From Pseudooceanicola algae (GTDB lineage: Bacteria > Pseudomonadota > Alphaproteobacteria > Rhodobacterales > Rhodobacteraceae), in NCBI RefSeq assembly GCF_003590145.2, contig NZ_CP060436.1, forward strand, positions 654,001-718,000: a DNA stretch of 64,000 nt, written 5' to 3'. A model generated the notes under the pieces. The model saw only the letters and a program-made list of their open reading frames with translations, did not search any database and was not told the origin of the DNA. Shown one piece after another: positions 1-64,000 of this stretch. Each line of letters opens with the position of its first letter. The first letter of the stretch is position 1. The position numbers and the translations under genes are program-made.

Positions 1-1
1 T

Positions 2-190
2 CCGGGCGAGGCGTTGATGACCGATGTCGGCTTTACCGGCGGTGGCGCGGGCAGCGGCATGGTTTATCTGGCCGGCAAGCAGAGCCACAAGATGTCGAAT
101 GACCAGATGGTCGATCACATCGTGGAAGAGGTCGAAAAGCGCGCCGAGGCCATCGAGGCAGGTAATGTTGCGGCCCAGGCCGCCGAATAA
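2..190 (+). CDS. ispG: 4-hydroxy-3-methylbut-2-enyl-diphosphate synthase (flavodoxin), C-terminal end only
   Basis: The window opens inside this gene; only the last 62 codons are present, ending at TAA 188-190. The visible part begins [19 protein letters not shown], which matches the conserved C-terminal block of IspG/GcpE (E. coli has NGPGEAL followed by a GVTGG loop). IspG is a cytoplasmic [4Fe-4S] enzyme of the MEP isoprenoid pathway, converting MEcPP to HMBPP. The Cys ligands and TIM barrel lie upstream, outside the window. The tail ends in a short Ala-rich helix. The next gene is convergent, 18 bp away. The call rests on motif recognition of a short segment. Confidence 0.9.
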
Positions 191-208
191 CCTTCTCTGC
201 CGGGCGAC

Positions 209-943
209 CTATTCCGCCAGGTAGCCTTCCAGCACGACCGCGGGCATCTGCCCGCGGATCAACCGATCCGGCATGACGTAGCTTGGCGCGGTATCCAGGC
301 CGAGTACTTCAAATTGCCGGGCTTGCAGGTCTGCTTCCCTGTTCATCTGCGCGCTTTCGGCCAGGGTCAGAAGCGCCTCGGGGTCGTGGCCGGCCTGCTC
401 AAGAAGCGCCGTTAGGGCGGCGCGGTCCTGCGTGGTGACCTGGGCGCGAAAGCTTATCGCGGCCTCGGCCCCGTGGGTTTCGGCCAGGGCCATGGCCAGA
501 CGGTCGGGCAGGGTGGTGGACAGGCTGCGAATTTCGAACCGTTTGTCAGGATGCTGCACCGCAAGGACGCGCAGTTCGGCTTCGGCCCTTTGACAGGCCG
601 GGCAATCGGCACGGGTAAACAGGGTCAGGCTGGCAGTCACCTGCGGCCCGATGCCCTGCGGCGAGACAGCGAACAGGCGCGGGGCCTCTGTCCCGATCTG
701 GCCGAGGTCGCTGGTGATCTCATCCTGAAGCGGTTGCCAACTGGCGTCGGATTGCGCGGCCGCGACCTGGGCCAGGGCTTCGTCGACAAGCTCGGGCTCC
801 TGCGTCAGCAACTGGCGCATTTCCTGATCCATCAGGGCCGGTTGACGCTTTAACCTTGCTACCCAGTCGCCTGCGTGCCCCGGCAGAGGCAGCAGAAGGA
901 CCAGCGCGCAGGCGCTGATCCGGGACATTTTGGCCCGGGTCAC
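209..943 (-). CDS. Periplasmic thioredoxin-fold protein (CPAC motif)
   Basis: A 244-residue secreted protein. A hydrophobic signal segment (about residues 8-24, ending PGHA-GD) is followed by a helical region and a thioredoxin-like core whose LFTRADCPACQRAE segment carries a CPAC redox motif at Cys114-Cys117. This indicates a thiol-disulfide oxidoreductase or isomerase of the envelope; the substrate is unknown. The start used is GTG at 943, overlapping the TGA of the upstream DsbA-family gene (GTGA, so translational coupling). An in-frame ATG at 928 gives a tighter signal peptide and is equally possible. The two Trx-fold genes form a pair, so this one may act as reductant or partner for the other. 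The family assignment is moderate; the fold is clear. Confidence 0.75.
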   Translation of the reverse strand: MTRAKMSRISACALVLLLPLPGHAGDWVARLKRQPALMDQEMRQLLTQEPELVDEALAQVAAAQSDASWQPLQDEITSDLGQIGTEAPRLFAVSPQGIGPQVTASLTLFTRADCPACQRAEAELRVLAVQHPDKRFEIRSLSTTLPDRLAMALAETHGAEAAISFRAQVTTQDRAALTALLEQAGHDPEALLTLAESAQMNREADLQARQFEVLGLDTAPSYVMPDRLIRGQMPAVVLEGYLAE

Positions 944-1704
944 TCGGACCGGATGTCGGCGACCATTTCGCGCATGCTCGCCAGCGGCAGGTATCCGCGC
1001 AGCATGGTGTCGGACAGCACGAAGGTCGGGGTCCCGGTGATGTTCATCTGCTGCGCCAGTCTGCGGGTCGTGGCGATTTCCTCGTCGATCACGTCATCAG
1101 ACAGGCGGGCAAGAATCGGCGCGGGGTCCAGTCCGAGACCTTCCAGAAGACGTGTCGAGGCAACCTCGTCAAAGCCGCCGGTATAGGTCATCATCGCGTC
1201 ATGCAGCGCCTTGTATGCGTCGTCCCCGGATTCGAGCCGCGTCGCGATGGCCAGTCGCGATGCCGCGACAGAGGATTCTCCGAGGATCGGGAACTCCTTC
1301 AGGACAAAGCGGATATTGCCATCGCTTTCGACCAGTTGTTCGACGTCTTCAAAGGCCTTGCGGCAGTAGCTGCAGCGGTAGTCCATGAATTCGACCAATG
1401 TCACGTCGCCGTCCGGATTGCCGCCGACCCAGCTGAACCCGTCGTCGAAAAGCGCATCGGAATTATCCTTTACCAGGTCGATATCGTCCTGGGCGGCTTG
1501 TTCTGCCTGGCGGGTTTCCATCGCTTGAGCGGCCTCGAAGATCACCTCGGGGCTATCCAGAAGATAGGCCCGGACCTCGGCGCGGAAAGCGGTGCGGTCG
1601 GCCTCTGACAGCTCCGAAGACCCCAGCCGGGGCGCGATGGCAAGGCCGAGGGCCAGGCCCGCGATCCCAAGAACGGCGGGGAGTACAAGAGAGCTGCTGC
1701 GCAT
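940..1704 (-). CDS. DsbA-family thiol:disulfide oxidoreductase
   Basis: A 254-residue protein with an N-terminal signal or anchor segment (residues 5-25) and a DsbA/thioredoxin core. The active site is CSYC at residues 111-114 after VTLVEFMDYR, the usual beta-strand before the DsbA motif. A cis-proline TGTPTFV loop follows near residue 225. Residues 30-90 form the extra helical region seen in the Com1/BdbD-like branch. It probably oxidises or isomerises cysteines in the periplasm. The ATG at 1704 is chosen because AAAGGA lies just upstream and the signal peptide begins there; the open frame continues 51 codons further but without signal features. It is followed with overlap by the CPAC protein. 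Confidence 0.88.
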   Translation of the reverse strand: MRSSSLVLPAVLGIAGLALGLAIAPRLGSSELSEADRTAFRAEVRAYLLDSPEVIFEAAQAMETRQAEQAAQDDIDLVKDNSDALFDDGFSWVGGNPDGDVTLVEFMDYRCSYCRKAFEDVEQLVESDGNIRFVLKEFPILGESSVAASRLAIATRLESGDDAYKALHDAMMTYTGGFDEVASTRLLEGLGLDPAPILARLSDDVIDEEIATTRRLAQQMNITGTPTFVLSDTMLRGYLPLASMREMVADIRSE

Positions 1705-1747
1705 GGGATGGTCCTTTTTGTCGGCGAAGGGGACGGCGAAAGATCGT

Positions 1748-3100
1748 TCAGGGCTTCTCGGCATTCTCCGAGGCAACAACCACATCACGCGCCCGCTGCC
1801 AAGAGGGCGAGCCACGCGACAAAAGGCCCTCGGCCCGTCGGGCCTGGATGCCGGCATCCTTCAGGCGCCCGTAGAGCGCATGATATTCGGCGATCGACAG
1901 GGCGGCCATGCCGGGCTGTCCAAGCTGCGCATAGGCCGACCCGAGATCGCGCATCACGCCGCCGTTGCGGTAATCCGCGGCGCGGGCGCGTTCCAGTACC
2001 GGCAGGGCCTGCTGCAGGCGCGCCGTGCCACCCTGGACCACCATCGCGTGACCGAGAGAGGCCAGGATCAGCCCGTCGTTCGGGGCCAGCGTGCTGGCGC
2101 GGCGATAGGCGGCCTCGGCGGCGGCAAACTGGCGACCTTCCAGCAGGATCTGGCCCTTCAGCTCGTGATAATAGGCGTCATCGGGACGGATCGCCAAAGC
2201 CCGGTCCAACTGCTGGACCGCGCCGCGCCAGTCCGAAAGCCGGTGATTGGCCACGGCCAGCCGCATGTATTCGATATCGGGTGCAAGGCTTTCGTCGGCG
2301 CGTTGCCGGGTCCATTTCGGCGGTTGCAGAAAGGCCGAGATCTTGCCCTTGGCGCGTTCGTACCAATAGGTATCCTGGTCGACATCGAGCCGCGGATCGG
2401 GGCCATAACTTTGGGACAGGGCGGTCAGGCTGCGCAGGCGGTCGCGGGACACCGGGTGGGATTGCGCATAGGGATCGCGGCGGGATTCCGACAGGGTTTC
2501 CTGCCCGGCGAAGATCTGCATCGCGTCGATGGCCCCACGGGCGCCGCGCCCGGATTGGGACAGATAGCGAATGGCACTTTGATCGGCGCTGCTTTCCTCG
2601 GCCCGGCTATGGGCGAAGAAGCCGCGCCGCGCGGAATTGGCCACGCCGAGGCCCGCCGCCGCCAGGGCCGGCTGACCGGTGCCCGCTGCAGTCGCCACTG
2701 CCAAAGCCATGCCAAGCCCGGCCACGCGCGAGGCATATTGCGCGTTCAACCGCCGTCGGGTCAGGTGGCCATTCGCGATATGTGCGGCCTCGTGGGCGAT
2801 GATGAATTGCAGCGCGGCGGCCGAACTGGTGCGCTGCAGCAGGCCGGAATGGATGTAGATCGCGTTTGGATCGACGACAAAGGCATTCAGGCTGGGATCC
2901 TGCACCACCAGCACCTTCAGCGCGCTGGAAAGACCTGCCGCGCGCAGGACCGGTTGGGCCAGCCGATTGAGGGCATGTTCAATGTCCGGATCGCGCAGGA
3001 CCGTCACTGCCTGTGCGGGAAGGGCGAGTAAAACCAGTGCAAACGCCAAAACTGTGCGCAGGCGCACCGGTTTGCCCCCCCGAAGCACCCCCCCCGCCAT
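1748..3100 (-). CDS. M48 family metalloprotease with TPR domain (BepA-like)
   Basis: A 450-residue secreted zinc protease. The signal peptide covers about residues 12-31 (VLAFALVLLALPAQA). The gluzincin motif HEAAH (His103, Glu104, His107) lies in the peptidase M48 domain, with the third zinc ligand in EESSAD near Glu169. The C-terminal half (about 300-430) has tetratricopeptide-like helices such as DDAYYHELKGQILLEGRQF. This layout is that of BepA/YfgC, which degrades or assists folding of outer-membrane proteins such as LptD. That fits the neighbouring disulfide-forming proteins. The start at 3100 is the first ATG before the signal peptide; longer forms would run into the divergent aminotransferase start. 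A GTG 12 codons in is an alternative. Confidence 0.88.
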   Translation of the reverse strand: MAGGVLRGGKPVRLRTVLAFALVLLALPAQAVTVLRDPDIEHALNRLAQPVLRAAGLSSALKVLVVQDPSLNAFVVDPNAIYIHSGLLQRTSSAAALQFIIAHEAAHIANGHLTRRRLNAQYASRVAGLGMALAVATAAGTGQPALAAAGLGVANSARRGFFAHSRAEESSADQSAIRYLSQSGRGARGAIDAMQIFAGQETLSESRRDPYAQSHPVSRDRLRSLTALSQSYGPDPRLDVDQDTYWYERAKGKISAFLQPPKWTRQRADESLAPDIEYMRLAVANHRLSDWRGAVQQLDRALAIRPDDAYYHELKGQILLEGRQFAAAEAAYRRASTLAPNDGLILASLGHAMVVQGGTARLQQALPVLERARAADYRNGGVMRDLGSAYAQLGQPGMAALSIAEYHALYGRLKDAGIQARRAEGLLSRGSPSWQRARDVVVASENAEKP

Positions 3101-3161
3101 TGACCTGAGCGGCCCGGCCTGTTGAAACGACCCTATCACGGAGCCAGTCTCGGAGATCAGC

Positions 3162-4319
3162 ATGAGAGTTTCAAGCCGCGGAGATATCGATCCTTTCATT
3201 GTGATGGATGTCATGACGCGGGCGGCAGAACTGGAAGCGCAAGGCAGGCACATCGTTCACATGGAAGTCGGGCAGCCAGGCACGCCGGCGCCGCTGGGGG
3301 CCCGGCGGGCGCTGACATCCGCGCTGGAATCCGAAAGCCTCGGCTATTCCCTGACCGTGGGGATGCAGGATCTGCGCCAGCGTATCGCGCAGCTTTACGA
3401 CGAATGGTACGGCATCGACCTTGATCCGGAGCGGGTGATCGTGACCACCGGGTCCTCGGGTGGTTTCCTGCTGACCTTCGCGTCGCTGTTCGACGCCGGT
3501 GCGCGTGTCGGGATCGGCGCGCCGGGTTATCCCTCCTACCTGCAATTGCTCAAAGCTACGGACCTGGAGCCGGTGGTCCTGCAAACGCAGGAAGCCGCGC
3601 GGTTCCAGCCCCGGCCAGACGACATTCGCGGGCGGAACCTTGAGGGGCTGATGGTCGCCTCGCCGGGCAATCCGTCGGGCACCATGCTGTCGCGTCCGGC
3701 GCTGACACGGCTGATGGAAGCGGCGGCGGATGAGGAGATCAGCTTTATCTCCGACGAGATCTATCACGGGCTGCATTACGAGGACCGCGCGGTCAGTGCG
3801 CTGGAAATTTCGGATCAGGCCTATGTGATCAATTCGTTTTCGAAGTATTTCAGCATGACGGGTTGGCGCGTCGGCTGGATGGTGGTGCCCGAAGACCATG
3901 TGCGCCGGGTGGAACGCATCGCCCAGCACATGTTCATCTGCGCCCCCACGGCGTCGCAGGTTGCGGCCTGCGCGGCGATGGATTGCCCCGAAGAACTGAA
4001 TGCCAACCTGACCGTCTATGCCCGCAACCGCGCGCTGATGCTGGATCAATTGCCCAAGGCGGGCTTTCGCCGCATCGCCCCGCCCGACGGAGGCTTCTAC
4101 CTATATGCCGATGTCAGCGACCTGACCTCGGATTCGCGCATTTTTGCACGCGAAATCCTGGAAAAGGCCGGGGTGGCCGTGACACCGGGTCTGGATTTCG
4201 ACAAGGCGCGGGGCAAGGGGACGCTGCGGTTTTCCTATGCCGCTGCCAGCGAGGAAATCCGCGAAGGTCTTGATCGGCTGAAGGTCTTCATGGCCGAACG
4301 CGAGGCCGTGCGCGCCTAG
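3162..4319 (+). CDS. Class I/II PLP-dependent aminotransferase
   Basis: A 385-residue fold-type I aminotransferase of the cytoplasm. Visible landmarks are the NPSG motif at Asn170, the SDEIYHG motif with the pyridine-nitrogen Asp198, the PLP Schiff-base Lys228 in NSFSKYFSMTGWR, and a C-terminal substrate-carboxylate Arg in the TLRFSYA segment. The length is typical of the AspC/AlaT-like group; the amino donor cannot be read from the sequence. The start ATG has GGAG eight bases upstream. It is divergent from the M48 protease and its stop overlaps the convergent regulator gene by four bases (CTAG, read as TAG on both strands). Confidence 0.9.
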   Translation: MRVSSRGDIDPFIVMDVMTRAAELEAQGRHIVHMEVGQPGTPAPLGARRALTSALESESLGYSLTVGMQDLRQRIAQLYDEWYGIDLDPERVIVTTGSSGGFLLTFASLFDAGARVGIGAPGYPSYLQLLKATDLEPVVLQTQEAARFQPRPDDIRGRNLEGLMVASPGNPSGTMLSRPALTRLMEAAADEEISFISDEIYHGLHYEDRAVSALEISDQAYVINSFSKYFSMTGWRVGWMVVPEDHVRRVERIAQHMFICAPTASQVAACAAMDCPEELNANLTVYARNRALMLDQLPKAGFRRIAPPDGGFYLYADVSDLTSDSRIFAREILEKAGVAVTPGLDFDKARGKGTLRFSYAAASEEIREGLDRLKVFMAEREAVRA

Positions 4320-5137
4320 CTGAACGGGTGGTCGAGGCGTAGCAACCGGCGATGGAAGGTCGGCAGGGCGCCAAGTTCCACCAGGCCGGAGCGCCGGGCT
4401 GCTTGCAGGATCGCCCCTGAATTGGTCGGCAGCAATTCATAGACCATGCGCGAGGCCCGCGGGCCGCTGATCGCTTCGCGGATCGTGCGGGTCACGTAGC
4501 CTTCCCAGAAATTGTTGTCGAAGGCGGCGACAGGCGACAGGAAATTGAACGAACAGGTGGCCGCGCCGCGCCGTGCGATCAGCGCCGCAACGCCTTGTTC
4601 CTGCGCAAGGAAGACACCACGGAACTCGCGGCTCTGGCCATCGGTCGGCAGGCCCTGCTGGCGCATTGCCTCACGCGCCTCGTAGCCGCGCACGAAGGTA
4701 AATCCGTCCCGTCGATAGACCTGCACCAGCCCCATGACCGCCAGCGAGGAATCCACGAAGCTGAGCCGGGAAAACCTGTAGATCCCGGAGGGCAACATCG
4801 CCGTGTCGAATTCGGCCGCGTGGCGTCCCAGATAGCCGACGATTTCCGGATGGCTGAGGATGCCCTGGCTGACCGGGTGCAAAAGGTCGACGGGTTCCAG
4901 CAGGATGCGCGCATCGGTGCCGAAGAACCGGCAGATCCGATGCAGCACGTCCGGGCGCGGAAAGCTTTCGCCGGACAGGTAGCGGTTGAATTGCGTGCGG
5001 TTGATCCCAAGATCCCGGCACAGCCCCGCAACCGAGGGATAGATCGAACTGAGCTGACGCAGGTTGGCGCCAAAGATGTTGCGGATCTCGACGGGTTTCA
5101 ATTCTGACTGTTCGGACGTCGGACGTGTTGTCGGCAC
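4316..5137 (-). CDS. Helix-turn-helix (XRE-type) transcriptional regulator with C-terminal sensor-like region
   Basis: A 273-residue cytoplasmic regulator. Residues about 20-75 form an XRE-like HTH (IFGANLRQL...LCRDLGINRTQFNRYLSGESFPRP), followed by a 190-residue C-terminal region without a recognised domain. The GTG at 5137 is chosen because GGAG lies eight bases upstream. The frame is open to a GTG at 5230, but that site lacks a ribosome-binding sequence and sits next to a TATATA promoter-like element at about 5240. The target genes are unknown; the divergent small gene at 5369 is the nearest candidate. Its 3' end overlaps the aminotransferase stop tail to tail. Homologues of this architecture are, in my recollection, common in roseobacters. 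Confidence 0.75.
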   Translation of the reverse strand: MPTTRPTSEQSELKPVEIRNIFGANLRQLSSIYPSVAGLCRDLGINRTQFNRYLSGESFPRPDVLHRICRFFGTDARILLEPVDLLHPVSQGILSHPEIVGYLGRHAAEFDTAMLPSGIYRFSRLSFVDSSLAVMGLVQVYRRDGFTFVRGYEAREAMRQQGLPTDGQSREFRGVFLAQEQGVAALIARRGAATCSFNFLSPVAAFDNNFWEGYVTRTIREAISGPRASRMVYELLPTNSGAILQAARRSGLVELGALPTFHRRLLRLDHPFS

Positions 5138-5368
5138 CTTCGGGTCTCCGCTGTTCTCTATGTAGGCAGGCTGTTCGTCTGATGACCGTTTTCGGGTCGA
5201 ATTTCGGGGTGTGATGCCAATCCGCGTCACGATTGCATCTATATAACGTCACATGCGGGAAATTGCGACACAAATTCAGACATTACAATACGCAAACGGG
5301 CATGTCCAAAGGTCGGATTTTGCCCCATTGTGAACAACATGACGTCACTTCTTGCGGCGGAGAAGCGC

Positions 5369-5761
5369 ATGTTTGGAATAGTTTTATGGAGATCCCCCGA
5401 CAGCAAATCTGCTGTCGTCTGGTGTGAAGATCATGGGGATCTTGCCTTTTTCCGGTCCGGGACAAGTCGGACCACGAAAGGGGAGATCTGCCTGGAGGCA
5501 GGTGACCTGCTTCAGTTTGACCTGTCCGAATTCGGAGAGATCCGGTTGGTCGAAGACCCGCATCTTATCGAGGAAGAGCATTACCCCTGCCTTGCCCGGC
5601 GTCTTCGCGAGGCCGGCGGCGGCGTGAAATCCGCCCGGGAGATGCCCCAGATGGAAGCACAGGCCGGGACCAATGTCGGCAACCATGGTCGTACCGTGGT
5701 GCCGTTCCCCGGCAAGTTCGTCGACGACAGGGAACAACCCAGAAGCCTGCGGTTGTCCTGA
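5369..5761 (+). CDS. Conserved small protein of unknown function
   Basis: A 130-residue protein without signal peptide or membrane segment. The N-terminal half (MFGIVLWRSPDSKSAVVWCEDHGDLAFF) is well structured in composition and carries a CEDHGD motif. The second half is acidic and then low in complexity, ending VPFPGKFVDDREQ. I recognise this as a type found in Rhodobacteraceae but know no function. The ATG at 5369 is chosen because GGAGA precedes it by five bases; the frame also opens at GTG 5330 and ATG 5339 without a ribosome-binding site. It is divergent from the HTH regulator, so it may be that regulator's target, and ends at a shared terminator facing ilvH. Confidence 0.6.
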   Translation: MFGIVLWRSPDSKSAVVWCEDHGDLAFFRSGTSRTTKGEICLEAGDLLQFDLSEFGEIRLVEDPHLIEEEHYPCLARRLREAGGGVKSAREMPQMEAQAGTNVGNHGRTVVPFPGKFVDDREQPRSLRLS

Positions 5762-5790
5762 GCGATCCAAGACCGGACAAACCAATGTAA

Positions 5791-5818
5791 AGGGCCGCGC
5801 CAGAAATGGCGCGGCCCT
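5791..5818. terminator. Bidirectional hairpin terminator between convergent genes
   Basis: A perfect 10-bp inverted repeat, GGGCCGCGCC at 5792-5801 and GGCGCGGCCC at 5808-5817 with a six-base loop. It lies between the stop of the small gene at 5761 and the stop of ilvH at 5853. Flanking A/T on both sides (TGTAAA before, TGATCATTT after) allows it to end transcription from either direction. Confidence 0.75.
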
Positions 5819-5852
5819 GATCATTTGCACCTGAGGCAAAAGCCCCTCGGCG

Positions 5853-6416
5853 TCAGGTATCGCCGCGTTTCAATGCCGCGACCCCGGTGCGGGCCAGTTC
5901 GTTCAGGCCGAGAGGACGCATCAGATCGGCAAAGGCATCGATCTTTTCCGGCGTACCGGTCAGTTCGAAGACAAAGCTGGACAGCGTGCTGTCCACCACC
6001 TTGGCGCGGAAGATATCTGCCAAACGCAGGGCCTCGACCCGCTTTTCGCCTTCGGCGACCACCTTCAGCAATGCCAGTTCGCGTTCGACGGACGGGCCTT
6101 CGACGGTCAGGTCATTGACCTGATGCACTGGCACAATGCGGCCAAGCTGGGCCTTGATCTGTTCGATCACCGCAGGGGTGCCGGTGGTCACGATGGTGAT
6201 GCGCGACCGGTGGCCGGTATGGTCGACCTCGGCCACGGTCAGGCTTTCGATGTTGTAGCCACGGCCCGAAAACAGCCCGATAACGCGCGCCAGCACACCA
6301 GGTTCGTTTTCGACCAGCACCGCGAGGGTGTGTTTCTCGATCACTTCGGAATGCGGATCCCGAAGCGCATAGACGGAATGGCTGGATGCGCCATGTTCGA
6401 TCTTGAGAGGGGACAT
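5853..6416 (-). CDS. ilvH: Acetolactate synthase small (regulatory) subunit
   Basis: A 187-residue ACT-domain protein. The HTLAVLVENEPGVLARVIGLFSG segment (about residues 29-51) and the following GYNIESLTV are the hallmark of IlvH/IlvN, the subunit that confers valine feedback inhibition on acetohydroxyacid synthase. The C-terminal half matches the family's second domain (AQLGRIVPVHQVNDL, then LRLADIFRAKVVD). It starts ten bases after the stop of ilvB on the same strand; ATG 6416 has AAGGAAA upstream. It works in the cytoplasm in the isoleucine, valine and leucine pathway and is co-transcribed with ilvB under the attenuator at about 8223-8330. Confidence 0.95.
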   Translation of the reverse strand: MSPLKIEHGASSHSVYALRDPHSEVIEKHTLAVLVENEPGVLARVIGLFSGRGYNIESLTVAEVDHTGHRSRITIVTTGTPAVIEQIKAQLGRIVPVHQVNDLTVEGPSVERELALLKVVAEGEKRVEALRLADIFRAKVVDSTLSSFVFELTGTPEKIDAFADLMRPLGLNELARTGVAALKRGDT

Positions 6417-6426
6417 CTGCGTTTCC

Positions 6427-8172
6427 TTAGACCAGAGCGCCGCCACCGGCGAAGGCTTCTGCCTCTGCGCCAAGCAGGATTTCGTTATGCGGCTTGCCCG
6501 ACGGGATCATCGGGAAGCAGTTTTCGTGTTTCTCGACCCGGCAGTCGAAGATCACCGGACCGTCGTGGTTGATCATTTCCATGATCGCATCATCCAGATC
6601 GGCGGGATCCGTGCACAGGATGCCCTTGACGCCAAAGGCCTCGGCCAGTTTGACGAAGTCGGGCAGGCTTTCGGACCAGGAATGGGAATAGCGTTGTCCG
6701 TGCATCAATTCCTGCCACTGCCGGACCATGCCGAGGCGTTCGTTGTTCAGGATGAACTGCTTGACCGGCAGGTTGAACTGCACGGCGGTGCCCAGTTCCT
6801 GCATGTTCATCAGCCAGGAGGCTTCGCCCGCGACATTGATGACCAGGGCCTCGGGATGCGCTTGCTGCACGCCGATCGAAGCGGGGAAACCATAACCCAT
6901 GGTGCCCAGCCCCCCGGAGGTCATCCAGCGGTTCGGCCCTTCGAAGTCGAGGAACTGTGCCGCCCACATCTGGTGCTGGCCGACCTCGGTCGTGATGTAG
7001 CGGTCATGGTCCCTGGTCAGCGCCTGAAGGCGTTGCAGGGCGTATTGCGGTTTGATGACCTTGTCGGAGTTCTGGTAATTCAGGCAGTTGACCGCACGCC
7101 ACTGGTCGATCTGTTCCCACCATTTGGCGACCGCCTGGGTGTTGGTCTTGCGCCCCTTGGCTTTCCAGACCTTCAGCACGTCTTCCAGAACATGGGCGAC
7201 ATCCCCGATGATCGGCAGGTCGACATGCACGATCTTGTTGATAGAGGATGGGTCGATATCGATATGCACCTTGGCCGACCCGGGCGAAAATTCATCGATC
7301 TTGCCGGTGATCCGGTCATCGAAACGGGCGCCAACGTTGATCATCAGATCACAGCCGTGCATCGCCAGGTTGGCCTCGTAAAGCCCGTGCATCCCCAGCA
7401 TCCCGAGCCAGCTTTTGCCGCTGGCCGGGTAGGCGCCAAGGCCCATCAGGGTCGAGGTGATCGGGAAGCCGGTCGTTTCGACCAGTTCGGTCAGCAACTG
7501 ACTGGCCGCAGGGCCGGAGTTGATGACACCGCCGCCGGTATAGAAGACCGGGCGTTCGGCGCGTTCGATCATTGCGACCAGATCGTTGATCTGTTCGATC
7601 TCGGCCTTCTTGCGGGGCTGGTAGTGCGAAGTGCGCGCCTTCTGCGGCTCGACATAGCTGCCTTCGGCGAATTGCACGTCCTTCGGGATGTCGATCAACA
7701 CCGGGCCGGGCCGCCCCGAGGTCGCGACATGGAAGGCCTGATGGATCGTGTCTGCCAGCTTTTCGGCGTCCTTGACCAGCCAGTTGTGCTTGGTGCAGGG
7801 GCGGGTGATGCCGACTGTATCGGCCTCCTGGAAGCCATCGGTGCCGATCAGGAAGGTGGCGACCTGGCCGGTCAGGACGACAAGCGGAATGGAATCGAGC
7901 AGCGCGTCGGTCAGCCCGGTCACTGCGTTGGTGGCGCCGGGGCCCGAGGTCACCAGAACGACGCCGGGCTTGCCGGTTGAGCGGGCATAGCCCTCGGCGG
8001 CATGGACCGCGCCCTGTTCGTGGCGCACCAGCACGTGCTGAATTTCGTTTTGCTGGAAAATCTCGTCGTAGATCGGCAGGACGGCGCCGCCCGGATAGCC
8101 GAATACCGTGTCCACACCCTGGTCCTTCAGGGCCTGGATCACCATTCTCGCACCTGTCATCTGACGTGCCAT
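6427..8172 (-). CDS. ilvB: Acetolactate synthase large (catalytic) subunit
   Basis: A 581-residue thiamine-diphosphate enzyme that condenses two pyruvates, or pyruvate with 2-oxobutyrate. The N-terminal domain has VFGYPGGAVLPIYDE and the cofactor-activating Glu52 in RHEQGAVHAAEGYAR, followed by TSGPGATN. The C-terminal ThDP/Mg site reads AGEASWLMNMQEL: the usual GDG aspartate is Glu, which I recall as normal in alphaproteobacterial IlvB/IlvI. The start at ATG 8172 is supported by GGAGAAAAG upstream. It heads an operon with ilvH and lies about 50 bases behind an intrinsic terminator in its own leader, so its expression should depend on readthrough. Confidence 0.96.
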   Translation of the reverse strand: MARQMTGARMVIQALKDQGVDTVFGYPGGAVLPIYDEIFQQNEIQHVLVRHEQGAVHAAEGYARSTGKPGVVLVTSGPGATNAVTGLTDALLDSIPLVVLTGQVATFLIGTDGFQEADTVGITRPCTKHNWLVKDAEKLADTIHQAFHVATSGRPGPVLIDIPKDVQFAEGSYVEPQKARTSHYQPRKKAEIEQINDLVAMIERAERPVFYTGGGVINSGPAASQLLTELVETTGFPITSTLMGLGAYPASGKSWLGMLGMHGLYEANLAMHGCDLMINVGARFDDRITGKIDEFSPGSAKVHIDIDPSSINKIVHVDLPIIGDVAHVLEDVLKVWKAKGRKTNTQAVAKWWEQIDQWRAVNCLNYQNSDKVIKPQYALQRLQALTRDHDRYITTEVGQHQMWAAQFLDFEGPNRWMTSGGLGTMGYGFPASIGVQQAHPEALVINVAGEASWLMNMQELGTAVQFNLPVKQFILNNERLGMVRQWQELMHGQRYSHSWSESLPDFVKLAEAFGVKGILCTDPADLDDAIMEMINHDGPVIFDCRVEKHENCFPMIPSGKPHNEILLGAEAEAFAGGGALV

Positions 8173-8222
8173 CTTCTTTTCTCCGTCACATGCCGCAGCT
8201 TTTGCGGCCAGTTTTGGCAAAT

Positions 8223-8295
8223 AAAAAACCCCCGGTGAAGTTCCGGGGGCGCATGGGATCCTGTCTGGGAAACCGGTGTTACCGGCCCATGCGCC
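8223..8295 (-). promoter_or_regulatory. Transcription attenuator of ilvBH (competing hairpins and intrinsic terminator)
   Basis: Read on the minus strand, a stem CCCCCGG (8249-8243), loop AACTTCA and CCGGGGG (8235-8229) is followed directly by six T residues (8228-8223): a textbook intrinsic terminator 50 bases before the ilvB start. Upstream, GGCGCATGGG (8295-8286) pairs perfectly with CCCATGCGCC (8257-8248), enclosing a small CCGGT/ACCGG hairpin. The right arm of the large stem overlaps the terminator stem by two bases, so the structures can compete. Together with the leader peptide this is the layout of amino-acid attenuation. The exact switching logic needs folding. Confidence 0.88.
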
Positions 8296-8326
8296 TTTTT
8301 CCTGTAATTACCACTAGATCGGTCAT
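8279..8326 (-). CDS. ilvL: ilvBH leader peptide (15 residues)
   Basis: A 15-codon frame upstream of the terminator reads M-T-D-L-V-V-I-T-G-K-R-R-M-G-R then TAA. Four consecutive codons are CTA GTG GTA ATT (Leu-Val-Val-Ile), exactly the three end products of the pathway that ilvBH starts, and CTA and GTA are uncommon codons in this GC-rich window. The end of the frame overlaps the left arm of the large hairpin (8295-8286), so a ribosome stalled at the Leu/Val/Ile run would change which stem forms. It has no strong ribosome-binding site. The position, codon content and downstream terminator together make the call firm despite the length. Confidence 0.85.
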   Translation of the reverse strand: MTDLVVITGKRRMGR

Positions 8327-8368
8327 TTTAAGCGGCTCATCCCAAGGGGGTCTTATTCACTGATGGGT

Positions 8369-8397
8369 TTGATATGGGCTGAAAACCCCAAGGTCAA
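8369..8397 (-). promoter_or_regulatory. Probable promoter of the ilv leader
   Basis: On the minus strand TTGACC (8397-8392) is separated by 17 bases from TATCAA (8374-8369), a good -35 and a fair -10 for the housekeeping sigma factor. Transcription would start near 8362, some 35 bases before the leader peptide and 135 bases before the attenuator T-run, as expected for an attenuated operon. No competing promoter of similar quality was seen. Confidence 0.6.
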
Positions 8398-8633
8398 CCG
8401 CAAATCTGGCCCTAAAATGTCGCGAGGCGTGGAAATTCTTTCCGAAAATTGCGTATTGGCCCCTGAAAATTGCCGAAACACGCGGATCCCCCGTGGGTTC
8501 GGGGTGGAATCGTGGCGGTCTGACCGCATTGTCCCGGCGACACGGCGGTCATTCAAGGACGGCAACAGCCATGGCCCCGCCGCTGGGACTGCGGACGGGG
8601 CAAGGGCGGATGTATCGGACAGGGCCGGAGGGT
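8398..8633. other. Intergenic spacer upstream of the ilv promoter
   Basis: Together with the ilv leader region this makes a gap of about 300 bases between the leader peptide and the carbonic-anhydrase-like gene. Short frames exist on both strands but none has a ribosome-binding site or recognisable protein. Apart from the -35 element at its left edge I see no further structured element. The sequence to about 8470 is AT-richer than its surroundings, as expected near a promoter. Confidence 0.5.
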
Positions 8634-9539
8634 CTACTGGATCGGGGCCAGCAGTTCCGGTGCAGTGACGAGGGCTCGGACGCCATGGGAATGGTCCTCG
8701 TCAAAGGCATTGCCGTCCATGGTCCACCGATGCAGAGACGAAATATCGAGGCGCGCGCACCGTGGGCGCACTGACCATGTCACCTGCATCGGCGAACAGA
8801 TCGACTGGGTATAGCTGGGCCCGGTCGTCGAGCCGCGGAAAACGATGGGCGTACCTGTGTCGCCGGGCAGGGAATGGGGCTGAGGCCGGCCATTCGTCAT
8901 GTCGCCATCGTAGTCATACGCCTCGAAATTCAGTGCGAAGGGGTCGTTGACCAGCAGGAAGACCTGGCTTTCCACGCGCAGCGTCGGGTTTGCACAGGCA
9001 TCCGACAGGCAAGCGCCCAGGCCCGGCCCGGGCTGCACGTCGCACGAGGAATAGACCCAATGCACCTCGATCGTGTCGCCGGGTTTCACACCGTGGAAGG
9101 GGCCATGCCCAAAGGCGGGGTCCTCAAGCTCGGATTGTGTCAGCTGGTCCGAGCCTTCGCATTGATACCCGCCGAAATCCGGGTCGGAGGAGCGGATGGA
9201 AAACCCCGGCCCCTTGTGCTCGGCATTGGTATGGGTGTGGATATTGCACAGGCTCATGTTCTCCGGGGCTTGCGCCATCGGGAAGCTCTGGCCGTTGGTG
9301 CCATCCAGAAGCGAGATGTCGCGCGGCGTCTGCGGACCGAACCCCTGACACAGCGGACCATCTTCGGGCACGGGGGCAGTGGACTGGGCGGGGGCAGCGG
9401 ACCGGGCGGTGGCAGTGGGGGCAGAATCCCGACCCGGGCCCGGTTCTGTTGCGTCCCCCGCCACGTCGCCAATCGCCGTCAGCGGCACGAAGAGGGCAAG
9501 GGCCGCGATGAGCGGAGTGAGGCGAACCTGCATCGGCAT
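8634..9539 (-). CDS. Probable delta-class carbonic anhydrase (secreted)
   Basis: A 301-residue exported protein. A signal peptide covers about residues 5-24, followed by a 40-residue Pro/Ala/Thr-rich linker and a cysteine-containing beta-rich domain. The segment NIHTHTNAEHKG gives histidines 101, 103 and 108. I associate this pattern with the delta-class carbonic anhydrases first known from diatoms and later seen in marine bacteria. Six or more cysteines suit a disulfide-stabilised periplasmic enzyme. It would interconvert CO2 and bicarbonate outside the cytoplasmic membrane. AGGA precedes ATG 9539 by five bases. It stands alone on the minus strand between ilv and the two-component genes. The class assignment is from memory of the motif; a generic secreted metalloprotein is the alternative. 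Confidence 0.68.
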   Translation of the reverse strand: MPMQVRLTPLIAALALFVPLTAIGDVAGDATEPGPGRDSAPTATARSAAPAQSTAPVPEDGPLCQGFGPQTPRDISLLDGTNGQSFPMAQAPENMSLCNIHTHTNAEHKGPGFSIRSSDPDFGGYQCEGSDQLTQSELEDPAFGHGPFHGVKPGDTIEVHWVYSSCDVQPGPGLGACLSDACANPTLRVESQVFLLVNDPFALNFEAYDYDGDMTNGRPQPHSLPGDTGTPIVFRGSTTGPSYTQSICSPMQVTWSVRPRCARLDISSLHRWTMDGNAFDEDHSHGVRALVTAPELLAPIQ

Positions 9540-9651
9540 TCCGTTCCTATTGATCTGTTTCGAGGTTTCTAGGATCTTTCTCTTGCCAAATACTTGAATG
9601 GCACGCCCAATCGAAATCGGGGTTAACCAAATGCAACCTCATGAAATGGGC

Positions 9652-10347
9652 TCAGAAACCCCGTCCGGTGCCCTGTAGAACCCCATGTTCCATAGCATAA
9701 CGGGTCAACCCGGCGGTCGATGAAATACCAAGCTTTGTCTTGATGTTCTTGCGATGGGTCTCGACCGTGCGGACCGAGATATCCAGCGCCAGGGCCACGT
9801 CCTTATTGCTTTTGCCCTGCGCGAGTTGAAGCAGGATCGTCTGTTCGCGGTTGGTCAGATGCGACGGGGTACGCTGTGGCGCCAGGGATCCTTGCGCGCC
9901 CGTGCAAAGGTAGCGCAGGCCCGCCATGACCGCATCGATGGCGCGCTTGATCTCGTCCGTCGGCACGTCCTTCAGCACATAGCCCTGCGCCCCGTGGTCC
10001 AGCGCGGTCGAGATATATTCGGCGCTGTCATGCATCGACAGGATCAGGATCTTCAGGTCCGGGGCATTTTCCAACAGGATTTCGCAGGCGGTCAAGCCGC
10101 TCATCCCCGGCATGTTGAGGTCGAGCAGGATGACGTCGGGCTGGACGGAGGGAAGGGCCTCGATGATCTCGGGGCCCGATCCATAGGTACCCACGACCTC
10201 GATATCGGGGAAGGAGTCCAGGATCGCCTCGATCCCTTCGGCGACCATGGGGTGATCATCGACCACGGCGACGCGCACCGGGGCGCGGCGGGCGGCGAAC
10301 GTTTGCGCGTCATTGGCATGGTCGGGCGGAATGGGGGGCAAGGTCAT
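9652..10347 (-). CDS. NarL/FixJ-family response regulator
   Basis: A 231-residue two-domain regulator. The receiver domain (about residues 24-140) has the acidic pair Asp30-Asp31, phosphoacceptor Asp76 in VILLDLNMPGMSG, and the conserved Lys in YVLKD. The LuxR-type HTH (about 163-225) has LTNREQTILLQLAQGKSNKDVALALDISVRTVETH. An extra 23-residue N-terminus precedes the receiver. Its ATG overlaps the stop of the histidine kinase (ATGA), so the two are coupled partners. The pair is divergent from the TRAP transporter genes, which are the most likely targets. Confidence 0.93.
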   Translation of the reverse strand: MTLPPIPPDHANDAQTFAARRAPVRVAVVDDHPMVAEGIEAILDSFPDIEVVGTYGSGPEIIEALPSVQPDVILLDLNMPGMSGLTACEILLENAPDLKILILSMHDSAEYISTALDHGAQGYVLKDVPTDEIKRAIDAVMAGLRYLCTGAQGSLAPQRTPSHLTNREQTILLQLAQGKSNKDVALALDISVRTVETHRKNIKTKLGISSTAGLTRYAMEHGVLQGTGRGF

Positions 10348-11798
10348 GCGCTTTCCTGTCCGGGAAGGGTGTCGGCCGACTGGCCGGGGGAGGCGTCATT
10401 GGGGGTGATATTGGTCGGGTCGATGATCTTGGACAGGGGGACCTGCACTTCGATCACCGTGCCACCGCGGGACGACAGGATGCGCAGGGAGCCTTCCATT
10501 TGCTCGGCGCGTTCCTGCATGTTGCGCAATCCGATACCGGGGCCAAGGGCGCTGTCGGTATTGCGCATCCCGTGGCCATTGTCGGAAATCCGCATCATGG
10601 CGCCGTTGCGGTGGCCGCGGATCTCGACCGAAACGCGGGTGGCTCCGGAGTGACGTTCGATATTGGTCAGCGCTTCCTGCGCGATCCGGTAGAGAGAGAT
10701 CTTCACGTCGGAATCCAGCCGGTTGCGGAAGACCACCGTGGAAAATTCGGTCTCGATCCCGGTGCGGGAGCCGAAATCCGCGACCAGGACCTTGACCGCA
10801 GGGCCAAGGCCAAGATCGTCGAGCACGCCGGGACGCAGGTCGCGGCTGATCCGGCGGACCTCCTGAATGGCATTGCCCAGCCCCTCCATCCCGCGATCCA
10901 GCGTCTCACCGGCGCGCGCGTCGCCGGCATCGAGCCGCCGCCGCGCGCTGTCCAGCGCATAGCGGACCCCGACCAGAAGCTGGCTGATGCCATCGTGCAG
11001 CTCGCGGGCGACGCGGCCGCGTTCCTCTTCCTGGGCATCGAAAACCCGTTGGGTCAGTTGTTTCAGCTTGGCATCGGCCAGCCGCCGTTCGCGGATGTTG
11101 ATCAGCATGCCAGAGCCGAAGACGACGAACAGGGCCCCGGCCGTGATGCCGCCGATATAAAGGAAGGTCTGGCGCACCCGAACCTGCACATCCGCCCGCG
11201 CGGCGGCGGTGCTTGCCAGCACGTCGTCAATGAAGACCCCGGTGCCCATCGCCCATTTCCACGAATGCAGCGGCGCGATGAAAGAGACCATCAGCGCTTC
11301 CTCTCCGGTCGAAGGCTTGGGCCACAGATGCGCCACCCAGCCGGTACCCTGACGCGCGGTGGCGATGAAGTCCTGCACCACCTTGCGCCCTTCGCCATCC
11401 TGCAGATCCCACCAGTTGCGATTGATCATCCCGGTCTGGCGGGGCGAAACAAGGTTGTTGCCATCGTAATCGTAGACGAAAAAGAACCCGTCATCGCCAT
11501 AGGTCATTGCCGAGAGGATCTGCTTGACCTGCTCCTGCGCCGCGCGGTCGTCGGGGCCGGCCATGCCGTAGACATAGTTGAAGCCGTTCTTGGCCTGGGT
11601 GACATAATTGCGCAGTTCGGCCTTCTTGGCCTCGATCATCTGGCGCTCCAGGGTCGCGATCTCGCGTTCCGCAAGAGCGCGGGACTGATCCGCCACCAGG
11701 GCCGAGATCGCCGCCACCGCCAGCACAAGCGGCAGGGTCGCCAGAAGGAAAAGCTTCTGACCGTAGCTGAGGTTGATCCGGGGCAAATGGGTACGCAT
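10344..11798 (-). CDS. Sensor histidine kinase with single-Cache periplasmic domain
   Basis: A 484-residue membrane kinase. TM1 spans about residues 15-36; a periplasmic Cache-type sensor (about 37-210) includes GDDGFFFVYDYDGNNLVSP and the WVAHLWPKP segment; TM2 covers about 211-233. The dimerisation domain is of the HisKA_3 type with phosphoacceptor His268 in RVARELHDGISQLL, followed by an ATPase domain (IAQEALTNIERHSGA, later DNGHGM and GIGLRNM). HisKA_3 kinases signal to NarL-type regulators, which matches the overlapping partner. Single-Cache sensors often bind small carboxylates, consistent with control of the adjacent 2-oxoacid-type TRAP transporter. Confidence 0.92.
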   Translation of the reverse strand: MRTHLPRINLSYGQKLFLLATLPLVLAVAAISALVADQSRALAEREIATLERQMIEAKKAELRNYVTQAKNGFNYVYGMAGPDDRAAQEQVKQILSAMTYGDDGFFFVYDYDGNNLVSPRQTGMINRNWWDLQDGEGRKVVQDFIATARQGTGWVAHLWPKPSTGEEALMVSFIAPLHSWKWAMGTGVFIDDVLASTAAARADVQVRVRQTFLYIGGITAGALFVVFGSGMLINIRERRLADAKLKQLTQRVFDAQEEERGRVARELHDGISQLLVGVRYALDSARRRLDAGDARAGETLDRGMEGLGNAIQEVRRISRDLRPGVLDDLGLGPAVKVLVADFGSRTGIETEFSTVVFRNRLDSDVKISLYRIAQEALTNIERHSGATRVSVEIRGHRNGAMMRISDNGHGMRNTDSALGPGIGLRNMQERAEQMEGSLRILSSRGGTVIEVQVPLSKIIDPTNITPNDASPGQSADTLPGQESA

Positions 11799-12110
11799 GA
11801 CTTCGGACCATAGAAGCGGCCTGCGATTCCCACAATTGCCGGGCGGGCGCGGGTCTTGTCCTGCCCCGAATCACGGCGGCGTGATCGTCGCGTGACTTGT
11901 CCAGGGGCCGCCGCTGCGCGCCCGTATCCCCGACGCCCATCTTTTCGAATGGCCTGTTCTGTCATCCTCTTGGGTAATTTCCGCAAATTTTCCGCTCAAT
12001 TTACGTAGTACTTGGTATTTCGAGGCCCCTGGAACGCCGATAGGCTGCCCGGACTTTAATGCCGCGCCGTGCAGACGACCCGGTGGCGCGGTCTCTAGGG
12101 AGGAGAAAAT
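11799..12110. promoter_or_regulatory. Divergent promoter region between kinase and TRAP operons
   Basis: A 312-bp spacer between genes transcribed away from each other. An AT-rich stretch from about 11965 to 12025 contains TTTACGTAGTACTTGGTA (from 12000), with a TACGTA core that could be a regulator site or overlap a -10 for the TRAP operon. No strong -35/-10 pair was identified. A GGAGGAG ribosome-binding site at about 12099 serves the binding-protein gene. The response regulator encoded next door is the obvious candidate to bind here. Confidence 0.4.
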
Positions 12111-13196
12111 ATGGATCGTCGTTCTTTTCTGAGAACATCCGCCTTGGGCGGTTCCGCAGCAGCGGCCAGCACCCTGGCCGCGCCGGCAATCGCGCAGGGC
12201 AACATGACCCTGACCATGGTCACCACCTGGCCGCGCGGCCTGGCCGGTGTCTGGGATTCGGTCGAGCGCTTTGCCGATAACGTCAATTCCATGTCCGGCG
12301 GTTCGATCACCGTCGAGCCGAAGGCGGCCGGCGAACTTGTCGGTGCGCTGGAAGTCTTCGATGCCGTGACCGCCGGTCAGGCGGACATGTACCACGGGGC
12401 CGATTATTACTTTGTCGGCCAGCATCCGGCCTGGGCCTATTTCACCACGGTGCCCTTCGGCATGACCGCGCCGGAAATGATGACCTGGTACTATGCCAAC
12501 GGCGGGATGGAGCTGCATCACGAGCTTGGCGAGATCTTTGGCCTGAAAAGCTTTATCGCTGGCCAGACAGCGGCGCAGGGTGGCGGCTGGTTCCGCAACC
12601 AGATCAATTCCGCTGATGATTTCAAAGGGTTGAAGTTCCGTATGCCGGGCCTTGGGGGGCAGGCGCTGGCCAAGCTGGGCGCCTCTGTTCAGGTGCTTCC
12701 GGGCGGCGAGATCTATCAGGCGTTGTCCACCGGCGCCCTGGACGGGACCGAATGGATCGGCCCCTGGTCGGACGAAAAGCTAGGCCTGCAAGAGGTCTGC
12801 GACTATTACTACCCGGCTGGTTTCCACGAGCCGGGCGCGGCGCTGTCGGTGGCGACCAACCTCGACATCTTCAACGAGATGACGCCAGTACAGCAGAAGA
12901 TCATCGAAGTGGCTGCCGCCGAAGCGCACCAGCACAACTACGCCTTGTTCATCGCCAACAACGGGCCGGCCCTGCAGCGTCTGCAATCGGGCGGCACCAA
13001 TGTGCAGGCCTTCCCGGACGAAGTCTGGACGGCTTTCGGCGCGGCCTCGAAAGAAGTTCTGGACGGCTTCATGGACGACGAGATGTTCGCCACGATCCGC
13101 GACAGCGCAGAGGCGTCGATGAAATCGGCCTCCGGTTGGATGTCGGTGTCGGACTCGGCCTACACCGCACAGCGGAACCGCGTTCTGGGCAGCTGA
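12111..13196 (+). CDS. TRAP transporter substrate-binding protein (TakP/DctP family)
   Basis: A 361-residue periplasmic binding protein exported by the Tat system: MDRRSFLRTSALGG has the twin-arginine motif at residues 3-4, and cleavage is expected after AIAQ. The mature protein opens LTMVTTWPRGLAGV, with AGELVGALEVFDAVTAGQADMYHG and the conserved FRMPGLGG motif containing the carboxylate-binding Arg. This is the TakP branch, whose Rhodobacter member binds pyruvate and other 2-oxoacids. It is the first gene of a three-gene TRAP operon and is preceded by GGAGGAG. A hairpin in the 185-bp gap behind it may keep the binding protein more abundant than the permease. Confidence 0.92.
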   Translation: MDRRSFLRTSALGGSAAAASTLAAPAIAQGNMTLTMVTTWPRGLAGVWDSVERFADNVNSMSGGSITVEPKAAGELVGALEVFDAVTAGQADMYHGADYYFVGQHPAWAYFTTVPFGMTAPEMMTWYYANGGMELHHELGEIFGLKSFIAGQTAAQGGGWFRNQINSADDFKGLKFRMPGLGGQALAKLGASVQVLPGGEIYQALSTGALDGTEWIGPWSDEKLGLQEVCDYYYPAGFHEPGAALSVATNLDIFNEMTPVQQKIIEVAAAEAHQHNYALFIANNGPALQRLQSGGTNVQAFPDEVWTAFGAASKEVLDGFMDDEMFATIRDSAEASMKSASGWMSVSDSAYTAQRNRVLGS

Positions 13197-13217
13197 GACC
13201 CTGAACCTTTGAAAGAC

Positions 13218-13247
13218 GGGCTGTGCATCGGCAACGATGCGCAGCCC
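13218..13247 (+). terminator. Hairpin between TRAP binding-protein and permease genes
   Basis: GGGCTGTGCATCG (13218-13230), loop GCAA, and CGATGCGCAGCCC (13235-13247) form a 13-bp stem with one G-T pair and a stable GNRA-type tetraloop. There is no T-run, so it is more likely an mRNA-stabilising or partial-termination element than a full terminator. The rest of the gap to 13381 holds no gene. Confidence 0.6.
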
Positions 13248-13381
13248 ATTGCGAAAGGATCTGCCGGGCGGCATCGCCCATGCAGGAAAGCAACAGGGCA
13301 GGGACCACGGCCGGGGCCGTCGGACCCTAGGCAGGGACGGGGGCGCGGCAACGACCGGCGCCGTCGGAAAAGGGGGGAAGG

Positions 13382-14275
13382 ATGTTTACCGGATTTGTCT
13401 GGCTGATCACGCAGATCGGGCTGGGCTTTTACAACATTGGCTATGCGCTGACCCATCCGGGCCTCTGGCTCAACTGGGCGGACAGCGAGGCGCTGATCCG
13501 TTTCATCTATTACGGGGCCTCGGTCGAATTCTTCTTTGCCGTCTTCGACATCTTCCTGGTGGTGACCGTGGTGGGGCTGATCTACCGCCCCTTCATGTGG
13601 GGCATGGTCCGGGGGCTGGAAGGCTTTGCCAATGTCGTCGGGCGCACCGCCGCCTGGGCCGGGCTGATCATGGTCGGCCAGCAGATCGTCATCGTCTTCC
13701 TGCAGTCCATCTTCCGACTGGGCGAGATCTCGATCTCGCCGCTGGGGATCGGGTTCACCCAATCGATCAGCTGGTACGCTGAGGGGCTGAAGCTGTGGAA
13801 TGCCGCCGTGGTGGCGCTTTGCGTCAGCTATACCTTCGTGCAGGGCGGGCATGTGCGGGTCGACCTGATCTATGCACCGCTGAGATTCCGCGCCAAGCGG
13901 GTGGTGGACATGTTCGGGGCGCTGTTCTTCATGCTGCCGGTCTGCACGCTGGTCTGGATGTATTCCTGGTTCTTCCTGTGGCGGCACCTGATCACGCCCA
14001 AGGTCTCGGCCAGCGACCGGATCGACCTGCTGATGCGCAAGGCGCGCATCGTGAAATGGAACGTCGAGACCATCGGCTTCAGCCCGGACGGCTTCAACGG
14101 CTACTTCCTGTTCAAGATCCTGATCCTCTGCTTCGTCGCTCTGGTGGCGCTGCAGGCGGTGGCCTTCTTCTATCGGTCCTTCCTTGAATGCATCGAAGGC
14201 GAGGATGCCGAAGGAAAGTACCTCGACCGCGACACGCTTGGCGCCGGTGAAGAAGCCTATGAAGGCACGCATTAA
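13382..14275 (+). CDS. TRAP transporter small permease subunit, enlarged (TakQ-like)
   Basis: A 297-residue membrane protein. Four DctQ-type transmembrane helices lie around residues 50-70, 90-115, 135-155 and 175-200, with the family signature VQGGHVRVDLIY at about residues 155-166. It is longer than usual DctQ subunits (about 160-200): an additional N-terminal hydrophobic hairpin (FVWLITQIGLGFYNIGY) precedes the core and another helix lies near residues 245-270. A GGGGGGAAGG ribosome-binding site precedes ATG 13382. It docks the binding protein together with the large subunit encoded 15 bases downstream. Confidence 0.88.
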   Translation: MFTGFVWLITQIGLGFYNIGYALTHPGLWLNWADSEALIRFIYYGASVEFFFAVFDIFLVVTVVGLIYRPFMWGMVRGLEGFANVVGRTAAWAGLIMVGQQIVIVFLQSIFRLGEISISPLGIGFTQSISWYAEGLKLWNAAVVALCVSYTFVQGGHVRVDLIYAPLRFRAKRVVDMFGALFFMLPVCTLVWMYSWFFLWRHLITPKVSASDRIDLLMRKARIVKWNVETIGFSPDGFNGYFLFKILILCFVALVALQAVAFFYRSFLECIEGEDAEGKYLDRDTLGAGEEAYEGTH

Positions 14276-14290
14276 GGGGGCGCGAGCTTC

Positions 14291-16645
14291 ATGATTTTCG
14301 GATTGGACGGGGTCGAAATTGGCCTCATCATCGTTTTCCTGAGCCTTTTCGCCGGGATTCTTTCAGGCTTCCCGGTGGCTTTCGCCATCCCGGGGGCAGG
14401 TCTGTTCGCCTTTGCCATCATCGCCGCGCTGGATGCCAACGGCATGTTGATCCATCAGGCGATCGACACCTCGACCGAGGCCTACCGGACCCTGGTGGCC
14501 ACCGGCGTGCATCCCGAAACGGTGTCGCATTTCCGCTATCCGGATCTGCCGCTGATTGCCGGGCCGGTGTTCGAGCGTGGCTGGGAAACCGCCATGGACC
14601 GCAACCTGTCCTTCATCGTGAACCGGATGAACGAACGGGTCTTTGCCGGTCAGAGCATCGAGACCCTGCTGGCCGTGCTGATGTTCGTGCTGATGGGGAT
14701 CACGCTGGAACGCTCCAAGATCGCCAATGATCTGCTGACCACCATGGCACGGGTCTTTGGCCCGCTGCCGGGCGGCCTGGCCGTTTCCGTTGTCGTCGTT
14801 GGCGCCTTCCTGGCCGCTTCGACCGGGATCGTCGGGGCCACCGTGGTGACCATGGGCTTGCTGTCGCTGCCGACCATGCTGCGCAACGGCTACAGTGCCG
14901 AGCTGTCGACCGGGGTGATCGCGGCCTCTGGTACGCTGGGGCAGATCATTCCGCCCTCGATCGTGATCGTGCTTCTGGGAACGCTGGCGGGGGATCTTTA
15001 TTCCGCCGCGCAAGAGGCCCGCGCGCAAAGCTTTGGCTGTTCGGATGCGCTGACCTACCTTGGCAAGCCGGCGGTGGTCTCTGTCGGGACGCTGTTTCAG
15101 GCGGCAATGCTGCCGGGAATTCTGTTGGCGCTGCTGTATGCGCTTTATGCCTTCGGCTATGCACTGGTGCGGCCCGAGAATGCGCCTGCCGTGCATCTTG
15201 AGGCGAAAACGGGCGGCACGACCACGCGGGGCGAAGGCCTGACCTGGTTCCTGCTGGTGCCGGTCGGGATCATCGCCGGGGCGATCCTGTGCAGCCAACT
15301 GGGCGTGATCGGGTCGCAGGACCTGAGCGTGTCGAACTATGCCGCCGCCGAGCAAACGGGTCTGCTGCGCACCAATGTCAGCGAAACCTGCCAGGCGGCG
15401 ATGATCGACCTGCATGGGCAATCGGCCTGGGATGCTTCGGTCGCTCAACAGGCCGCATCGAGCGCGGCGGGCGTGTCTACCCAGGGCCATACCCTGAGCG
15501 AAGACGAAGTCGCGGCGGCCGTGCTGGCCAAGGCCGCAGCCGCCGCGCCGATCGGCAACGGGCTCGCGGTGGTCGTCGTCCTGCTGGGCCTGACCCTGAC
15601 GCTGGCACGCGGGGTGGCACCGTTGGCCTCGCCGCGCCCCTTGTTGATCGGCTTTGCCGGACTGGCGCTGGCGCTGCTGGCGGATGTGCTGTTCATCACG
15701 CCCTATACTTCGCCCGAGGGGCAGTTCCTGATCCTGGCGATCCCGCTGGCGCTGACCCTGTGGTCCTGTCGGACGGCTGCTGCGCGACTGGCGCAGAACG
15801 AGCTGATCCGGGTGGTCTTTCCACCACTGATGCTGATCATCGCCGTGCTGGGGTCGATCCTTGGCGGGATCACCAACCCGACGCCGGCGGCCGCCCTTGG
15901 GGCCGGTGGGGCGATCATGCTGGCCGCCTATCGCAAGCTGCGCGAAGAGGGGCGGGACCCCTGGGTCATCACCTGGGCCACCATCGCGCTGGTGGTGATG
16001 ATCGTGATGGGGATGAACTTTGACCTGCGGATCAACAAGGACGAGGTGCAGGTCGCTGACTTCATCGCCTACCTGGCGGCAGCTGCCGCCTACATGTTCG
16101 CGGGCTTCGGGCTGATCTATTCGTGCTACACGCTCTACCGGACATGTGTCTTGCAGCCGGTGGTGCGCGAGACGGCCAAGGTGACTTCGATGGTGTTCAC
16201 CATTCTCGTGGGATCGCAGTTGCTGAACCTGGTTGTGATCTCATTTGGTGGCGAAGAATACATCCAGGATTTCCTGCGCAGTTACGACAGTGAGTTCAAG
16301 GTTTTCCTGATCGTCATGCTGGTGCTCTTCGTGCTGGGGTTCGTGCTGGATTTCCTCGAGATCATCTACATCGTGATCCCCATTGTCGGGCCGGTGATCT
16401 ATGGCGGCAGTTTCGATCCCAAGTGGGTGACGATCATGATTGCGGTGAACCTGCAGACGAGCTTCCTGACGCCGCCCTTCGGCTTTGCCCTGTTCTATTT
16501 GCGGGGGGTGGCGCCGCCGTCGGTGACCACGGGGCACATCTATCGCGGGATCATCCCCTTTGTCGGGATTCAGATCCTGGGGCTGGCGCTGCTGTGGTTC
16601 GTGCCGCAGATCGTGACGGTCGTGCCCTCCCTGCTGGGGCGGTAA
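14291..16645 (+). CDS. TRAP transporter large permease subunit, enlarged (TakM-like)
   Basis: A 784-residue polytopic membrane protein. The DctM core is recognised from AGILSGFPVAFAIPGAG near the start, TGIVGATVVTMGLLSLPTML and SGTLGQIIPPSI in the middle, and GGITNPTPAAALGAGGA and TSFLTPPFGFALFYLRGV near the end. Usual TRAP large subunits have about 430 residues; here insertions occur after the first helix, around residue 240, and as a roughly 170-residue stretch (about 340-510) with a non-membrane Ala/Ser-rich part and two extra helices. It catalyses sodium-coupled solute import. The enlarged form is shared with the TakM branch as far as I recall. Confidence 0.9.
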   Translation: MIFGLDGVEIGLIIVFLSLFAGILSGFPVAFAIPGAGLFAFAIIAALDANGMLIHQAIDTSTEAYRTLVATGVHPETVSHFRYPDLPLIAGPVFERGWETAMDRNLSFIVNRMNERVFAGQSIETLLAVLMFVLMGITLERSKIANDLLTTMARVFGPLPGGLAVSVVVVGAFLAASTGIVGATVVTMGLLSLPTMLRNGYSAELSTGVIAASGTLGQIIPPSIVIVLLGTLAGDLYSAAQEARAQSFGCSDALTYLGKPAVVSVGTLFQAAMLPGILLALLYALYAFGYALVRPENAPAVHLEAKTGGTTTRGEGLTWFLLVPVGIIAGAILCSQLGVIGSQDLSVSNYAAAEQTGLLRTNVSETCQAAMIDLHGQSAWDASVAQQAASSAAGVSTQGHTLSEDEVAAAVLAKAAAAAPIGNGLAVVVVLLGLTLTLARGVAPLASPRPLLIGFAGLALALLADVLFITPYTSPEGQFLILAIPLALTLWSCRTAAARLAQNELIRVVFPPLMLIIAVLGSILGGITNPTPAAALGAGGAIMLAAYRKLREEGRDPWVITWATIALVVMIVMGMNFDLRINKDEVQVADFIAYLAAAAAYMFAGFGLIYSCYTLYRTCVLQPVVRETAKVTSMVFTILVGSQLLNLVVISFGGEEYIQDFLRSYDSEFKVFLIVMLVLFVLGFVLDFLEIIYIVIPIVGPVIYGGSFDPKWVTIMIAVNLQTSFLTPPFGFALFYLRGVAPPSVTTGHIYRGIIPFVGIQILGLALLWFVPQIVTVVPSLLGR

Positions 16646-16653
16646 GCGGGAAC

Positions 16654-16690
16654 GGATGCGCCGCGGACCCTTTGGGCCCACGGCGCATCC
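16654..16690 (+). terminator. Strong hairpin after the TRAP operon
   Basis: GGATGCGCCG (16654-16663) pairs perfectly with CGGCGCATCC (16681-16690), with a further CCC/GGG pairing inside the loop. It begins nine bases after the stop of the large permease gene. No T-run follows, but it is the only structure between this operon and the convergent leucyltransferase gene, so a terminator role is likely. Confidence 0.6.
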
Positions 16691-16730
16691 GGCCTCCGGC
16701 GGGGATATTTATCGACAGGGAAACAGGAGG
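16691..16730 (+). repeat. Dispersed repeat, partial copy (GGGATATTT...CAGGGAAAC type)
   Basis: The segment CTCCGGCGGGGATATTT followed by a few variable bases and CAGGGAAAC is the reverse complement of the left part of two longer copies (TTTCCCTGTT..AAATATCCC) at 22184 and 36887. All three lie between genes close to operon ends. It is a short intergenic repeat of the kind found many times in Rhodobacteraceae genomes. Confidence 0.6.
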
Positions 16731-16757
16731 GTGCTTGGTGGGGGCTGCGCTGGCGGC

Positions 16758-17576
16758 TCAGCCTCTGGGGGCGCGGCTGTCGGGCAGGGTGATATTGGCG
16801 ACCTGTTCGGCGATTGGGTCGCTTTTCAATGGATGGGTCGTCGCATCGTAGGCCCGCGCATCGCGCATTTTTTCCCAATTGCCGCCGTGGTAGAGTTCCA
16901 GGCCGGAGAAGCGGGACTTGTAGCCCATCTTGGGCGATCCGGGGACCCAGTAGCCCAGGTAGACGTAGGGGAGGTTGGCGCTTTTGGCGATCTCTATATG
17001 GTCGAGGATCAGGTAGGTCCCAAGGGAATTGCGCTCCAGCGTGGGGTCGTAGAATGAATAGACCATCGAGACCCCGTCATCGAGCACGTCGGTGAGCGAG
17101 GCGGCGACAAGGTTGTTGTCCTGATCGGCGTATTCGACGACGCGGGAGCGGACGGGCGTTTCTTCGATCATGGCGGCGAATTCGAAGACATCCATGTCTG
17201 CCATGCCGCCATCGGCGTGCCGGCTGTCGAGGTAGCGGCGGAACAGGGCGTATTGTTCCTCGGTCGCCCAGGGGGAGGAGGCGCGGCGTTCGAGCTGGCT
17301 GTTGCGGTTCTGAACACGGCGCTGGCTGCGCGAGGGCTGGAAGGCGGCGACGTCGATCCGGGCCGAGAGGCACGCGGCGCAATCCGCGCATGAAGGCCGA
17401 TACAGGACGTTCTGCGACCGACGAAAGCCCTGTTTTGATAGAGAATTGTTCAACTGTTCCGCCGAATCGCCTTGCAGGGAGGTAAACAGCTTTCTCTCCA
17501 TCCGGCCCTCGAGATAGGGGCAGGGCTGCGGGGCCGTCACATAGAATTGCGGGGCGAGCGGGAGGGAATGGCGCAT
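16758..17576 (-). CDS. bpt: Aspartate/glutamate leucyltransferase
   Basis: A 272-residue cytoplasmic aminoacyl-tRNA-protein transferase that adds Leu to N-terminal Asp or Glu for N-degron proteolysis. The ATE N-terminal domain has [14 protein letters not shown] and the [13 protein letters not shown] cysteine cluster; the C-terminal domain carries [22 protein letters not shown] and [20 protein letters not shown], which are diagnostic. Bacterial Bpt is preferred over eukaryotic-type Ate1 because of the short length. It lies alone on the minus strand between the TRAP terminator and the RDD gene. Confidence 0.93.
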
Positions 17577-17679
17577 GGAGTGTCTTGCCTGTCGGGGTCT
17601 CGGGACCTGAGTTCAGTGCCTTTGTAGGTCAACGTTATCAACCAAGCCTGAACGCGCCAAGCCCCGAGACGGCGCGGGA

Positions 17680-18126
17680 TCAGCGCAGGGGCCGATTCAC
17701 CGCCGTCGTATTCAAAAGATGGTCGCTGAGACCCTGACCGCGCGCAGAGCCCAGCATCAGGATGACCGAGACCAGTTGCAGCGGCGCCAGCGCCCAGCTG
17801 ACGAGGTAGCCCAGCGTGTGCAGCAGCGCCTCGGTGCCGGTCAGCTTGCGACCCTCGCCGCTGAGAAGTTCGATCGAGAAAAGGCGCATGCCCCAGGTCG
17901 CGGAGCCATTCGCGATGGTCGTCACGCGGTAGAGGAAGCTGATCACGAGATAGAGCAGGGGAAAGAAGAAGGCGCCGATAAAGGCGGTCAGCACCACGGC
18001 AATGACCGACAGCGTCGAGAGGATCACGACGTCGACCAGCCAGGCCAGCGCCCGTTTCGTGGTGACGGAGGTATAGAAGTCCGGGCGCGTGTCCGGATCG
18101 GGCAGGGCGTCGGAAAGGGCGGTCAT
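17680..18126 (-). CDS. RDD family membrane protein
   Basis: A 148-residue protein with RDD-type architecture: TSVTTKRALAWLVDVVILSTLSV places the family's Arg and Asp in the first membrane helix (about residues 24-48), a second helix pair follows (AFIGAFFFPLLYLVISFLYR), then NGSATWGMRLFSIELLSG, and a third hydrophobic stretch near residues 105-125. RDD proteins are membrane proteins of poorly known function, some linked to ion exchange. The ATG at 18126 is chosen because AAGGAT precedes it and the domain begins soon after. The downstream gap holds only the bpt start region. Confidence 0.82.
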   Translation of the reverse strand: MTALSDALPDPDTRPDFYTSVTTKRALAWLVDVVILSTLSVIAVVLTAFIGAFFFPLLYLVISFLYRVTTIANGSATWGMRLFSIELLSGEGRKLTGTEALLHTLGYLVSWALAPLQLVSVILMLGSARGQGLSDHLLNTTAVNRPLR

Positions 18127-18232
18127 GGTGGGCGGATCCTTGTGGTGGGATGCAAAGGGACGGCCCATGTGGGGCCGCCGGAATTATCGCGCGGCCGGGC
18201 CCCCGATGGGGCGGCCGCGCGGGGGCCTGAGA

Positions 18233-18700
18233 TCAGGCGTCCTGGGTGGTCACGGCGGTATCGCGTTCGGCGGTCGCCTTCTTGGACCGGTCGTCCATGA
18301 ACTGGTCGAATTCAGCCTTGTCCTTGGCGGCGCGCAGCCGTTCCAGGAAGGCTTCGAAGCTGTTCTGTTCCTCTTCGAGGCGTTGCAGCGTTTCGGTCTT
18401 GTACGCGTCGAACGCCGCATTGCCGCTGGATTTCATCGCGGCGTAGCCGGTGCGTTGCATGTCGTGCAATTGGCCGTGACGGCGGGAACGGCAGGATTTA
18501 CCAAGCATGAATTTCTTCCTCCAGATCATGAAAAAGAGCAGGGCGAGGCCAGCAGGCCAGAAGAACACGAAGCCGAGGACCATGGCAGTGATCCAGGCAG
18601 GTTTGCCTTTCCGGTCCATCCAGTCTTCAGCATCGCGCAACCAGTTGCCGCCTCGTTGCGGCTCCTTCGGGGTGTCGTATTGGGCGGCGGCGGGGGTCAT
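18233..18700 (-). CDS. DUF2852 domain membrane-anchored protein
   Basis: A 155-residue protein with one transmembrane helix (about residues 33-55, WITAMVLGFVFFWPAGLALLFFMIW), a basic cysteine-containing loop, and a charged coiled-coil C-terminus (AFDAYKTETLQRLEEEQNSFEAFLERLRAAKDKAEFDQFM) that I recognise as the DUF2852 signature. Function is unknown. ATG 18700 has GGAG seven bases upstream. The gene's promoter region is unusual: two near-identical palindromes flank a -35/-10 candidate, so its expression is probably tightly controlled. Confidence 0.85.
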   Translation of the reverse strand: MTPAAAQYDTPKEPQRGGNWLRDAEDWMDRKGKPAWITAMVLGFVFFWPAGLALLFFMIWRKKFMLGKSCRSRRHGQLHDMQRTGYAAMKSSGNAAFDAYKTETLQRLEEEQNSFEAFLERLRAAKDKAEFDQFMDDRSKKATAERDTAVTTQDA

Positions 18701-18722
18701 CTCCGGTCTCCATTGTGTTTGT

Positions 18723-18741
18723 ATGTGAATGCCTTTCACAT
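18723..18741 (-). promoter_or_regulatory. Operator-like palindrome, promoter-proximal copy
   Basis: ATGTGAA, five bases, TTCACAT: a perfect 7-bp inverted repeat. On the minus strand it lies just downstream of the proposed -10 (AATCTA at 18751-18746) and about 22 bases before the DUF2852 start codon, so a protein bound here would block transcription start. Confidence 0.6.
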
Positions 18742-18745
18742 CTCC

Positions 18746-18774
18746 TAGATTGGCATCCGGTGGCTCTGGCGCAA
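18746..18774 (-). promoter_or_regulatory. Candidate promoter of the DUF2852 gene
   Basis: Minus-strand TTGCGC (18774-18769) and AATCTA (18751-18746) are 17 bases apart. The match to consensus is modest. The element lies exactly between the two palindromes at 18723 and 18782, which supports its role. Confidence 0.45.
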
Positions 18775-18781
18775 GGGGTGT

Positions 18782-18800
18782 ATGTGAAAGTATTTTACAT
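18782..18800 (-). promoter_or_regulatory. Operator-like palindrome, upstream copy
   Basis: ATGTGAA, five bases, TTTACAT: the same inverted repeat as at 18723 with one changed base, 59 bp away centre to centre. It abuts the proposed -35 on its upstream side. Between here and glnE at 19021 the DNA is AT-rich to about 18850 and then holds nothing I can name. Confidence 0.6.
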
Positions 18801-19020
18801 TTATGTTCTTTGTTGATTAATATCAGCGGTTTAAAGATTTTTTCGGGAGGTGTTTGTCCTTCGGGTCGGGGCGAAAACTTGCTGCGTCCCGGCGGTTTTG
18901 GCCTGGAACGAAGCGGATGATGGCAAGCGCGGCCCCTTGTAACGTTGGGTTGTGCAGGACCGTAGCACGGGGCAGCGACAAGGGATTGACCCGCGCCACC
19001 GGCGAGGCCACTTTCCCCCC

Positions 19021-21825
19021 ATGGCCGACATATTCCAGATTGTGCGACTGCCGCGCCCCCATGATCCCGACCTGGGCGCGGATGCGCGCGCCCGGTTTCC
19101 AGACCTTGATGGCGACCTGGCCAGCCTGATCGAAGGGACGGCCGGGTGCAGCCCCTATCTGGCCGGCCTCATCGCGAAGGAAGCAGATTGGCTACCGCAG
19201 GCGCTTTCGGCACCCGCGGCGGCATTGGCGGGCGAAACCGACCGGCTGCAGTCCGTGGCCCCGGATCAGATCGCGGCGGCCCTGCGCCAGGGCAAACGCC
19301 GCATTGCCCTGCTGATCGCCCTCGCGGATCTGAGCGGCGGCTGGCCGCTGGAAACGGTGACCGCAACGCTGACGGATTTCGCAGACCTTGCGGTCGGTCT
19401 GGCCTTGCGAGGCGCGCTCGAACCGGAAATTCGCCGTGGGAAACTGCCGGGGCAGGACATGGACGACCTGCCCGAGGCCGCCGGGATGGTGGCTCTGGCC
19501 ATGGGCAAGATGGGCGCGCATGAGCTGAACTATTCCTCGGATATCGACCTGATCATGCTTTACGACGAAGCGCGCTATGGCGATGATTCCCTGTTGCAGG
19601 CACGCCCCGCACTGATCCGCGCGACCCGCCGGATGGTGGCGACCCTGACCGAGAACACCCGAGACGGCTATGTCTTTCGCACCGATCTGCGCCTGCGCCC
19701 CGATCCCGGCGTGACCCCGGTCTGTGTCGGAATTGAGGCGGCGGAGCGGTACTACGAAAGCGTCGGACGCACATGGGAACGCGCGGCCTATATCAAGGCC
19801 CGGCCCGCCGCCGGCGATCTGGCGGCCGGCAACAGGTTCCTCGCAGACCTGACGCCCTTTGTCTGGCGCCGGCACCTGGATTTCGCGGCCATTCAGGACG
19901 CCCATGAACTGCGCCTCGCGATCCGTGAGACCAAGGGCTATCACGGGCCAATCACCTTGCCGGGCCACGACATGAAGCTGGGTCGAGGGGGCATTCGCGA
20001 GATTGAGTTCTTTACCCAGTTTCACCAGATCGTCGCCGGGGGCCGCGACCCCACGCTGCGCATGCGCAATACAGTCCCCGCCCTGGCCCGTCTGGCCGAG
20101 CAGGGCTGGGTGCCTGCCGAAACCGCACGTATCCTGTCCGAGCATTATCGCGCGCACCGCGAGGTCGAACACCGGCTACAGATGATCCAGGATGCACAGA
20201 CGCATGACTTGCCTAAATCGGACGCGGATTTCGCCCGCCTTGCCGATTTCATGGGGCGGGATGTCTCGGAACTGCGCGCCGAGATCCTTGATCGGCTGAA
20301 AGAGGTTCACGATCTGACCGAGGCCTTTTTTGCCCCTGAAAACAAGCAATACGATGCTGCAGCAGGGTCGCGGGACAAGGCTCAGGCCGAGGCGTTTGAC
20401 CCGGCGATCCTCGACCGCTGGCGCAGTTACCCGGCGCTCAGCTCCCGACGCGCGCAAGAGATCTTTTCGCGCCTGCGTCCACAGATCCTGAAGTCCCTGG
20501 CACGCGCCGCACATCCCGATGAGGCGCTGATCGCCTTCGATGGGTTCCTGTCGCGCCTTCCGGCGGGGGTTCAGCTTTTCGCCCTGTTCGAAGCCAACCC
20601 CCTGCTGATCGACCTCGTTGGCGACATCTCTGCCACAGTGCCGGATCTCGCGATTTACCTCAGCCGCAATGCCAGCGTCTTCGACGCCGTGATCGCCGGA
20701 CATTTCTTCGAGGACTGGCCGGGGCTTGAAGCGCTTTGCAAATCGCTTGAGGACAGTTTGCAAAGGGAAGAGGATTACGAAGCCCGTCTGGATTCTGCCC
20801 GCCGCTGGATGAAGGACTGGCACTTTCGCATCGGCGTGCATCACCTGCGCGGTCTCATCGCCCCGGCCGAGGCCGGACACCAATACGCCGAACTTGCCAA
20901 TGCGGTGATCCAATGCCTCTGGCCCGTCGTGCAGCAGGAATTCGCAACCCGCCACGGGCCGCCACCCGGACGCGGCGCGGTGGTCCTCGGCATGGGCTCG
21001 CTCGGGGCAGGGCGGCTCAATGCGCGCTCCGACCTCGATCTGATCGTCATCTATGACGCGGCGGGCGAAGAAAGCTCTTCGGGGCGTCGCCCCCTTGCCT
21101 CGCGCACCTATTATGCCCGTCTGACACAGGCCCTTGTCACCGCGCTCAGCGCGCCAATGGCCGAAGGGCGGCTATACGAGGTCGACATGCGCCTGCGCCC
21201 CTCGGGCAATCAAGGGCCGGTTGCCACGTCCTGGCAGGCCTATCGCGATTATCAGGAAAGTCAGGCCTGGATCTGGGAACACCTGGCCCTGACCCGTGCT
21301 GGGGTGATCGTCGGTCCGCAGGCTCTCGCGCGCGATGTCACTCGGTTCCGCGACGGCCTGTTGTCACGCAGATGCGCCGCTGGAGCGGTGCTGAAAGACG
21401 TCGCCGAGATGCGCAGCCGGATCGCCGCCGCCCGCAGCCCGCAAGCGGAATGGGAGGTCAAGATCGGCCCCGGCCGCAATCAGGAGATCGAGCTTCTCGC
21501 GCAAGCGGGCGGTCTCATCGCCGGCGATCCCTCGGGCTGGATCGGTGCCGGCCTGCGCCTGGCTCAGGAAAGCGGCTGGATGACACGTGACGAGGCAGAG
21601 CTGCTGCACTCGACTTACCAATTGCTTTGGAATATCGGGCAGGTAGGCAAATTGCTCAGCGACCGCCCCATCGATCCCGGGAAGATGGGCGAAGGCGGCC
21701 GTACGCTGCTCCTGCGCGATACCGGCGCCGAAACGGTGGAAGAATTACGCGACGCCTATCGCCTCGCCACCCGTTCCGCAGCCGAGGCCATAGACGAAAT
21801 CCTCGAAAGGGAGGCGGATAAATGA
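19021..21825 (+). CDS. glnE: Bifunctional glutamine synthetase adenylyltransferase/deadenylyltransferase
   Basis: A 934-residue cytoplasmic enzyme that adds AMP to, and removes it from, glutamine synthetase in response to PII and glutamine. Two nucleotidyltransferase domains are visible: the N-terminal one with ELNYSSDIDLIMLYDEAR (about residues 170-187) and the C-terminal one with GRLNARSDLDLIVIYDAAG (about 664-682), separated by a helical linker. Each is followed by an R(L/M)RPD/S motif (DLRLRPDPG, DMRLRPSGN). The start ATG 19021 (MADIFQIVRLPRPHDP) fits family N-termini although no clear ribosome-binding site is seen; a GTG at 18952 is in frame. The stop overlaps the next gene. Confidence 0.95.
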   Translation: MADIFQIVRLPRPHDPDLGADARARFPDLDGDLASLIEGTAGCSPYLAGLIAKEADWLPQALSAPAAALAGETDRLQSVAPDQIAAALRQGKRRIALLIALADLSGGWPLETVTATLTDFADLAVGLALRGALEPEIRRGKLPGQDMDDLPEAAGMVALAMGKMGAHELNYSSDIDLIMLYDEARYGDDSLLQARPALIRATRRMVATLTENTRDGYVFRTDLRLRPDPGVTPVCVGIEAAERYYESVGRTWERAAYIKARPAAGDLAAGNRFLADLTPFVWRRHLDFAAIQDAHELRLAIRETKGYHGPITLPGHDMKLGRGGIREIEFFTQFHQIVAGGRDPTLRMRNTVPALARLAEQGWVPAETARILSEHYRAHREVEHRLQMIQDAQTHDLPKSDADFARLADFMGRDVSELRAEILDRLKEVHDLTEAFFAPENKQYDAAAGSRDKAQAEAFDPAILDRWRSYPALSSRRAQEIFSRLRPQILKSLARAAHPDEALIAFDGFLSRLPAGVQLFALFEANPLLIDLVGDISATVPDLAIYLSRNASVFDAVIAGHFFEDWPGLEALCKSLEDSLQREEDYEARLDSARRWMKDWHFRIGVHHLRGLIAPAEAGHQYAELANAVIQCLWPVVQQEFATRHGPPPGRGAVVLGMGSLGAGRLNARSDLDLIVIYDAAGEESSSGRRPLASRTYYARLTQALVTALSAPMAEGRLYEVDMRLRPSGNQGPVATSWQAYRDYQESQAWIWEHLALTRAGVIVGPQALARDVTRFRDGLLSRRCAAGAVLKDVAEMRSRIAAARSPQAEWEVKIGPGRNQEIELLAQAGGLIAGDPSGWIGAGLRLAQESGWMTRDEAELLHSTYQLLWNIGQVGKLLSDRPIDPGKMGEGGRTLLLRDTGAETVEELRDAYRLATRSAAEAIDEILEREADK

Positions 21826-22139
21826 ACGAAACCTCAGAAAATCAGCCCGCGAGCGCAAGCCACCCGCGCATGAAAGGCGACAGTGCCGACCCCAAGGCGC
21901 TGATCCGCGAAGCCTTCCGGATCGAAGGCATCTCTGACGCCGAATGCCGTTCCATCCTGATGGACTGGGCGCTTAGCCTGTCCGACACGCAGGATCAGAA
22001 AGCGGCGATAGACCTCCTGCTGCACCGCCACGCAGAAGACGCCCCCACGCACCCGATGACCGCGCTGCTGCGCGAAGGCCTGACACGGGTAACGCCAGGC
22101 CAGCGCCGCGGTGGCTGGCGCGCCCGGGCACGCCACTGA
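21822..22139 (+). CDS. Small conserved protein coupled to glnE
   Basis: A 105-residue soluble protein whose ATG overlaps the glnE stop (ATGA). The central part (ALIREAFRIEGISDAECRSILMDWALSL, about residues 27-54) is predicted helical and acidic; the C-terminus is basic (GQRRGGWRARARH). No domain is recognised. Its position suggests a role connected with nitrogen regulation or simply coupled expression. In my recollection similar short genes follow glnE in related genomes, but I cannot name a family. Confidence 0.7.
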   Translation: MNETSENQPASASHPRMKGDSADPKALIREAFRIEGISDAECRSILMDWALSLSDTQDQKAAIDLLLHRHAEDAPTHPMTALLREGLTRVTPGQRRGGWRARARH

Positions 22140-22183
22140 ATGTCCAGGAAAAAGGGCGCGGCCCCTGAGCCACGCCCTCTACG

Positions 22184-22247
22184 GTTTCCCTGTTCGAAAT
22201 ATCCCGGGGTGAATTGAGGCCTGGGCCTCAAGAGGGGCAGCGCCCCT
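22184..22247. repeat. Dispersed intergenic repeat, full copy 1
   Basis: Begins GTTTCCCTGTT and continues through AAATATCCCGGGGTGAATTGAGGC, a GAGGCC/GGCCTC hairpin, and ends in AGGGGCAGCGCCCCT, a second hairpin. A copy with almost the same sequence is at 36887-36951. It sits between the convergent ends of the glnE operon and eda, next to a weak stem at 22154-22177, and could double as a terminator. Confidence 0.75.
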
Positions 22248-22251
22248 CCCT

Positions 22252-22893
22252 TCAGGCGGTCAGTGCCGCCGCTTCCCGCGCCAGCTTCTCGATCCCGGCC
22301 CAATCCTTCGCATCGATCAGATCCTGTGGTGCGACCCAGGAACCGCCGACGCAAAGGATGTTCTTCAGGGACAGGTAATCCAGTGCGTTCTGCGGCGTGA
22401 CCCCACCTGTCGGGCAGAAGGTGACATCCGGGATCGGCGCCCCGATTGCCTTGATCGCCGGGGCCCCGCCATTGATCGAGGCGGGAAAGAACTTCTGGAA
22501 CCTGTACCCGCGTTCCAGCAGTGCCATCACCTCGGAAGAGGTCGCAGCCCCCGGCAGCATCGGCAGATCGGCCTGTTCCGCCGCGGTCAGCACCTTGTCG
22601 GTCGTACCGGGCGAGACTCCGAATTTCGCGCCCGCCGCCACGACCTGAGACACCGCTTCCGGTGTCAGGATGGAACCGGCGCCAACCACGCCGCCCTCTA
22701 CCTTGGCCATGGCCTCGATCACCTTCAACGCATCCGGCGTGCGCAGGGTGACCTCCAGCGCCGGCAAGCCGCCGGCGATCAGCGCCTTGGCAAGATCGGC
22801 GGCAATGCTGGCATCATGAACGACCAGAACCGGGATCACCGGGGCCAGGCGGCAGATCTTTTCGGCTTCTAGGGTGGCTTCTGCGGGGGTCAT
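22252..22893 (-). CDS. eda: 2-dehydro-3-deoxy-phosphogluconate (KDPG) aldolase
   Basis: A 213-residue cytoplasmic class I aldolase that splits KDPG to pyruvate and glyceraldehyde 3-phosphate. Glu47 in LEVTLRTPDAL and the Schiff-base Lys134 in FQKFFPAS are the catalytic residues; phosphate-binding motifs PTGGVTPQN and VGGSW complete the (beta/alpha)8 fold. It lies 46 bases behind edd on the same strand, giving the Entner-Doudoroff pair. Length and motifs are normal for the family. Confidence 0.95.
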   Translation of the reverse strand: MTPAEATLEAEKICRLAPVIPVLVVHDASIAADLAKALIAGGLPALEVTLRTPDALKVIEAMAKVEGGVVGAGSILTPEAVSQVVAAGAKFGVSPGTTDKVLTAAEQADLPMLPGAATSSEVMALLERGYRFQKFFPASINGGAPAIKAIGAPIPDVTFCPTGGVTPQNALDYLSLKNILCVGGSWVAPQDLIDAKDWAGIEKLAREAAALTA

Positions 22894-22939
22894 GGAAGGC
22901 TCCGTGATTGAAGAACGATTTCAAAGAAAACAGGCAGGG

Positions 22940-24742
22940 TCAGACGACGTTCGAGGCCCCGGCAGAAGCGGGACCTGCATTCTGGCGGAAGGTCTCGAAC
23001 AATTCGCGACCGATCCCGTGGCTGTTGGCCGACAGGTCGGGGGCCTCGGCCACGCGATCCGACAGATCCGCCGTGGTCGAAATCGTGCCCGCCACCGCGT
23101 CCAGCCGGACGACATCACCGTCCTGCAGCAGCCCGATGGTGCCGCCATCTGCGGCTTCGGGCGTAAGGTGGATTGCGGCAGGGACCTTGCCGCTGGCGCC
23201 GGACATGCGCCCGTCGGTCAGAAGCGCGACCTTCAGCCCGCGATCCAGCAACACGGCCAGGGTCGGCGTCAGCGAATGCAGTTCCGGCATCCCGTTGGCC
23301 TTGGGTCCCTGATAGCGCACCACGACGATGGTATCGGCGGTGAACTCGCCGCGTTTGAAGGCGGCCTTCACGTCGTTCTGGTCGTGGAAGATCCGCACCG
23401 GGGCCTCGATCACATGGTGCTCGGGCTTCACGGCCGAGACCTTCATGATTGCGCGCCCCAGCGGGCCGGACAGGTGTTTCAGCCCGCCGGTCTTCTGGAA
23501 CGGGTCGGTAGCGGGGCGTACGATCTTTTCGTTCAGGCTGTCCTTGGCACCCGGCTCATAGACCACGCGGCCCTCTTTCAGCTTGGGCTCCTGCGTATAG
23601 CGTTCAAGACCATCCCCGGCGATGGTCTTGGTGTCGTCATGCAGCAGACCCGCGTTCAGCAGCTGACCGATCAGATAACCCAGTCCACCGGCGGCGTGGA
23701 AGTGGTTCACATCCGCCAGCCCGTTGGGATAGACCTTGGCCAGCAGCGGAACGACGGACGAAATTTCGTCGAAATCGGCTGGATCGAGGATGATCCCTGC
23801 CGCCCGCGCCATGGCCGGCATGTGCAGCACCAGGTTGGTCGAGCCGCCGGTGGCCATCAGGCCGACCATGCCGTTGACAAAGGCCTTCTCGTCCAGGATC
23901 TCGCCCGCAGGGCGGAAATCATTGCCAAGCGCCGTGATCTCCAGCGCCCGCTCGGTGCCCGCCACGGTCAGCGCGTCGCGCATCGGCGTGTTGGGATTGA
24001 CGAAGCTCGATCCGGGCAGGTGCAGCCCCATGAACTCCATCAGCATCTGATTGGTATTGGCCGTGCCGTAGAAGGTGCAGGTGCCGGGCGAGTGATAGGA
24101 GGCCATCTCGGCCTCCATCAGCTTGTCGCGGCCGACTTCGCCGGTGGCATATTGCTGACGGACGCGCGCCTTTTCATCGTTGGGCAGGCCGCTCGGCATC
24201 GGACCGGCGGGCAGGAAGACCGCCGGGATATGGCCGAAGGTCGCCGCCGCCATCACGAGGCCCGGCACGATCTTGTCGCAGACGCCCATGTATAGCGCGG
24301 CGTCATAGCAATTGTGCGACAGGCCGATCCCGGCCGCCATGGCGATGACATCGCGGGAGAACAGCGAAAGCTCCATCCCCGGCTGGCCTTGGGTGACGCC
24401 GTCGCACATGGCCGGCACACCGCCTGCGACCTGGGCCGTGGCGCCCTTGGCGCGGGCCGCGTCGCGGATCAGTTGGGGGAACCGTTCATAGGGTTGATGG
24501 GCCGACAGCATGTCGTTGTAGGCGGTAATGATACCGATGTTCGCGGCCCGGCCCTTGGACAGCGCGTCCTGGTCCGTGGGTACCCCGGCATAGGCATGGG
24601 CCTGGTTGCCGCAGGTCAGATGCGCGCGCACCGGCCCGGCCTCCGCCGCAGCCCCGATCCGACCCATATAGGTCTCGCGGCGGTCGCGGGATCGTTCGAT
24701 GATCCGTTCGGTCACATCGGAAATTGTCTGGTTCAATGGCAT
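22940..24742 (-). CDS. edd: Phosphogluconate dehydratase
   Basis: A 600-residue [4Fe-4S] dehydratase of the IlvD/Edd family converting 6-phosphogluconate to KDPG. Cluster ligands are visible in HLTCGNQAH (about residue 43), PAMCDGVTQGQPGMELSL and GLSHNCYDAAL; the C-terminal half has TDGRMSGASGKVPAAIHLTPEA. The start ATG 24742 begins MPLNQTISDVTERIIERSRDRRE, typical of Edd rather than IlvD. First gene of edd-eda. A LacI-type palindrome lies about 65 bases upstream, which suggests sugar- or intermediate-dependent repression. Confidence 0.95.
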   Translation of the reverse strand: MPLNQTISDVTERIIERSRDRRETYMGRIGAAAEAGPVRAHLTCGNQAHAYAGVPTDQDALSKGRAANIGIITAYNDMLSAHQPYERFPQLIRDAARAKGATAQVAGGVPAMCDGVTQGQPGMELSLFSRDVIAMAAGIGLSHNCYDAALYMGVCDKIVPGLVMAAATFGHIPAVFLPAGPMPSGLPNDEKARVRQQYATGEVGRDKLMEAEMASYHSPGTCTFYGTANTNQMLMEFMGLHLPGSSFVNPNTPMRDALTVAGTERALEITALGNDFRPAGEILDEKAFVNGMVGLMATGGSTNLVLHMPAMARAAGIILDPADFDEISSVVPLLAKVYPNGLADVNHFHAAGGLGYLIGQLLNAGLLHDDTKTIAGDGLERYTQEPKLKEGRVVYEPGAKDSLNEKIVRPATDPFQKTGGLKHLSGPLGRAIMKVSAVKPEHHVIEAPVRIFHDQNDVKAAFKRGEFTADTIVVVRYQGPKANGMPELHSLTPTLAVLLDRGLKVALLTDGRMSGASGKVPAAIHLTPEAADGGTIGLLQDGDVVRLDAVAGTISTTADLSDRVAEAPDLSANSHGIGRELFETFRQNAGPASAGASNVV

Positions 24743-24767
24743 GGTCGAGGCCTCCGGTCTGGCTTCG

Positions 24768-24815
24768 TCGCTATCTATAGCGTCGCGCGTGGCTCGGGTT
24801 ATATTTTAGCGCTAA
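24768..24815 (-). promoter_or_regulatory. Putative LacI-family operator region of edd-eda
   Basis: TTAGCGCTAA at 24806-24815 is a perfect 10-bp palindrome with the central CG typical of LacI-family operators. It resembles the sites I recall for CceR, the Rhodobacter regulator of central carbon genes. A second inverted repeat, CGCTAT-CT-ATAGCG, is at 24768-24781 and contains a possible -10 (TATAGA on the minus strand). Both lie within 75 bases of the edd start. Confidence 0.6.
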
Positions 24816-24962
24816 CATGGCCGGGTTCCAACCCACGGCCTGCGCTCTCGATGATATTTGGGCTTTTTCTTCGCAACTGACAGATAATCGCGTCCTCCGC
24901 GCTTGCCGTTTCATCGTCGCTCTTGCATCCTATTGGCATATTTTTCGGCGGAGGAACATCTT

Positions 24963-25640
24963 ATGGGTAAGCTGAAGTTCGGCCTCTTGTTGGGGGGCAC
25001 AATGCTGCTGTCCGGCTGCCAAGTCTACAAGGAAGCCTTTTACACGGAGTCGGTCAACTTCGCGGAATGCACGCCGTTGGCTGAAAAGGGCGCGACGGAT
25101 TACGACGTGACCAAATTCGCCGTCCGGGTGCCGCGGTCGCTCAGTGTATCGGAATCCGATACCTATCATCCCAGCACCGATATCCTGTGGGAAGAGGACC
25201 CGCTTGGCGACCGCCATGCCCAGGTTCAGACCATCGTCGCGGATGCCGCCACGAGCGCCTTCAAGGTCTCTGAAGGCGGTCGCCCGGCCCATGTCGGCAT
25301 GGAAGTGCGGTATTTCCACGCGCTGACGGACCGCACGCAGGCCACGACCGGGGGCTGGCTGACGGTCACCCTGGATATGACGATCTCGGACCCCTACACC
25401 AGCGAACTGCTGGAGCCGGTCTATCAGCTCAAGACCCAGATCCCCGGCTACGGTGGTCAGGAGGCGATCGACGCCATCCATCGCGGCGAGACCCAGAAGT
25501 ACCGCATCTCGCGGCACCTGACCCAGGCGCTGCAAGTCGATGTGCTGGGCATCTGCCCGACGGGCTATCCCGCGCCCGTGCCGCTGGAGGCGCCGCGCAC
25601 CATTGCCGGCGAATTGCCCGATATCGTCGGGCATCCTTGA
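24963..25640 (+). CDS. Outer-membrane-type lipoprotein, unknown function
   Basis: A 225-residue lipoprotein: MGKLKFGLLLGGTMLLSGCQ has a lipobox with acceptor Cys19. The mature part is a single soluble domain with beta-rich stretches (HVGMEVRYFHALTDR, GGWLTVTLDMTISDP) and the motif AVRVPRSLSVSESD. I recall similar lipoproteins in roseobacters (a DUF6778-like group), but the family name is not secure. GGAGGAAC precedes ATG 24963. It is divergent from edd and followed by a clear hairpin terminator, so it is a single-gene unit. Confidence 0.8.
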   Translation: MGKLKFGLLLGGTMLLSGCQVYKEAFYTESVNFAECTPLAEKGATDYDVTKFAVRVPRSLSVSESDTYHPSTDILWEEDPLGDRHAQVQTIVADAATSAFKVSEGGRPAHVGMEVRYFHALTDRTQATTGGWLTVTLDMTISDPYTSELLEPVYQLKTQIPGYGGQEAIDAIHRGETQKYRISRHLTQALQVDVLGICPTGYPAPVPLEAPRTIAGELPDIVGHP

Positions 25641-25676
25641 CCCGATCCCGGTCTCTGACGGCACCGACAGAATTTC

Positions 25677-25705
25677 CACGACCCGGAAGCTTGCTCCGGG
25701 TCGTG
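25677..25705 (+). terminator. Intrinsic terminator after the lipoprotein gene
   Basis: CACGACCCGG (25677-25686) pairs perfectly with CCGGGTCGTG (25696-25705) across a nine-base loop, followed by TTGTCTTG. The remaining spacer to 25897 shows no gene; a GAGGAAC ribosome-binding site at its end serves the methyltransferase. Confidence 0.75.
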
Positions 25706-25897
25706 TTGTCTTGCCTCCCCAGAAGGGATGGCGGAGGTCCCTATGGGGTGGGCCTGTAGGGGAGCGGCCTATAAGAAGGGACGGGTCTTCGAAGGTCCGT
25801 GCCAGGCGCGGGACGTCACGTGACGCCGTCCGTCCTGCAACAGATCGCCCTGCATATCCCACTTCCCTCATCCCCCCGAAGCGATTAGAGGAACGGG

Positions 25898-27109
25898 ATG
25901 GATATGCCCTCAGACCTTCCCGTCATTCGGATGAAACCCAAGACCGACGCCCGGCGCCTGCGCCACGGGGCGCCTTGGGTCTATGCAAACGAGCTGGTGA
26001 CAGACCGGCGCACCAAGGCGCTTGCCCCCGGCAGCCTTGCGGTGCTGGAAGATTCCGATCGCGCGCCGATCGCCCTTGTCACCGTGAACCCTGAAAGCCG
26101 GATCATGGCCCGCGTGCTGGGGGCGCCCGACAGCGGCCCCATCGACCAGGCCTGGTTCGCCACCCGCTTTGCCAAGGCGCTGGCCCTGCGTGAAAAGATG
26201 TTCGACGGGCCGTTCTACCGCCTGATCCACGCCGAAGCCGACGGTTTCCCCGGCGTCGTCATCGACCGCTTCGGCGATACGGCCGTGATCCAGCCCAACG
26301 CGGCCTGGGCCGACCTGCGGCTTGAGCCGCTTGTGGCGGCCCTGCAAGAGGTCACCGGCATCGGGAACGTGCTGAAGAATGCCTCCGGCCGTGCGCGTGG
26401 GCTGGAAGGCCTCGACGATGTGTCCGGCGTGCTGGCCGGGCAGGCGCCCGATGCCCCGCTCGAGGTTCAGATGAACGGGGCGACCTACATGGCCGACCTG
26501 ACGGGCGGCCAGAAGACCGGCCTTTACTACGACCAGCGCCTGAACCACGCCTTTGCCGCCCGCGCCGCAAAGGGCGCGCGGGTGCTCGACGTCTTTGCCC
26601 ATGTCGGGGGCTTCGGCCTTGCCGCGCTGGCACAGGGCGCGACCTCGGCCCTTGCGGTTGACGGCTCGGCCCCCGCACTGGCGCTGGCTGAACAGGGCGC
26701 GGCGGCCATGGGCGCGGCCGACCGCTTTTCCATCCGGCAGGGCGACGCCTTCGATACGCTCGAAGCGCTCGCCGACGCGGGCGAGACCTTCGATGTGGTG
26801 ATCTGCGACCCGCCAGCCTTTGCCCCCAACAAGCAGGCGCTCGAAGCCGGCCTGCGGGCCTATGAGCGCATCGCGCGCCTCGCCGCGCCGCTGGTTGCGC
26901 CGGGCGGTATCCTTGGGCTGTGTTCCTGTTCTCATGCCGCCGAGCTTGAAAAATTCCGCGCCTCCTCGATCCGGGGGATCGGGCGCGGGCTTTACGGCTC
27001 GGGTCGCGATTACGCGCTGATCCACACCGGGTTCGCCGGGCCGGATCACCCCACCCACCCGCATCTGGCGGAAAGCTCCTACCTCAAGGCGCTGTTCTTC
27101 CGGCTATGA
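25898..27109 (+). CDS. Class I SAM-dependent 23S rRNA (cytosine) methyltransferase, RlmI-like
   Basis: A 403-residue cytoplasmic methyltransferase. The N-terminal PUA-like domain (RLRHGAPWVYANELV, residues about 15-75) is followed by an EEHEE-type domain (LIHAEADGFPGVVIDRFGD) and a Rossmann domain with SAM motif VLDVFAHVGGFGLAAL (about 226-241), AVDGSAPALALAE, and the substrate motif CDPPAFAP. This order is that of RlmI/YccW, which makes m5C in 23S rRNA. ATG 25898 has GAGGAACGGG before it. Its TGA overlaps the start of the PIN-domain gene. Confidence 0.9.
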   Translation: MDMPSDLPVIRMKPKTDARRLRHGAPWVYANELVTDRRTKALAPGSLAVLEDSDRAPIALVTVNPESRIMARVLGAPDSGPIDQAWFATRFAKALALREKMFDGPFYRLIHAEADGFPGVVIDRFGDTAVIQPNAAWADLRLEPLVAALQEVTGIGNVLKNASGRARGLEGLDDVSGVLAGQAPDAPLEVQMNGATYMADLTGGQKTGLYYDQRLNHAFAARAAKGARVLDVFAHVGGFGLAALAQGATSALAVDGSAPALALAEQGAAAMGAADRFSIRQGDAFDTLEALADAGETFDVVICDPPAFAPNKQALEAGLRAYERIARLAAPLVAPGGILGLCSCSHAAELEKFRASSIRGIGRGLYGSGRDYALIHTGFAGPDHPTHPHLAESSYLKALFFRL

Positions 27110-27648
27110 TGAAGGCGGTCCTCGACGCTTGCGTGCTATACCCCACGGTGATGCGCGAGATGCTGCTGGGGGCGGCGCAGGCCGGGTTCTTTCAGCCAAT
27201 CTGGTCGGCGCGCATCCTTGAGGAATGGGCACTGGCCGCCGCCAAGGCACCCGGAGGCGAAGCCCAGGCGCGCGGCGAAGTGGCGCTGACCCGCGCCGCC
27301 TTTCCGGGGGCCGAGCGGCGCTATTCCGAGGACATGGAACGCCGTCTCTGGCTGCCTGATCCCGGCGATCTGCATGTCCTGGCCCTTGGGACCAGTGCCT
27401 CGGCCGATATGATCGTGACCGCCAACGCCAAGGATTTCCCGCGCCATATCCTGGCCGAGGAAGGCCTGTCGCGGGCCGATCCCGATGCCCTTCTTCTTGG
27501 GTTCTTCGAGGCCGCGCCGGATCCGATCCGGGCGCTGGCCGAAACCGCAAGGATCCGGATCGAAACCCTGTCGGGCGAGGCATGGACCCTGCGCCAGTTG
27601 ATGCGCAAGGCCCGGATGCCGCGCCTTGGCAAGGCGCTGGATCACTAG
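27106..27648 (+). CDS. PIN-domain protein (RSP_2648 family)
   Basis: A 180-residue protein with PIN nuclease features: AVLDACVLYP near the N-terminus gives the first acidic residue (Asp7), a mid-region Glu (LEEWALA), and PDPGDLHVLALGTSASADMIVTANAKDF gives the DxxV/TxN(A/D) block. The C-terminus (after about 125) is helical. PIN proteins cut RNA. Unlike toxin PINs, no antitoxin gene is adjacent; instead the start overlaps the stop of the rRNA methyltransferase (ATGATGA), implying a joint role in RNA metabolism. The family name is from memory. Confidence 0.82.
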   Translation: MMKAVLDACVLYPTVMREMLLGAAQAGFFQPIWSARILEEWALAAAKAPGGEAQARGEVALTRAAFPGAERRYSEDMERRLWLPDPGDLHVLALGTSASADMIVTANAKDFPRHILAEEGLSRADPDALLLGFFEAAPDPIRALAETARIRIETLSGEAWTLRQLMRKARMPRLGKALDH

Positions 27649-27651
27649 ACC

Positions 27652-28674
27652 CTAGGCCATCATCGGCGCCGCACCATGGCTGGCCTCATGGCCGAGTGAT
27701 TGCAATTGCTCGGCGGCGATCTGGAAGGACCGGATACGCTTGGCCGGGTCATGGATCTGCGAGGCGAGGATAACCTCATCCGGCCCATGCTGGCGCAGCA
27801 GGGCCTCCAGTTGCGCACGCACGGTTTCCGCGCTGCCCGTGGCGCTGACGGCAAAGGCGCGGTCCACCATCTCCACGATCTCGGGGTCATAAAGGTCGTA
27901 GATGTCCTTGACCGGGCGCGGCAGCGGGCCGGGATCGCCCTGCCGCAGCTTGATGAACCCCTGTTGCATCGAGGTCCGCAGATAGGCGCCTTCGGCGTCA
28001 CTGTCCCCGGCATAAACGCTCATTGCCATCATGAAATAGGGCTTTTCGAGATATTCCGACGGGCGGAAGCTGCGCCTGTAGATATCCGCGGCCTGTTCCA
28101 GGTGATCGGGCGCGAAATGCGAGGCAAAGGCATAGGGCAGGCCAAGTTGTGCCGCCAGTTGCGCGCCATATAGCGAGGAGCCGAGGATCCAGATCGGCAC
28201 ATGGGTGCCTTCGCCCGGCACCGCATGAAGCCGCTGCCCCGGTTGCGCATCGCCGAGATAGGCCAGCAATTCGCCCACGTCGCGGGGAAAGCTGTCGGTC
28301 TGGTCCATGTGGCGGCGCAACGCGCGGGCGGTTGCCATGTCGGTGCCCGGCGCGCGCCCCAGGCCAAGGTCGATGCGCCCGGGATAGATCGTCGCCAGCG
28401 TCCCGAACTGCTCGGCAATCGCCAGCGGCGCGTGGTTGGGCAGCATGACCCCGCCCGAGCCGACGCGGATGCGGCTGGTGGCCGCCGCGATATGCCCGAT
28501 CAGCACCGAGGTCGCGGACGAGGCGATGCCGCGCGAATTGTGATGCTCGGCCAGCCAGTGCCGGTTGTAGCCGGCCTCTTCGGCGGCGCGGGCCAGGGCC
28601 ACGGAATTGGCGATCGCCTCGGCAGGGCTGCTGCCCTCGGGAATTGGTGCGAGGTCGAGAAGTGAATATTTCAT
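27652..28674 (-). CDS. LLM-class (luciferase-like) flavin-dependent oxidoreductase
   Basis: A 340-residue FMN-dependent monooxygenase-type protein: [16 protein letters not shown] start, [32 protein letters not shown] and [26 protein letters not shown] are diagnostic of the YhbW-like bacterial luciferase branch, with [12 protein letters not shown] after. The substrate is unknown. ATG 28674 has AAAGGA upstream; the frame upstream of it is not used. Its stop lies only three bases from the stop of the PIN gene, tail to tail. Confidence 0.93.
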
Positions 28675-28684
28675 GTCGGTCCTT

Positions 28685-29371
28685 TCAGCCGCGCCCGTGC
28701 CATTTGGCATCCAGGGCCTGGATTGCGGCGATCCTCTCTGCGGTCTTGGGATGGCTCAGCAGCCATGCGGGGCTGTTGCCCCGGTTGCCCGAGAGGGTTT
28801 CGAGTTTTTCAAACAGGCTGACCTGCGGCGCGGTACCGTAGCCCGCCTTGGTCAGCAGGGCGCTGGCATAGGCGTCGGCCTCGTATTCGTCCTTGCGCGA
28901 CAGTTTCGCGGTCAGCAGGGATGTCAGAGCGCCGGCTACCATCGGCCCGAACCCCGGCAGAATGCGGGCCAGCACCATCGCCAGCCCCATGCGCAGCGCG
29001 TTCTGCCCCGAGAAGTCGATCATCCGGCGCCGCGAATGGCCAAGGGCCACATGGCCCAGTTCATGGGCGACGACGCTCAGGATCTCTTCCGCCGTCACGG
29101 TGCCGGCGCGGTAGGCGTCATAGAAGCCGCGCGTGATGAAGATCCGGCCATCCGGCGCCGCCAGCCCGTTGATCGTCGGTACATCGTAAAGATGCACCTT
29201 GATGCGCGGCAGGTCCAGCGCCTCGGCCAGGCGTCCCATGTGCTTGCGCAAACCGGGGTCGGCCAGCTCGGCGGACTTGTTGTCCAGCTCCGACTTCAGC
29301 CGCCAGGCCGAGAAGCGCCAGGCGACGATCCCGTAGATGAGGGCCAGAAGAAGGGGCGTGAACTTGAGCAT
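28685..29371 (-). CDS. M48 family zinc metallopeptidase, membrane-anchored
   Basis: A 228-residue protease with an N-terminal membrane segment (residues 4-20) and a compact M48 domain: active-site HELGH (His103, Glu104, His107) in [17 protein letters not shown] and third zinc ligand Glu162 in [12 protein letters not shown] hydrophobic stretch (about 130-152) follows the active site as in HtpX-like enzymes. Probably in membrane-protein quality control. It lies ten bases behind the LLM oxidoreductase start on the same strand and is a second M48 protein in this window, distinct from the TPR type. Confidence 0.9.
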
Positions 29372-29459
29372 GCAGGGAATATGGGGGCAGCGGCGCGCCG
29401 GGGCAATCGGCAGCGCCCGACATTCTTGTCAGGGGCAGGTACGCCGAGAGAGCAGGGCG

Positions 29460-30083
29460 TCAGCTTTCCGGCAGGCTGTCGCCGCGGCGGCGCGACCGGC
29501 GCAGGCGCAGATGCAGGACAAAAAGGATGCCACAGGCCACGGCCCCTGCAAGGATCAGCCCGGCCACGTTCGACGCGATCTCCGTCACCTTTGGCAGGTG
29601 CCGGGCGGCGGCATGGCCGATGCCGAGGTAGAAACCCACCCAGATCACCTCTCCGGCAGCACTGGAGGGCAGGAACTGGCGCATCGGCATGCGTGCGGCC
29701 CCCGCGGCGAAGTTGACGTATGGACCAAGCGGCGACAGCAGCCAGCGGCTGAGAAAGACCGTCTTGCCGCCATGCGCCAGAAGGCGGCGACGGGCCTCCT
29801 GCGTCAGCGCTAGGGTGCGCGGACCGGGGCGCAGGCGGTCCTTCAGAGCACCTTCCAGAAGGATGGCCAGCCCGTAGCCGGCAATGTCGCCCAGAACCGC
29901 GCCGACATAGGCGCTGACCAAGAGACCCCAGAAGGGCATGTCCCCGGCAGCGGCCAGCGCGCCCGCGCCCAGCATCACCAGCGAAGCAGGGACAGGCAGG
30001 GCAATGCAACTTGTGAAGGTGACCGCGAAAATGATGCCGGGTCCATAGGACACCAGCAGCCTGAGGACTTCCTCATTCATCAT
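29460..30083 (-). CDS. DedA family (SNARE-associated/VTT) membrane protein
   Basis: A 207-residue polytopic membrane protein. GPGIIFAVTFTSCIALPVPASLVMLGAGALAAAG and GAVLGDIAGYGLAILL are the DedA N-terminal part; the family motif FLSRWLLSPLGPYVNFAAGAARMPMRQFL (about residues 110-138) contains the conserved Arg and Pro. DedA proteins are proposed lipid scramblases/transporters. The start overlaps the end of the upstream 115-residue gene by 11 bases, so they are coupled. Confidence 0.9.
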   Translation of the reverse strand: MMNEEVLRLLVSYGPGIIFAVTFTSCIALPVPASLVMLGAGALAAAGDMPFWGLLVSAYVGAVLGDIAGYGLAILLEGALKDRLRPGPRTLALTQEARRRLLAHGGKTVFLSRWLLSPLGPYVNFAAGAARMPMRQFLPSSAAGEVIWVGFYLGIGHAAARHLPKVTEIASNVAGLILAGAVACGILFVLHLRLRRSRRRGDSLPES

Positions 30084-30420
30084 CGGCGTTGTCTTCCAGC
30101 CAATTGGTCACTGCGACCAGGAAATCCTGTTGTGGAATGCCCTTGCGGGCCGCCAGTTGATACAGCGTCAGCCGCTGTTCGGGGCGCGGGTCGACGTCCA
30201 GCGCCTCCAGCATACTGTCCGTGTCGATGCTCCAGGTGTAGCCAAGGTAACCCGGCGTCATCCAGCCTTGGGGGGCAGGGCCGCGATGGGGTTCGTCGAA
30301 CCAGTGGACCGAGATCAGCAGGATGCGCAGCGCGAAGAACAGCGCCAGCCCCAGGGCCAGCAGGATCCCGGCCAGCGCCAGCGGAGGCGTGCGTCGCAGG
30401 TCCCTGATGCGCGGCCTCAT
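30073..30420 (-). CDS. Small single-pass membrane protein
   Basis: A 115-residue protein with a basic N-terminus (MRPRIRDLRRTPP), one transmembrane helix (about residues 12-34), and a soluble C-terminal part (TPGYLGYTWSIDTDSMLEALDVDPRPEQRLTLYQLAARKGIPQQDFLVAVTNW) that would lie on one side of the membrane. No domain recognised. ATG 30420 overlaps the stop of the VWA gene (ATGA) and its end overlaps DedA, so it is the middle of a tightly coupled trio. Confidence 0.75.
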   Translation of the reverse strand: MRPRIRDLRRTPPLALAGILLALGLALFFALRILLISVHWFDEPHRGPAPQGWMTPGYLGYTWSIDTDSMLEALDVDPRPEQRLTLYQLAARKGIPQQDFLVAVTNWLEDNADDE

Positions 30421-31601
30421 CGCGCCAGCATCCGCATGCCGCTTTCCAGCCCGGCAAGGGTCATCGGCACCATGCGATCCTCGAAGATCTCGCGGATCAT
30501 GGCGATCGACTGGGTGTATTTCCAATAGGCTTCAGGAACCGGGTTCAGCCACATGTGGTCGGGCCACTGGGCGCGGGCGCGTTCCAGCCAGACCTGACCG
30601 GCCTCGGCGTTCCAATGTTCATTGGCCCCGCCGGGCATGGCAATTTCATAAGGGCTCATCGAGGCATCCCCGACGAAGATGCATTTGTAGTCGGGGCCGA
30701 AGCGATGCAGAACGTCTTCGGTCGGGGTCTGATCGCCATGGCGACGGTCGTTGTCGCGCCAGAGGCCCTCGTAAAGGCAATTGTGGAAATAGAAGCTTTC
30801 CATATGCTTGAATTCGCCCCGCGCGGCCGAGAACAATTCTTCGACCACCTTGATATGCCCGTCCATAGACCCGCCCACGTCGAGGAACAGCAGCACCTTG
30901 ACCGCATTGCGCCGCTCGGGCCGGGTCTGCACGTCGAGGTAGCCGTGTTCGGCGGTGGCCCGGATGGTGCCGTTCAGGTCGAGTTCCTCACCGGCACCAT
31001 CGCGCGCCCAGTTGCGCAGTCGTTTCAGCGCCACCTTGATGTTGCGGGTGCCCAGTTCGACCTGATCGTCGAAATTGCGGAATTCGCGCTTGTCCCATAC
31101 CTTGACCGCACGCTGATGGCGGGACTTTTGCTGCCCGATCCGAACCCCCTCGGGATTGTAGCCATCGGCGCCGAAAGGCGAGGTGCCGCCGGTGCCGATC
31201 CACTTGTTGCCGCCGCTGTGCCGGTCGTCCTGTTCTTCGAGGCGCTGCTTCAGCGTCTCCATCAGCTTGTCGAAGCCGCCGAGCGCCTCGATCTCGGCCT
31301 TTTCGGCCTCGCTCAGGTGCCTTTCGGCCATGGAGCGCAGCCAGTCGGCGGGGATGTCGACCCGCGACAGGACCTCTTGCGCGGAAATCGCCTCCAGTCC
31401 TTCAAAGGCGGCGGCGAAGGCACGGTCGAAGCGGTCGATGTTGCGCTCGTCCTTCACCATCGCGGCACGGGCGAGGAAATAGAACCCCTCGGGGTCATAG
31501 GTGACCAGCCCGGCCTTCAGCGCCTCTAGAAAGGTCAGGTATTCGCGCAGGCTGACGGGCAGGCCGTGGTCGCGCAGGTTTTGAAAGAAGGGGATGAACA
31601 T
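30417..31601 (-). CDS. VWA domain-containing protein, CoxE-like
   Basis: A 394-residue cytoplasmic protein. The N-terminal 200 residues are helical and end in a Lys/Arg-rich part (RIGQQKSRHQRAVKVWDKREFRNF). The von Willebrand A domain starts at VKVLLFLDVGGSMDGHI, where the metal-site motif reads DVGGS (Asp241) instead of DxSxS, as known in the CoxE group. Such proteins work with MoxR-type AAA ATPases in metal-centre insertion or complex assembly; a MoxR gene lies 2.3 kb upstream on the same strand. Confidence 0.88.
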   Translation of the reverse strand: MFIPFFQNLRDHGLPVSLREYLTFLEALKAGLVTYDPEGFYFLARAAMVKDERNIDRFDRAFAAAFEGLEAISAQEVLSRVDIPADWLRSMAERHLSEAEKAEIEALGGFDKLMETLKQRLEEQDDRHSGGNKWIGTGGTSPFGADGYNPEGVRIGQQKSRHQRAVKVWDKREFRNFDDQVELGTRNIKVALKRLRNWARDGAGEELDLNGTIRATAEHGYLDVQTRPERRNAVKVLLFLDVGGSMDGHIKVVEELFSAARGEFKHMESFYFHNCLYEGLWRDNDRRHGDQTPTEDVLHRFGPDYKCIFVGDASMSPYEIAMPGGANEHWNAEAGQVWLERARAQWPDHMWLNPVPEAYWKYTQSIAMIREIFEDRMVPMTLAGLESGMRMLAR

Positions 31602-31691
31602 CGGGGGAAGATCTCCTTCATCGAGGGGGGGGCCGTCCAGCCGTCTGACTGTCAGGCGGGGCCCTGTGGTCGGCAGATTGGCTCGCGCGGG

Positions 31692-31859
31692 TCAGAGCGC
31701 CATGCGGTGCAGCACGATGGTCACGACCAGCCCGATCAGCATGAACAGGATGGCATGTGCGATGGCGTATTGCCAAATATCCTTGCCATTGCCACCGCGT
31801 TTCTTCGCGCGCAGTCCGCCCAGAAGGGCACCAAGGATGAGTCCAGCGAGAACCAGCAT
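31692..31859 (-). CDS. 55-residue membrane protein
   Basis: A 55-codon gene with two hydrophobic segments: MLVLAGLILGALLGGLRA and AIAHAILFMLIGLVVTIVL, joined by a basic loop KKRGGNGKDIWQ. ATG 31859 has GGAG seven bases upstream and lies two bases after the stop of the DUF2927 lipoprotein gene, so translation is likely coupled. Function unknown; its composition and position suggest a partner of the lipoprotein or of the membrane proteins downstream. The spacer on to 31601 holds no other gene. Confidence 0.75.
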   Translation of the reverse strand: MLVLAGLILGALLGGLRAKKRGGNGKDIWQYAIAHAILFMLIGLVVTIVLHRMAL

Positions 31860-31861
31860 GA

Positions 31862-33310
31862 TCAGTCTCCGATATACAGGGGGCTGAGTGCGGCCGCCGA
31901 TTGCAGCTTGGACCAGATCACCCAATCCGGGGCGTAGCCGTAGCCTGCCCAACCAAGACTGTCCAGCCGGACCGATCTGGCGCGGCTGCCGTTGCCCTGC
32001 AGGTCCAGCGCCTCGGCCTGAAGCATCTCGATCCAGGCCAGCAGGGCCGCATCCTGATGTCGGCGGGCCTCGGTTTCGGCACTGCCGAGCAGCGCGAGGA
32101 CCGATCCCGGCTCGCCGAGCGCCAGGTGATAGGGTGCCAGTTGCGCGGCCACATGGGCCGCCTGCAGGCCGGTGACCGGATCCGAGGCATAGATCTGGTA
32201 GGCATGCAGGAACAGGTCGCGTGCCAGGGCGGGGTCCTGCGGCTGGGTCAGGCGTCCCAGGATGTAGTAGGAAAAGGCGGTGCGGTTGTCGTCCCAGCCT
32301 TCCTTTTCGGCGATGGCGACCGCATCGGTGGCACTGCGCAGTCGCGCGGCGGGCGAGGCGCCGGGGCCAAGTGTGCGCGACACGGCGGCATCCCATTGCC
32401 GGGGCGTCGCACGGGCATGGCGGGGCGGGATCTGCTGTCCGGCGGGGTTGAGCCGCGCCAGCAGGGCGGGCAATTGTGCCTGAACCTGCGCCCGCGTCAT
32501 GCCGCTGTGCAATTCGCGCGCGTAGGTCAGGCGCAGGATCAGCATGTCGTAGCCGGTCAGGATCGGGTGCAGGTTGTCGTCGTTGAAGGTGCTGTCTGGC
32601 AGCCGGTAAAGATCGTTCAGCGGGCCGAGCGCCTGGGCCATTTCCTCGTGCAGGCAATCGCGCAGCTCTTGCGGGGCGGCATCTGCGGGCACGAAGAGGG
32701 CGATCAGGTCGCGCTGCGTCATGCGCCCCCAATCTGTGCGCGCCTCGTACCGGGCGGTGCGGAATTCCGACAGGTCGGAAATCCCGGGCACCACAAAGCA
32801 GGCGGCATCGGGCAATTCGTGACGGATGTCTTCGCCGCTGACCGCCTGGACGATCAGGTTGGGCGTCTCGCCCTCGCGCGCCATGCGGATATCCAGATGG
32901 GCCTCATTGCGCATCCGGATCAGCAGGGCGGACAGGTCGCGCGACAGGGTGGCGGGCAGGGCGCCACCACCGGCACTTTTGGCCTGGACGCGGATCGGGC
33001 CCTCGAAGCGGGTCATCACGGGCAGGTCGCGACCCGATTCCAGCTGGAAACTGAGGTCGAGGAAATCTTCCGCCAGGTCGGCGTTGGACACCATTGGGGC
33101 GACCGGGCTCGCCGCGCCGAACATCTTCATCGCGGGCAGGGGGGGCAAGGAAATGATCTGCGCCTCGGGCAGCATGTCGGTCTTTTCGGGGTTGGTCGCG
33201 CAACCAGCCAGCGCGAGCGCCAGCAAGGGGACCATCAATATGGCTTTTATCCCGCGTCGGCGCAGGCTGCCCAGACGCGGTAGGGGATCACGGAGAACGA
33301 TCGGCGTCAT
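31862..33310 (-). CDS. DUF2927 domain lipoprotein
   Basis: A 482-residue lipoprotein with lipobox LAGC (Cys37) after a long basic N-region; an internal ATG at residue 26 is a possible shorter start. Residues about 85-275 match my recollection of DUF2927: DCLHEEMAQALGPLNDLYRLPDSTFNDDNLHPILTGYDMLILR carries His221, Glu222, Glu223 and His248, resembling a metalloprotease site. The C-terminal part is helical and repeat-like (TPR/SEL-like). The start overlaps the GNAT stop (ATGA). A role at the outer membrane or periplasm is likely; enzymatic activity is inferred only from the HEE motif. Confidence 0.82.
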   Translation of the reverse strand: MTPIVLRDPLPRLGSLRRRGIKAILMVPLLALALAGCATNPEKTDMLPEAQIISLPPLPAMKMFGAASPVAPMVSNADLAEDFLDLSFQLESGRDLPVMTRFEGPIRVQAKSAGGGALPATLSRDLSALLIRMRNEAHLDIRMAREGETPNLIVQAVSGEDIRHELPDAACFVVPGISDLSEFRTARYEARTDWGRMTQRDLIALFVPADAAPQELRDCLHEEMAQALGPLNDLYRLPDSTFNDDNLHPILTGYDMLILRLTYARELHSGMTRAQVQAQLPALLARLNPAGQQIPPRHARATPRQWDAAVSRTLGPGASPAARLRSATDAVAIAEKEGWDDNRTAFSYYILGRLTQPQDPALARDLFLHAYQIYASDPVTGLQAAHVAAQLAPYHLALGEPGSVLALLGSAETEARRHQDAALLAWIEMLQAEALDLQGNGSRARSVRLDSLGWAGYGYAPDWVIWSKLQSAAALSPLYIGD

Positions 33311-33768
33311 GAAGGCAGGACCCGCTGATACTTGATGAAATCGGTAACCCCGGCGACCCGGTCATACAGTTGCCGTGCCTGGGCGTTGCCTGCCTGGGTC
33401 AACCAATAGACCCCCGGCGCGCCGGCGGCATCGGCAGCGCCATAGACCCCTTCGATCAGCGCGCGGCCAATCCCGGCGCCGCGCACATCCGGAAGGGTGT
33501 AGAGATCCTGAAGATAGCAGACCTCTTCGGCTTTCCAGCCGTGGCGGTGAAACAGGAAATGGGTCAGCCCGACCAGCCGGCCCCCGGTTTCGGCCACGAG
33601 GCAGGAATAATCCCGAGGGTCGTCGCCAAGAAGCCGCTCGAAATATAGATCCGGCAAACCTTCCGGCGCGGTGGTGCCGTAGAAGTCGAGGTAAAGATCC
33701 CAAAGCGCGCCCCAGGCCGCCCGATCGGCGCACGCCAGCGGCCTGACATGACAAGTGGTTTCAGACAT
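33307..33768 (-). CDS. GNAT family N-acetyltransferase
   Basis: A 153-residue acetyltransferase. The acetyl-CoA motif A is YLQDLYTLPDVRGAGIGRALIEGVY (about residues 80-104), with ETGGRLVGLTHFLFHRHGW before it and NAQARQLYDRV near the end. The substrate is unknown. ATG 33768 (MSETTCHVRPL) is preceded by a 19-bp near-duplicate of the start region, which creates an upstream mini-frame. The stop overlaps the DUF2927 gene. Confidence 0.88.
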   Translation of the reverse strand: MSETTCHVRPLACADRAAWGALWDLYLDFYGTTAPEGLPDLYFERLLGDDPRDYSCLVAETGGRLVGLTHFLFHRHGWKAEEVCYLQDLYTLPDVRGAGIGRALIEGVYGAADAAGAPGVYWLTQAGNAQARQLYDRVAGVTDFIKYQRVLPS

Positions 33769-33787
33769 GACAGGTAGTTTCAGACAT
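33761..33787 (-). other. Upstream mini-frame from a duplicated start region
   Basis: ATG at 33787 opens M-S-E-T-T-C-H-V then TGA, identical in protein to the first eight residues of the GNAT protein, but one reading frame off it. The cause is a 19-bp direct repeat (GACATGACAxGTxGTTTCA on the plus strand, units at about 33746 and 33765). The TGA lies five bases inside the true gene, so ribosomes could re-initiate. Confidence 0.6.
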
Positions 33788-33927
33788 GCGGCGGACCTTT
33801 TGATGCCCCGGCCAGGTCGGCCAAGGGGCGCGGGGCGATTTGTGGGCCGCACGCCGGGCAGGATCAACCCCTGGCGCGCGCGTGGACGGCGCTTCATTGC
33901 CGCCTGTCACCGAATTGCGCAGCCCGA

Positions 33928-34770
33928 TCAGCGCCGTTGCCCGCGCGCCATGAAGGCCAGCTTTTCGAACAGATGCACGTCCTGTTCGTTCTTCAGCAGG
34001 GCGCCGTGCAGCCGGGGCAGGGCATTGGCGCCGTCGCGCTTCAGGTCCTCGGGGGTCAAATCCTCTGCCAGCAACAGCTTGAGCCAGTCGAGCACCTCGC
34101 TGGTCGAGGGCTTCTTCTTCAGGCCGCGGGTGTCGCGCAGTTCGTAGAACTGCGTCAGGGCGGTGGTCAGCAGGGCGGGCTTGATGCCGGGGTGATGGAC
34201 CTCGACGATGGCGCGCATTGTCTCCATGTCCGGGAAGCGGATGTAATGGAAGAAACAACGCCGCAGGAAGGCATCGGGCAGTTCCTTTTCGTTGTTCGAG
34301 GTGATGATGACGATGGGCCTCAGCCGCGCCCGCACGGTTTCACCGGTCTCGTAGACATGGAATTCCATCCGGTCGAGCTCTTGCAGCAGGTCGTTGGGGA
34401 ATTCGATATCCGCCTTGTCGATCTCGTCGATCAGCAGCACCACCCGTTCATCGGCCGTAAAGGCCTGCCACAGCTTGCCGCGCCGGATATAATTGCCCAC
34501 GTCCTGCACCCGCGCATCGCCCAGTTGGCTGTCGCGCAACCGGCTGACGGCATCGTATTCATAAAGGCCCTGCTGCGCCCGTGTGGTGGACTTGATCGAC
34601 CATTCGATCATGTCGAGGCCCAAGGATTGGGCAATCTGGCGGGCCAGCTCGGTCTTGCCCGTTCCGGGCTCCCCCTTGACCAGAAGCGGCCTCTGCAATG
34701 TGACGGCAGCATTCACGGCAATGGTAAGATCTTCCGTGGCAACGTAATTTTCCGTACCTTCAAAGCGCAT
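33928..34770 (-). CDS. MoxR-family AAA+ ATPase
   Basis: A 280-residue ATPase. Walker A GEPGTGKT lies at residues 33-40, Walker B VVLLIDEIDKAD near 107-118, sensor 1 IVIITSNNEKELPDAFLRRC follows, and the arginine finger lies in the same segment. The C-terminal lid ends at TSEVLDWLKLLLAEDL. MoxR proteins remodel partner proteins together with VWA-domain cofactors; the CoxE-like VWA gene downstream on the same strand fits. The 160 bp between this gene and the GNAT gene hold only the duplicated start region. Confidence 0.93.
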   Translation of the reverse strand: MRFEGTENYVATEDLTIAVNAAVTLQRPLLVKGEPGTGKTELARQIAQSLGLDMIEWSIKSTTRAQQGLYEYDAVSRLRDSQLGDARVQDVGNYIRRGKLWQAFTADERVVLLIDEIDKADIEFPNDLLQELDRMEFHVYETGETVRARLRPIVIITSNNEKELPDAFLRRCFFHYIRFPDMETMRAIVEVHHPGIKPALLTTALTQFYELRDTRGLKKKPSTSEVLDWLKLLLAEDLTPEDLKRDGANALPRLHGALLKNEQDVHLFEKLAFMARGQRR

Positions 34771-34993
34771 CTGGCAGGGGTCTTTCCTTGGGGCAGGCCC
34801 GGTAAAGGCCGGGGCAGCGGCGGGTTCATTTCGAAACGATAAAGTTTTCCGCTTTGTCCCGCAATCGGCGATGGTTAACGGGATTTGACTAGTGACAAGC
34901 GATTTCGAACAGTTTAAGCCCCGCGGCAGGGGACCCTACGGCCCGCCAAGGCAATCGCGCGCGACGGGCTGAGGACTAGTTTGGGAGCCGCTG

Positions 34994-35416
34994 ATGAAAG
35001 CAGAAACTTTCCTTGATGACGACTATCGTCCCGCCGAGGACGAGCCGTTCATGAACGACCGCCAGCTCGAATATTTCCGTCGCAAGTTGCACGCCTGGAA
35101 GGATGATCTTCTGGCCGACAGCCGTGATACGGTCGAAGGGCTTCAAGAGAACACACGCAATATCCCGGATGTCGCCGACCGGGCCTCGGAAGAGACCGAT
35201 CGCGCGCTGGAGTTGCGCACGCGGGACCGTCAGCGCAAGCTGGTGTCCAAGATCGATTCCGCCCTGCGCCGGATCGACGAGGGGGAATATGGGTATTGCG
35301 AAGTGACCGGAGAGCCGATCTCGCTCAAGCGTCTCGACGCCCGGCCGATCGCCACGATGAGCCTGGAAGCCCAGGAACGTCATGAACGTCGTGAACGGGT
35401 CCATCGCGACGACTGA
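34994..35416 (+). CDS. dksA: DksA-type RNA polymerase-binding transcription factor
   Basis: A 140-residue protein. The coiled-coil (about residues 28-95) has the tip NIPDVADRAS with Asp59 and Ala64 in the places needed for action on RNA polymerase. The C-terminal zinc-finger region keeps only one cysteine (Cys102); the other three positions are Thr105, Thr121 region and Ser, so it probably folds without zinc. A single-cysteine DksA active in ppGpp control is known from Rhodobacter sphaeroides (RSP2654). GGGAGC precedes the start. The 223-bp upstream spacer has TTGACT at about 34885 as a possible -35. Confidence 0.92.
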   Translation: MKAETFLDDDYRPAEDEPFMNDRQLEYFRRKLHAWKDDLLADSRDTVEGLQENTRNIPDVADRASEETDRALELRTRDRQRKLVSKIDSALRRIDEGEYGYCEVTGEPISLKRLDARPIATMSLEAQERHERRERVHRDD

Positions 35417-35676
35417 AGACTTGCGGTGCCGTTTGACTCGGCGCGGCCTGCCCTGGGCAAATCCCCGCTCTGGCCGGGCGGGCGGATGACAGGCACACGA
35501 TGCTATCACGATGACGCGCGACATGAGACGCCGGGGCTTTTGCTCCGGCGTTGTTACTTGCAAATCCGGCGTATCCGGGTCCATATCCCGGCGCGTCCCT
35601 CCGACCCGGTCAGCCTGATGCGGCAGGTCTCGGGGACCCTGGCTTTGCGGCGGACAAGACCTTGGAATTGAACGAG

Positions 35677-36855
35677 ATGAAGATCGCCGTGATTGGCGCA
35701 GGTATCGGCGGCCTCGCGGTCGCGCGGGCTCTGGCCCTGCGCGGGGCCCAGGTGACGGTGCTGGAGCAATCCGAAGCGATCCGCGAGGTGGGCGCCGGCT
35801 TGCAGATCAGCCCCAATGGCGCAGCGGTGCTGCGTGGCCTCGGGCTTGATCCGGCCGGGATCGGCCAAAAAGCCCGCGCGATCAATCTTCTGGACCACAC
35901 CGGACGGCCGGCGCTGCGGCTCGATCTGGCGCGTCAGGCGGCGACCCGGCCTTCGGACTATTACTTCTGTCACCGCGCCGACCTGATCTGTGCCCTGGCC
36001 GAAAGCGCCCGCACCGCCGGGGTTCGCATCCGCCTGTTGCAAAAGGTCAAGGAGGTGATCCCCGGAACACCGCCCGAGATCCTTGTCTGCAACACCGCGC
36101 GGCTGCACCCTGACCTGGTAATCGGCGCGGATGGCCTGCATTCCTGCCTGCGGAACGCGCTGCTCGGCGATAGCCGCGCAGGCTTCACCGGGCAGGTCGC
36201 CTGGCGCGCCGTCGTCCCGCTGGACAGCGCGCCCACGCCCGAAGTCCGGCTGCACATGGGCCCCGGCCGCCACCTGGTGACCTACCCGCTGCGTCAGGGC
36301 GCACTGATGAATATCGTCGCTGTCGAGGAACGCGCGGCCTGGACCCCGGACGGCTGGTCCCATGCGGATGACCCCGGCAACCTGCGCCGCGCCTTTGCCG
36401 GCTTCCCGCCCGAAATCCGCCAGCTTCTGGCCCGCGTCACCGAAACCAACCTCTGGGGTCTGCACCGCCACCCCGTCGCCCCCCGCTGGACCGCCGGCAA
36501 TTGTGCCCTCCTGGGCGACGCTGCCCATCCGACACTGCCCTTCATGGCCCAGGGGGCCAACCTGGCGCTGGAAGATGCCTGGGTGCTGGCCGAAAGCCTC
36601 GCCACCGGTCTAGCCGCAGGAAGACGTCCCGCCGATGCCCTCAGGCACTACGAACAGGCCCGCGTGCCGCGGATCCGCCGCGCCATCGAAGCGGCCAACC
36701 GCAATGCCTGGAAATATCACCTGCGCTTCCCGCCGCTGCGCGCCGTCGCGCATACGGCCCTGCGCCTCAGTGACCGCCTGGCCCCAGACCTCATGCTCCG
36801 CCAATTCGACTGGCTTTACGGTCACGACGTCACCGGCGGTCATAGCCTCGTCTGA
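35677..36855 (+). CDS. FAD-dependent aromatic-ring monooxygenase
   Basis: A 392-residue flavoprotein of the PHBH/salicylate-hydroxylase group. The dinucleotide motif GxGxxG is at Gly7, Gly9 and Gly12 (IAVIGAGIGGLAVAR), the DG motif is in LVIGADGLHSCLRNAL, and the second FAD motif is GDAAHPTLPFMAQGANLALEDA (about residues 280-300). It resembles 3-hydroxybenzoate 6-hydroxylase-like enzymes; the substrate cannot be told. ATG 35677 begins the FAD fold directly; the ribosome-binding site is weak. The 260-bp spacer from dksA holds no gene. Confidence 0.9.
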   Translation: MKIAVIGAGIGGLAVARALALRGAQVTVLEQSEAIREVGAGLQISPNGAAVLRGLGLDPAGIGQKARAINLLDHTGRPALRLDLARQAATRPSDYYFCHRADLICALAESARTAGVRIRLLQKVKEVIPGTPPEILVCNTARLHPDLVIGADGLHSCLRNALLGDSRAGFTGQVAWRAVVPLDSAPTPEVRLHMGPGRHLVTYPLRQGALMNIVAVEERAAWTPDGWSHADDPGNLRRAFAGFPPEIRQLLARVTETNLWGLHRHPVAPRWTAGNCALLGDAAHPTLPFMAQGANLALEDAWVLAESLATGLAAGRRPADALRHYEQARVPRIRRAIEAANRNAWKYHLRFPPLRAVAHTALRLSDRLAPDLMLRQFDWLYGHDVTGGHSLV

Positions 36856-36886
36856 CCGCGCGCGGCCCTGCCGGGACTTCCTTCAA

Positions 36887-36951
36887 GTTTCCCTGTTGCA
36901 AATATCCCGGGGTGAATTGAGGCCGCAGGCCTCAAGAGGGGCAGCGCCCCT
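36887..36951. repeat. Dispersed intergenic repeat, full copy 2
   Basis: Nearly identical to 22184-22247: GTTTCCCTGTT, AAATATCCCGGGGTGAATTGAGGCC, a short GAGGCCG/AGGCCTC hairpin and AGGGGCAGCGCCCCT. As in copy 1 it lies between two convergent gene ends (monooxygenase and xthA). Confidence 0.78.
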
Positions 36952-36980
36952 TCTGACCTTCACGCGCCCGAGACCTCAGT

Positions 36981-37790
36981 TCACAACGCCAGATCGACCC
37001 AGACAGGCACGTGATCCGATGGCTTCTCGCGCCCCCGAATGCCTGCATCGATCCCGCAGTCGGTGACCAGATCGGCGCATTGCGGCGTCATCAGCATATG
37101 GTCGATCCGGATGCCGTCGTTCTTGTTCCAGGCCCCGGCCTGATAGTCCCAGAAGGTGTAATGCCCCGGTGCTGGCATCCTGGTGCGGATGATCTCGGTA
37201 AACCCAAGGTTCACCACGGCGCGCCAGGCGGCGCGGCTTTCGGGGCGGAACAACGCGTCTTCGCGCCACTTCTCGGGATTGGCGGCATCCTCTTCCTGCG
37301 GAATGATATTGTAATCCCCCAGCATCACCGCCGGTTCCTCGGCAGCCAGCAGCGCCTCGGCACGGGTCTTCAGCCGCGCCATCCAGGCAAGCTTATAGGC
37401 GTATTTGCCCCCCGCGACCGGCGTGCCATCGGCCTCCAGCTCGACCGGATTGCCATTGGGCAGGTAAAGCCCGCAGATCCGCAGCGCCGTTCTGTCTCCC
37501 ACCACGGTGGCCTCGATCCAGCGCGCCTGTTCGTCGCTCTCGTCGCCCGGCAAGCCGCGCGTCACGTCCTCCAGCGGCAGTTTCGACAGGATCGCCACCC
37601 CGTTAAAGCTTTTCTGCCCATGGGTTTCGACCTGATAGCCGCGCTCTTCGAACATTTCGCGCGGAAACCCTTCGTCCACAGATTTGATCTCCTGCAGGAC
37701 CACCACGTCGGGCTGGGCCTCGTCCAGCCAATCCCCCAGGGCTTTGATGCGGGCCTTGATCCCATTGATGTTGAACGTGGCGAGCTTCAT
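36981..37790 (-). CDS. xthA: Exodeoxyribonuclease III
   Basis: A 269-residue Mg-dependent AP endonuclease/3'-exonuclease of the EEP fold. MKLATFNINGIKARIKALGDWL has the Asn of the N-terminal motif; VVVLQEIKSVDEGFP carries the metal-binding Glu; GDYNIIPQEED and the final SDHVPVWVDL give the Asp-Asn and Asp-His catalytic pairs. ATG 37790 has AAGGAA upstream. It repairs abasic sites in the cytoplasm. The gene stands alone. Confidence 0.95.
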   Translation of the reverse strand: MKLATFNINGIKARIKALGDWLDEAQPDVVVLQEIKSVDEGFPREMFEERGYQVETHGQKSFNGVAILSKLPLEDVTRGLPGDESDEQARWIEATVVGDRTALRICGLYLPNGNPVELEADGTPVAGGKYAYKLAWMARLKTRAEALLAAEEPAVMLGDYNIIPQEEDAANPEKWREDALFRPESRAAWRAVVNLGFTEIIRTRMPAPGHYTFWDYQAGAWNKNDGIRIDHMLMTPQCADLVTDCGIDAGIRGREKPSDHVPVWVDLAL

Positions 37791-38200
37791 GGCGGATTCC
37801 TTCGACCTGTTGCCTCCTGATGGCAAGGCGTGACAGCGATGGCAAGGGAAAGGGGTGCCTTCAACCCGCACCCGATGGGGCAGAACGGGCGAAACGCCAT
37901 GTGACGTATAGCGGCGTCTTCGCTGGCGCTGATTCGGCAGGTTTCCGGGTGTCCGGTACCGATTCGCGTCAACCCTGACGCGCATGCTGCCCGGCCAGGG
38001 CCCGACATGACGCGAATCCGGCTAAGTAATTAAAATTTCAGCAACAATCTGTTCTTGATGTGTTAACAAACTTCTGTCCCGCGAAGCTCATGTGAATAAA
38101 CACATGCTGCAATGCAGAATTGAATCCTGTGCTTGAAAATCAGGTGAGACGTGCAAGCCTCAAGGCATCAAACCGGTCAATTTCAACCAATAGGTGTCAC
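37791..38200. promoter_or_regulatory. 410-bp AT-rich regulatory spacer upstream of the repeat-protein gene
   Basis: Between the divergent xthA and the repeat-protein gene. From about 38020 to 38130 the DNA is markedly AT-rich (for example TAATTAAAATTTC at 38026) against a GC-rich background. It contains an inverted repeat CATGTG-N6-CACATG (38089-38106) directly followed by CTGCAATGCAG (38107-38117). I see no convincing -35/-10 pair. AGGTG lies just before ATG 38201. No gene is visible here. Confidence 0.5.
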
Positions 38201-38671
38201 ATGAGTGCAATTCGCAACCAACTGAAAGTTCAGGACATTTCGGCCTCTGATTGGCAGGATCTGCTGTCGGGCGAAGCCACCGGCATGATGTCCTCCGGCT
38301 CGGCCCCCAGCCTGTCCAGCGACCCGCTTCTGGGCGACGCCGTCGAGGCCTTCTCCTCCGGTTCCGCGCCGCTGACCTCGGACGCCACTTCTGGCGATGC
38401 CGTCGAGGCCTTCTCCTCCGGTTCCGCGCCGCTGACCTCGGACGCCACTTCTGGCGACGCCGTCGAGGCCTTCTCCTCGGGCTCCGCGCCGCTGACCTTG
38501 GACGCCACTTCTGGCGATGCCGTCGAGGCCTTCTCCTCGGGTTCCGCGCCGCTGACCTCGGACGCCACCTCTGGCGATGCCGTCGAAGCTTTCTCCTCGG
38601 GTTCCGCGCCGCTGACCGCCTCCCGCAGCCTGCGCGGTGATGCCAGCGGAAGCTTCTCCTCGGGCAGCTGA
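38201..38671 (+). CDS. Repeat protein with exact 20-residue units; putative precursor peptide
   Basis: A 156-residue acidic protein without Cys, Tyr or His. Residues 1-30 form a non-repetitive head (MSAIRNQLKVQDISASDWQD...) ending GMM, without a classical signal peptide. From residue 51 to 130 four units of exactly 20 residues follow (FSSGSAPLTSDATSGDAVEA, with one Ser-to-Leu change), preceded and followed by partial units; the chain ends FSSGS. SSGSAP occurs six times, plus a terminal SSGS. The pattern suits a multi-core peptide precursor or a disordered secreted protein. A hairpin terminator follows, then an unknown protein and a DMT transporter on the same strand. I cannot name a family. 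Confidence 0.8.
   Translation: MSAIRNQLKVQDISASDWQDLLSGEATGMMSSGSAPSLSSDPLLGDAVEAFSSGSAPLTSDATSGDAVEAFSSGSAPLTSDATSGDAVEAFSSGSAPLTLDATSGDAVEAFSSGSAPLTSDATSGDAVEAFSSGSAPLTASRSLRGDASGSFSSGS
38333..38617 (+). repeat. In-frame tandem 60-bp repeat inside the repeat-protein gene
   Basis: Period of exactly 60 bp, four full units (38351-38410, 38411-38470, 38471-38530, 38531-38590) plus partial flanks. Units differ at only a few sites (for example TCC/TCG for Ser, GAC/GAT for Asp, one TCG to TTG giving Leu), so the array is recently expanded or kept uniform by recombination. Copy number probably varies between strains. Confidence 0.92.
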
Positions 38672-38690
38672 TCTCGAGACTTGCGACGAG

Positions 38691-38740
38691 CGGGCGCGGG
38701 GTCTCTCCGCGCCCGAAAACCTTGTTGCGCTAAGGTTTTT
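38691..38740 (+). terminator. Double hairpin with T-run after the repeat-protein gene
   Basis: First stem CGGGCGCGG/CCGCGCCCG (38691-38699 and 38707-38715), then AAAACCTT/AAGGTTTT (38716-38723 and 38732-38739) ending in five T residues. The second is a good intrinsic terminator. Because the next gene begins 43 bases later with a good ribosome-binding site and no obvious promoter, partial readthrough would give much more of the repeat protein than of the downstream proteins. Confidence 0.72.
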
Positions 38741-38782
38741 CGAACGCAGACCCAAATTTTCCGCGTCAAAAGGGGCCCCAAG

Positions 38783-39967
38783 ATGTCCAACGTGATTCCT
38801 TTCACCCTGTCTCGTCGCCATGCGCCCACGCCATTGCCGCGCCAGGGGGACCGAGCAGGACGTCAGGCTGCATTGATCGCGCTTTTTGCGCAGAAGCGCC
38901 GGGGGCAGGGAGATGTCTTCTGGTTGAAGGAGAACGCCGAACTGCTGAATATTCTCGAATCCACCGGCGCAGGCCGTCGGCGGGCCGGCATTCCCGCGGC
39001 GCCCTTGCCCGACGGCGCCCTGTCCCCGCATCAGGCCCTCTATGACCGGATCGAGGAACGGCTGCGGTTCTTTCCGCAATATTACCGCTTTTTCCTGTCG
39101 ATCTGCCTCGACCTCGAAGACCTTGGCTTCGGTGGTTCCAAGGGCGAGGCTCTGGTGCAACAGGCCCTGCGCGTCGGCCTGGCCGATGCCGAACTTTCCG
39201 ACCTGCAGCGCGCCGAAGCCCGCCGGTTGATGCAGCGACGCGGCCGGGATCCGATTGCCGATAGCACCGGGCTGACCGCACGCCTGCTGGCCTTTGCAGG
39301 GCGCAGCGCGACCTTTGCCGTGCCGAATAAAAAGGCCGCTTACGAATTGACCCATATCTGTTTCTATCTCAGCGATTACGGGCGTCTTCAGACGGATTTC
39401 CCGCGCGCCGTGCAGAAAAGTCTTAATTTTGCCGGAACCCTCGCTTATCTTGATGCCAATGCAGATCTGCTTGCCGAGATCTGCGTCGCGCTGCGCCAGG
39501 CCGGTCAAACGCCGCCCCAAGCTTGGGAAAGCTGGCTCGCAGTCGAAACAGCCCGGTTCCAGCTTCTGGACAGCGGCAATGGGGGCGGAGCGGCCGGAGG
39601 GGTCATGGCGCAGGACGGTTATCACGAATTCCTGGTCAGTAACTGGGCTCTTGGCGTGTCCGGGGACGATGCCTTCGCCCATGATGTGCCGGAAGGCCGG
39701 GTGCAGTTCCGCACCCCGCGGCGCGCTGCCAGCCCGTTGCTGGCCATGTCCCGGCACCTGTTGGAAGATGAACGTCGCTCGGGCGATTGGGAGGTCATGC
39801 GCGGTCCCCTGGCGGAAACGCTCTGGCAGGCGGAACCCCAGGCGCTGGACCTGCTGGCCGATGCCGAAGCGGCCTGCGAGGATTTCCCGGCCTTCTTCGA
39901 AACTTTCGCTCGCGCGGGGTCTGCCGCAATTGGCACGCGGGCGCATCTGCACGGCGTGCCGCTCTGA
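38783..39967 (+). CDS. Unrecognised helical protein between repeat protein and transporter
   Basis: A 394-residue, mostly helical, soluble protein without signal peptide. Notable segments are RFFPQYYRFFLSICLDLEDLGFGG (about 95-118), YELTHICFYLSDYGR (187-201) and DGYHEFLVSNWAL (278-290), whose His, Asp and Tyr could form an active or binding site. The ELTH...FYLSDYG motif reminds me of DUF6895-type proteins found near peptide natural-product genes, but this is unverified. ATG 38783 has AAGGGG upstream. Its TGA overlaps the start of the DMT transporter (TGATG), so the two are produced together. It may bind, mature or deliver the repeat protein. Confidence 0.75.
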   Translation: MSNVIPFTLSRRHAPTPLPRQGDRAGRQAALIALFAQKRRGQGDVFWLKENAELLNILESTGAGRRRAGIPAAPLPDGALSPHQALYDRIEERLRFFPQYYRFFLSICLDLEDLGFGGSKGEALVQQALRVGLADAELSDLQRAEARRLMQRRGRDPIADSTGLTARLLAFAGRSATFAVPNKKAAYELTHICFYLSDYGRLQTDFPRAVQKSLNFAGTLAYLDANADLLAEICVALRQAGQTPPQAWESWLAVETARFQLLDSGNGGGAAGGVMAQDGYHEFLVSNWALGVSGDDAFAHDVPEGRVQFRTPRRAASPLLAMSRHLLEDERRSGDWEVMRGPLAETLWQAEPQALDLLADAEAACEDFPAFFETFARAGSAAIGTRAHLHGVPL

Positions 39968-40896
39968 TGGCGCGCTTTGGCTCCTCTGCCGCGCTGATGG
40001 GTGCGGTTCTGGTGCTGGCCTACACGGCGCTGATCTCCGGCGCTGATGCGATCACCAAGTTCATCGCCAGCGGCTATGCCGCCCCGCAGCTTTTTGCAGT
40101 TTCGGGTGGCCTGGTGGCGCTGTTCTGCCTTGCAAGCGAGCTGGCCTCGGGAGGGCGCAGCGCCAATGTGGTCCGCACGACGCAGCCCCTGGCGATGGCC
40201 CTGCGCAGCCTTGCAACGCTGATTGCCGCGACCTGCTATTTCTATGCGTTCCGCGATCTGCCGCTTGCCGAAGTCTTCGTCTTCATCGGGCTGATGCCGA
40301 TCTTCGCCGGGCTGATGTCCGGTCCGATCCTGGGCGAAAAGGTCAACCTGGCGGTCTGGATCGCGCTCGGGACCGGGGCGGTCGGGGTCATGTGCCTGTT
40401 TCCCCAGGGCCTGGGGCATATCCGCACCGGCCATCTGACGGCTGCGATGGCCTGTCTGGCCGGCACTTTATCGATGGTGATGGCGCGCCATATCGGGCGG
40501 CGTGAAACCAACGCGCTGGCCCAGGTCTTTTATCCCAATCTGGCGATCATGCTGGTCATGGGTGCGATCCTGCCCTTCGTCTGGCAACCGATGTCCCTTG
40601 TGGATCTCGGCTTCGTGGTTGGCTATGCCGCCCTGTTGTTCCTTGCCCGCTGGCTTCTGGTAATCGCCTTGCGCCACCTTGCCGCCTATGTGGTGACGCC
40701 GCTTATGAACCTGCAATTCGTCTGGATGACGCTTCTGGGCGCGCTTTTCTTCGGCGAATTCCCGAGCGCGAACATCTTCCTGGGATCGGCGATCGTGATT
40801 GGATCGGGTCTTTACCTGATCGCCGATCAGATTGGCAGCCAGCGCCGCAGCGCCAAGCTCGCGGCCTCGGTTCCCGACGCCACGCCGGCGGAATAA
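39967..40896 (+). CDS. EamA/DMT superfamily transporter
   Basis: A 309-residue membrane protein with about ten transmembrane helices arranged as two EamA halves: first half includes YTALISGADAITKFIA and LRSLATLIAATCYFYAFRDLPLAEVFVFIGLMPIF, second half ALRHLAAYVVTPLMNLQFVWMTLLGALFFGEFP. The conserved (A/L)PLAEVF and GE(F/K) elements are present. DMT proteins export metabolites such as amino acids or nucleobases. The start overlaps the stop of the unknown protein by one base. In this setting it may export a small product of the neighbouring genes; a 15-kDa unprocessed protein would be too large for this family. Confidence 0.88.
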   Translation: MARFGSSAALMGAVLVLAYTALISGADAITKFIASGYAAPQLFAVSGGLVALFCLASELASGGRSANVVRTTQPLAMALRSLATLIAATCYFYAFRDLPLAEVFVFIGLMPIFAGLMSGPILGEKVNLAVWIALGTGAVGVMCLFPQGLGHIRTGHLTAAMACLAGTLSMVMARHIGRRETNALAQVFYPNLAIMLVMGAILPFVWQPMSLVDLGFVVGYAALLFLARWLLVIALRHLAAYVVTPLMNLQFVWMTLLGALFFGEFPSANIFLGSAIVIGSGLYLIADQIGSQRRSAKLAASVPDATPAE

Positions 40897-40982
40897 TCGG
40901 TTCGGTCTAGCGCCAAATTGTAAATGGAAGGCGGTTGCGTCGAGCCTCGCAGGGGCTTCGCCCCGCACCTTTGACAAGGTGC

Positions 40983-41054
40983 CCCCCAGAGTATTTCGGG
41001 CCAGATGACAGGGGAGGACCGCTCTTTATCATCTGGCCCGAAATACTCTGGGGG
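40983..41054. repeat. Long hairpin repeat element, copy A
   Basis: A perfect 26-bp inverted repeat: left arm 40983-41008 (CCCCCAGAGTATTTCGGGCC...), right arm 41029-41054, loop of 20 bases. It is flanked by smaller hairpins GGGGCTTCGCCCC (from about 40953), GCACCTT/AAGGTGC (about 40965-40982) and GGGGGC/GCCCCC (about 41071-41085). It separates the convergent transporter and Fe-S carrier genes. A diverged copy is at 59731-59800. Confidence 0.85.
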
Positions 41055-41091
41055 AGCCTCCGCGGGAGGCGGGGGCAAAGCCCCCTAAACT

Positions 41092-41409
41092 TCACATCGA
41101 AAAGGAGGTGCCGCAGCCGCAGGAAGAGGTCGCGTTCGGGTTTTCGATCACGAAACGCGCGCCGATCAGTTCCTCGCTGAAATCGATTGTCGCCCCGGAC
41201 AGGAAGGGCAGGGAGGTTGCATCGACGACGACCTTCTGTCCCTGACCTTCGATCACCAGATCGTCGGAGGCGATTTCATCCAGCTTGATCTCGTATTGAA
41301 ACCCAGAACAGCCGCCGCCCTCGACGGCGACGCGCAGGGCCTGATCGCCCGCCCCGATTTCGGCAAGGCGGGTAAAGGCGCGGTCTGTGACTTTCGGCGG
41401 CAGATTCAT
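41092..41409 (-). CDS. erpA: A-type iron-sulfur cluster carrier (HesB/IscA/ErpA family)
   Basis: A 105-residue protein with the three conserved cysteines: Cys34 in GGGCSGFQYEI and Cys97/Cys99 in the C-terminal SSCGCGTSF. LPFLSGATIDF is the family's central motif. It passes Fe-S clusters to apoproteins in the cytoplasm. ATG 41409 is preferred over ATG 41427 because GAGGA lies eight bases upstream of it. ErpA is the most likely member, but IscA or SufA cannot be excluded from sequence alone. It is divergent from dgt. Confidence 0.88.
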   Translation of the reverse strand: MNLPPKVTDRAFTRLAEIGAGDQALRVAVEGGGCSGFQYEIKLDEIASDDLVIEGQGQKVVVDATSLPFLSGATIDFSEELIGARFVIENPNATSSCGCGTSFSM

Positions 41410-41493
41410 TGGTGCATCCTCTGACATTTTGCATGTCCGTTACAGCCAATATAAGGAGTAAGGCAAAAGGCGACAAGAAGTCGAGGGACCGAC

Positions 41494-42705
41494 ATGACCA
41501 CAGTATTTGCCTCCGACCCGTCTGCCAGCCGTGGACGGCTTTATCGCGAGGACCTCAGCTCCTTCCGCTCGCCCTTCCAGCGCGACCGGGATCGGATCAT
41601 CCATGCCTCGGCCTTTCGGCGGCTGAAGCACAAGACACAGGTCTTCATTGAACACGAGGGTGATTACTTCCGCACGCGGCTGACCCATTCCATCGAGGTC
41701 GGGCAGGTGGCGCGCACGATGTGCGGGGCGCTTGGCCTTGATCAGGAACTGACCGAAGCCGTGGCCCTGGCCCATGACCTTGGGCATCCCCCCTTCGGGC
41801 ATACCGGCGAGGACGCGCTGCACGCATTGATGGCGCCCTATGGGGGATTCGACCACAACGCCCAGGCCATCCGCATCGTCACCAGTCTCGAGCGGACCTA
41901 TGCCGAATGGGACGGGCTGAACCTGACCTGGGAAACCCTGGAAGGTATCGCCAAGCACAACGGTCCGGTTACCGGGACGATCCCCTATGCCTTGGCGGAT
42001 TACAACGCTCTGGATGATCTGGAACTGGCCACCCATGCCTCGGCAGAGGCGCAGGTGGCGGCCCTCTCCGACGATATCGCCTATAACAACCACGATCTGC
42101 ATGACGGGTTGCGCGCCGAGTTGTTCTCGACCGAGGAACTGGCCGAACTGCCGATCCTGAACGAATGTTTCGCCGAGGTGGATCGGCTGTACCCCGGCCT
42201 CAACCTTTATCGTCGCCGGCACGAGGCGTTGCGGCGGTTCTTTGGTGTGCTGGTCGAGGATGTGATTACCGTGACCCGCGCCAATCTGACCGCGCTTGAT
42301 CCGCAGAGTGTCACCGACATCCGCCTTGCCGGACGCATGATGGTGCAGTTCTCGCCCGCGCTCTGGAGCGATCTCAAGGTGATCCGGAAGTTCCTGTTCC
42401 ATCGTATGTACCGCGCCCCCGAGGTAGTCGAGATGCGCGCCAAGGTGACCCGGATCATCCACGAGCTTTTCCCGCTGTTCATGGATCACCCGGAGGTGCT
42501 GCCCAAGCAATGGCGCAAGGATGTCAAGGCGGTCGAGGGTGATCGGACCGCGCTGGCCCGGATCGTTTGCGATTACATCTCGGGGATGACGGACCGGTTT
42601 GCCATAGTTGAACATGCGCGGTTGACCGGACAGGATCCTGAGCCCGGTCTGCGGGCTTCCGGTCCCGGCCATATCCGCTACGCCGAGCGGGTCGAGGAAG
42701 ACTGA
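41494..42705 (+). CDS. dgt: Deoxyguanosinetriphosphate triphosphohydrolase-like protein
   Basis: A 403-residue HD-domain phosphohydrolase that releases triphosphate from dNTPs. The start MTTVFASDPSASRGRLYREDLSSFRSPFQRDRDRIIHASAFRRLKHKTQVF is the family N-terminus; metal ligands are in RLTHSIEVGQVAR (His), HDLGHPPFGHTGE (His-Asp) and AALSDDIAYNNHDL (Asp). Length matches the type-2 subgroup common in alphaproteobacteria. The gene order dgt-argS-SPOR-nagZ-scpAB on one strand is a known roseobacter arrangement. Confidence 0.95.
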   Translation: MTTVFASDPSASRGRLYREDLSSFRSPFQRDRDRIIHASAFRRLKHKTQVFIEHEGDYFRTRLTHSIEVGQVARTMCGALGLDQELTEAVALAHDLGHPPFGHTGEDALHALMAPYGGFDHNAQAIRIVTSLERTYAEWDGLNLTWETLEGIAKHNGPVTGTIPYALADYNALDDLELATHASAEAQVAALSDDIAYNNHDLHDGLRAELFSTEELAELPILNECFAEVDRLYPGLNLYRRRHEALRRFFGVLVEDVITVTRANLTALDPQSVTDIRLAGRMMVQFSPALWSDLKVIRKFLFHRMYRAPEVVEMRAKVTRIIHELFPLFMDHPEVLPKQWRKDVKAVEGDRTALARIVCDYISGMTDRFAIVEHARLTGQDPEPGLRASGPGHIRYAERVEED

Positions 42706-42828
42706 AGCGCGGGGCATCCGGATGCTGGAAGAACCCGAGGCGCGGGGCCGGCACGGCCTGCCGCCCGCCTTTTCATTGACCTCGCGAATATGGCTGCTAA
42801 ACCGCGCGGATACCTTCAGGAAAGCGTC

Positions 42829-44571
42829 ATGAACCTCTTTACCGATATCCGCAGCCTCGTTCTGGAAAGCCTTACCGCCCTGCAGGCACGGGGGGATCTG
42901 CCCGAAGGCCTGGTCTTCGACAGCGTGACCGTCGAGCCGCCGCGCGATCCGGCCCATGGCGACATGGCGACCAATGCGGCGATGGTGCTGGCGAAACCCG
43001 CCGGGATGAAGCCCCGCGACATCGCCGAGGCCCTCGCGGCCCTGTTGATCGAGGATCCGCGCATCGACAGCGCCGAGGTTGCCGGTCCGGGCTTTCTGAA
43101 CCTGCGTCTGGCCGAGGCGATCTGGGGCGAAATCGTGACCGCCGCGCTGCACGAGGGCACCGGCTATGGCCGTTCGGTCATGGGCGAAGGTACGCGTGTA
43201 AATGTCGAATATGTCTCGGCAAATCCCACCGGACCGTTGCATGTCGGCCACACGCGCGGCGCGGTCTTTGGTGATGCGCTGGCAGAATTGCTGGCCTATG
43301 CGGGCTATGGCGTCACGCGGGAATACTACATCAATGACGGCGGTGCCCAGGTCGATGTCCTGGCGCGCTCGGTCTACCTGCGCTACCTCGAAGCCCATGG
43401 GCGCGAGGTCGAATTTGCCGATGGCACCTATCCCGGCGACTACCTGATCGAGACCGGCGCGGCGCTGAAGGACCGGGTGGGCGACGCATATGTCGACCAG
43501 CCCGAAGAGGTCTGGTTGCAAGATATCCGCAGCTTCGCCACCGAGGCGATGATGGACCTGATCCGCGAAGATCTGGCACTGCTGAACGTGCAGATGGATG
43601 TCTTCTATTCCGAAAAGAGCCTTTACGGCACCGGCCGCATCGAAGAAGCAATCGAGACCCTGCGTGCAAAGGGCCTGATCTATCGGGGCGTGCTGGAACC
43701 GCCCAAGGGCAAGATGCCCGAAGACTGGGAACCCCGCGAGCAGACCCTGTTCAAGAGCACCGAACATGGCGATGACGTTGACCGTCCGATTGCGAAATCC
43801 GATGGCGCCTGGACCTATTTCGCGCCCGATATTGCCTACCATTATGATAAGGTTTCCAGAGGCTTCGACCAGCTTATTGATGTGTTCGGTGCCGATCACG
43901 GCGGCTATGTCAAACGCATGAAGGCGGCCGTTTCGGCGCTGTCGGATGACCGCGTGCCGCTGGACATCAAGCTGTGCCAATTGGTCAAGCTGTTCAAGAA
44001 CGGCGAGCCCTTCAAGATGTCCAAGCGGGCCGGGACCTTCATCATGCTGCGCGACGTGGTCGAACAGGTTGGCGCCGATGTGACCCGCTTCGTGATGCTG
44101 ACGCGCAAGAACGACGCGCCGCTCGATTTCGACTTCGACAAGGTGCTGGAACAGAGCCGCGAGAACCCGGTGTTCTACGTGCAATATGCCCATGCGCGGA
44201 TTTGCTCTGCCCTGCGCAAGGCAGAGGCGGCGGGAATCGCCTGCGGCGATGCCGACCTGCTGGCTACCCCGACCAGCGTGACACATCCGTCCGAACTGGC
44301 TGTTGCGCGCAAGCTGGCCGAATGGCCGCGCCAGGTGGAAATCGCCGCCCGCACCCATGAGCCGCATCGGATCGCCTTCTACCTCTACGAACTCGCCTCC
44401 GATCTGCATGCGCTCTACAATCGCGGCAACGAGGAAACCCAGTTGCGCTTCGTCCAGGAAGATGCGCCGCAGGTCAGCCAGTCGAAATTGGCCCTGGCCC
44501 GCGCCGTGACCGTTGTCATTTCGGCTGGATTGGGTATCCTTGGGGTCACTCCGGCGAAAGAAATGCGATAA
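42829..44571 (+). CDS. argS: Arginyl-tRNA synthetase
   Basis: A 580-residue class I synthetase. The HIGH motif appears as HVGHTRGA after [13 protein letters not shown] (about residues 127-146), the KMSKS counterpart as KMSKRAGTF (about 397-405), with the N-terminal Add-1 domain from [11 protein letters not shown] and the DALR anticodon-binding domain at the C-terminus ([24 protein letters not shown]). ATG 42829 has AGGAAAG upstream. It charges tRNA-Arg in the cytoplasm. Confidence 0.97.
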
Positions 44572-44665
44572 CGCAGCAGCCGGGGCGAGCAGTTGGCAAA
44601 ACCGGAATATCGGCCGGAGACTCCATTAAAGAGGGGCCGGCAGAGCCCCGGCAGGCAGAGGCGTT

Positions 44666-45607
44666 ATGGCAGAATATCAGGCGGACGGGCGGTATCAGCC
44701 CGTCGAAACGGCTTCCTTTGGGAAAATCGTCACCTGGGTCGGGGGGATCCTCTCGGTCGCGATGGTGGCCGGGGTGGTCTTCTGGGGCTACAAGATGGTG
44801 ATGCGGGATGTCTCCGGTGTGCCGGTGGTTCGCGCGATGGCGGGCGATGTGCGCCGCATGCCCGAGGATGCCGGTGGCCAGACGGCCGATTTCCAGGGGC
44901 TTGCGGTGAACCGTGTCGCTGCTGGCGAAGGGGCTGACGGGGCCGCCGATCGTGTCAGCCTTGCGCCCGAACCGCAGCGCCTTGGCCAGGAAGGCATGAC
45001 CGAACGCGAATTGGCCGTTGCCCTGCGCATCAAGCAGGACGCGGCGCCAACTGGCGGTGCCGATCTGGGCCGCGACGATAGTGCCGCGCTGGCCTCGCTT
45101 GTGATCGAGGGCGCGGAAAACACCCCCCGCAATGCGCCGCTGACCGAAGATTATGTTGATGCCGCCCCCGAGGAACTGGTCGAGGCCGCGCTGCCCGAGT
45201 CGGATGGGGCAGGGACGCCAACGGCTGTCGCGGCCATCGGTGCCTATTCGGTGCGCCCGCGCATGCGCCCCACGGATTTGGCCGAGGTCCGTGCCGCGGC
45301 CATCGCCAGCCCGCCCGCGCCGGTGCAAAGCTTTGTCGCTTCGGCGGATGTGCCCATGGGCACGCAGCTGGCGCAGCTCGGCTCCTTCGGGTCCGAAGAA
45401 ATCGCACAGCAGGAATGGACCCGCCTGTCGCGCAAGTTCGACATCTATCTCGACGGTAAGCAACGGGTGATCCAGCGGGCCGAGGTCGGTGGCCGGATCT
45501 ACTACCGCCTGCGCGCCATGGGCTTTGCCAGCCTCGGGGATACCGAACGCTTCTGCGCGGCACTGGTCGCCAGCAACGCCGATTGCATCGCGGTCGTGAC
45601 CCGGTAA
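44666..45607 (+). CDS. SPOR domain-containing membrane protein
   Basis: A 313-residue bitopic protein: short cytoplasmic N-terminus, transmembrane helix at about residues 21-43 (IVTWVGGILSVAMVAGVVFWGY), a long acidic Ala/Pro-rich periplasmic linker (about 60-230), and a C-terminal SPOR domain (about 236-313: GTQLAQLGSFGSEEIAQQEWTRLSRKFD, then RAEVGGRIYYRLRAMGFAS). SPOR domains bind denuded peptidoglycan at division sites, so a role in septation is likely. It lies between argS and nagZ, both on the same strand. Confidence 0.92.
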   Translation: MAEYQADGRYQPVETASFGKIVTWVGGILSVAMVAGVVFWGYKMVMRDVSGVPVVRAMAGDVRRMPEDAGGQTADFQGLAVNRVAAGEGADGAADRVSLAPEPQRLGQEGMTERELAVALRIKQDAAPTGGADLGRDDSAALASLVIEGAENTPRNAPLTEDYVDAAPEELVEAALPESDGAGTPTAVAAIGAYSVRPRMRPTDLAEVRAAAIASPPAPVQSFVASADVPMGTQLAQLGSFGSEEIAQQEWTRLSRKFDIYLDGKQRVIQRAEVGGRIYYRLRAMGFASLGDTERFCAALVASNADCIAVVTR

Positions 45608-45721
45608 TACCGGGTCCGCCATGCGGGATCGCGGGCCCATTTCGTCAGGGCCCGGACAGCGTGATCCCTCTGCCCGATCTGCCGAACCAGCCCCCTTCGC
45701 CCTATCAGACAGGAGCCGCCC

Positions 45722-46729
45722 ATGCCCTTCGGAGCCACGATCCTAGATCCCACCGGGCCGGTTCTGACGGCCGAGGAAAAGCAGTTCTTTCGTGATGCGG
45801 ACCCCTATGGGTTCATCCTGTTCGCCCGCCATATCGAAACCCCGGATCAGATCCGCGCACTTTGCAGCGACCTGCGCGATACGGTAGGGCGCAATGCGCC
45901 GATCCTGCTTGATCAGGAAGGCGGCCGGGTGCAGCGCCTTGGCCCGCCCGATTTCCGGCAATGGGATGCGCCGCTGGATTTTGCCGGGCGCGCCAGCAAC
46001 CCGGTGCAGGCCATGTACCTGCGCTATGCGATCATCGCCGCCGAAATGCGGTCTGTCGGGATCGACGTGAATTGCGCGCCGCTGGTCGATGTGGCGGACG
46101 AACAGACCCACCCGTTCCTGCGCAACCGCTGCTACGGCATGGATGCGCCGACGGTTGCGGGTCTGGGCCGTGCCGTGTCGATGGGCTTGCTCGCCGGTGG
46201 TGTCCTGCCGGTGGTCAAGCATATGCCGGGGCATGGTCGGGCGCGCAGCGACAGCCATTTTGATCTGCCCCGCGTCACGGCCCCGCTGGAGGCCCTGCAC
46301 GAGGTCGATTTCGCCCCCTTCAAGGTGCTGAACGACCAGCCCATGGGGATGACCGCCCATATCGTTTACGAGGCTCTGGACCCCGAGGCGCCCGCCACCC
46401 TGTCGCCGCGCGTCATGCAGGTGATCCGCAACGACATCGGTTTCGACAACCTGATCATGACCGACGATATCTCGATGAAGGCCCTGTCGGGCAGCCTGTC
46501 GGACCTTGCCCTCGGATCGCTTGCGGCGGGCTGTGACGTGGTTCTGCTTTGCAATGCTTCGCTTGAGGATCGCCGCGCCGTGGCCGAGGCTGCCGGCACG
46601 ATGTCGCCCCCCGCCCAGACCCGCGCCGAACGCGCGCTGCTGTCGCGCCCCGACACCGCCCCCAAGCTTGACATCGAGGAATTGGAGGCCAAGCTGTCCG
46701 CTCTTGTGGACGGACCGCTATATGGCTGA
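45722..46729 (+). CDS. nagZ: Beta-N-acetylhexosaminidase
   Basis: A 335-residue family 3 glycosidase that removes GlcNAc from anhydromuropeptides during cell-wall recycling in the cytoplasm. FILFARHIETPDQ and DQEGGRVQRL are early signatures; LPVVKHMPGHGRARSDSHFDLP (Lys166, His167, Asp177, His179) is the NagZ loop with its Asp-His dyad; the nucleophile is Asp248 in NLIMTDDISM. The end overlaps scpA by eight bases. Confidence 0.95.
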   Translation: MPFGATILDPTGPVLTAEEKQFFRDADPYGFILFARHIETPDQIRALCSDLRDTVGRNAPILLDQEGGRVQRLGPPDFRQWDAPLDFAGRASNPVQAMYLRYAIIAAEMRSVGIDVNCAPLVDVADEQTHPFLRNRCYGMDAPTVAGLGRAVSMGLLAGGVLPVVKHMPGHGRARSDSHFDLPRVTAPLEALHEVDFAPFKVLNDQPMGMTAHIVYEALDPEAPATLSPRVMQVIRNDIGFDNLIMTDDISMKALSGSLSDLALGSLAAGCDVVLLCNASLEDRRAVAEAAGTMSPPAQTRAERALLSRPDTAPKLDIEELEAKLSALVDGPLYG

Positions 46730-47522
46730 AAAGGACCTTTTCGAAGAAGACGAAGGCTCGGTCGCCGCACGTCTGGCAGCCGAGGCCCTGATCGTCGATG
46801 TCGAAGGGTTCGAAGGCCCACTTGACCTGCTGCTGACCCTGTCGCGCACCCAGAAGGTTGATCTGCGCCGGATCTCCATCCTGACCCTGGCCGAGCAATA
46901 CCTGGCCTTCGTTGAAAAGGCCAAGACGCTGCGGATCGAACTGGCCGCGGATTACCTGGTGATGGCGGCCTGGCTGGCCTTCCTCAAATCGCGGCTGCTG
47001 CTGCCCCCCGATCCCACCGAAGAAGGCCCCTCGGGCGAAGAGCTGGCCGCGCACCTCGCGTTCCAGCTTGAACGCCTTCAGGCGATGCGCGACGTGGCCG
47101 CCCGGTTGATGGCGCGGGACCAGCGCGGGCGGGATTTCTTCGTGCGGGGCGTGCCTGAAAACGTCACCCGCGTGCGGACGGTCACCTATTCCGCGACCCT
47201 GCTGGACCTGATGCAGGCCTATGCCCGCATCCGGACAAAGGACGAATTCCGCCCCTTTGTTCTGGATCGCGACAATGTCTTCACCATGGAGCAGGCGCTG
47301 GATCACATGCGCTCGATGATCGGCTACGGGGGCAGCTGGATGGACCTGTCCGACTACATGCCAAAGGGCTGGGATGCCCATCCGATGCGCCGCAGGTCGG
47401 TGACGGCGGCGACCTTTGCCGCCTCGCTGGAACTGGCCAAGGAGGGCAAGGTCGAGCTGCGTCAAAGCGAGACCTTCGCGCCCATTGAAATGCGTCGCAG
47501 AGAGGACCGCAATGACCGCTGA
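46722..47522 (+). CDS. scpA: Segregation and condensation protein A
   Basis: A 266-residue kleisin subunit of the SMC complex. The N-terminal kleisin motif is VEGFEGPLDLLLTLSRTQKVDLRRISI (about residues 27-53), followed by EQYLAFVEKAKTLRIELAADYLVMAAWLAFLKSRLLLP; the C-terminal winged-helix part is near MRRRSVTAATFAASLELAKEG. It begins inside the last codons of nagZ (8-bp overlap) and ends inside scpB (11-bp overlap), so the three are translated together. It acts on chromosome organisation with ScpB and SMC. Confidence 0.95.
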   Translation: MAEKDLFEEDEGSVAARLAAEALIVDVEGFEGPLDLLLTLSRTQKVDLRRISILTLAEQYLAFVEKAKTLRIELAADYLVMAAWLAFLKSRLLLPPDPTEEGPSGEELAAHLAFQLERLQAMRDVAARLMARDQRGRDFFVRGVPENVTRVRTVTYSATLLDLMQAYARIRTKDEFRPFVLDRDNVFTMEQALDHMRSMIGYGGSWMDLSDYMPKGWDAHPMRRRSVTAATFAASLELAKEGKVELRQSETFAPIEMRRREDRNDR

Positions 47523-48192
47523 AGACGCCCCCGCCACCGGGCCGGAGGTCACGCCGGAGCAGGTGGAGCCGCGCGAGTCGCTGTTCACCGCGCCGCCCAT
47601 GGCCGAACAGGAACGCATGGTCGAAGCCATCCTGTTCGCCGCCACCGAACCGGTGTCCGTGGCCGACCTGAACGCCCGGATGCCGCATGGCTGTGACGGC
47701 TCGGAGGCGGTGCAGCACCTTCGCAAACGCTATGAGGGGCGCGGCGTCCGTGTGGTGCGTGTCGTGGACGGTTGGGCCATTCGGACCGCGCCCGACCTCG
47801 GCTTCCTGATGCAGAAGGAAACCGTCGAAACCCGCAAGCTGTCCCGCGCCGCGATCGAGATACTGGCCATCATCGCCTATCACCAGCCCGTCACCCGCGC
47901 CGAGATCGAAGAGATCCGGGGTGTCTCGGTATCGCGCGGCACGGTGGACCAATTGCTTGAAATGGAATGGATTCGCTTCGGCCGGCGGCGAATGACGCCC
48001 GGGCGGCCCGTGACCTTTGTCGTGACACCCAGCTTCCTTGATCATTTTGGCCTGGAAACTCCGCGCGATCTGCCGGGGCTGCGGGATCTTCGCGCCGCCG
48101 GCCTGCTGGAAAACCGCCCTCCACCGGGGAATGATCCGGATGAAGAGGCGGATGAGGATGGCGATCAGCAGGACATGTTCGAAGAGGAATGA
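47512..48192 (+). CDS. scpB: Segregation and condensation protein B
   Basis: A 226-residue protein of two winged-helix domains: MVEAILFAATEPVSVADLNARMP (about residues 36-58) starts the first, KLSRAAIEILAIIAYHQPVTRAEIEEIRGVSVS (about 108-140) the second. The tail is very acidic (PDEEADEDGDQQDMFEEE). It stabilises the SMC-ScpA complex. The ATG at 47512 overlaps the scpA stop. The coupling and domain order leave no real alternative. Confidence 0.95.
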   Translation: MTAEDAPATGPEVTPEQVEPRESLFTAPPMAEQERMVEAILFAATEPVSVADLNARMPHGCDGSEAVQHLRKRYEGRGVRVVRVVDGWAIRTAPDLGFLMQKETVETRKLSRAAIEILAIIAYHQPVTRAEIEEIRGVSVSRGTVDQLLEMEWIRFGRRRMTPGRPVTFVVTPSFLDHFGLETPRDLPGLRDLRAAGLLENRPPPGNDPDEEADEDGDQQDMFEEE

Positions 48193-48294
48193 CCGCGCCC
48201 AGGGCCGGGCAGGTCCGGATGGGGTGAAATCCGTAGCGTGGCGTGCTATGCGTATGGGATTACCGGTGCATCCCGCAGCCGCAACGAGGCGATG

Positions 48295-48477
48295 ATGAAC
48301 GCAGACCGACTGATCAGAATGGTAGCGCGTCTGTTCCTGCGCAAAGGCGTGAATTACGGCCTCGACCGCTTTGGCGGCGACAGCCCGCAGGACAGGAAGC
48401 GCCTGGCCCAGACCAAGAAGATGTCCCGCCAGATGCGCCAGACGCAGCGGTTGCTGCGGCGCATGGGGCGTTTCTGA
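48295..48477 (+). CDS. Small basic protein, 60 residues
   Basis: A 60-residue, very basic protein (MNADRLIRMVARLFLRKGVNYGLDRF at the start; QDRKRLAQTKKMSRQMRQTQRLLRRMGRF at the end), with an amphipathic N-terminal helix and a charged C-terminal helix. GAGG lies five bases before ATG 48295; an ATG directly before it is equally possible. I recall similar short genes behind scpB in roseobacters but know no function. It may bind nucleic acid or membrane. Confidence 0.65.
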   Translation: MNADRLIRMVARLFLRKGVNYGLDRFGGDSPQDRKRLAQTKKMSRQMRQTQRLLRRMGRF

Positions 48478-48480
48478 TCG

Positions 48481-48502
48481 GCGCGAAAGCTCAGTTTCGC
48501 GT
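48481..48502. terminator. Hairpin between convergent genes
   Basis: GCGAAA (48483-48488), six-base loop and TTTCGC (48495-48500), extended by one or two outer pairs. It fills the 24-bp gap between the small basic gene and the dCTP deaminase gene and may end transcription from both sides. Confidence 0.5.
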
Positions 48503-49578
48503 CATACTGCCTTGAAATGTTTGGAAAGCTTCAGGCCCTGCCCCTGATAGTTCGACGCGATGTCGGCGCCGTACAGCGTTTCGGGGCGCTCTGCCATCTT
48601 TTCGAACACCAGCCGCCCGACGATCTGCCCGTGTTCCAGCACGAAGGGTGCCTCGTGGCAACGTACCTCCAGCACACCGCGCGAGCCTGATCCGCCGACC
48701 TCGGCATAGCCGAATCCCGGATCGAAGAAGCCCGCGTAATGCACGCGGAATTCTCCGACCATGGCGAGGTAGGGAGACATTTCAGCGGCGTAATCGGGCG
48801 GGATGGTGACCGCTTCGCGGCTGACGAGGATGTAGAAGGCACCGGGATCAAGGATGATCCGGCGATTGCTGGTGCGCACTGGCTCCCAGTATTCGGCCGG
48901 ATCGTAGTGGTCCAGCAGGTCGAGGTCGATCACCCCGGTATGCGGCTTGGCGCGGAACCCGACCAGCGCATCCGCCCCGGCGCTCAGGTCGACGGAAAAG
49001 CCCAGTCCGTTCTCGATCACCGCCTCGGTATCGACCAGCGGTGTGCCAAGATGAAGCTTGGCCAGTTCCGTATCATCCAGTTGGGCGCTGCCATCGCGGA
49101 ACCGGATCTGGTTCAGCCGCATGCCGGGCCGCACCAGGACCGAGAAACTGCGCGGACAGATCTCGGCATAAAGCGGGCCGGTGTACCCGGTGGGGATGCG
49201 GTCGAATTCGGTGCCGCCGTCGGTGATCAGCCGGGTCAGCAGATCAAGCCGCCCGATCGAGCTTTTCGCGTTGGCCATCGCTGCCACGCCAGAGGGCAGG
49301 GCAAGGGATTCGGCCAGCGGCACCACGTAGACGCAGCCCTTTTCCAGCACCGCCCCATCGGTCAGGTCGATCTGGTGCATTTCGAATTCCTGCAGGCGGT
49401 CCTGCATGCTGCGCCCGGCCCCCGCAAGGAACGAGGCGCGGACCCGCCAGGCCTTGGTCCCCAGACGCAGGTCAAGGCTTGCCGGCTGGATCTGGGCGGG
49501 GGTAACCGCAGGCTCTGCACGGATTTCTCCGCGTGCGATCATCGCCTTCAGATGCTGGCTGGCCAGAATTCCGCTCAT
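48502..49578 (-). CDS. dcd: 2'-deoxycytidine 5'-triphosphate deaminase, double-length form
   Basis: A 358-residue protein, about twice the length of common Dcd (about 190). The first half has QPASLDLRLG, the active-site region ANAKSSIGRLDLLTRLITDGG and PTGYTGPLYAEICPRSFSVLVRPGMRLNQIRF; the second half repeats the dUTPase-like fold with DPGAFYILVSREAVTIPPDYAAEMSPYLAMVGEFRVHYAGFFDPGFGY. The double-domain type is known in alphaproteobacteria. It makes dUTP for thymidylate synthesis. ATG 49578 has AGGGGAC before it. Confidence 0.93.
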   Translation of the reverse strand: MSGILASQHLKAMIARGEIRAEPAVTPAQIQPASLDLRLGTKAWRVRASFLAGAGRSMQDRLQEFEMHQIDLTDGAVLEKGCVYVVPLAESLALPSGVAAMANAKSSIGRLDLLTRLITDGGTEFDRIPTGYTGPLYAEICPRSFSVLVRPGMRLNQIRFRDGSAQLDDTELAKLHLGTPLVDTEAVIENGLGFSVDLSAGADALVGFRAKPHTGVIDLDLLDHYDPAEYWEPVRTSNRRIILDPGAFYILVSREAVTIPPDYAAEMSPYLAMVGEFRVHYAGFFDPGFGYAEVGGSGSRGVLEVRCHEAPFVLEHGQIVGRLVFEKMAERPETLYGADIASNYQGQGLKLSKHFKAV

Positions 49579-49629
49579 GGTGTCCCCTCGTTTTGTCGCG
49601 GCAGGGTATGCCTTCCCGCAGACAAGGAA

Positions 49630-49672
49630 AAGCCCCGGAAATCCTTTCGGTACAAGGATTTCGCAGGGGCTT
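49630..49672 (-). terminator. Intrinsic terminator after tRNA-Pro
   Basis: AAGCCCC (49630-49636) and GGGGCTT (49666-49672) enclose AAATCCTT (49639-49646) and AAGGATTT (49654-49661), giving a 15-bp stem with a small internal loop. Read on the minus strand it ends in TTTT, 70 bases behind the tRNA, and precedes the dcd start region. Confidence 0.7.
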
Positions 49673-49741
49673 CGGGATGGTTTCCCTTGGTGTGCCTTGA
49701 CCCCTTGCAGGGGGCCAATCGTCGGTGGCACAGGGGGAAAA

Positions 49742-49818
49742 TGGTCGGGCTAGCAGGACTCGAACCTGCGACCTTCCGTCCCCCAGACGGACGCGCTACC
49801 AGGCTGCGCTATAGCCCG
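49742..49818 (-). tRNA. tRNA-Pro (anticodon GGG)
   Basis: A 77-base cloverleaf on the minus strand with encoded CCA: acceptor CGGGCTA/TAGCCCG, D arm with GCGCAGCCTGGTAGCGC, anticodon stem TCCGT/ACGGA with loop CTGGGGG (anticodon GGG), and T arm with GGTTCGAGTCC. It reads CCC and CCU. A hairpin terminator follows. Confidence 0.96.
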
Positions 49819-49900
49819 ACGGTTTGGCTGTAATAGCGGATATGAGTTTGAGGGCAAGGTGTTTTTTGACCCGATTTCACGAATTCCGCAGCGCGGGGTC

Positions 49901-50605
49901 TCATGCCCCGGCGGCAAGCTTTCGCGCCAGATCCAGGGCCTGCCGGGCGGCGTCGGGCGTCAGAGGTGTGCCCCGTTTCAGCAGCAGGGCGAGCACCCCG
50001 TCAGGCACCGGCAGGGCGTCATCGGCGGGGTCTTCGGGCAGGCTGTCGAGGATCGATGGGGCCTGCGGGACGTCTTCGGCGACCTTCATGACCGGGGCGG
50101 GCGCGGGGTCCGACTCCGCAGTCGGGGAGGCTGGTGCAGGCTCGGCCTCGGACAGGGTGTCGCGCGGCAGGTCAGGGGCGTCCGCGGGTGGGACCATGAC
50201 CTGCGCGGAGGCCTCGCCTTCGGGATTGCCCGCGCCACTTGCACCGCTGCCGGTGGTTTCGGGCAGGGGGGGCAGGACTGCGGTCGGGATCTCGATGATC
50301 TCGGCTTCGGTGGGGGTGTCATCGGGCACGGCGGCGGCGCTGGACATGGCGGCGACATGGGCCACGCCATGATCGCGCAACATCTTCTGCACGCCCTTGA
50401 TGGTCATGCCTTCGTCGTGCAGCAGCCGCTTGATACCACCCAGAAGTTCCATATCGGCCGGGCGGTAATACCGCCTACCGCCGGCGCGTTTTACCGGCCG
50501 GATCTGGGCGAACTTGCTTTCCCAGAATCGCAGCACATGGGCTGGGGTTTCCAGCCATTCTGCGACTTCGCTGATCGTTCGGAAAGCCTCGGCGCTTTTG
50601 GGCAT
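49901..50605 (-). CDS. MerR family transcriptional regulator
   Basis: A 234-residue regulator. The N-terminal MerR HTH (residues about 10-80) reads [66 protein letters not shown], followed by a long acidic, Pro-rich region without domain and a short C-terminal helix. The ligand is unknown; no effector-binding cysteines are visible. It directly follows ihfA (nine bases), an arrangement conserved in alphaproteobacteria, and may resemble MlrA-type members. Confidence 0.9.
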
Positions 50606-50614
50606 ATCGGTGCC

Positions 50615-50917
50615 CTACCGCTTGTTTCCGTCCGCCACGCGGTCTTTCATCAGATGAGAGGGCCGGAAAGTCAGCACCCGCCGCGGAGAGATCGGAACCT
50701 CGTCTCCGGTCTTGGGATTGCGACCCACGCGCGCGGCCTTGTCGCGCACCGAGAAGGTGCCGAAAGAGGAAATCTTGACCTGCTCGCCCTTCACCAGCGC
50801 GTCGGACATATGGGCCAGCACGGATTCGACCAATTGGGCGGAATCATTGCGCGACAGTCCAACTTCGCGGAAGACGGCCTCGCTCAGGTCCATCCTCGTC
50901 AATGTCTTCTCACTCAT
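50615..50917 (-). CDS. ihfA: Integration host factor subunit alpha
   Basis: A 100-residue HU/IHF protein: [34 protein letters not shown], then [44 protein letters not shown], where GRNPKTG is the DNA-intercalating arm motif. With IhfB it bends DNA for recombination, replication and transcription. It follows fabH on the same strand, as in many proteobacteria. Confidence 0.95.
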
Positions 50918-51015
50918 GTCCCTGTCCCTTTCTGGTTGTAGCAGAATAGGAGTGCTGCGTTTTCCGAGTCAATATCAATGGTTTGCCGCGTAGTCCCAAT
51001 GCGACCTATTCGGCG

Positions 51016-51990
51016 CTACCAACGAAGAACGACTGCGCCCCAGGCCAGACCGCCGCCGATTGCTTCGGCGACAAGTAGCTGACCAGGCTTGATCTTGCCC
51101 TCGCGGACCCCGACAGAGAGGGCGAGGGGAATCGATGCGGCAGAGGTATTGCCGTGATCCTGCACCGTCACGATGACCCGTTCCATGGGGACGTTCATCT
51201 TCTTTGCGGTGCCCTGGATGATCCGGATATTGGCCTGATGCGGCACGATCCAATCGACGTTTTCGCCCTGCAGGTTGGCTTTTTCCAACGCGGTTTCGGC
51301 GGTGGAGGCCAGCTTGCCAACGGCCTGACGGAACAGCGGGTTGCCCTGCATGCGCAGCTTGCCCGCCTCGCCGCTGGTCGACACGCCACCATCGACGTAA
51401 AGCATCTCGCGGTAGCGGCCGTCGGAATTCAGGTCGCAGGACAGGATGCCGCGATCCTCGGACGATCCGCTTCCGGTCCGCGCCTCAAGCACCACGGCGC
51501 CGGCGCCGTCGCCGAACAACACGCAGGTCGATCGGTCGGTCCAGTCGAGGATGCGGGAAAACGTCTCGGCGCCGATGACCAGCACCCGCTCGGCCTGACC
51601 CGACAGGATCAGACCATTGGCATTGGCCAGGGCAAAGATGAAGCCGGCGCAGACCGCCTGAACGTCATAGGCAAAGCCGCGCGTCATGCCGAGTCCGGCC
51701 TGCACCATCGTGCCGACAGAAGGGAAGGTCAGGTCCGGGGTCGAGGTCGCCACCACCACCGCGTCGATGTCGTCGGGCGACAGTTCGGCCATCTCCAGCG
51801 CCTTGCGGGCGGCCATGGTCGCCATCTGCGACGTGGTCTCGCCTTCGGCTGCGAAATGGCGCCGCTCGATCCCCGAGCGGGTGCGAATCCATTCGTCCGA
51901 TGTGTCGAGAAAGCTTTCGAATTCGCTGTTGGGGACAACCCGTTCGGGCAGGTAATGCCCGACGCCTGTCGCTACTGCCCGAAGAGTCAT
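51016..51990 (-). CDS. fabH: Beta-ketoacyl-ACP synthase III
   Basis: A 324-residue thiolase-fold enzyme starting fatty-acid synthesis from acetyl-CoA and malonyl-ACP. The catalytic triad is Cys114 in DVQAVCAGFIFAL, His in IVPHQANIRI (about 251) and Asn in HGNTSAASIPLAL (about 281). The start overlaps the plsX stop by four bases (ATGA). Length and motifs are normal. Confidence 0.96.
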   Translation of the reverse strand: MTLRAVATGVGHYLPERVVPNSEFESFLDTSDEWIRTRSGIERRHFAAEGETTSQMATMAARKALEMAELSPDDIDAVVVATSTPDLTFPSVGTMVQAGLGMTRGFAYDVQAVCAGFIFALANANGLILSGQAERVLVIGAETFSRILDWTDRSTCVLFGDGAGAVVLEARTGSGSSEDRGILSCDLNSDGRYREMLYVDGGVSTSGEAGKLRMQGNPLFRQAVGKLASTAETALEKANLQGENVDWIVPHQANIRIIQGTAKKMNVPMERVIVTVQDHGNTSAASIPLALSVGVREGKIKPGQLLVAEAIGGGLAWGAVVLRW

Positions 51991-53099
51991 TCCGTCCCCG
52001 TTTCCCGTTCCGGGGCATCCTGTGCCAGCGCTACAGCAGATGCAACCCGTGCCGCGATCTTGTCCTGGAAACCGGATACAGCCAGCTGATAGGCCAGCTT
52101 GATCGCCGAGGAAACGCCGGTGGCATCCGCCGATCCGTGCGATTTCACCACCGTCCCGTTCAGCCCAAGGAAGACGCCACCATTGACCCGGCGGGGGTCG
52201 ATCCGCTTTTGCAGCCGCCGCATCGAGGTCAGGGCCAGAACGGCCGCGATTCGGGACAAGGGCGTGTATTTGAAGGCTTCTTTCAGCAACACGCCGATCA
52301 GGTTCGCGGTGCCTTCACCGGTCTTGATCGCCACGTTGCCGGTGAAACCGTCGGTGACGATCACATCGCATTTCTCGCCGGGGATATCGCTGCCTTCGAC
52401 AAAGCCGACGTAGTCGAAATTGCCGTTGGGGGCAGCCTGGGCGATCAGCTCGTTGGCGGCTTTCAGCTCGGTCCGGCCCTTGTGCTCTTCGGTGCCGACG
52501 TTCAGCAGGCCGACGCGCGGCTGGTCTATCCGAAGGCCGTTGCGGGCATAGGATGCCCCCATCAGCGCATATTGCAGCAGGTCCTGTTCATCGGCGCGGA
52601 TATCGGCGCCGACATCCAGCATCACGTTGAACCCTTGGGGATTGCGCGATGGCCAGAGCACGGCGATGGCAGGGCGGTTGACGCCGGGCAGCTTGCGCAG
52701 CCGGATCGTCGACAGGGCCATCAGCGCGCCGGTGTTGCCACAGGAGACGCAGACGGTTGCCTCCCCGGCGCGGACTGCTTCCAGGGCCGACCACATCGAG
52801 GTGCTCTTGCCGCTGCGTACGACCTGGCTCGGCTTGTCCTCCATCGACACCACATCCGTGGCATCGCGGATCTCGACCCGACCGGTCAACTGCTTGCGAC
52901 GCGCCACCAGGCGCTCCAGCTCGGCCTTGGGGCCGTGCAGGATAAAGTCGATATCAGGATTCTTGCGGGCAGAGGCAACCATGCCGGCGACCACGGTTGC
53001 GGGCCCGCGATCGCCACCCATGGCGTCGAGCGAGATCACGACCCGGCCGCCTGGCGGCGCCGTCTGTCCAGTTTCCGGTGACGATTCTGTCGCGTTCAT
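51987..53099 (-). CDS. plsX: Phosphate acyltransferase PlsX
   Basis: A 370-residue enzyme making acyl-phosphate from acyl-ACP for phospholipid synthesis. VVISLDAMGGDRGPATVVAGM is the diagnostic N-terminal motif, with VSCGNTGALMALS and DVGADIRADEQDLLQYALMG later. The start ATG 53099 lacks a clear ribosome-binding site but gives the usual short N-terminal extension. It lies 25 bases behind rpmF and overlaps fabH. Confidence 0.96.
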   Translation of the reverse strand: MNATESSPETGQTAPPGGRVVISLDAMGGDRGPATVVAGMVASARKNPDIDFILHGPKAELERLVARRKQLTGRVEIRDATDVVSMEDKPSQVVRSGKSTSMWSALEAVRAGEATVCVSCGNTGALMALSTIRLRKLPGVNRPAIAVLWPSRNPQGFNVMLDVGADIRADEQDLLQYALMGASYARNGLRIDQPRVGLLNVGTEEHKGRTELKAANELIAQAAPNGNFDYVGFVEGSDIPGEKCDVIVTDGFTGNVAIKTGEGTANLIGVLLKEAFKYTPLSRIAAVLALTSMRRLQKRIDPRRVNGGVFLGLNGTVVKSHGSADATGVSSAIKLAYQLAVSGFQDKIAARVASAVALAQDAPERETGTE

Positions 53100-53124
53100 G
53101 GAAGACGGCCGCCCCCTGGATGGC

Positions 53125-53331
53125 TTATGCCGCGTCTTCGTCCAGGTCGATCTCGTCCGCCATGGCGACCACTTCGCGGTCGGCATAATGGCCGCAGGAC
53201 GGGCAGACATGGTGAGGGCGCTTCAGCTCGCCGCAGGACGGGCATTCATTCGGGTTACCAGCCACCAGGGCGTCATGTGCGCGACGGTTGTTGCGGCGCG
53301 ACTTGGAGACTTTGTTCTGTTGGACAGCCAT
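53125..53331 (-). CDS. rpmF: 50S ribosomal protein L32
   Basis: A 68-residue ribosomal protein: [19 protein letters not shown] start and a zinc ribbon with Cys30, Cys33, Cys43 and Cys46 ([20 protein letters not shown]). The acidic C-terminus (EIDLDEDAA) is common in alphaproteobacterial L32. First gene of rpmF-plsX-fabH-ihfA-merR; the upstream spacer of 190 bases to DUF177 probably contains the promoter, but I cannot point to it. Confidence 0.97.
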
Positions 53332-53525
53332 GTCACAACCTATCTGTATCTTCGGGGGCCGAGGCGATTTGTGCCGGGGCCCGGTTTCACGTGGATGCAG
53401 GCCTCATAGTTTGAGTAAGGCCCGGCATTCAACCCAAAATTCGGATGGAGGCGCGAAAATACTGCGATTTCCCCTCCGTGCAAGCGATTCTTTACCGGGC
53501 GAGGGTGCTGCGGCGGGTGGGCGCG

Positions 53526-54167
53526 TCAGCTGCCTGCCGGATCGTCACCCTCTTCGCCCGCCTCGGGGTCCTGTGTCGCCGCGTTCTTGTTGTCGGCTGC
53601 GGTGTCAGGCGTTGCAAGGCCTTTGCCCGCCATCAGCCCGGCCAGCCCCGCAAAGGGCTTGGCATCCTCGTCCGTCATCGGCTTTTGCCCCGGTTCGGCA
53701 AAAACCGCATCGGCAGGGCCGACGCCCTCGGCGCGGGGATACATCGGCAGGGCCAAAGACAGGGCTTCTTCCATCACCTGAGCCGGATCGATCCAGGCTC
53801 CGAGCGGTTCAAGGCTCTCGTCCTCGGGCATCTCGGATTCTTCGTCTTCGTTCACGTCGTCAGCCAGATGCGGCGTAAAACGGCGCAACACGGCTTCTTC
53901 CAGCCGAGTGGAGACCGGGACCAGCGTAACCGAGCAGGGCTGCACCACGGTGGCGCCCAGATGGCCCTTCAGCACCCAGTCGTCGCGGCCTTCGGCGGTT
54001 ATCTCTCCGCGAAAGCTCAGCTTTCTGAGGTCATCCAGATCCAGCCGCGCGGCGATCTGCGCCATCACGGCTTTGTCGGGCCGCAGTTCGAACGTGGTCG
54101 GGCGGGTCTTGGAAAGTGTCGAGACTCTCAGCGTAGTCGCGCTGGAATCCGGGTCGGGTCCGGTCAT
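53526..54167 (-). CDS. DUF177 (YceD) family protein
   Basis: A 213-residue soluble protein with a DUF177 core (about residues 10-150): VVQPCSVTLVPVSTRLEEAVLRRF is the family's cysteine-containing motif and LGAWIDPAQVMEEALSLALPMYPRAEG its second. The C-terminal 50 residues are acidic and disordered. YceD relatives are implicated in 23S rRNA processing and almost always stand before rpmF, as here. It is divergent from bamE, so the two share a promoter region (54168-54259). Confidence 0.9.
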   Translation of the reverse strand: MTGPDPDSSATTLRVSTLSKTRPTTFELRPDKAVMAQIAARLDLDDLRKLSFRGEITAEGRDDWVLKGHLGATVVQPCSVTLVPVSTRLEEAVLRRFTPHLADDVNEDEESEMPEDESLEPLGAWIDPAQVMEEALSLALPMYPRAEGVGPADAVFAEPGQKPMTDEDAKPFAGLAGLMAGKGLATPDTAADNKNAATQDPEAGEEGDDPAGS

Positions 54168-54259
54168 GATCCTCTTTCCGTCCTGGCTTTCTTGAAGTGG
54201 GTGCGTTCCTTCTGTAAGCGAGGTAAAAGCCTGTGCGGCAGATTACAAGAGGGGCGGAA

Positions 54260-54721
54260 ATGGGGCGCAAACGAATCCGGGCCGGACATCTGGTGGCCTG
54301 TGTGGCGCTGATCGGGCTGTCTGCCTGTGTCGCGCGTTACCGCAACCACGGCTATATTCCGGACGAGGCGACCCTGTCGCAGGTCACGGTGGGTGTGGAT
54401 ACGCGTGAAACCGTCGAGGCGGTGGTCGGATCTCCGACGACCTCGGGTGTCGAGAACAACGGCGATTTCTACTATGTGCGCAGTCGCGTGCGGGAATATG
54501 GCCCCAACCGACCCGAGATCATCACCCGCGAGGTGCTGGCGCTCAGTTTCAACGAGGCGGGTATCCTGTCCAACGTTGAAAGCTACGGTCTGGAAGACGG
54601 CAACCTTGTCGTCCTGACGCGCCGGGTCACCGACAGTTCGACCGGCGACAATACCTTCATCCGGCAATTGCTCGGCAACCTCGGACAGATCGACCCGAGC
54701 AGTGTGATCGGCACCGAATAA
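54260..54721 (+). CDS. bamE: Outer membrane protein assembly factor BamE
   Basis: A 153-residue lipoprotein with lipobox LSAC (Cys23) and a SmpA/OmlA domain: IPDEATLSQVTVGVDTRETVEAVVGSPTTSG, then NNGDFYYVRSRVREYG and REVLALSFNEAGILSNVE. BamE is the small accessory lipoprotein of the BAM complex at the outer membrane. ATG 54260 has GAGGGGCGGAA before it. The divergent arrangement with DUF177-rpmF is typical of the family. Confidence 0.93.
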   Translation: MGRKRIRAGHLVACVALIGLSACVARYRNHGYIPDEATLSQVTVGVDTRETVEAVVGSPTTSGVENNGDFYYVRSRVREYGPNRPEIITREVLALSFNEAGILSNVESYGLEDGNLVVLTRRVTDSSTGDNTFIRQLLGNLGQIDPSSVIGTE

Positions 54722-54939
54722 GGCCGGGCGATCGGCGTGCGGCGGCTGCAGGGCAGGCGGCGCGCGCACCATTGCGCGCCTTTCGGCCGATGTGGGGCTT
54801 CCGGCCTTTCCGCGCATGCCGTCCGGCCTTGCATCCCGCTTTCGCGCGGGGATGCATCTGTCACGCTGCCTACATATCTGGCATGCTATCGGAACCGGGA
54901 GGTTTTCCGGTGCATGCCGGATGCGACAGGAGAGCGGTC

Positions 54940-55722
54940 ATGTTGCCCAAGACGCCCAACCGGCCCCCCAGCCCCCCGCGCTACCAGGCGCGGCTGGCCG
55001 AATCGGAAGAGGATCTGATCGCGGCGCAGCGTCTGCGGGCCCTGGCCTTTTTCGGCCCGCAGGTCGGTGATGACAGCGCGACGCCGGGATCAGAACGCCT
55101 GGATGCGGATGATTTTGATCGTATCTGCGCGCATTTTCTCGTGCATGACCAGCGCGACGGCCAGCTTGTCTGCTGTTTCCGCTTCCTGCCGCTGGCGGCA
55201 GGAACCGAGATCGGTCGCAGCTATTCGGCGCAATATTACGAACTTTCCGGGCTTGAGAGCTTCTCGGGTCCCATCGTCGAGATGGGGCGATTCTGCATCC
55301 ATCCCGATTTGCGCGACCCGGATATCCTGCGGGTCGCCTGGGCGGCGATGACCGCCTATGTGGATCGCAACGGGGTGGAACTGCTCTTCGGCTGTTCTTC
55401 CTTCAAGGGCACCGATGCAGAGGCCTACCTTGATGCCTTCGCAATGCTCAAGGATCGTCACTTGGCGCCAAAGCGTTTCCTGCCGCGGGTAAAGGCGCCA
55501 AGCGTCTTCCGCTTTGCCCAGAAACTGCGCCGTAAGCCGGATGCCAAACGTGCCGCCCTCGGCATGCCGCCCCTTTTGCGCAGCTATCTGCTGATGGGGG
55601 GCTGGGTGTCGGATCACGCGGTGGTGGATGCGCGGATGAATACGCTGCACGTCTTTACGGGTCTGGAAATCGGGGCGATCCCGCCGGCCCGCAAACGCCT
55701 TCTGCGCGCCATCACCGGGTAG
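54940..55722 (+). CDS. olsB: L-ornithine N(alpha)-acyltransferase (ornithine lipid synthesis)
   Basis: A 260-residue GNAT-fold acyltransferase: YQARLAESEEDLIAAQRLRALAFFG, EMGRFCIHPDLRDPDILRVAWAAMTAYVDRNGVELLFGCSSFKGTD and PPLLRSYLLMGGWVSDHAVVDARMNTLHVFTGLEI are OlsB signatures. It moves a 3-hydroxyacyl group from ACP to ornithine, giving lyso-ornithine lipid at the inner membrane. The O-acyltransferase partner olsA is not in the window, so the pair is split or lies elsewhere. ATG 54940 has AGGAGAG upstream; the 218-bp spacer before it shows nothing else. Confidence 0.92.
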   Translation: MLPKTPNRPPSPPRYQARLAESEEDLIAAQRLRALAFFGPQVGDDSATPGSERLDADDFDRICAHFLVHDQRDGQLVCCFRFLPLAAGTEIGRSYSAQYYELSGLESFSGPIVEMGRFCIHPDLRDPDILRVAWAAMTAYVDRNGVELLFGCSSFKGTDAEAYLDAFAMLKDRHLAPKRFLPRVKAPSVFRFAQKLRRKPDAKRAALGMPPLLRSYLLMGGWVSDHAVVDARMNTLHVFTGLEIGAIPPARKRLLRAITG

Positions 55723-55745
55723 GCCGCGCCTTGCTTTCCCGCAGA

Positions 55746-56378
55746 TCAGCTGTAGTCGCGCCCCGCGCGGGGACGGAACACCGGCAGGGCCAGGCTCCAG
55801 CGGATAGCGGCACTGCGTAGCGCCAACGCCAGCACAAAACCAAGAAGGGCGGCCAGCCAGTCCTGCGCCCCTGCCAGGCGCGTCAACACGACTGTCGAGG
55901 CCCCAAGGGCCGCAGCGGTCATGTAGACCTCCCGCCGCAGGATGATGCTCGGCTCCTGACCCAGAAGGTCGCGCAGGATGCCACCCAGACTGCCGGAAAA
56001 TACGCCCATGACCACGGCGACAAGTCCCCCCGCCCCGAACTCAAGCGCCTTTACCGTACCGGCAGTGGCGGCAAAGGCCAGCCCGAAGGCATCCATCCAC
56101 AGGATCAGATGCATCCGCGATTGGACCCGCGACGCCGTGAAATGCAACAGGACTGCCACCCCGAGACAGATCGCCAGCGGCCAGGGGTCAACCACCCAGA
56201 AGACCGGCACCCCCAAAAGCAGGTCCCGCAATGTCCCGCCGCCCACCCCGGTCGCCGCGGCCAGCCACATGAAGCCGAAAAGATCCATTTCCTTGCGGGA
56301 CGCGACCAGCGCCCCGGTGGTCGCGAAAACCAGCGTGGCAAAGATGTCGGCGGCAGTCAGCAATAGGTTCTCTGTCAT
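55746..56378 (-). CDS. Trimeric intracellular cation (TRIC) channel family protein
   Basis: A 210-residue membrane protein with seven hydrophobic helices in two repeats of the UPF0126 type: FATTGALVASRKEMDLFGFMWLAAATGVGGGTLRDLLLG in the first and MDAFGLAFAATAGTVKALEFGAGGLVAVVMGVFSGSLGGILRDLL in the second, each with the conserved GGG(T/I)LRDLL. Bacterial TRIC proteins form K+-type channels. Convergent with olsB. Confidence 0.92.
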   Translation of the reverse strand: MTENLLLTAADIFATLVFATTGALVASRKEMDLFGFMWLAAATGVGGGTLRDLLLGVPVFWVVDPWPLAICLGVAVLLHFTASRVQSRMHLILWMDAFGLAFAATAGTVKALEFGAGGLVAVVMGVFSGSLGGILRDLLGQEPSIILRREVYMTAAALGASTVVLTRLAGAQDWLAALLGFVLALALRSAAIRWSLALPVFRPRAGRDYS

Positions 56379-56545
56379 GGCGGTCTCCGGCAGGGATGGG
56401 GCTTTTCCTATCGCAAAGGCTCCGCTACTGCCAAGCCGAGTGCCGACTAGTCACTGCGATTAAGGGCAGGGCAGGTGCCTCCGGCGGGGGCAGAGCTCCC
56501 ATTCCCCGGCTTGACGCCGCCTTGCGGCCTGATTAGCTGCGCGCC

Positions 56546-58375
56546 ATGGCACAAGCACCCCTTCTTCAGCTTTCGGGCATCTCTCTCACCTTCGGCGGAG
56601 ACCCAGTCTTCGACGGGCTTTCCCTGACCGTTCAGCAGGGCGACCGCGTCGCGCTGGTGGGCCGCAACGGGTCGGGCAAATCAACCCTCATGAAGGTCAT
56701 GGCCGGCCTGGTCGAGGCGGATCGCGGCGATGTCGTCTGCGCCCCCGGCACTTCGGTCGGTTACATGGAGCAGGAGCCGGACATGTCGGGCTTTGCGACC
56801 CTCGGTGATTTCGCCATGTCCAACCTTGATATATCCGAGCAATACAAGGTCGAGATCGCGGGCGAGGGGCTGAAATTCGACCCTGATCGTCCTGTCGAGA
56901 CTGCCTCGGGCGGGGAGCGGCGGCGGGCGGCTCTTGCCAAGCTGATGGCAGAGGCGCCGGAACTGATGCTTCTGGACGAACCAACCAACCACCTGGATAT
57001 CGAGGCCATCGCCTGGCTGGAGGCGGAACTGTCCCAGACCCGCACGGCCTATGTCCTGATCTCGCACGACCGTGCCTTTTTGCGGGCACTGACCCGCGCG
57101 ACCCTTTGGATCGACCGTGGTCAGGTGCGACGCCAGGAATTGGGCTTTGAGAATTTCGAGGCCTGGCGGGACAAGATCTGGGAAGACGAGGACATCGCCC
57201 GCCACAAGCTGGATCGCAAGATCAAGGCCGAGGCCCGGTGGGCTGTCGAAGGGATTTCCGCGCGACGCAAACGCAACCAGGGCCGGGTTCGCGCCTTGCA
57301 GGGCCTGCGCGAGGAACGCTCGGGTCAGATCCGGCGCCAGGGGACGGCGGCCATGGCGTTTGATTCGGGGCCCCAATCGGGTCGCAAGGTGATCGAGGCC
57401 GAGGGGCTCGAAAAGGAATTCGGCGGCAAGCAGATCGTCCGGGGGCTGGACCTCAAGGTAAACCGCGGCGATCGGGTGGCTTTCGTCGGCCCCAACGGTG
57501 TCGGAAAGACCACCCTGATCCGCATGTTGATGGGCGACCTCGCCCCGGATGCCGGAACGGTAAAGCTCGGCTCCAATCTGGTGCCGGCGATCTTTGATCA
57601 GAGCCGCGCCGCGCTGGACCCCAAGATGACCCTTTGGGAAAGCCTGACGGGAGACAAGGAGATGCGTGTCTCCGGCGCTGCTGATCAGGTCATGGTGCGG
57701 GGCACGCCCAAGCATGTGGTCGCCTACCTCAAGGATTTCCTCTTTGACGAAGGCCAGGCCCGCGCGCCGGTGAAATCCCTGTCAGGGGGGGAGAAGGCGC
57801 GGCTGCTGCTTGCCAAGCTGATGGCCCGGGAATCCAACATTCTGGTGCTGGACGAACCGACCAATGATCTCGACGTCGAGACACTGGACCTGCTTCAGGA
57901 GCTGCTGGACGATTACGAAGGTACCGTGCTGCTGGTCAGCCACGACCGCGACTTCCTTGACCGGGTGGCCACGACCACAGTGGCGATGGAAGGTGATGGG
58001 CAGGCCGTGGTTTATGCCGGCGGTTGGAGCGATTACCGCGCACAACGCGGCGCGGTTGCCTCGGCGGCGAAGGAGGCCGAGAATGCGGCCAAGGCGACGC
58101 CCGGCAAGGGGGGGAAATCGGGCAAGGGGGGCGGGACGGCAAATGTCCCGGGCCTGTCCTTCACCGAAAAGCACCGGCTGGAGGCACTGCCCGAGGTCAT
58201 GGCTCGTTTCGAGGCCGAGATCGCCAAGCTCGAAGGGTTCCTCGCGCAGCCTGATCTTTACCAAAAGGAGCCGGTGAAGTTCGCCAAGGGCACCGAGGCT
58301 TTGGCTGAACGCCAGCAGGCCCTTGCGGCCGCCGAAGAGGAATGGATGGAACTCGCCGAACGCGACGGCGGTTGA
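56546..58375 (+). CDS. ABC-F family ATPase (Uup-like)
   Basis: A 609-residue soluble protein with two ABC domains and no membrane part. Walker A sequences are GRNGSGKST (residues 39-47) and GPNGVGKTT (about 316-324); signatures ASGGERRRAALAKL and LSGGEKARLLLAKL; Walker B MLLDEPTNHLD and LVLDEPTNDLD. The inter-domain linker is moderate, and the C-terminal 110 residues form a Gly/Lys linker and a coiled coil, which favours Uup over EttA. Acts on ribosomes or DNA-related processes in the cytoplasm. A hydrophobic-free N-terminus and start at 56546 fit. Confidence 0.93.
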   Translation: MAQAPLLQLSGISLTFGGDPVFDGLSLTVQQGDRVALVGRNGSGKSTLMKVMAGLVEADRGDVVCAPGTSVGYMEQEPDMSGFATLGDFAMSNLDISEQYKVEIAGEGLKFDPDRPVETASGGERRRAALAKLMAEAPELMLLDEPTNHLDIEAIAWLEAELSQTRTAYVLISHDRAFLRALTRATLWIDRGQVRRQELGFENFEAWRDKIWEDEDIARHKLDRKIKAEARWAVEGISARRKRNQGRVRALQGLREERSGQIRRQGTAAMAFDSGPQSGRKVIEAEGLEKEFGGKQIVRGLDLKVNRGDRVAFVGPNGVGKTTLIRMLMGDLAPDAGTVKLGSNLVPAIFDQSRAALDPKMTLWESLTGDKEMRVSGAADQVMVRGTPKHVVAYLKDFLFDEGQARAPVKSLSGGEKARLLLAKLMARESNILVLDEPTNDLDVETLDLLQELLDDYEGTVLLVSHDRDFLDRVATTTVAMEGDGQAVVYAGGWSDYRAQRGAVASAAKEAENAAKATPGKGGKSGKGGGTANVPGLSFTEKHRLEALPEVMARFEAEIAKLEGFLAQPDLYQKEPVKFAKGTEALAERQQALAAAEEEWMELAERDGG

Positions 58376-58381
58376 AGTCGG

Positions 58382-59515
58382 CTACGGCCGGGGCGTCGTC
58401 AACCAGTCACGCCTGCCCACGAAGCCCAGCATCACAACGGTCAGGATGATGCGGTAAAGATGGTGCAGCGTGACGACCGCCGGGTTGGCGTTCAGGCTGA
58501 GCGCGACCAGCGCCATTTCCGTCACGCCTCCGGGTGAGAAGGAAATCAGCAGGACATCCAGCGCCTGACCCGTCAGTGGGTGAATGGCCAGCGCCATGGC
58601 GAGTCCGACGGCGATCATCGCCCCGACCGACAACAGGCTGAGCCAGGTGGCCTTGACCAGTCGGCGCAGGTTCATTCCGGCAAACCGCGTGCCGAGCGAG
58701 GTGCCGATGACGATCTGGCAGCCGCTGATCAGCCATTGCGGCGCCTCGATCACCGCAAGGCCGCTCAGCGTCAGGACGGCGGCACAGATCAACGGACCGA
58801 TCAGTTGCGCGGCGGGCACATGGAGGCGGCGAAAGATCACCAGACCTAGCAGCGCAGCGCCGATCACTTCGGGGATATGCGTGATTCCGACGGCCGAACG
58901 GTTCAGCGACATTCCGGCGGAAGAGCCTACCGGATGGCCATAGACCAGCGACATCCCCACTGGCAGCAGGGTTATGACGGCGATGATCCGCAGGAATTGC
59001 TGCACTGCAAGCACCTGGACATCCGCGCCGGCGCTTTCTCCCGCGACGATGGCTTCGACCAACCCGCCGGGTGCGCCGGCATAGAAGGCGGTCGGCCTGT
59101 CATATCCTCCGATGCGGTGGAAGATCTGGAAGTTCATCAATTGGCTCAGGGGGACGAAGGCAGTCAGCGCCAGCATCGACAGCGCGACCTGAGGCAGGTT
59201 CTGCACCACGTCCCAGGTGATCTTCGCCCCGATGGTTGCTCCGATGGTGGCGATGAAAACCGACCGGAAAACCTCGGGAAACCGATAATTCTCCGGCAGT
59301 AGCCTGGGAAACACTGCGGTCCCCAATGCGACGAAGAACAGCGAGCCGAGCATATAGGGCAGGGGCGTGTGCAGGGAATGCGCGACCGTCCCTCCGAGAA
59401 ACCCGACCAGACAGAGGCCGAGAGCAAGAGGGAGGGACTTTATGAAACTCTTCAAAGCATTCGCGGCCGGTTCTTGCCGGATATGCGAACGGTCCTGCTT
59501 TGGGGAAGATGCCAC
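58382..59515 (-). CDS. AbrB family membrane protein (duplicated AbrB/YshB-like domain)
   Basis: A 377-residue polytopic membrane protein of about ten helices. PLPYMLGSLFFVALGTAVFP, GGYDRPTAFYAGAPGGLVEAIVAGESAGADVQVLAVQQFLRI and ISFSPGGVTEMALVALSLNANPAVVTLHHLYRIILTV are the two GG(L/V)xEM repeats of the AbrB (PF05145) group, sometimes mislabelled as ammonia monooxygenase or regulator. Transport function is likely but unproven. The start is uncertain: GTG 59515 has no ribosome-binding site, and a TTG at 59452 lies closer to the first helix. Only six bases separate its stop from that of the ABC-F gene. Confidence 0.8.
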   Translation of the reverse strand: MASSPKQDRSHIRQEPAANALKSFIKSLPLALGLCLVGFLGGTVAHSLHTPLPYMLGSLFFVALGTAVFPRLLPENYRFPEVFRSVFIATIGATIGAKITWDVVQNLPQVALSMLALTAFVPLSQLMNFQIFHRIGGYDRPTAFYAGAPGGLVEAIVAGESAGADVQVLAVQQFLRIIAVITLLPVGMSLVYGHPVGSSAGMSLNRSAVGITHIPEVIGAALLGLVIFRRLHVPAAQLIGPLICAAVLTLSGLAVIEAPQWLISGCQIVIGTSLGTRFAGMNLRRLVKATWLSLLSVGAMIAVGLAMALAIHPLTGQALDVLLISFSPGGVTEMALVALSLNANPAVVTLHHLYRIILTVVMLGFVGRRDWLTTPRP

Positions 59516-59547
59516 AAGCCGGGCCGTCTTGATCCGGACAGGGGATC

Positions 59548-59621
59548 TGGAGCGGGTAGCGGGAATCGAACCCGCGCGTTCAGCTTGGGAAGCTGACAGG
59601 CTACCATTACATCATACCCGC
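59548..59621 (-). tRNA. tRNA-Gly (anticodon CCC)
   Basis: A 74-base cloverleaf on the minus strand with encoded CCA: acceptor GCGGGTA/TACCCGC, D loop TAATGGTA, anticodon stem TCAGC/GCTGA with loop TTCCCAA (anticodon CCC), T arm with GGTTCGATTCC. It reads GGG. It lies just upstream of the AbrB-type gene on the same strand. Confidence 0.95.
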
Positions 59622-59730
59622 CGCGTGTCGGATGAGCTATTTCAACCGCGCCAGAGCGTCAAGCCCTCAATCGCTTCGATGCCTCATACAGGGTTGAGGG
59701 GGCTTTGCCCCCGCCGCGTTTAACGCGGCT

Positions 59731-59800
59731 CCCCCAGAGTATTTCCGGCCAGATGACAGGGAGCGGGGCTCTTTCATCTGGCCAGAAATACTCCAGGGGG
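59731..59800. repeat. Long hairpin repeat element, copy B
   Basis: Diverged copy of 40983-41054: left arm 59731-59756 (CCCCCAGAGTATTTCCGGCC...), right arm 59774-59800, loop about 17 bases with CAGGGAGCGGGGCTCT close to that of copy A. As in copy A a small hairpin GCCGCG/CGCGGC with TTTAA loop (59713-59729) precedes the left arm. It lies between tRNA-Gly and the end of the ASKHA gene; the spacer 59622-59842 holds nothing else. Confidence 0.82.
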
Positions 59801-59842
59801 ATTGGCCACAGGCCAAGGGGGACAGCGTCCCCCGACTCCGTC

Positions 59843-61888
59843 TTAGCCGCGGCGCCGGCGGCGTCTTTCGCGTCCGCTGTCGCCGCCGCCCGCATTGAAG
59901 CTGACCTTGGGCAGAGTGACGATCCGGCATAGTTCGGGGAAAGGATCGGTTGCATGGGGCAGGGCATTGGCGGCGACGAAGTGTTCCTGGAAAGCGGGGG
60001 CGATGGCGGTTTCGATCTTGGTGATCTTGCGCACATTGGCCTCGATCGCGGCACGGGCAGCGATGTTGCACAGAGCAATCCGCGCGCCGGTGCCGGCGGC
60101 GTTTCCTGCCGAGCTGACCTTTTCGAGGGGCGCGTCGGGGATCATGCCCAGCACCATCGCGTGCTTGCTCGAGATATGCGCACCGAAGGCCCCGGCAAGC
60201 ACGATGCGATCCACCTTGTTGACTCCGCGTTCGTCCATCAGCAGACGGGCCCCGGCGTAAAGGGCGGACTTGGCAAGCTGGATTGCGCGGATATCCCCTT
60301 GGGTCACTGTCACCAACGGGCCGCCCTCGGCGCTGCCATCGAACAGGACGTAGGAATGGGTGCGCCCTTCGGCGCGGCAGCGCGGCGTGCCGACCTGTTC
60401 CGCCGAGCCGATCAGGCCCGAGCCGTCGAGGATTCCGGCCATGCGCATTTCCGCCACCGCCTCGATGATGCCGGAGCCGCAGATGCCGGTGATCCCGGAG
60501 GCGGCGGTTTCAGCGGAAAACCCGTCTTCGTCGGACCAGAGGTCGCTGCCGATGACGCGGAAGCGGGGTTCTTTCGTCAAGGGGTCGATTTCGACCTTTT
60601 CGATGGCACCGGGGGCCGCGCGCTGGCCCGAGGATATCTGCGCGCCTTCAAAGGCCGGTCCGGTGGGCGAAGAACAGGCCAGCACGCGGGAGGTATCGCC
60701 CAGCAGGATTTCGGCATTGGTGCCCACGTCGATGATCAGCACGAGATCTTCGGAGCGTTCCGGGGCTTCGGAAAGCGCGACAGCGGCCGCATCGGCCCCG
60801 ACGTGGCCGGCGATACAGGGCAGTATATAGGCGCGGGCGCGGGGGTTGATCGTGGAAATCTCAAGCTCCGACGCCGGGAGCGACAGGGAGGACGAGGTCG
60901 CAAGCGCAAAGGGCGCCTGGCCCAGCTCGACCGGGTCGATGCCGAGGAACAGGTGGTGCATCACCGGGTTGCAGACCACCACGGCCTCGACGATCAACTC
61001 GGGCGCGATGCCGGCTTCCTCGGCCAGGGTGCGGGCAAGATCGGACAGGGCCTCGCGCACGACCCGAGTCATTTCGCGGTCGCCGCCGGGATTCATCATC
61101 ACGTAGGAGACCCGGCTCATCAGGTCTTCGCCAAAGCGGATCTGCGGGTTCATCAGACCGGAGGCGGCCTTGACCGTGCCGTCTGCGAGGTCGGTCAGAT
61201 GCGCCGCGATCGTGGTCGAGCCAAGGTCGATGGCCAGGCCGAACAGCCCGCCTTCATGCAGACCCGGCCAGACCTCGATCACGCGGGGCGGGGCGCCGGT
61301 GTGGTCGTGGAAGACGGCCACCGACACCTGCCATTTGCCCTTGCGCAGCACCGGTTGCAGGCGCGCCATCAGGCTGAGGTCCGCGGTGACGCCGGTGACC
61401 CCCCATTGCGTCTCGAGCGCGCGGGCGAGGCGTTCGAAATCGCCGGTGGGTTCGTGCATGTCGGGTTCTTCGACCTCGACAAGATAGAGGCGCGTGGCGG
61501 CATCCATGACCATGGGGCGCACGTCGGCGCGTTTGCGGATCACCTGCTTGTGCACCTGGCTTTCGGGCGGCACGTCGACCACCACGTCGCGCATCACCTG
61601 TGCCTGACAGCCAAGGCGGCGGCCCGGCTTCAGCCCGCGCTTGTCCTCGTAACGCTGTTCGACTGCGTTCCAGTCCGACAGCGCATCATCCTGCACCACC
61701 ACCCCGTGCTTGGAGAATTCACCATAGGAAGGCGTGATCTGGCACTTGGAGCAGATACCCCGCCCGCCACAGACCGAATCAAGGTCGACCCCAAGGCTGC
61801 GTGCCGCCTGCAGCACCGGCGTACCGGTCGGAAAGCGCCCCCGCTTGCCCGACGGGGTGAAGATGACCAGCGGATCCTGTTCGCTCAT
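59843..61888 (-). CDS. Fe-S/ASKHA protein, corrinoid-activating (RamA/RACo) type
   Basis: A 681-residue protein. The N-terminal ferredoxin domain (about residues 8-95) has a [2Fe-2S] pattern CGGRGICSKC with a later Cys in RRLGCQAQV. The rest is an ASKHA ATPase fold (DUF4445): GLFGLAIDLGSTTIAAHL, LIIDVGTNAEILLG, GSGIIEAV and VLAGAFGAHI. Such proteins use ATP to reduce inactive cob(II)alamin on methyltransferases. In roseobacters they serve one-carbon or methylamine-type demethylation; no corrinoid protein lies in the window. It ends in an Arg-rich tail (RERRRRRRG). ATG 61888 follows AGAGG. Confidence 0.87.
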   Translation of the reverse strand: MSEQDPLVIFTPSGKRGRFPTGTPVLQAARSLGVDLDSVCGGRGICSKCQITPSYGEFSKHGVVVQDDALSDWNAVEQRYEDKRGLKPGRRLGCQAQVMRDVVVDVPPESQVHKQVIRKRADVRPMVMDAATRLYLVEVEEPDMHEPTGDFERLARALETQWGVTGVTADLSLMARLQPVLRKGKWQVSVAVFHDHTGAPPRVIEVWPGLHEGGLFGLAIDLGSTTIAAHLTDLADGTVKAASGLMNPQIRFGEDLMSRVSYVMMNPGGDREMTRVVREALSDLARTLAEEAGIAPELIVEAVVVCNPVMHHLFLGIDPVELGQAPFALATSSSLSLPASELEISTINPRARAYILPCIAGHVGADAAAVALSEAPERSEDLVLIIDVGTNAEILLGDTSRVLACSSPTGPAFEGAQISSGQRAAPGAIEKVEIDPLTKEPRFRVIGSDLWSDEDGFSAETAASGITGICGSGIIEAVAEMRMAGILDGSGLIGSAEQVGTPRCRAEGRTHSYVLFDGSAEGGPLVTVTQGDIRAIQLAKSALYAGARLLMDERGVNKVDRIVLAGAFGAHISSKHAMVLGMIPDAPLEKVSSAGNAAGTGARIALCNIAARAAIEANVRKITKIETAIAPAFQEHFVAANALPHATDPFPELCRIVTLPKVSFNAGGGDSGRERRRRRRG

Positions 61889-62102
61889 GTGAAGCCTCTC
61901 TTTCAACCGGCAACTTAGGACGGCTGGACACAGAGGGGAAGGGCAGAGCGCTCGGGGGTCCATGGGGATCGGATCGCATTTGATATGGCGAACTTTGTCC
62001 CCGCGAAAGCTGCCCATCTGCGCGGCTGCACAGAGCGCAGGCACCCCCCGTTTTTCGCCTTTCCCCTTGGTCGCATCCGTGAAATAGGGAAGCGCCAAGT
62101 GA

Positions 62103-63572
<1,470 letters not shown>

Positions 63573-63573
63573 G

Positions 63574-64000
63574 ATGATCCCGAAACCGACCCCCGGCGGC
63601 AGCGCCGGGGTAGAGCTGGTCATCTTCGATTTCGACGGTGTTCTTGTCGACAGCGAGGTGATCAGCGCCCGGATGCTGGTGGCTGAACTGGCCCTTTACG
63701 ACATCCATGTCGACCTTCCCTATATCGCGCGGCATTTTCTGGGGCGGTCTTACCCCGTGGTGCTGGCCCAGATCCGGGCCGAGTTCGGCATCGACCTGCC
63801 CAAGGGGTTCGAGGCCGCTTATCGCGCCCGCCTGCTGGACGCCTTTGCCGCCGATCTGAAGATCATTCCGGGTGTCATGGCGGTGCTGGAACGGCTGGCG
63901 GTGCCTTTCTGTATCGCGACGTCTTCCAGCCAGGAACGTGTTAAGACCTCCATGCAACTGGTTGGTTTGCGGGATATTTTCGGGGATCGGTTTACCACTG
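63574..64000 (+). CDS. HAD-superfamily hydrolase, partial (N-terminal 142 codons)
   Basis: The frame starts one base after the guaB stop and runs off the window. LVIFDFDGVLVDSEVISARMLV holds the HAD motif I with nucleophile Asp19 and Asp21, followed by an alpha-helical cap (about residues 35-100) and motif II Ser in FCIATSSSQERV. This is the phosphoglycolate-phosphatase/beta-phosphoglucomutase-like subgroup. The substrate is unknown; coupling to guaB hints at nucleotide or sugar-phosphate metabolism. Confidence 0.88.
   Translation, partial: MIPKPTPGGSAGVELVIFDFDGVLVDSEVISARMLVAELALYDIHVDLPYIARHFLGRSYPVVLAQIRAEFGIDLPKGFEAAYRARLLDAFAADLKIIPGVMAVLERLAVPFCIATSSSQERVKTSMQLVGLRDIFGDRFTT

Follow-up and report, generated by a model that had tools for sequence, protein, structure and literature searches.

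The three adjacent genes at positions 38201–40896 of the window (the whole 64,000-nucleotide stretch of Pseudooceanicola algae DNA analysed here) probably encode a multi-core RiPP-like peptide system, in which the cores of a repetitive precursor would be modified by a DUF6902 protein, most likely from the L to the D configuration, cut apart and exported by an EamA transporter where one is encoded. We assign this reading a probability of about 0.6. The unit lies on the plus strand and comprises a precursor gene (38201..38671, 156 aa), a DUF6902 gene (38783..39967, 394 aa), whose product is a putative peptide-tailoring enzyme and probable C-alpha epimerase, and an EamA/DMT transporter gene (39967..40896, 309 aa), a probable exporter and accessory member of the unit. 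As the sequence-only reading had described, the TGA of the DUF6902 gene and the ATG of the EamA gene share one base, and no protease or known RiPP maturase, including ATP-grasp, YcaO and radical SAM domains, is found among the Pfam matches of the three genes.

That the repeat protein is a peptide precursor is well supported. Translation of 38201–38671(+) confirms a 156-residue protein without Cys, Tyr or His; the four repeats originally counted are instead five GDAVEAFSSGSAPLT units and seven xSSGS cores, which follow a leader-like head and start at residues 30 (MSSGS), 51, 71, 91, 111, 131 and 152 (FSSGS) with a spacing of 20–21 aa, the last core forming the exact C-terminus. In the DNA, direct repeats with a 60-nt spacing span 38273–38632, with up to 96% identity to the reference copy. 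The repeat proteins of related loci contain 2 to about 20 units each (2–17 in the first set), mostly 20–21 residues long, and their leader-like head commonly reads M-T/S-A-L/Q-R-K. The C-terminus falls exactly at a core in 70 of 80 of these proteins, which is compatible with core release by proteolysis. Pfam and NCBIfam gave no convincing match for the window's repeat protein, and searches of this type with the repeat proteins of seven relatives and with three small ORFs that precede DUF6895 genes returned nothing over cut-off. Among the repeat proteins of another seven relatives and two further small ORFs upstream of DUF6895 (L119, L120), some repetitive proteins did exceed cut-offs, namely that of L085 as UBA_HYPK (E 3e-13), DUF7372 (E 4e-12) or DUF6284 (E 1e-7) and that of L068 as TRASH_ZMYM4 (E 1e-6). 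We rejected these matches as composition effects, since no single stretch passed and the whole-protein score alone did so.

The repeat protein might instead work uncut, being disordered and serving a structural, adhesive or sponge-like role, with DUF6902 as a chaperone or binding partner and EamA as a bystander. Its richness in Ser, Ala and Gly, its structure model without a confident fold (mean pLDDT 56, uninformative in itself), the wide variation in copy number in the first set, the missing protease and the inconstant presence of EamA would all suit such a protein. However, one would not expect a structural repeat to hold a strain-private tetrapeptide uniform amid drifting linkers, the head has no signal peptide by inspection, most of the proteins terminate exactly at a core, and the partner DUF6902 falls in a superfamily one of whose members is called a lasso-peptide epimerase in a paper title (reference list of PMC13352647). 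We consider this alternative unlikely.

The core is best described as F-x-x-x-x, in which the four residues that follow the aromatic one hardly vary within one protein. In 1156 unit pairs picked for diverged flanks, within-protein agreement at core positions +1 to +4 was 1.00, 1.00, 0.99 and 0.99; between proteins, the corresponding values were 0.47, 0.83, 0.44 and 0.42. Across 137 proteins, 42 core types were found. This uniformity is not absolute: a minority of the proteins is mixed, and deviating cores occur at L067, L080, L096, L123, L198, L206, L216, L219, L230, L244, L266, L269 and L270. The proposal in the sequence-only reading that the repeats are Ser/Thr-rich SSGSAP cores survives in that the repeats behave as precursor cores, but not in the identity of the core, which is not SSGSAP as such. 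Nor are cores necessarily Ser/Thr-rich, as YIAGL, LMPTSN and ALSPSC types are seen; usually, Ser, Thr or Cys stands beside the aromatic residue.

At equal core residues, synonymous codons differ in 47% of cases overall and in 54% for diverged pairs. With about half of the equal residues written in different codons, the uniformity is maintained at the protein level. In one pair of loci with 95.8% identical DUF6902 proteins (L041 and L044), one array consists entirely of FSSGS cores and its counterpart entirely of FTSGS cores, and the core codons of the last units differ only by the Ser-to-Thr base change. A core that is uniform within a strain and changed between strains suggests that the product is recognised by this part, and such array-wide switching, unusual as an evolutionary pattern, points the same way. 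The near-identical tandem units of some arrays, those of the window and L044, could be taken to mean that core uniformity merely results from recent repeat duplication and gene conversion and carries no meaning for a product. We regard this as very improbable, as the core is still common to units with diverged linkers and the codon differences, both across equal residues and between the last units of L041 and L044, argue against it.

The precursor gene is linked to DUF6902. In all 80 related loci, the gene immediately upstream of DUF6902 encodes a repeat protein, and among 394 Rhodobacteraceae genomes DUF6902 was found in 108 and repeat-protein profile matches in 99, all of them within the 108, with no match in the 286 DUF6902-negative genomes. 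The co-occurrence across relatives that had been put forward as a check on the unit is thus borne out for these two genes. A gene-encoded precursor is accordingly linked to the gene of a putative tailoring enzyme, one of the features by which RiPP systems are recognised. DUF6902 occurs in 107 of 393 sampled Rhodobacteraceae genera (about a quarter), and matches above the cut-off are confined to this family within the samples searched. We also considered and rejected a mobile system, as the window's DUF6902 has no match at E 1e-5 among 72,556 plasmid records.

The third gene is less constant. Its product belongs to EamA/DMT (PF00892; 55.7 bits in two stretches, cut-off 28.2). Of 63 fully flanked loci, 57 have EamA as the next gene and 6 lack it. 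In 19 of 80 further regions, no EamA was detected by homology, erpA being next in 16 of those, and 12 genomes with such EamA-less regions contain no match above 36% identity elsewhere. The three-gene unit with an exporter as originally proposed is therefore common, but its transporter is dispensable, given its presence in only 57 of the 63 fully flanked loci.

The 394-residue protein had been described as having no recognised domain, which is incorrect: Pfam identifies both DUF6902 (E 1e-132) and DUF6895 (E 2e-22). The match to DUF6902 (PF21843) reaches 442.8 bits over residues 19–378 against a curated cut-off of 27 bits, and that to the DUF6895 superfamily (PF21836) 80.3 bits against 23.8, over a partial profile (10–244 of 289). 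Profile–profile comparison, suggested at the outset as a way to place this protein, recovered the same relationship: hhalign of DUF6902 against eight DUF6895 proteins gave a probability of 96% and an E-value of 4.6e-9 over 184 columns at 22% identity, a remote homology. The eight DUF6895 proteins share 11 invariant residues beyond the start Met, of which eight are identical in DUF6902 (Y187, H191, F194, G200, D228, E232, Y280 and H281), one is matched conservatively (Asp/Glu at 198) and two are unmatched (E50 and P139); the two families thus have the Y-H-F-D/E-G, D-E and Y-H residues in common. The conserved residues are only partly present in a divergent DUF6895 protein of 215 aa (L128). All eight DUF6895 loci examined have a small precursor-like ORF upstream, another feature shared with DUF6902, whereas multi-core arrays and restriction to Rhodobacteraceae, in the samples searched, distinguish the latter. 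For DUF6895, the literature search found a review (PMC13352647), whose reference list contains a title that calls a member of this family a lasso-peptide epimerase (Shi et al., ACS Catal. 2026). The DUF6902 locus differs from a lasso peptide cluster, in which C and B genes stand beside the precursor: by Pfam, lasso cyclase (C) and leader peptidase (B) are absent from the unit and from its nine neighbours at 33931–46726, which match AAA, DksA, FAD-binding, Exo_endo_phos, Fe-S_biosyn, HD, Arg-tRNA synthetase, SPOR and Glyco_hydro_3.

Judging from this homology and the conserved residues, DUF6902 probably performs C-alpha epimerisation. Its AlphaFold2 model is confident (mean pLDDT 90) and almost all-helical; Foldseek against the PDB gave 443 matches at E ≤10, the best at 0.17 (a HEAT-repeat protein) and none at 0.001 or better, and a profile search of PDB sequences gave two chance-level matches only. 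The proposed reaction is of the same type as that of the lasso-peptide epimerase MslH, alpha-carbon epimerisation of a ribosomal precursor, but MslH adopts a calcineurin-like fold with a Ca(II) site (PMC10406935), unlike the predicted helical fold of DUF6902. Within a multi-core RiPP system, DUF6902 might instead carry out a cross-link, a dehydration or a backbone change, or serve in recognition and processing. The Ser, Thr or Cys usually found beside the aromatic residue, the remoteness of the DUF6895 homology, the two unmatched invariant residues and the possibility of function shifts within a superfamily leave room for this. Against it, the eight identical residues include both His and the Asp/Glu pair, and cores such as YIAGL, LMPTSN, FTNWC and FPSWS are too diverse for a side-chain-specific reaction, so that a reaction at the backbone alpha-carbon fits better; we judge a role other than epimerisation unlikely.

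As a plausible mechanism for the epimerase reading, the precursor would present a short leader-like head followed by tandem units, each bearing the private F-x-x-x-x core. DUF6902 would bind the precursor and act on every core, the most likely change being the inversion of an alpha-carbon from L to D, for which H191, H281, D228, E232, Y187 and Y280 are the candidate acid/base residues. A protease not encoded in the three-gene unit would then separate the repeats, and the resulting product would exit through the EamA transporter where encoded, to act perhaps as a signal, a self-recognition mark or a targeted bioactive peptide.

Multi-core RiPP precursors such as those of cyanobactins and graspetides consist of a leader and tandem cores and have a linked modifying-enzyme gene. 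The DUF6902 unit shares this layout, with a leader-like head and a putative modifying enzyme, but differs in having no ATP-grasp, YcaO, radical SAM or protease domain and in cores that are uniform per protein and lineage-private. The yeast alpha-factor precursor likewise carries tandem copies of a pheromone that varies among species; in both cases one precursor holds repeated copies of a single short peptide that differs among species, whereas the DUF6902-linked precursor has, by inspection, neither a signal peptide nor Kex2-like sites. Literature searches with DUF6902 and with the most frequent core strings returned no paper, and there was nothing on this system among work on RiPP and peptide epimerases (including MslH), multicore RiPPs and EamA with RiPPs, nor among the best 15 of 57 matches on roseobacter peptide pheromones. 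Our analysis suggests that the roseobacter peptides form a so far undescribed family of processed peptides with a signal-like or bioactive character. If so, about a quarter of the sampled genera of Rhodobacteraceae, an abundant marine group, would produce them, DUF6902 would gain a function, the DUF6895 epimerase family would extend to multi-core precursors, and the 42 core types would represent a natural library accepted by one enzyme family.

Upstream of the precursor gene, the window carries a TGTGAATAA site (38091..38099, plus strand; 110 bases 5' of the start), the reverse complement of TTATTCACA, which we take to fit the DnaA-box consensus TTATNCACA. Exact TGTGGATAA occurs in 40 of 78 upstream regions, compared with 0.0 in mononucleotide shuffles, and its sites cluster near −186 and −110; upstream of xth, exact TGTGGATAA or TTATCCACA was found in none of 18 loci of DUF6902-negative genomes. 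As these sites raised the question of whether the locus is oriC, we considered this reading and rejected it: dnaA is found at 2.74 Mb on the contig that holds the window (0.65–0.72 Mb), and around the locus the GC skew has no more than a local dip. A possible, tentative extension of our model is a widespread roseobacter identity code, in which each lineage's many copies of one private tetra- or pentapeptide would receive a D-residue from DUF6902 as a new helical epimerase family and leave the cell to serve as a signal or a mark of self-recognition, selection would switch all cores of an array together, and the DnaA-box-like promoter sites may tie production to the cell cycle.

Between the precursor and DUF6902 genes, where a terminator had been proposed, a consensus scan called none, but the gap does contain a GC-rich hairpin (GGGCGCGG/CCGCGCCC) followed by a weaker hairpin with a T run (38690..38744, plus strand), a possible attenuator or RNA stabiliser. 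The fold z of the whole gap is −1.6 in the window; over 77 such gaps, the median is −0.29 and 20 fall below −1.5, showing that a stable hairpin after the precursor gene is frequent, not general, among relatives. An Rfam scan gave only matches below the gathering score, five of the six lying on a palindrome at 40971–41073.

The unit in the window, a stretch of Rhodobacteraceae chromosome, comprises three forward-strand genes encoding, in order, a repeat protein of 156 residues in which seven xSSGS cores can be read from the sequence (38201-38671), a 394-residue protein (38783-39967), and an EamA transporter assigned by its Pfam profile (39967-40896), whose gene overlaps gene 2 by one base. The sequence-only reading had left the 394-residue protein without a recognised domain; its Pfam profile match identifies it as DUF6902 (PF21843; 442.8 bits), and it also lies above the DUF6895 (PF21836) cut-off (80.3 vs 23.8 bits). 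The repeat protein, the proposed multi-core precursor, is present in a single copy in the P. algae genome, and among the matches listed (the best 80 of 337 relatives) the nearest named relatives are Pseudooceanicola and other roseobacters.

The constant pair within this unit is the precursor and DUF6902. The suggestion that all three genes stay together held for these two and, in most loci, for the transporter: in a scan of species genomes, the repeat protein lies directly upstream of DUF6902 in 80/80 of the best 80 of 337 relatives (the query's closest matches, of which many are metagenome-bin loci, and counting L066 and L097, whose repeat proteins are cut by a contig end), and EamA is missing in 6 of the 63 loci that are fully flanked, with 6 kb on each side (L065, L076, L089, L093, L100, and L103). 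Of a first sample of 60 genomes, 24 gave a DUF6902 match at E 0.001, 23 of these over the cut-off, and the repeat protein is upstream in all 23 loci (21 from the first reading; L002 and L004 from longer regions, re-read as L130 and L131). Across the family sample (394 genomes, 393 genera), 108 genomes contain DUF6902; the repeat-protein profile, which is built from 25 DUF6902-linked proteins and may be escaped by divergent ones, matches in 99, every one inside the DUF6902-positive set, and in 0/286 DUF6902-negative genomes. Six of the nine DUF6902-positive genomes lacking a profile match hold variant arrays (YIAGL, MMCCS, MMSCS, ALSPSC, LMPTSN, and MAQSFS), no array was seen in G479 and G714, and in the ninth, G574, DUF6902 lies at a contig end.

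Core uniformity within these proteins is more than recent copying alone, because equal core residues are encoded by different codons in 47% of cases (54% in diverged pairs). With the aromatic residue as position 0, and with a unit set that admits only units at most two mismatches from the majority core (609 hits, 80 proteins), within-protein pairs chosen for flanks less than half alike (n = 1156) agree at +1 to +4 with frequencies of 1.00, 1.00, 0.99, and 0.99, vs 0.47, 0.83, 0.44, and 0.42 for random pairs between proteins. Linker agreement at +7 to +11 is 0.13-0.19 within proteins, a range made low by the pair selection, vs 0.16-0.21 between them. As a check, a second anchor (G, five residues, hydrophobic) returned 627 sites, 52 of them unlike the majority core; by eye, five units are real deviating repeats (one each in L067 and L080, three in L096) and the rest either match linker sequence or fall beyond the gene, these calls, like those on start codons and the leader motif, resting partly on judgement. 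In a second set of 80 regions (6 set aside, 16 duplicates of the first set, L201 unclassed), 48 of the 57 new proteins have uniform cores and 9 were flagged, L260 falsely; mixed cores occur in L244, one of the six set aside, and in L123. With both sets joined, the majority cores amount to 42 types over 137 proteins.

The core is inherited yet repeatedly changed, the whole array being altered at each change. On the DUF6902 tree (78 rows), 27 core changes are required, compared with a minimum of 20 for 21 types and a shuffled-label mean of 50.9. In L041 and L044, whose DUF6902 proteins are 95.8% identical, all six cores of one are FSSGS and all seven of the other are FTSGS, and the core codons of their last units are one base apart. 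Of the evidence that the core is the part that something recognises, we regard these repeated, array-wide changes of an inherited core as the strongest.

Several precursors depart from the usual arrangement. The repeats of the L047 precursor (2579-2971 of that locus) have collapsed to eight residues, (FTSGSTAL)n, which suggests the core plus a few residues as the least unit. Four Salinihabitans and Shimia precursors (L074, L078, L094, and L102) mix 8-residue spacings with the usual ones (FTSGLVQMFTSGL), so that cores are paired. In Roseovarius litorisediminis (L080, 9576-11056), the DUF6902 frame ends after 140 codons and one core of the precursor deviates, which gives the impression of a system in decay.

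The region upstream of the precursor carries recurrent motifs. In 78 such regions among the nearest 80 DUF6902 loci (L026-L105), contrasted with mononucleotide shuffles, which overstate the contrast as the regions share descent, TGTGGATAA occurs in that orientation in 40 (0.0 in shuffles), TTATCCACA in 8 (0.1), TGCAAGC near -46 in 36 (1.7), and GATTC or GAATC in 77 (38.1). TGTGGATAA is the reverse complement of TTATCCACA, which we take to be the DnaA box consensus; DnaA-box-like sites cluster near -186 and -110 from the precursor start, the window holding TGTGAATAA at -110 (38091-38099, forward strand). These upstream sites may place the precursor gene under the control of DnaA and the GcrA/CcrM circuit.

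The unit sits between genes that we take to be xth on one side and erpA-dgt on the other, with Pfam matches to Exo_endo_phos, Fe-S_biosyn, and HD/HD_assoc, respectively. Matches in the 63 fully flanked loci number 63 for xth, 57 for EamA, 58 for erpA, and 58 for dgt. In 20 DUF6902-negative genomes, xth was located in 18, and erpA lies within its 1.5-kb flank in 16 of these, at 30 to 1347 bases (<700 in 10/16); these 1.5-kb flanks contain no DUF6902 or EamA match at E 1e-6 (0/18), and neither exact TGTGGATAA nor TTATCCACA lies upstream of xth (0/18). The unit therefore appears to be gained and lost at one site together with its own promoter. EamA is a dispensable member: it is also missing in 19 of 80 further regions (16 of the 80 duplicating the first set of loci), with erpA as the next gene in 16 of the 19, and no EamA match above 36% identity was found elsewhere in 12 such EamA-less genomes. 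The EamA protein finds matches of 50-64% identity in four DUF6902-positive genomes vs at best 36% in 21 DUF6902-negative genomes of the same comparison. Between EamA and erpA in the window lies a long palindrome (40971-41073) containing CCAGAGTATTTCGGGCCAGATGA, which has 17 genome matches at up to two mismatches vs 0 for the control; the palindrome is thus a dispersed REP-like element.

An AlphaFold2 model of DUF6902 (76-row alignment; mean pLDDT 90) is almost all-helical and has no structural match in the PDB at E 0.001 or better. Profile comparison with eight DUF6895 proteins gives a probability of 96% (E 4.6e-9, 184 columns). Eleven residues, the start Met excluded, are invariant in these eight, and eight are identical in DUF6902: Y187, H191, G200, D228, E232, Y280, and H281, invariant in all 76 DUF6902 rows, and F194, present in at least 90%. 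A ninth corresponds to position 198, Asp or Glu in DUF6902, and for DUF6895 E50 and P139 no match was found in DUF6902. One DUF6895 protein is termed a lasso-peptide epimerase in the title of a 2026 paper, as cited in PMC13352647; from this and the homology, we infer that DUF6902 may be an epimerase. MslH, another lasso epimerase, has a calcineurin-like fold according to PMC10406935, whereas DUF6902 is predicted to be almost all-helical.

The DUF6895 loci read span several phyla: four are from Pseudomonadota genomes, and the other four are plasmid-borne, in Streptomyces, Kitasatospora, and Pseudalkalibacillus. A small precursor-like ORF lies upstream of DUF6895 in 8/8, with another gene between in L277; the DUF6895 protein of L128, only 215 aa long, is missing some of the conserved residues. 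The three small ORFs tested (L119, L120, and L121) match no named family over the cut-off. By their sequences, the small ORFs look like RiPP precursors; by eye, seven have in common a stretch resembling a leader and a C-terminal part with aromatic residues. Across the eight (L119, L120, L121, L128, L274, L275, L276, and L277), C-terminal parts include GPWFV, YVLAWxxYVLVV, NYVYK, and GWWAVV.
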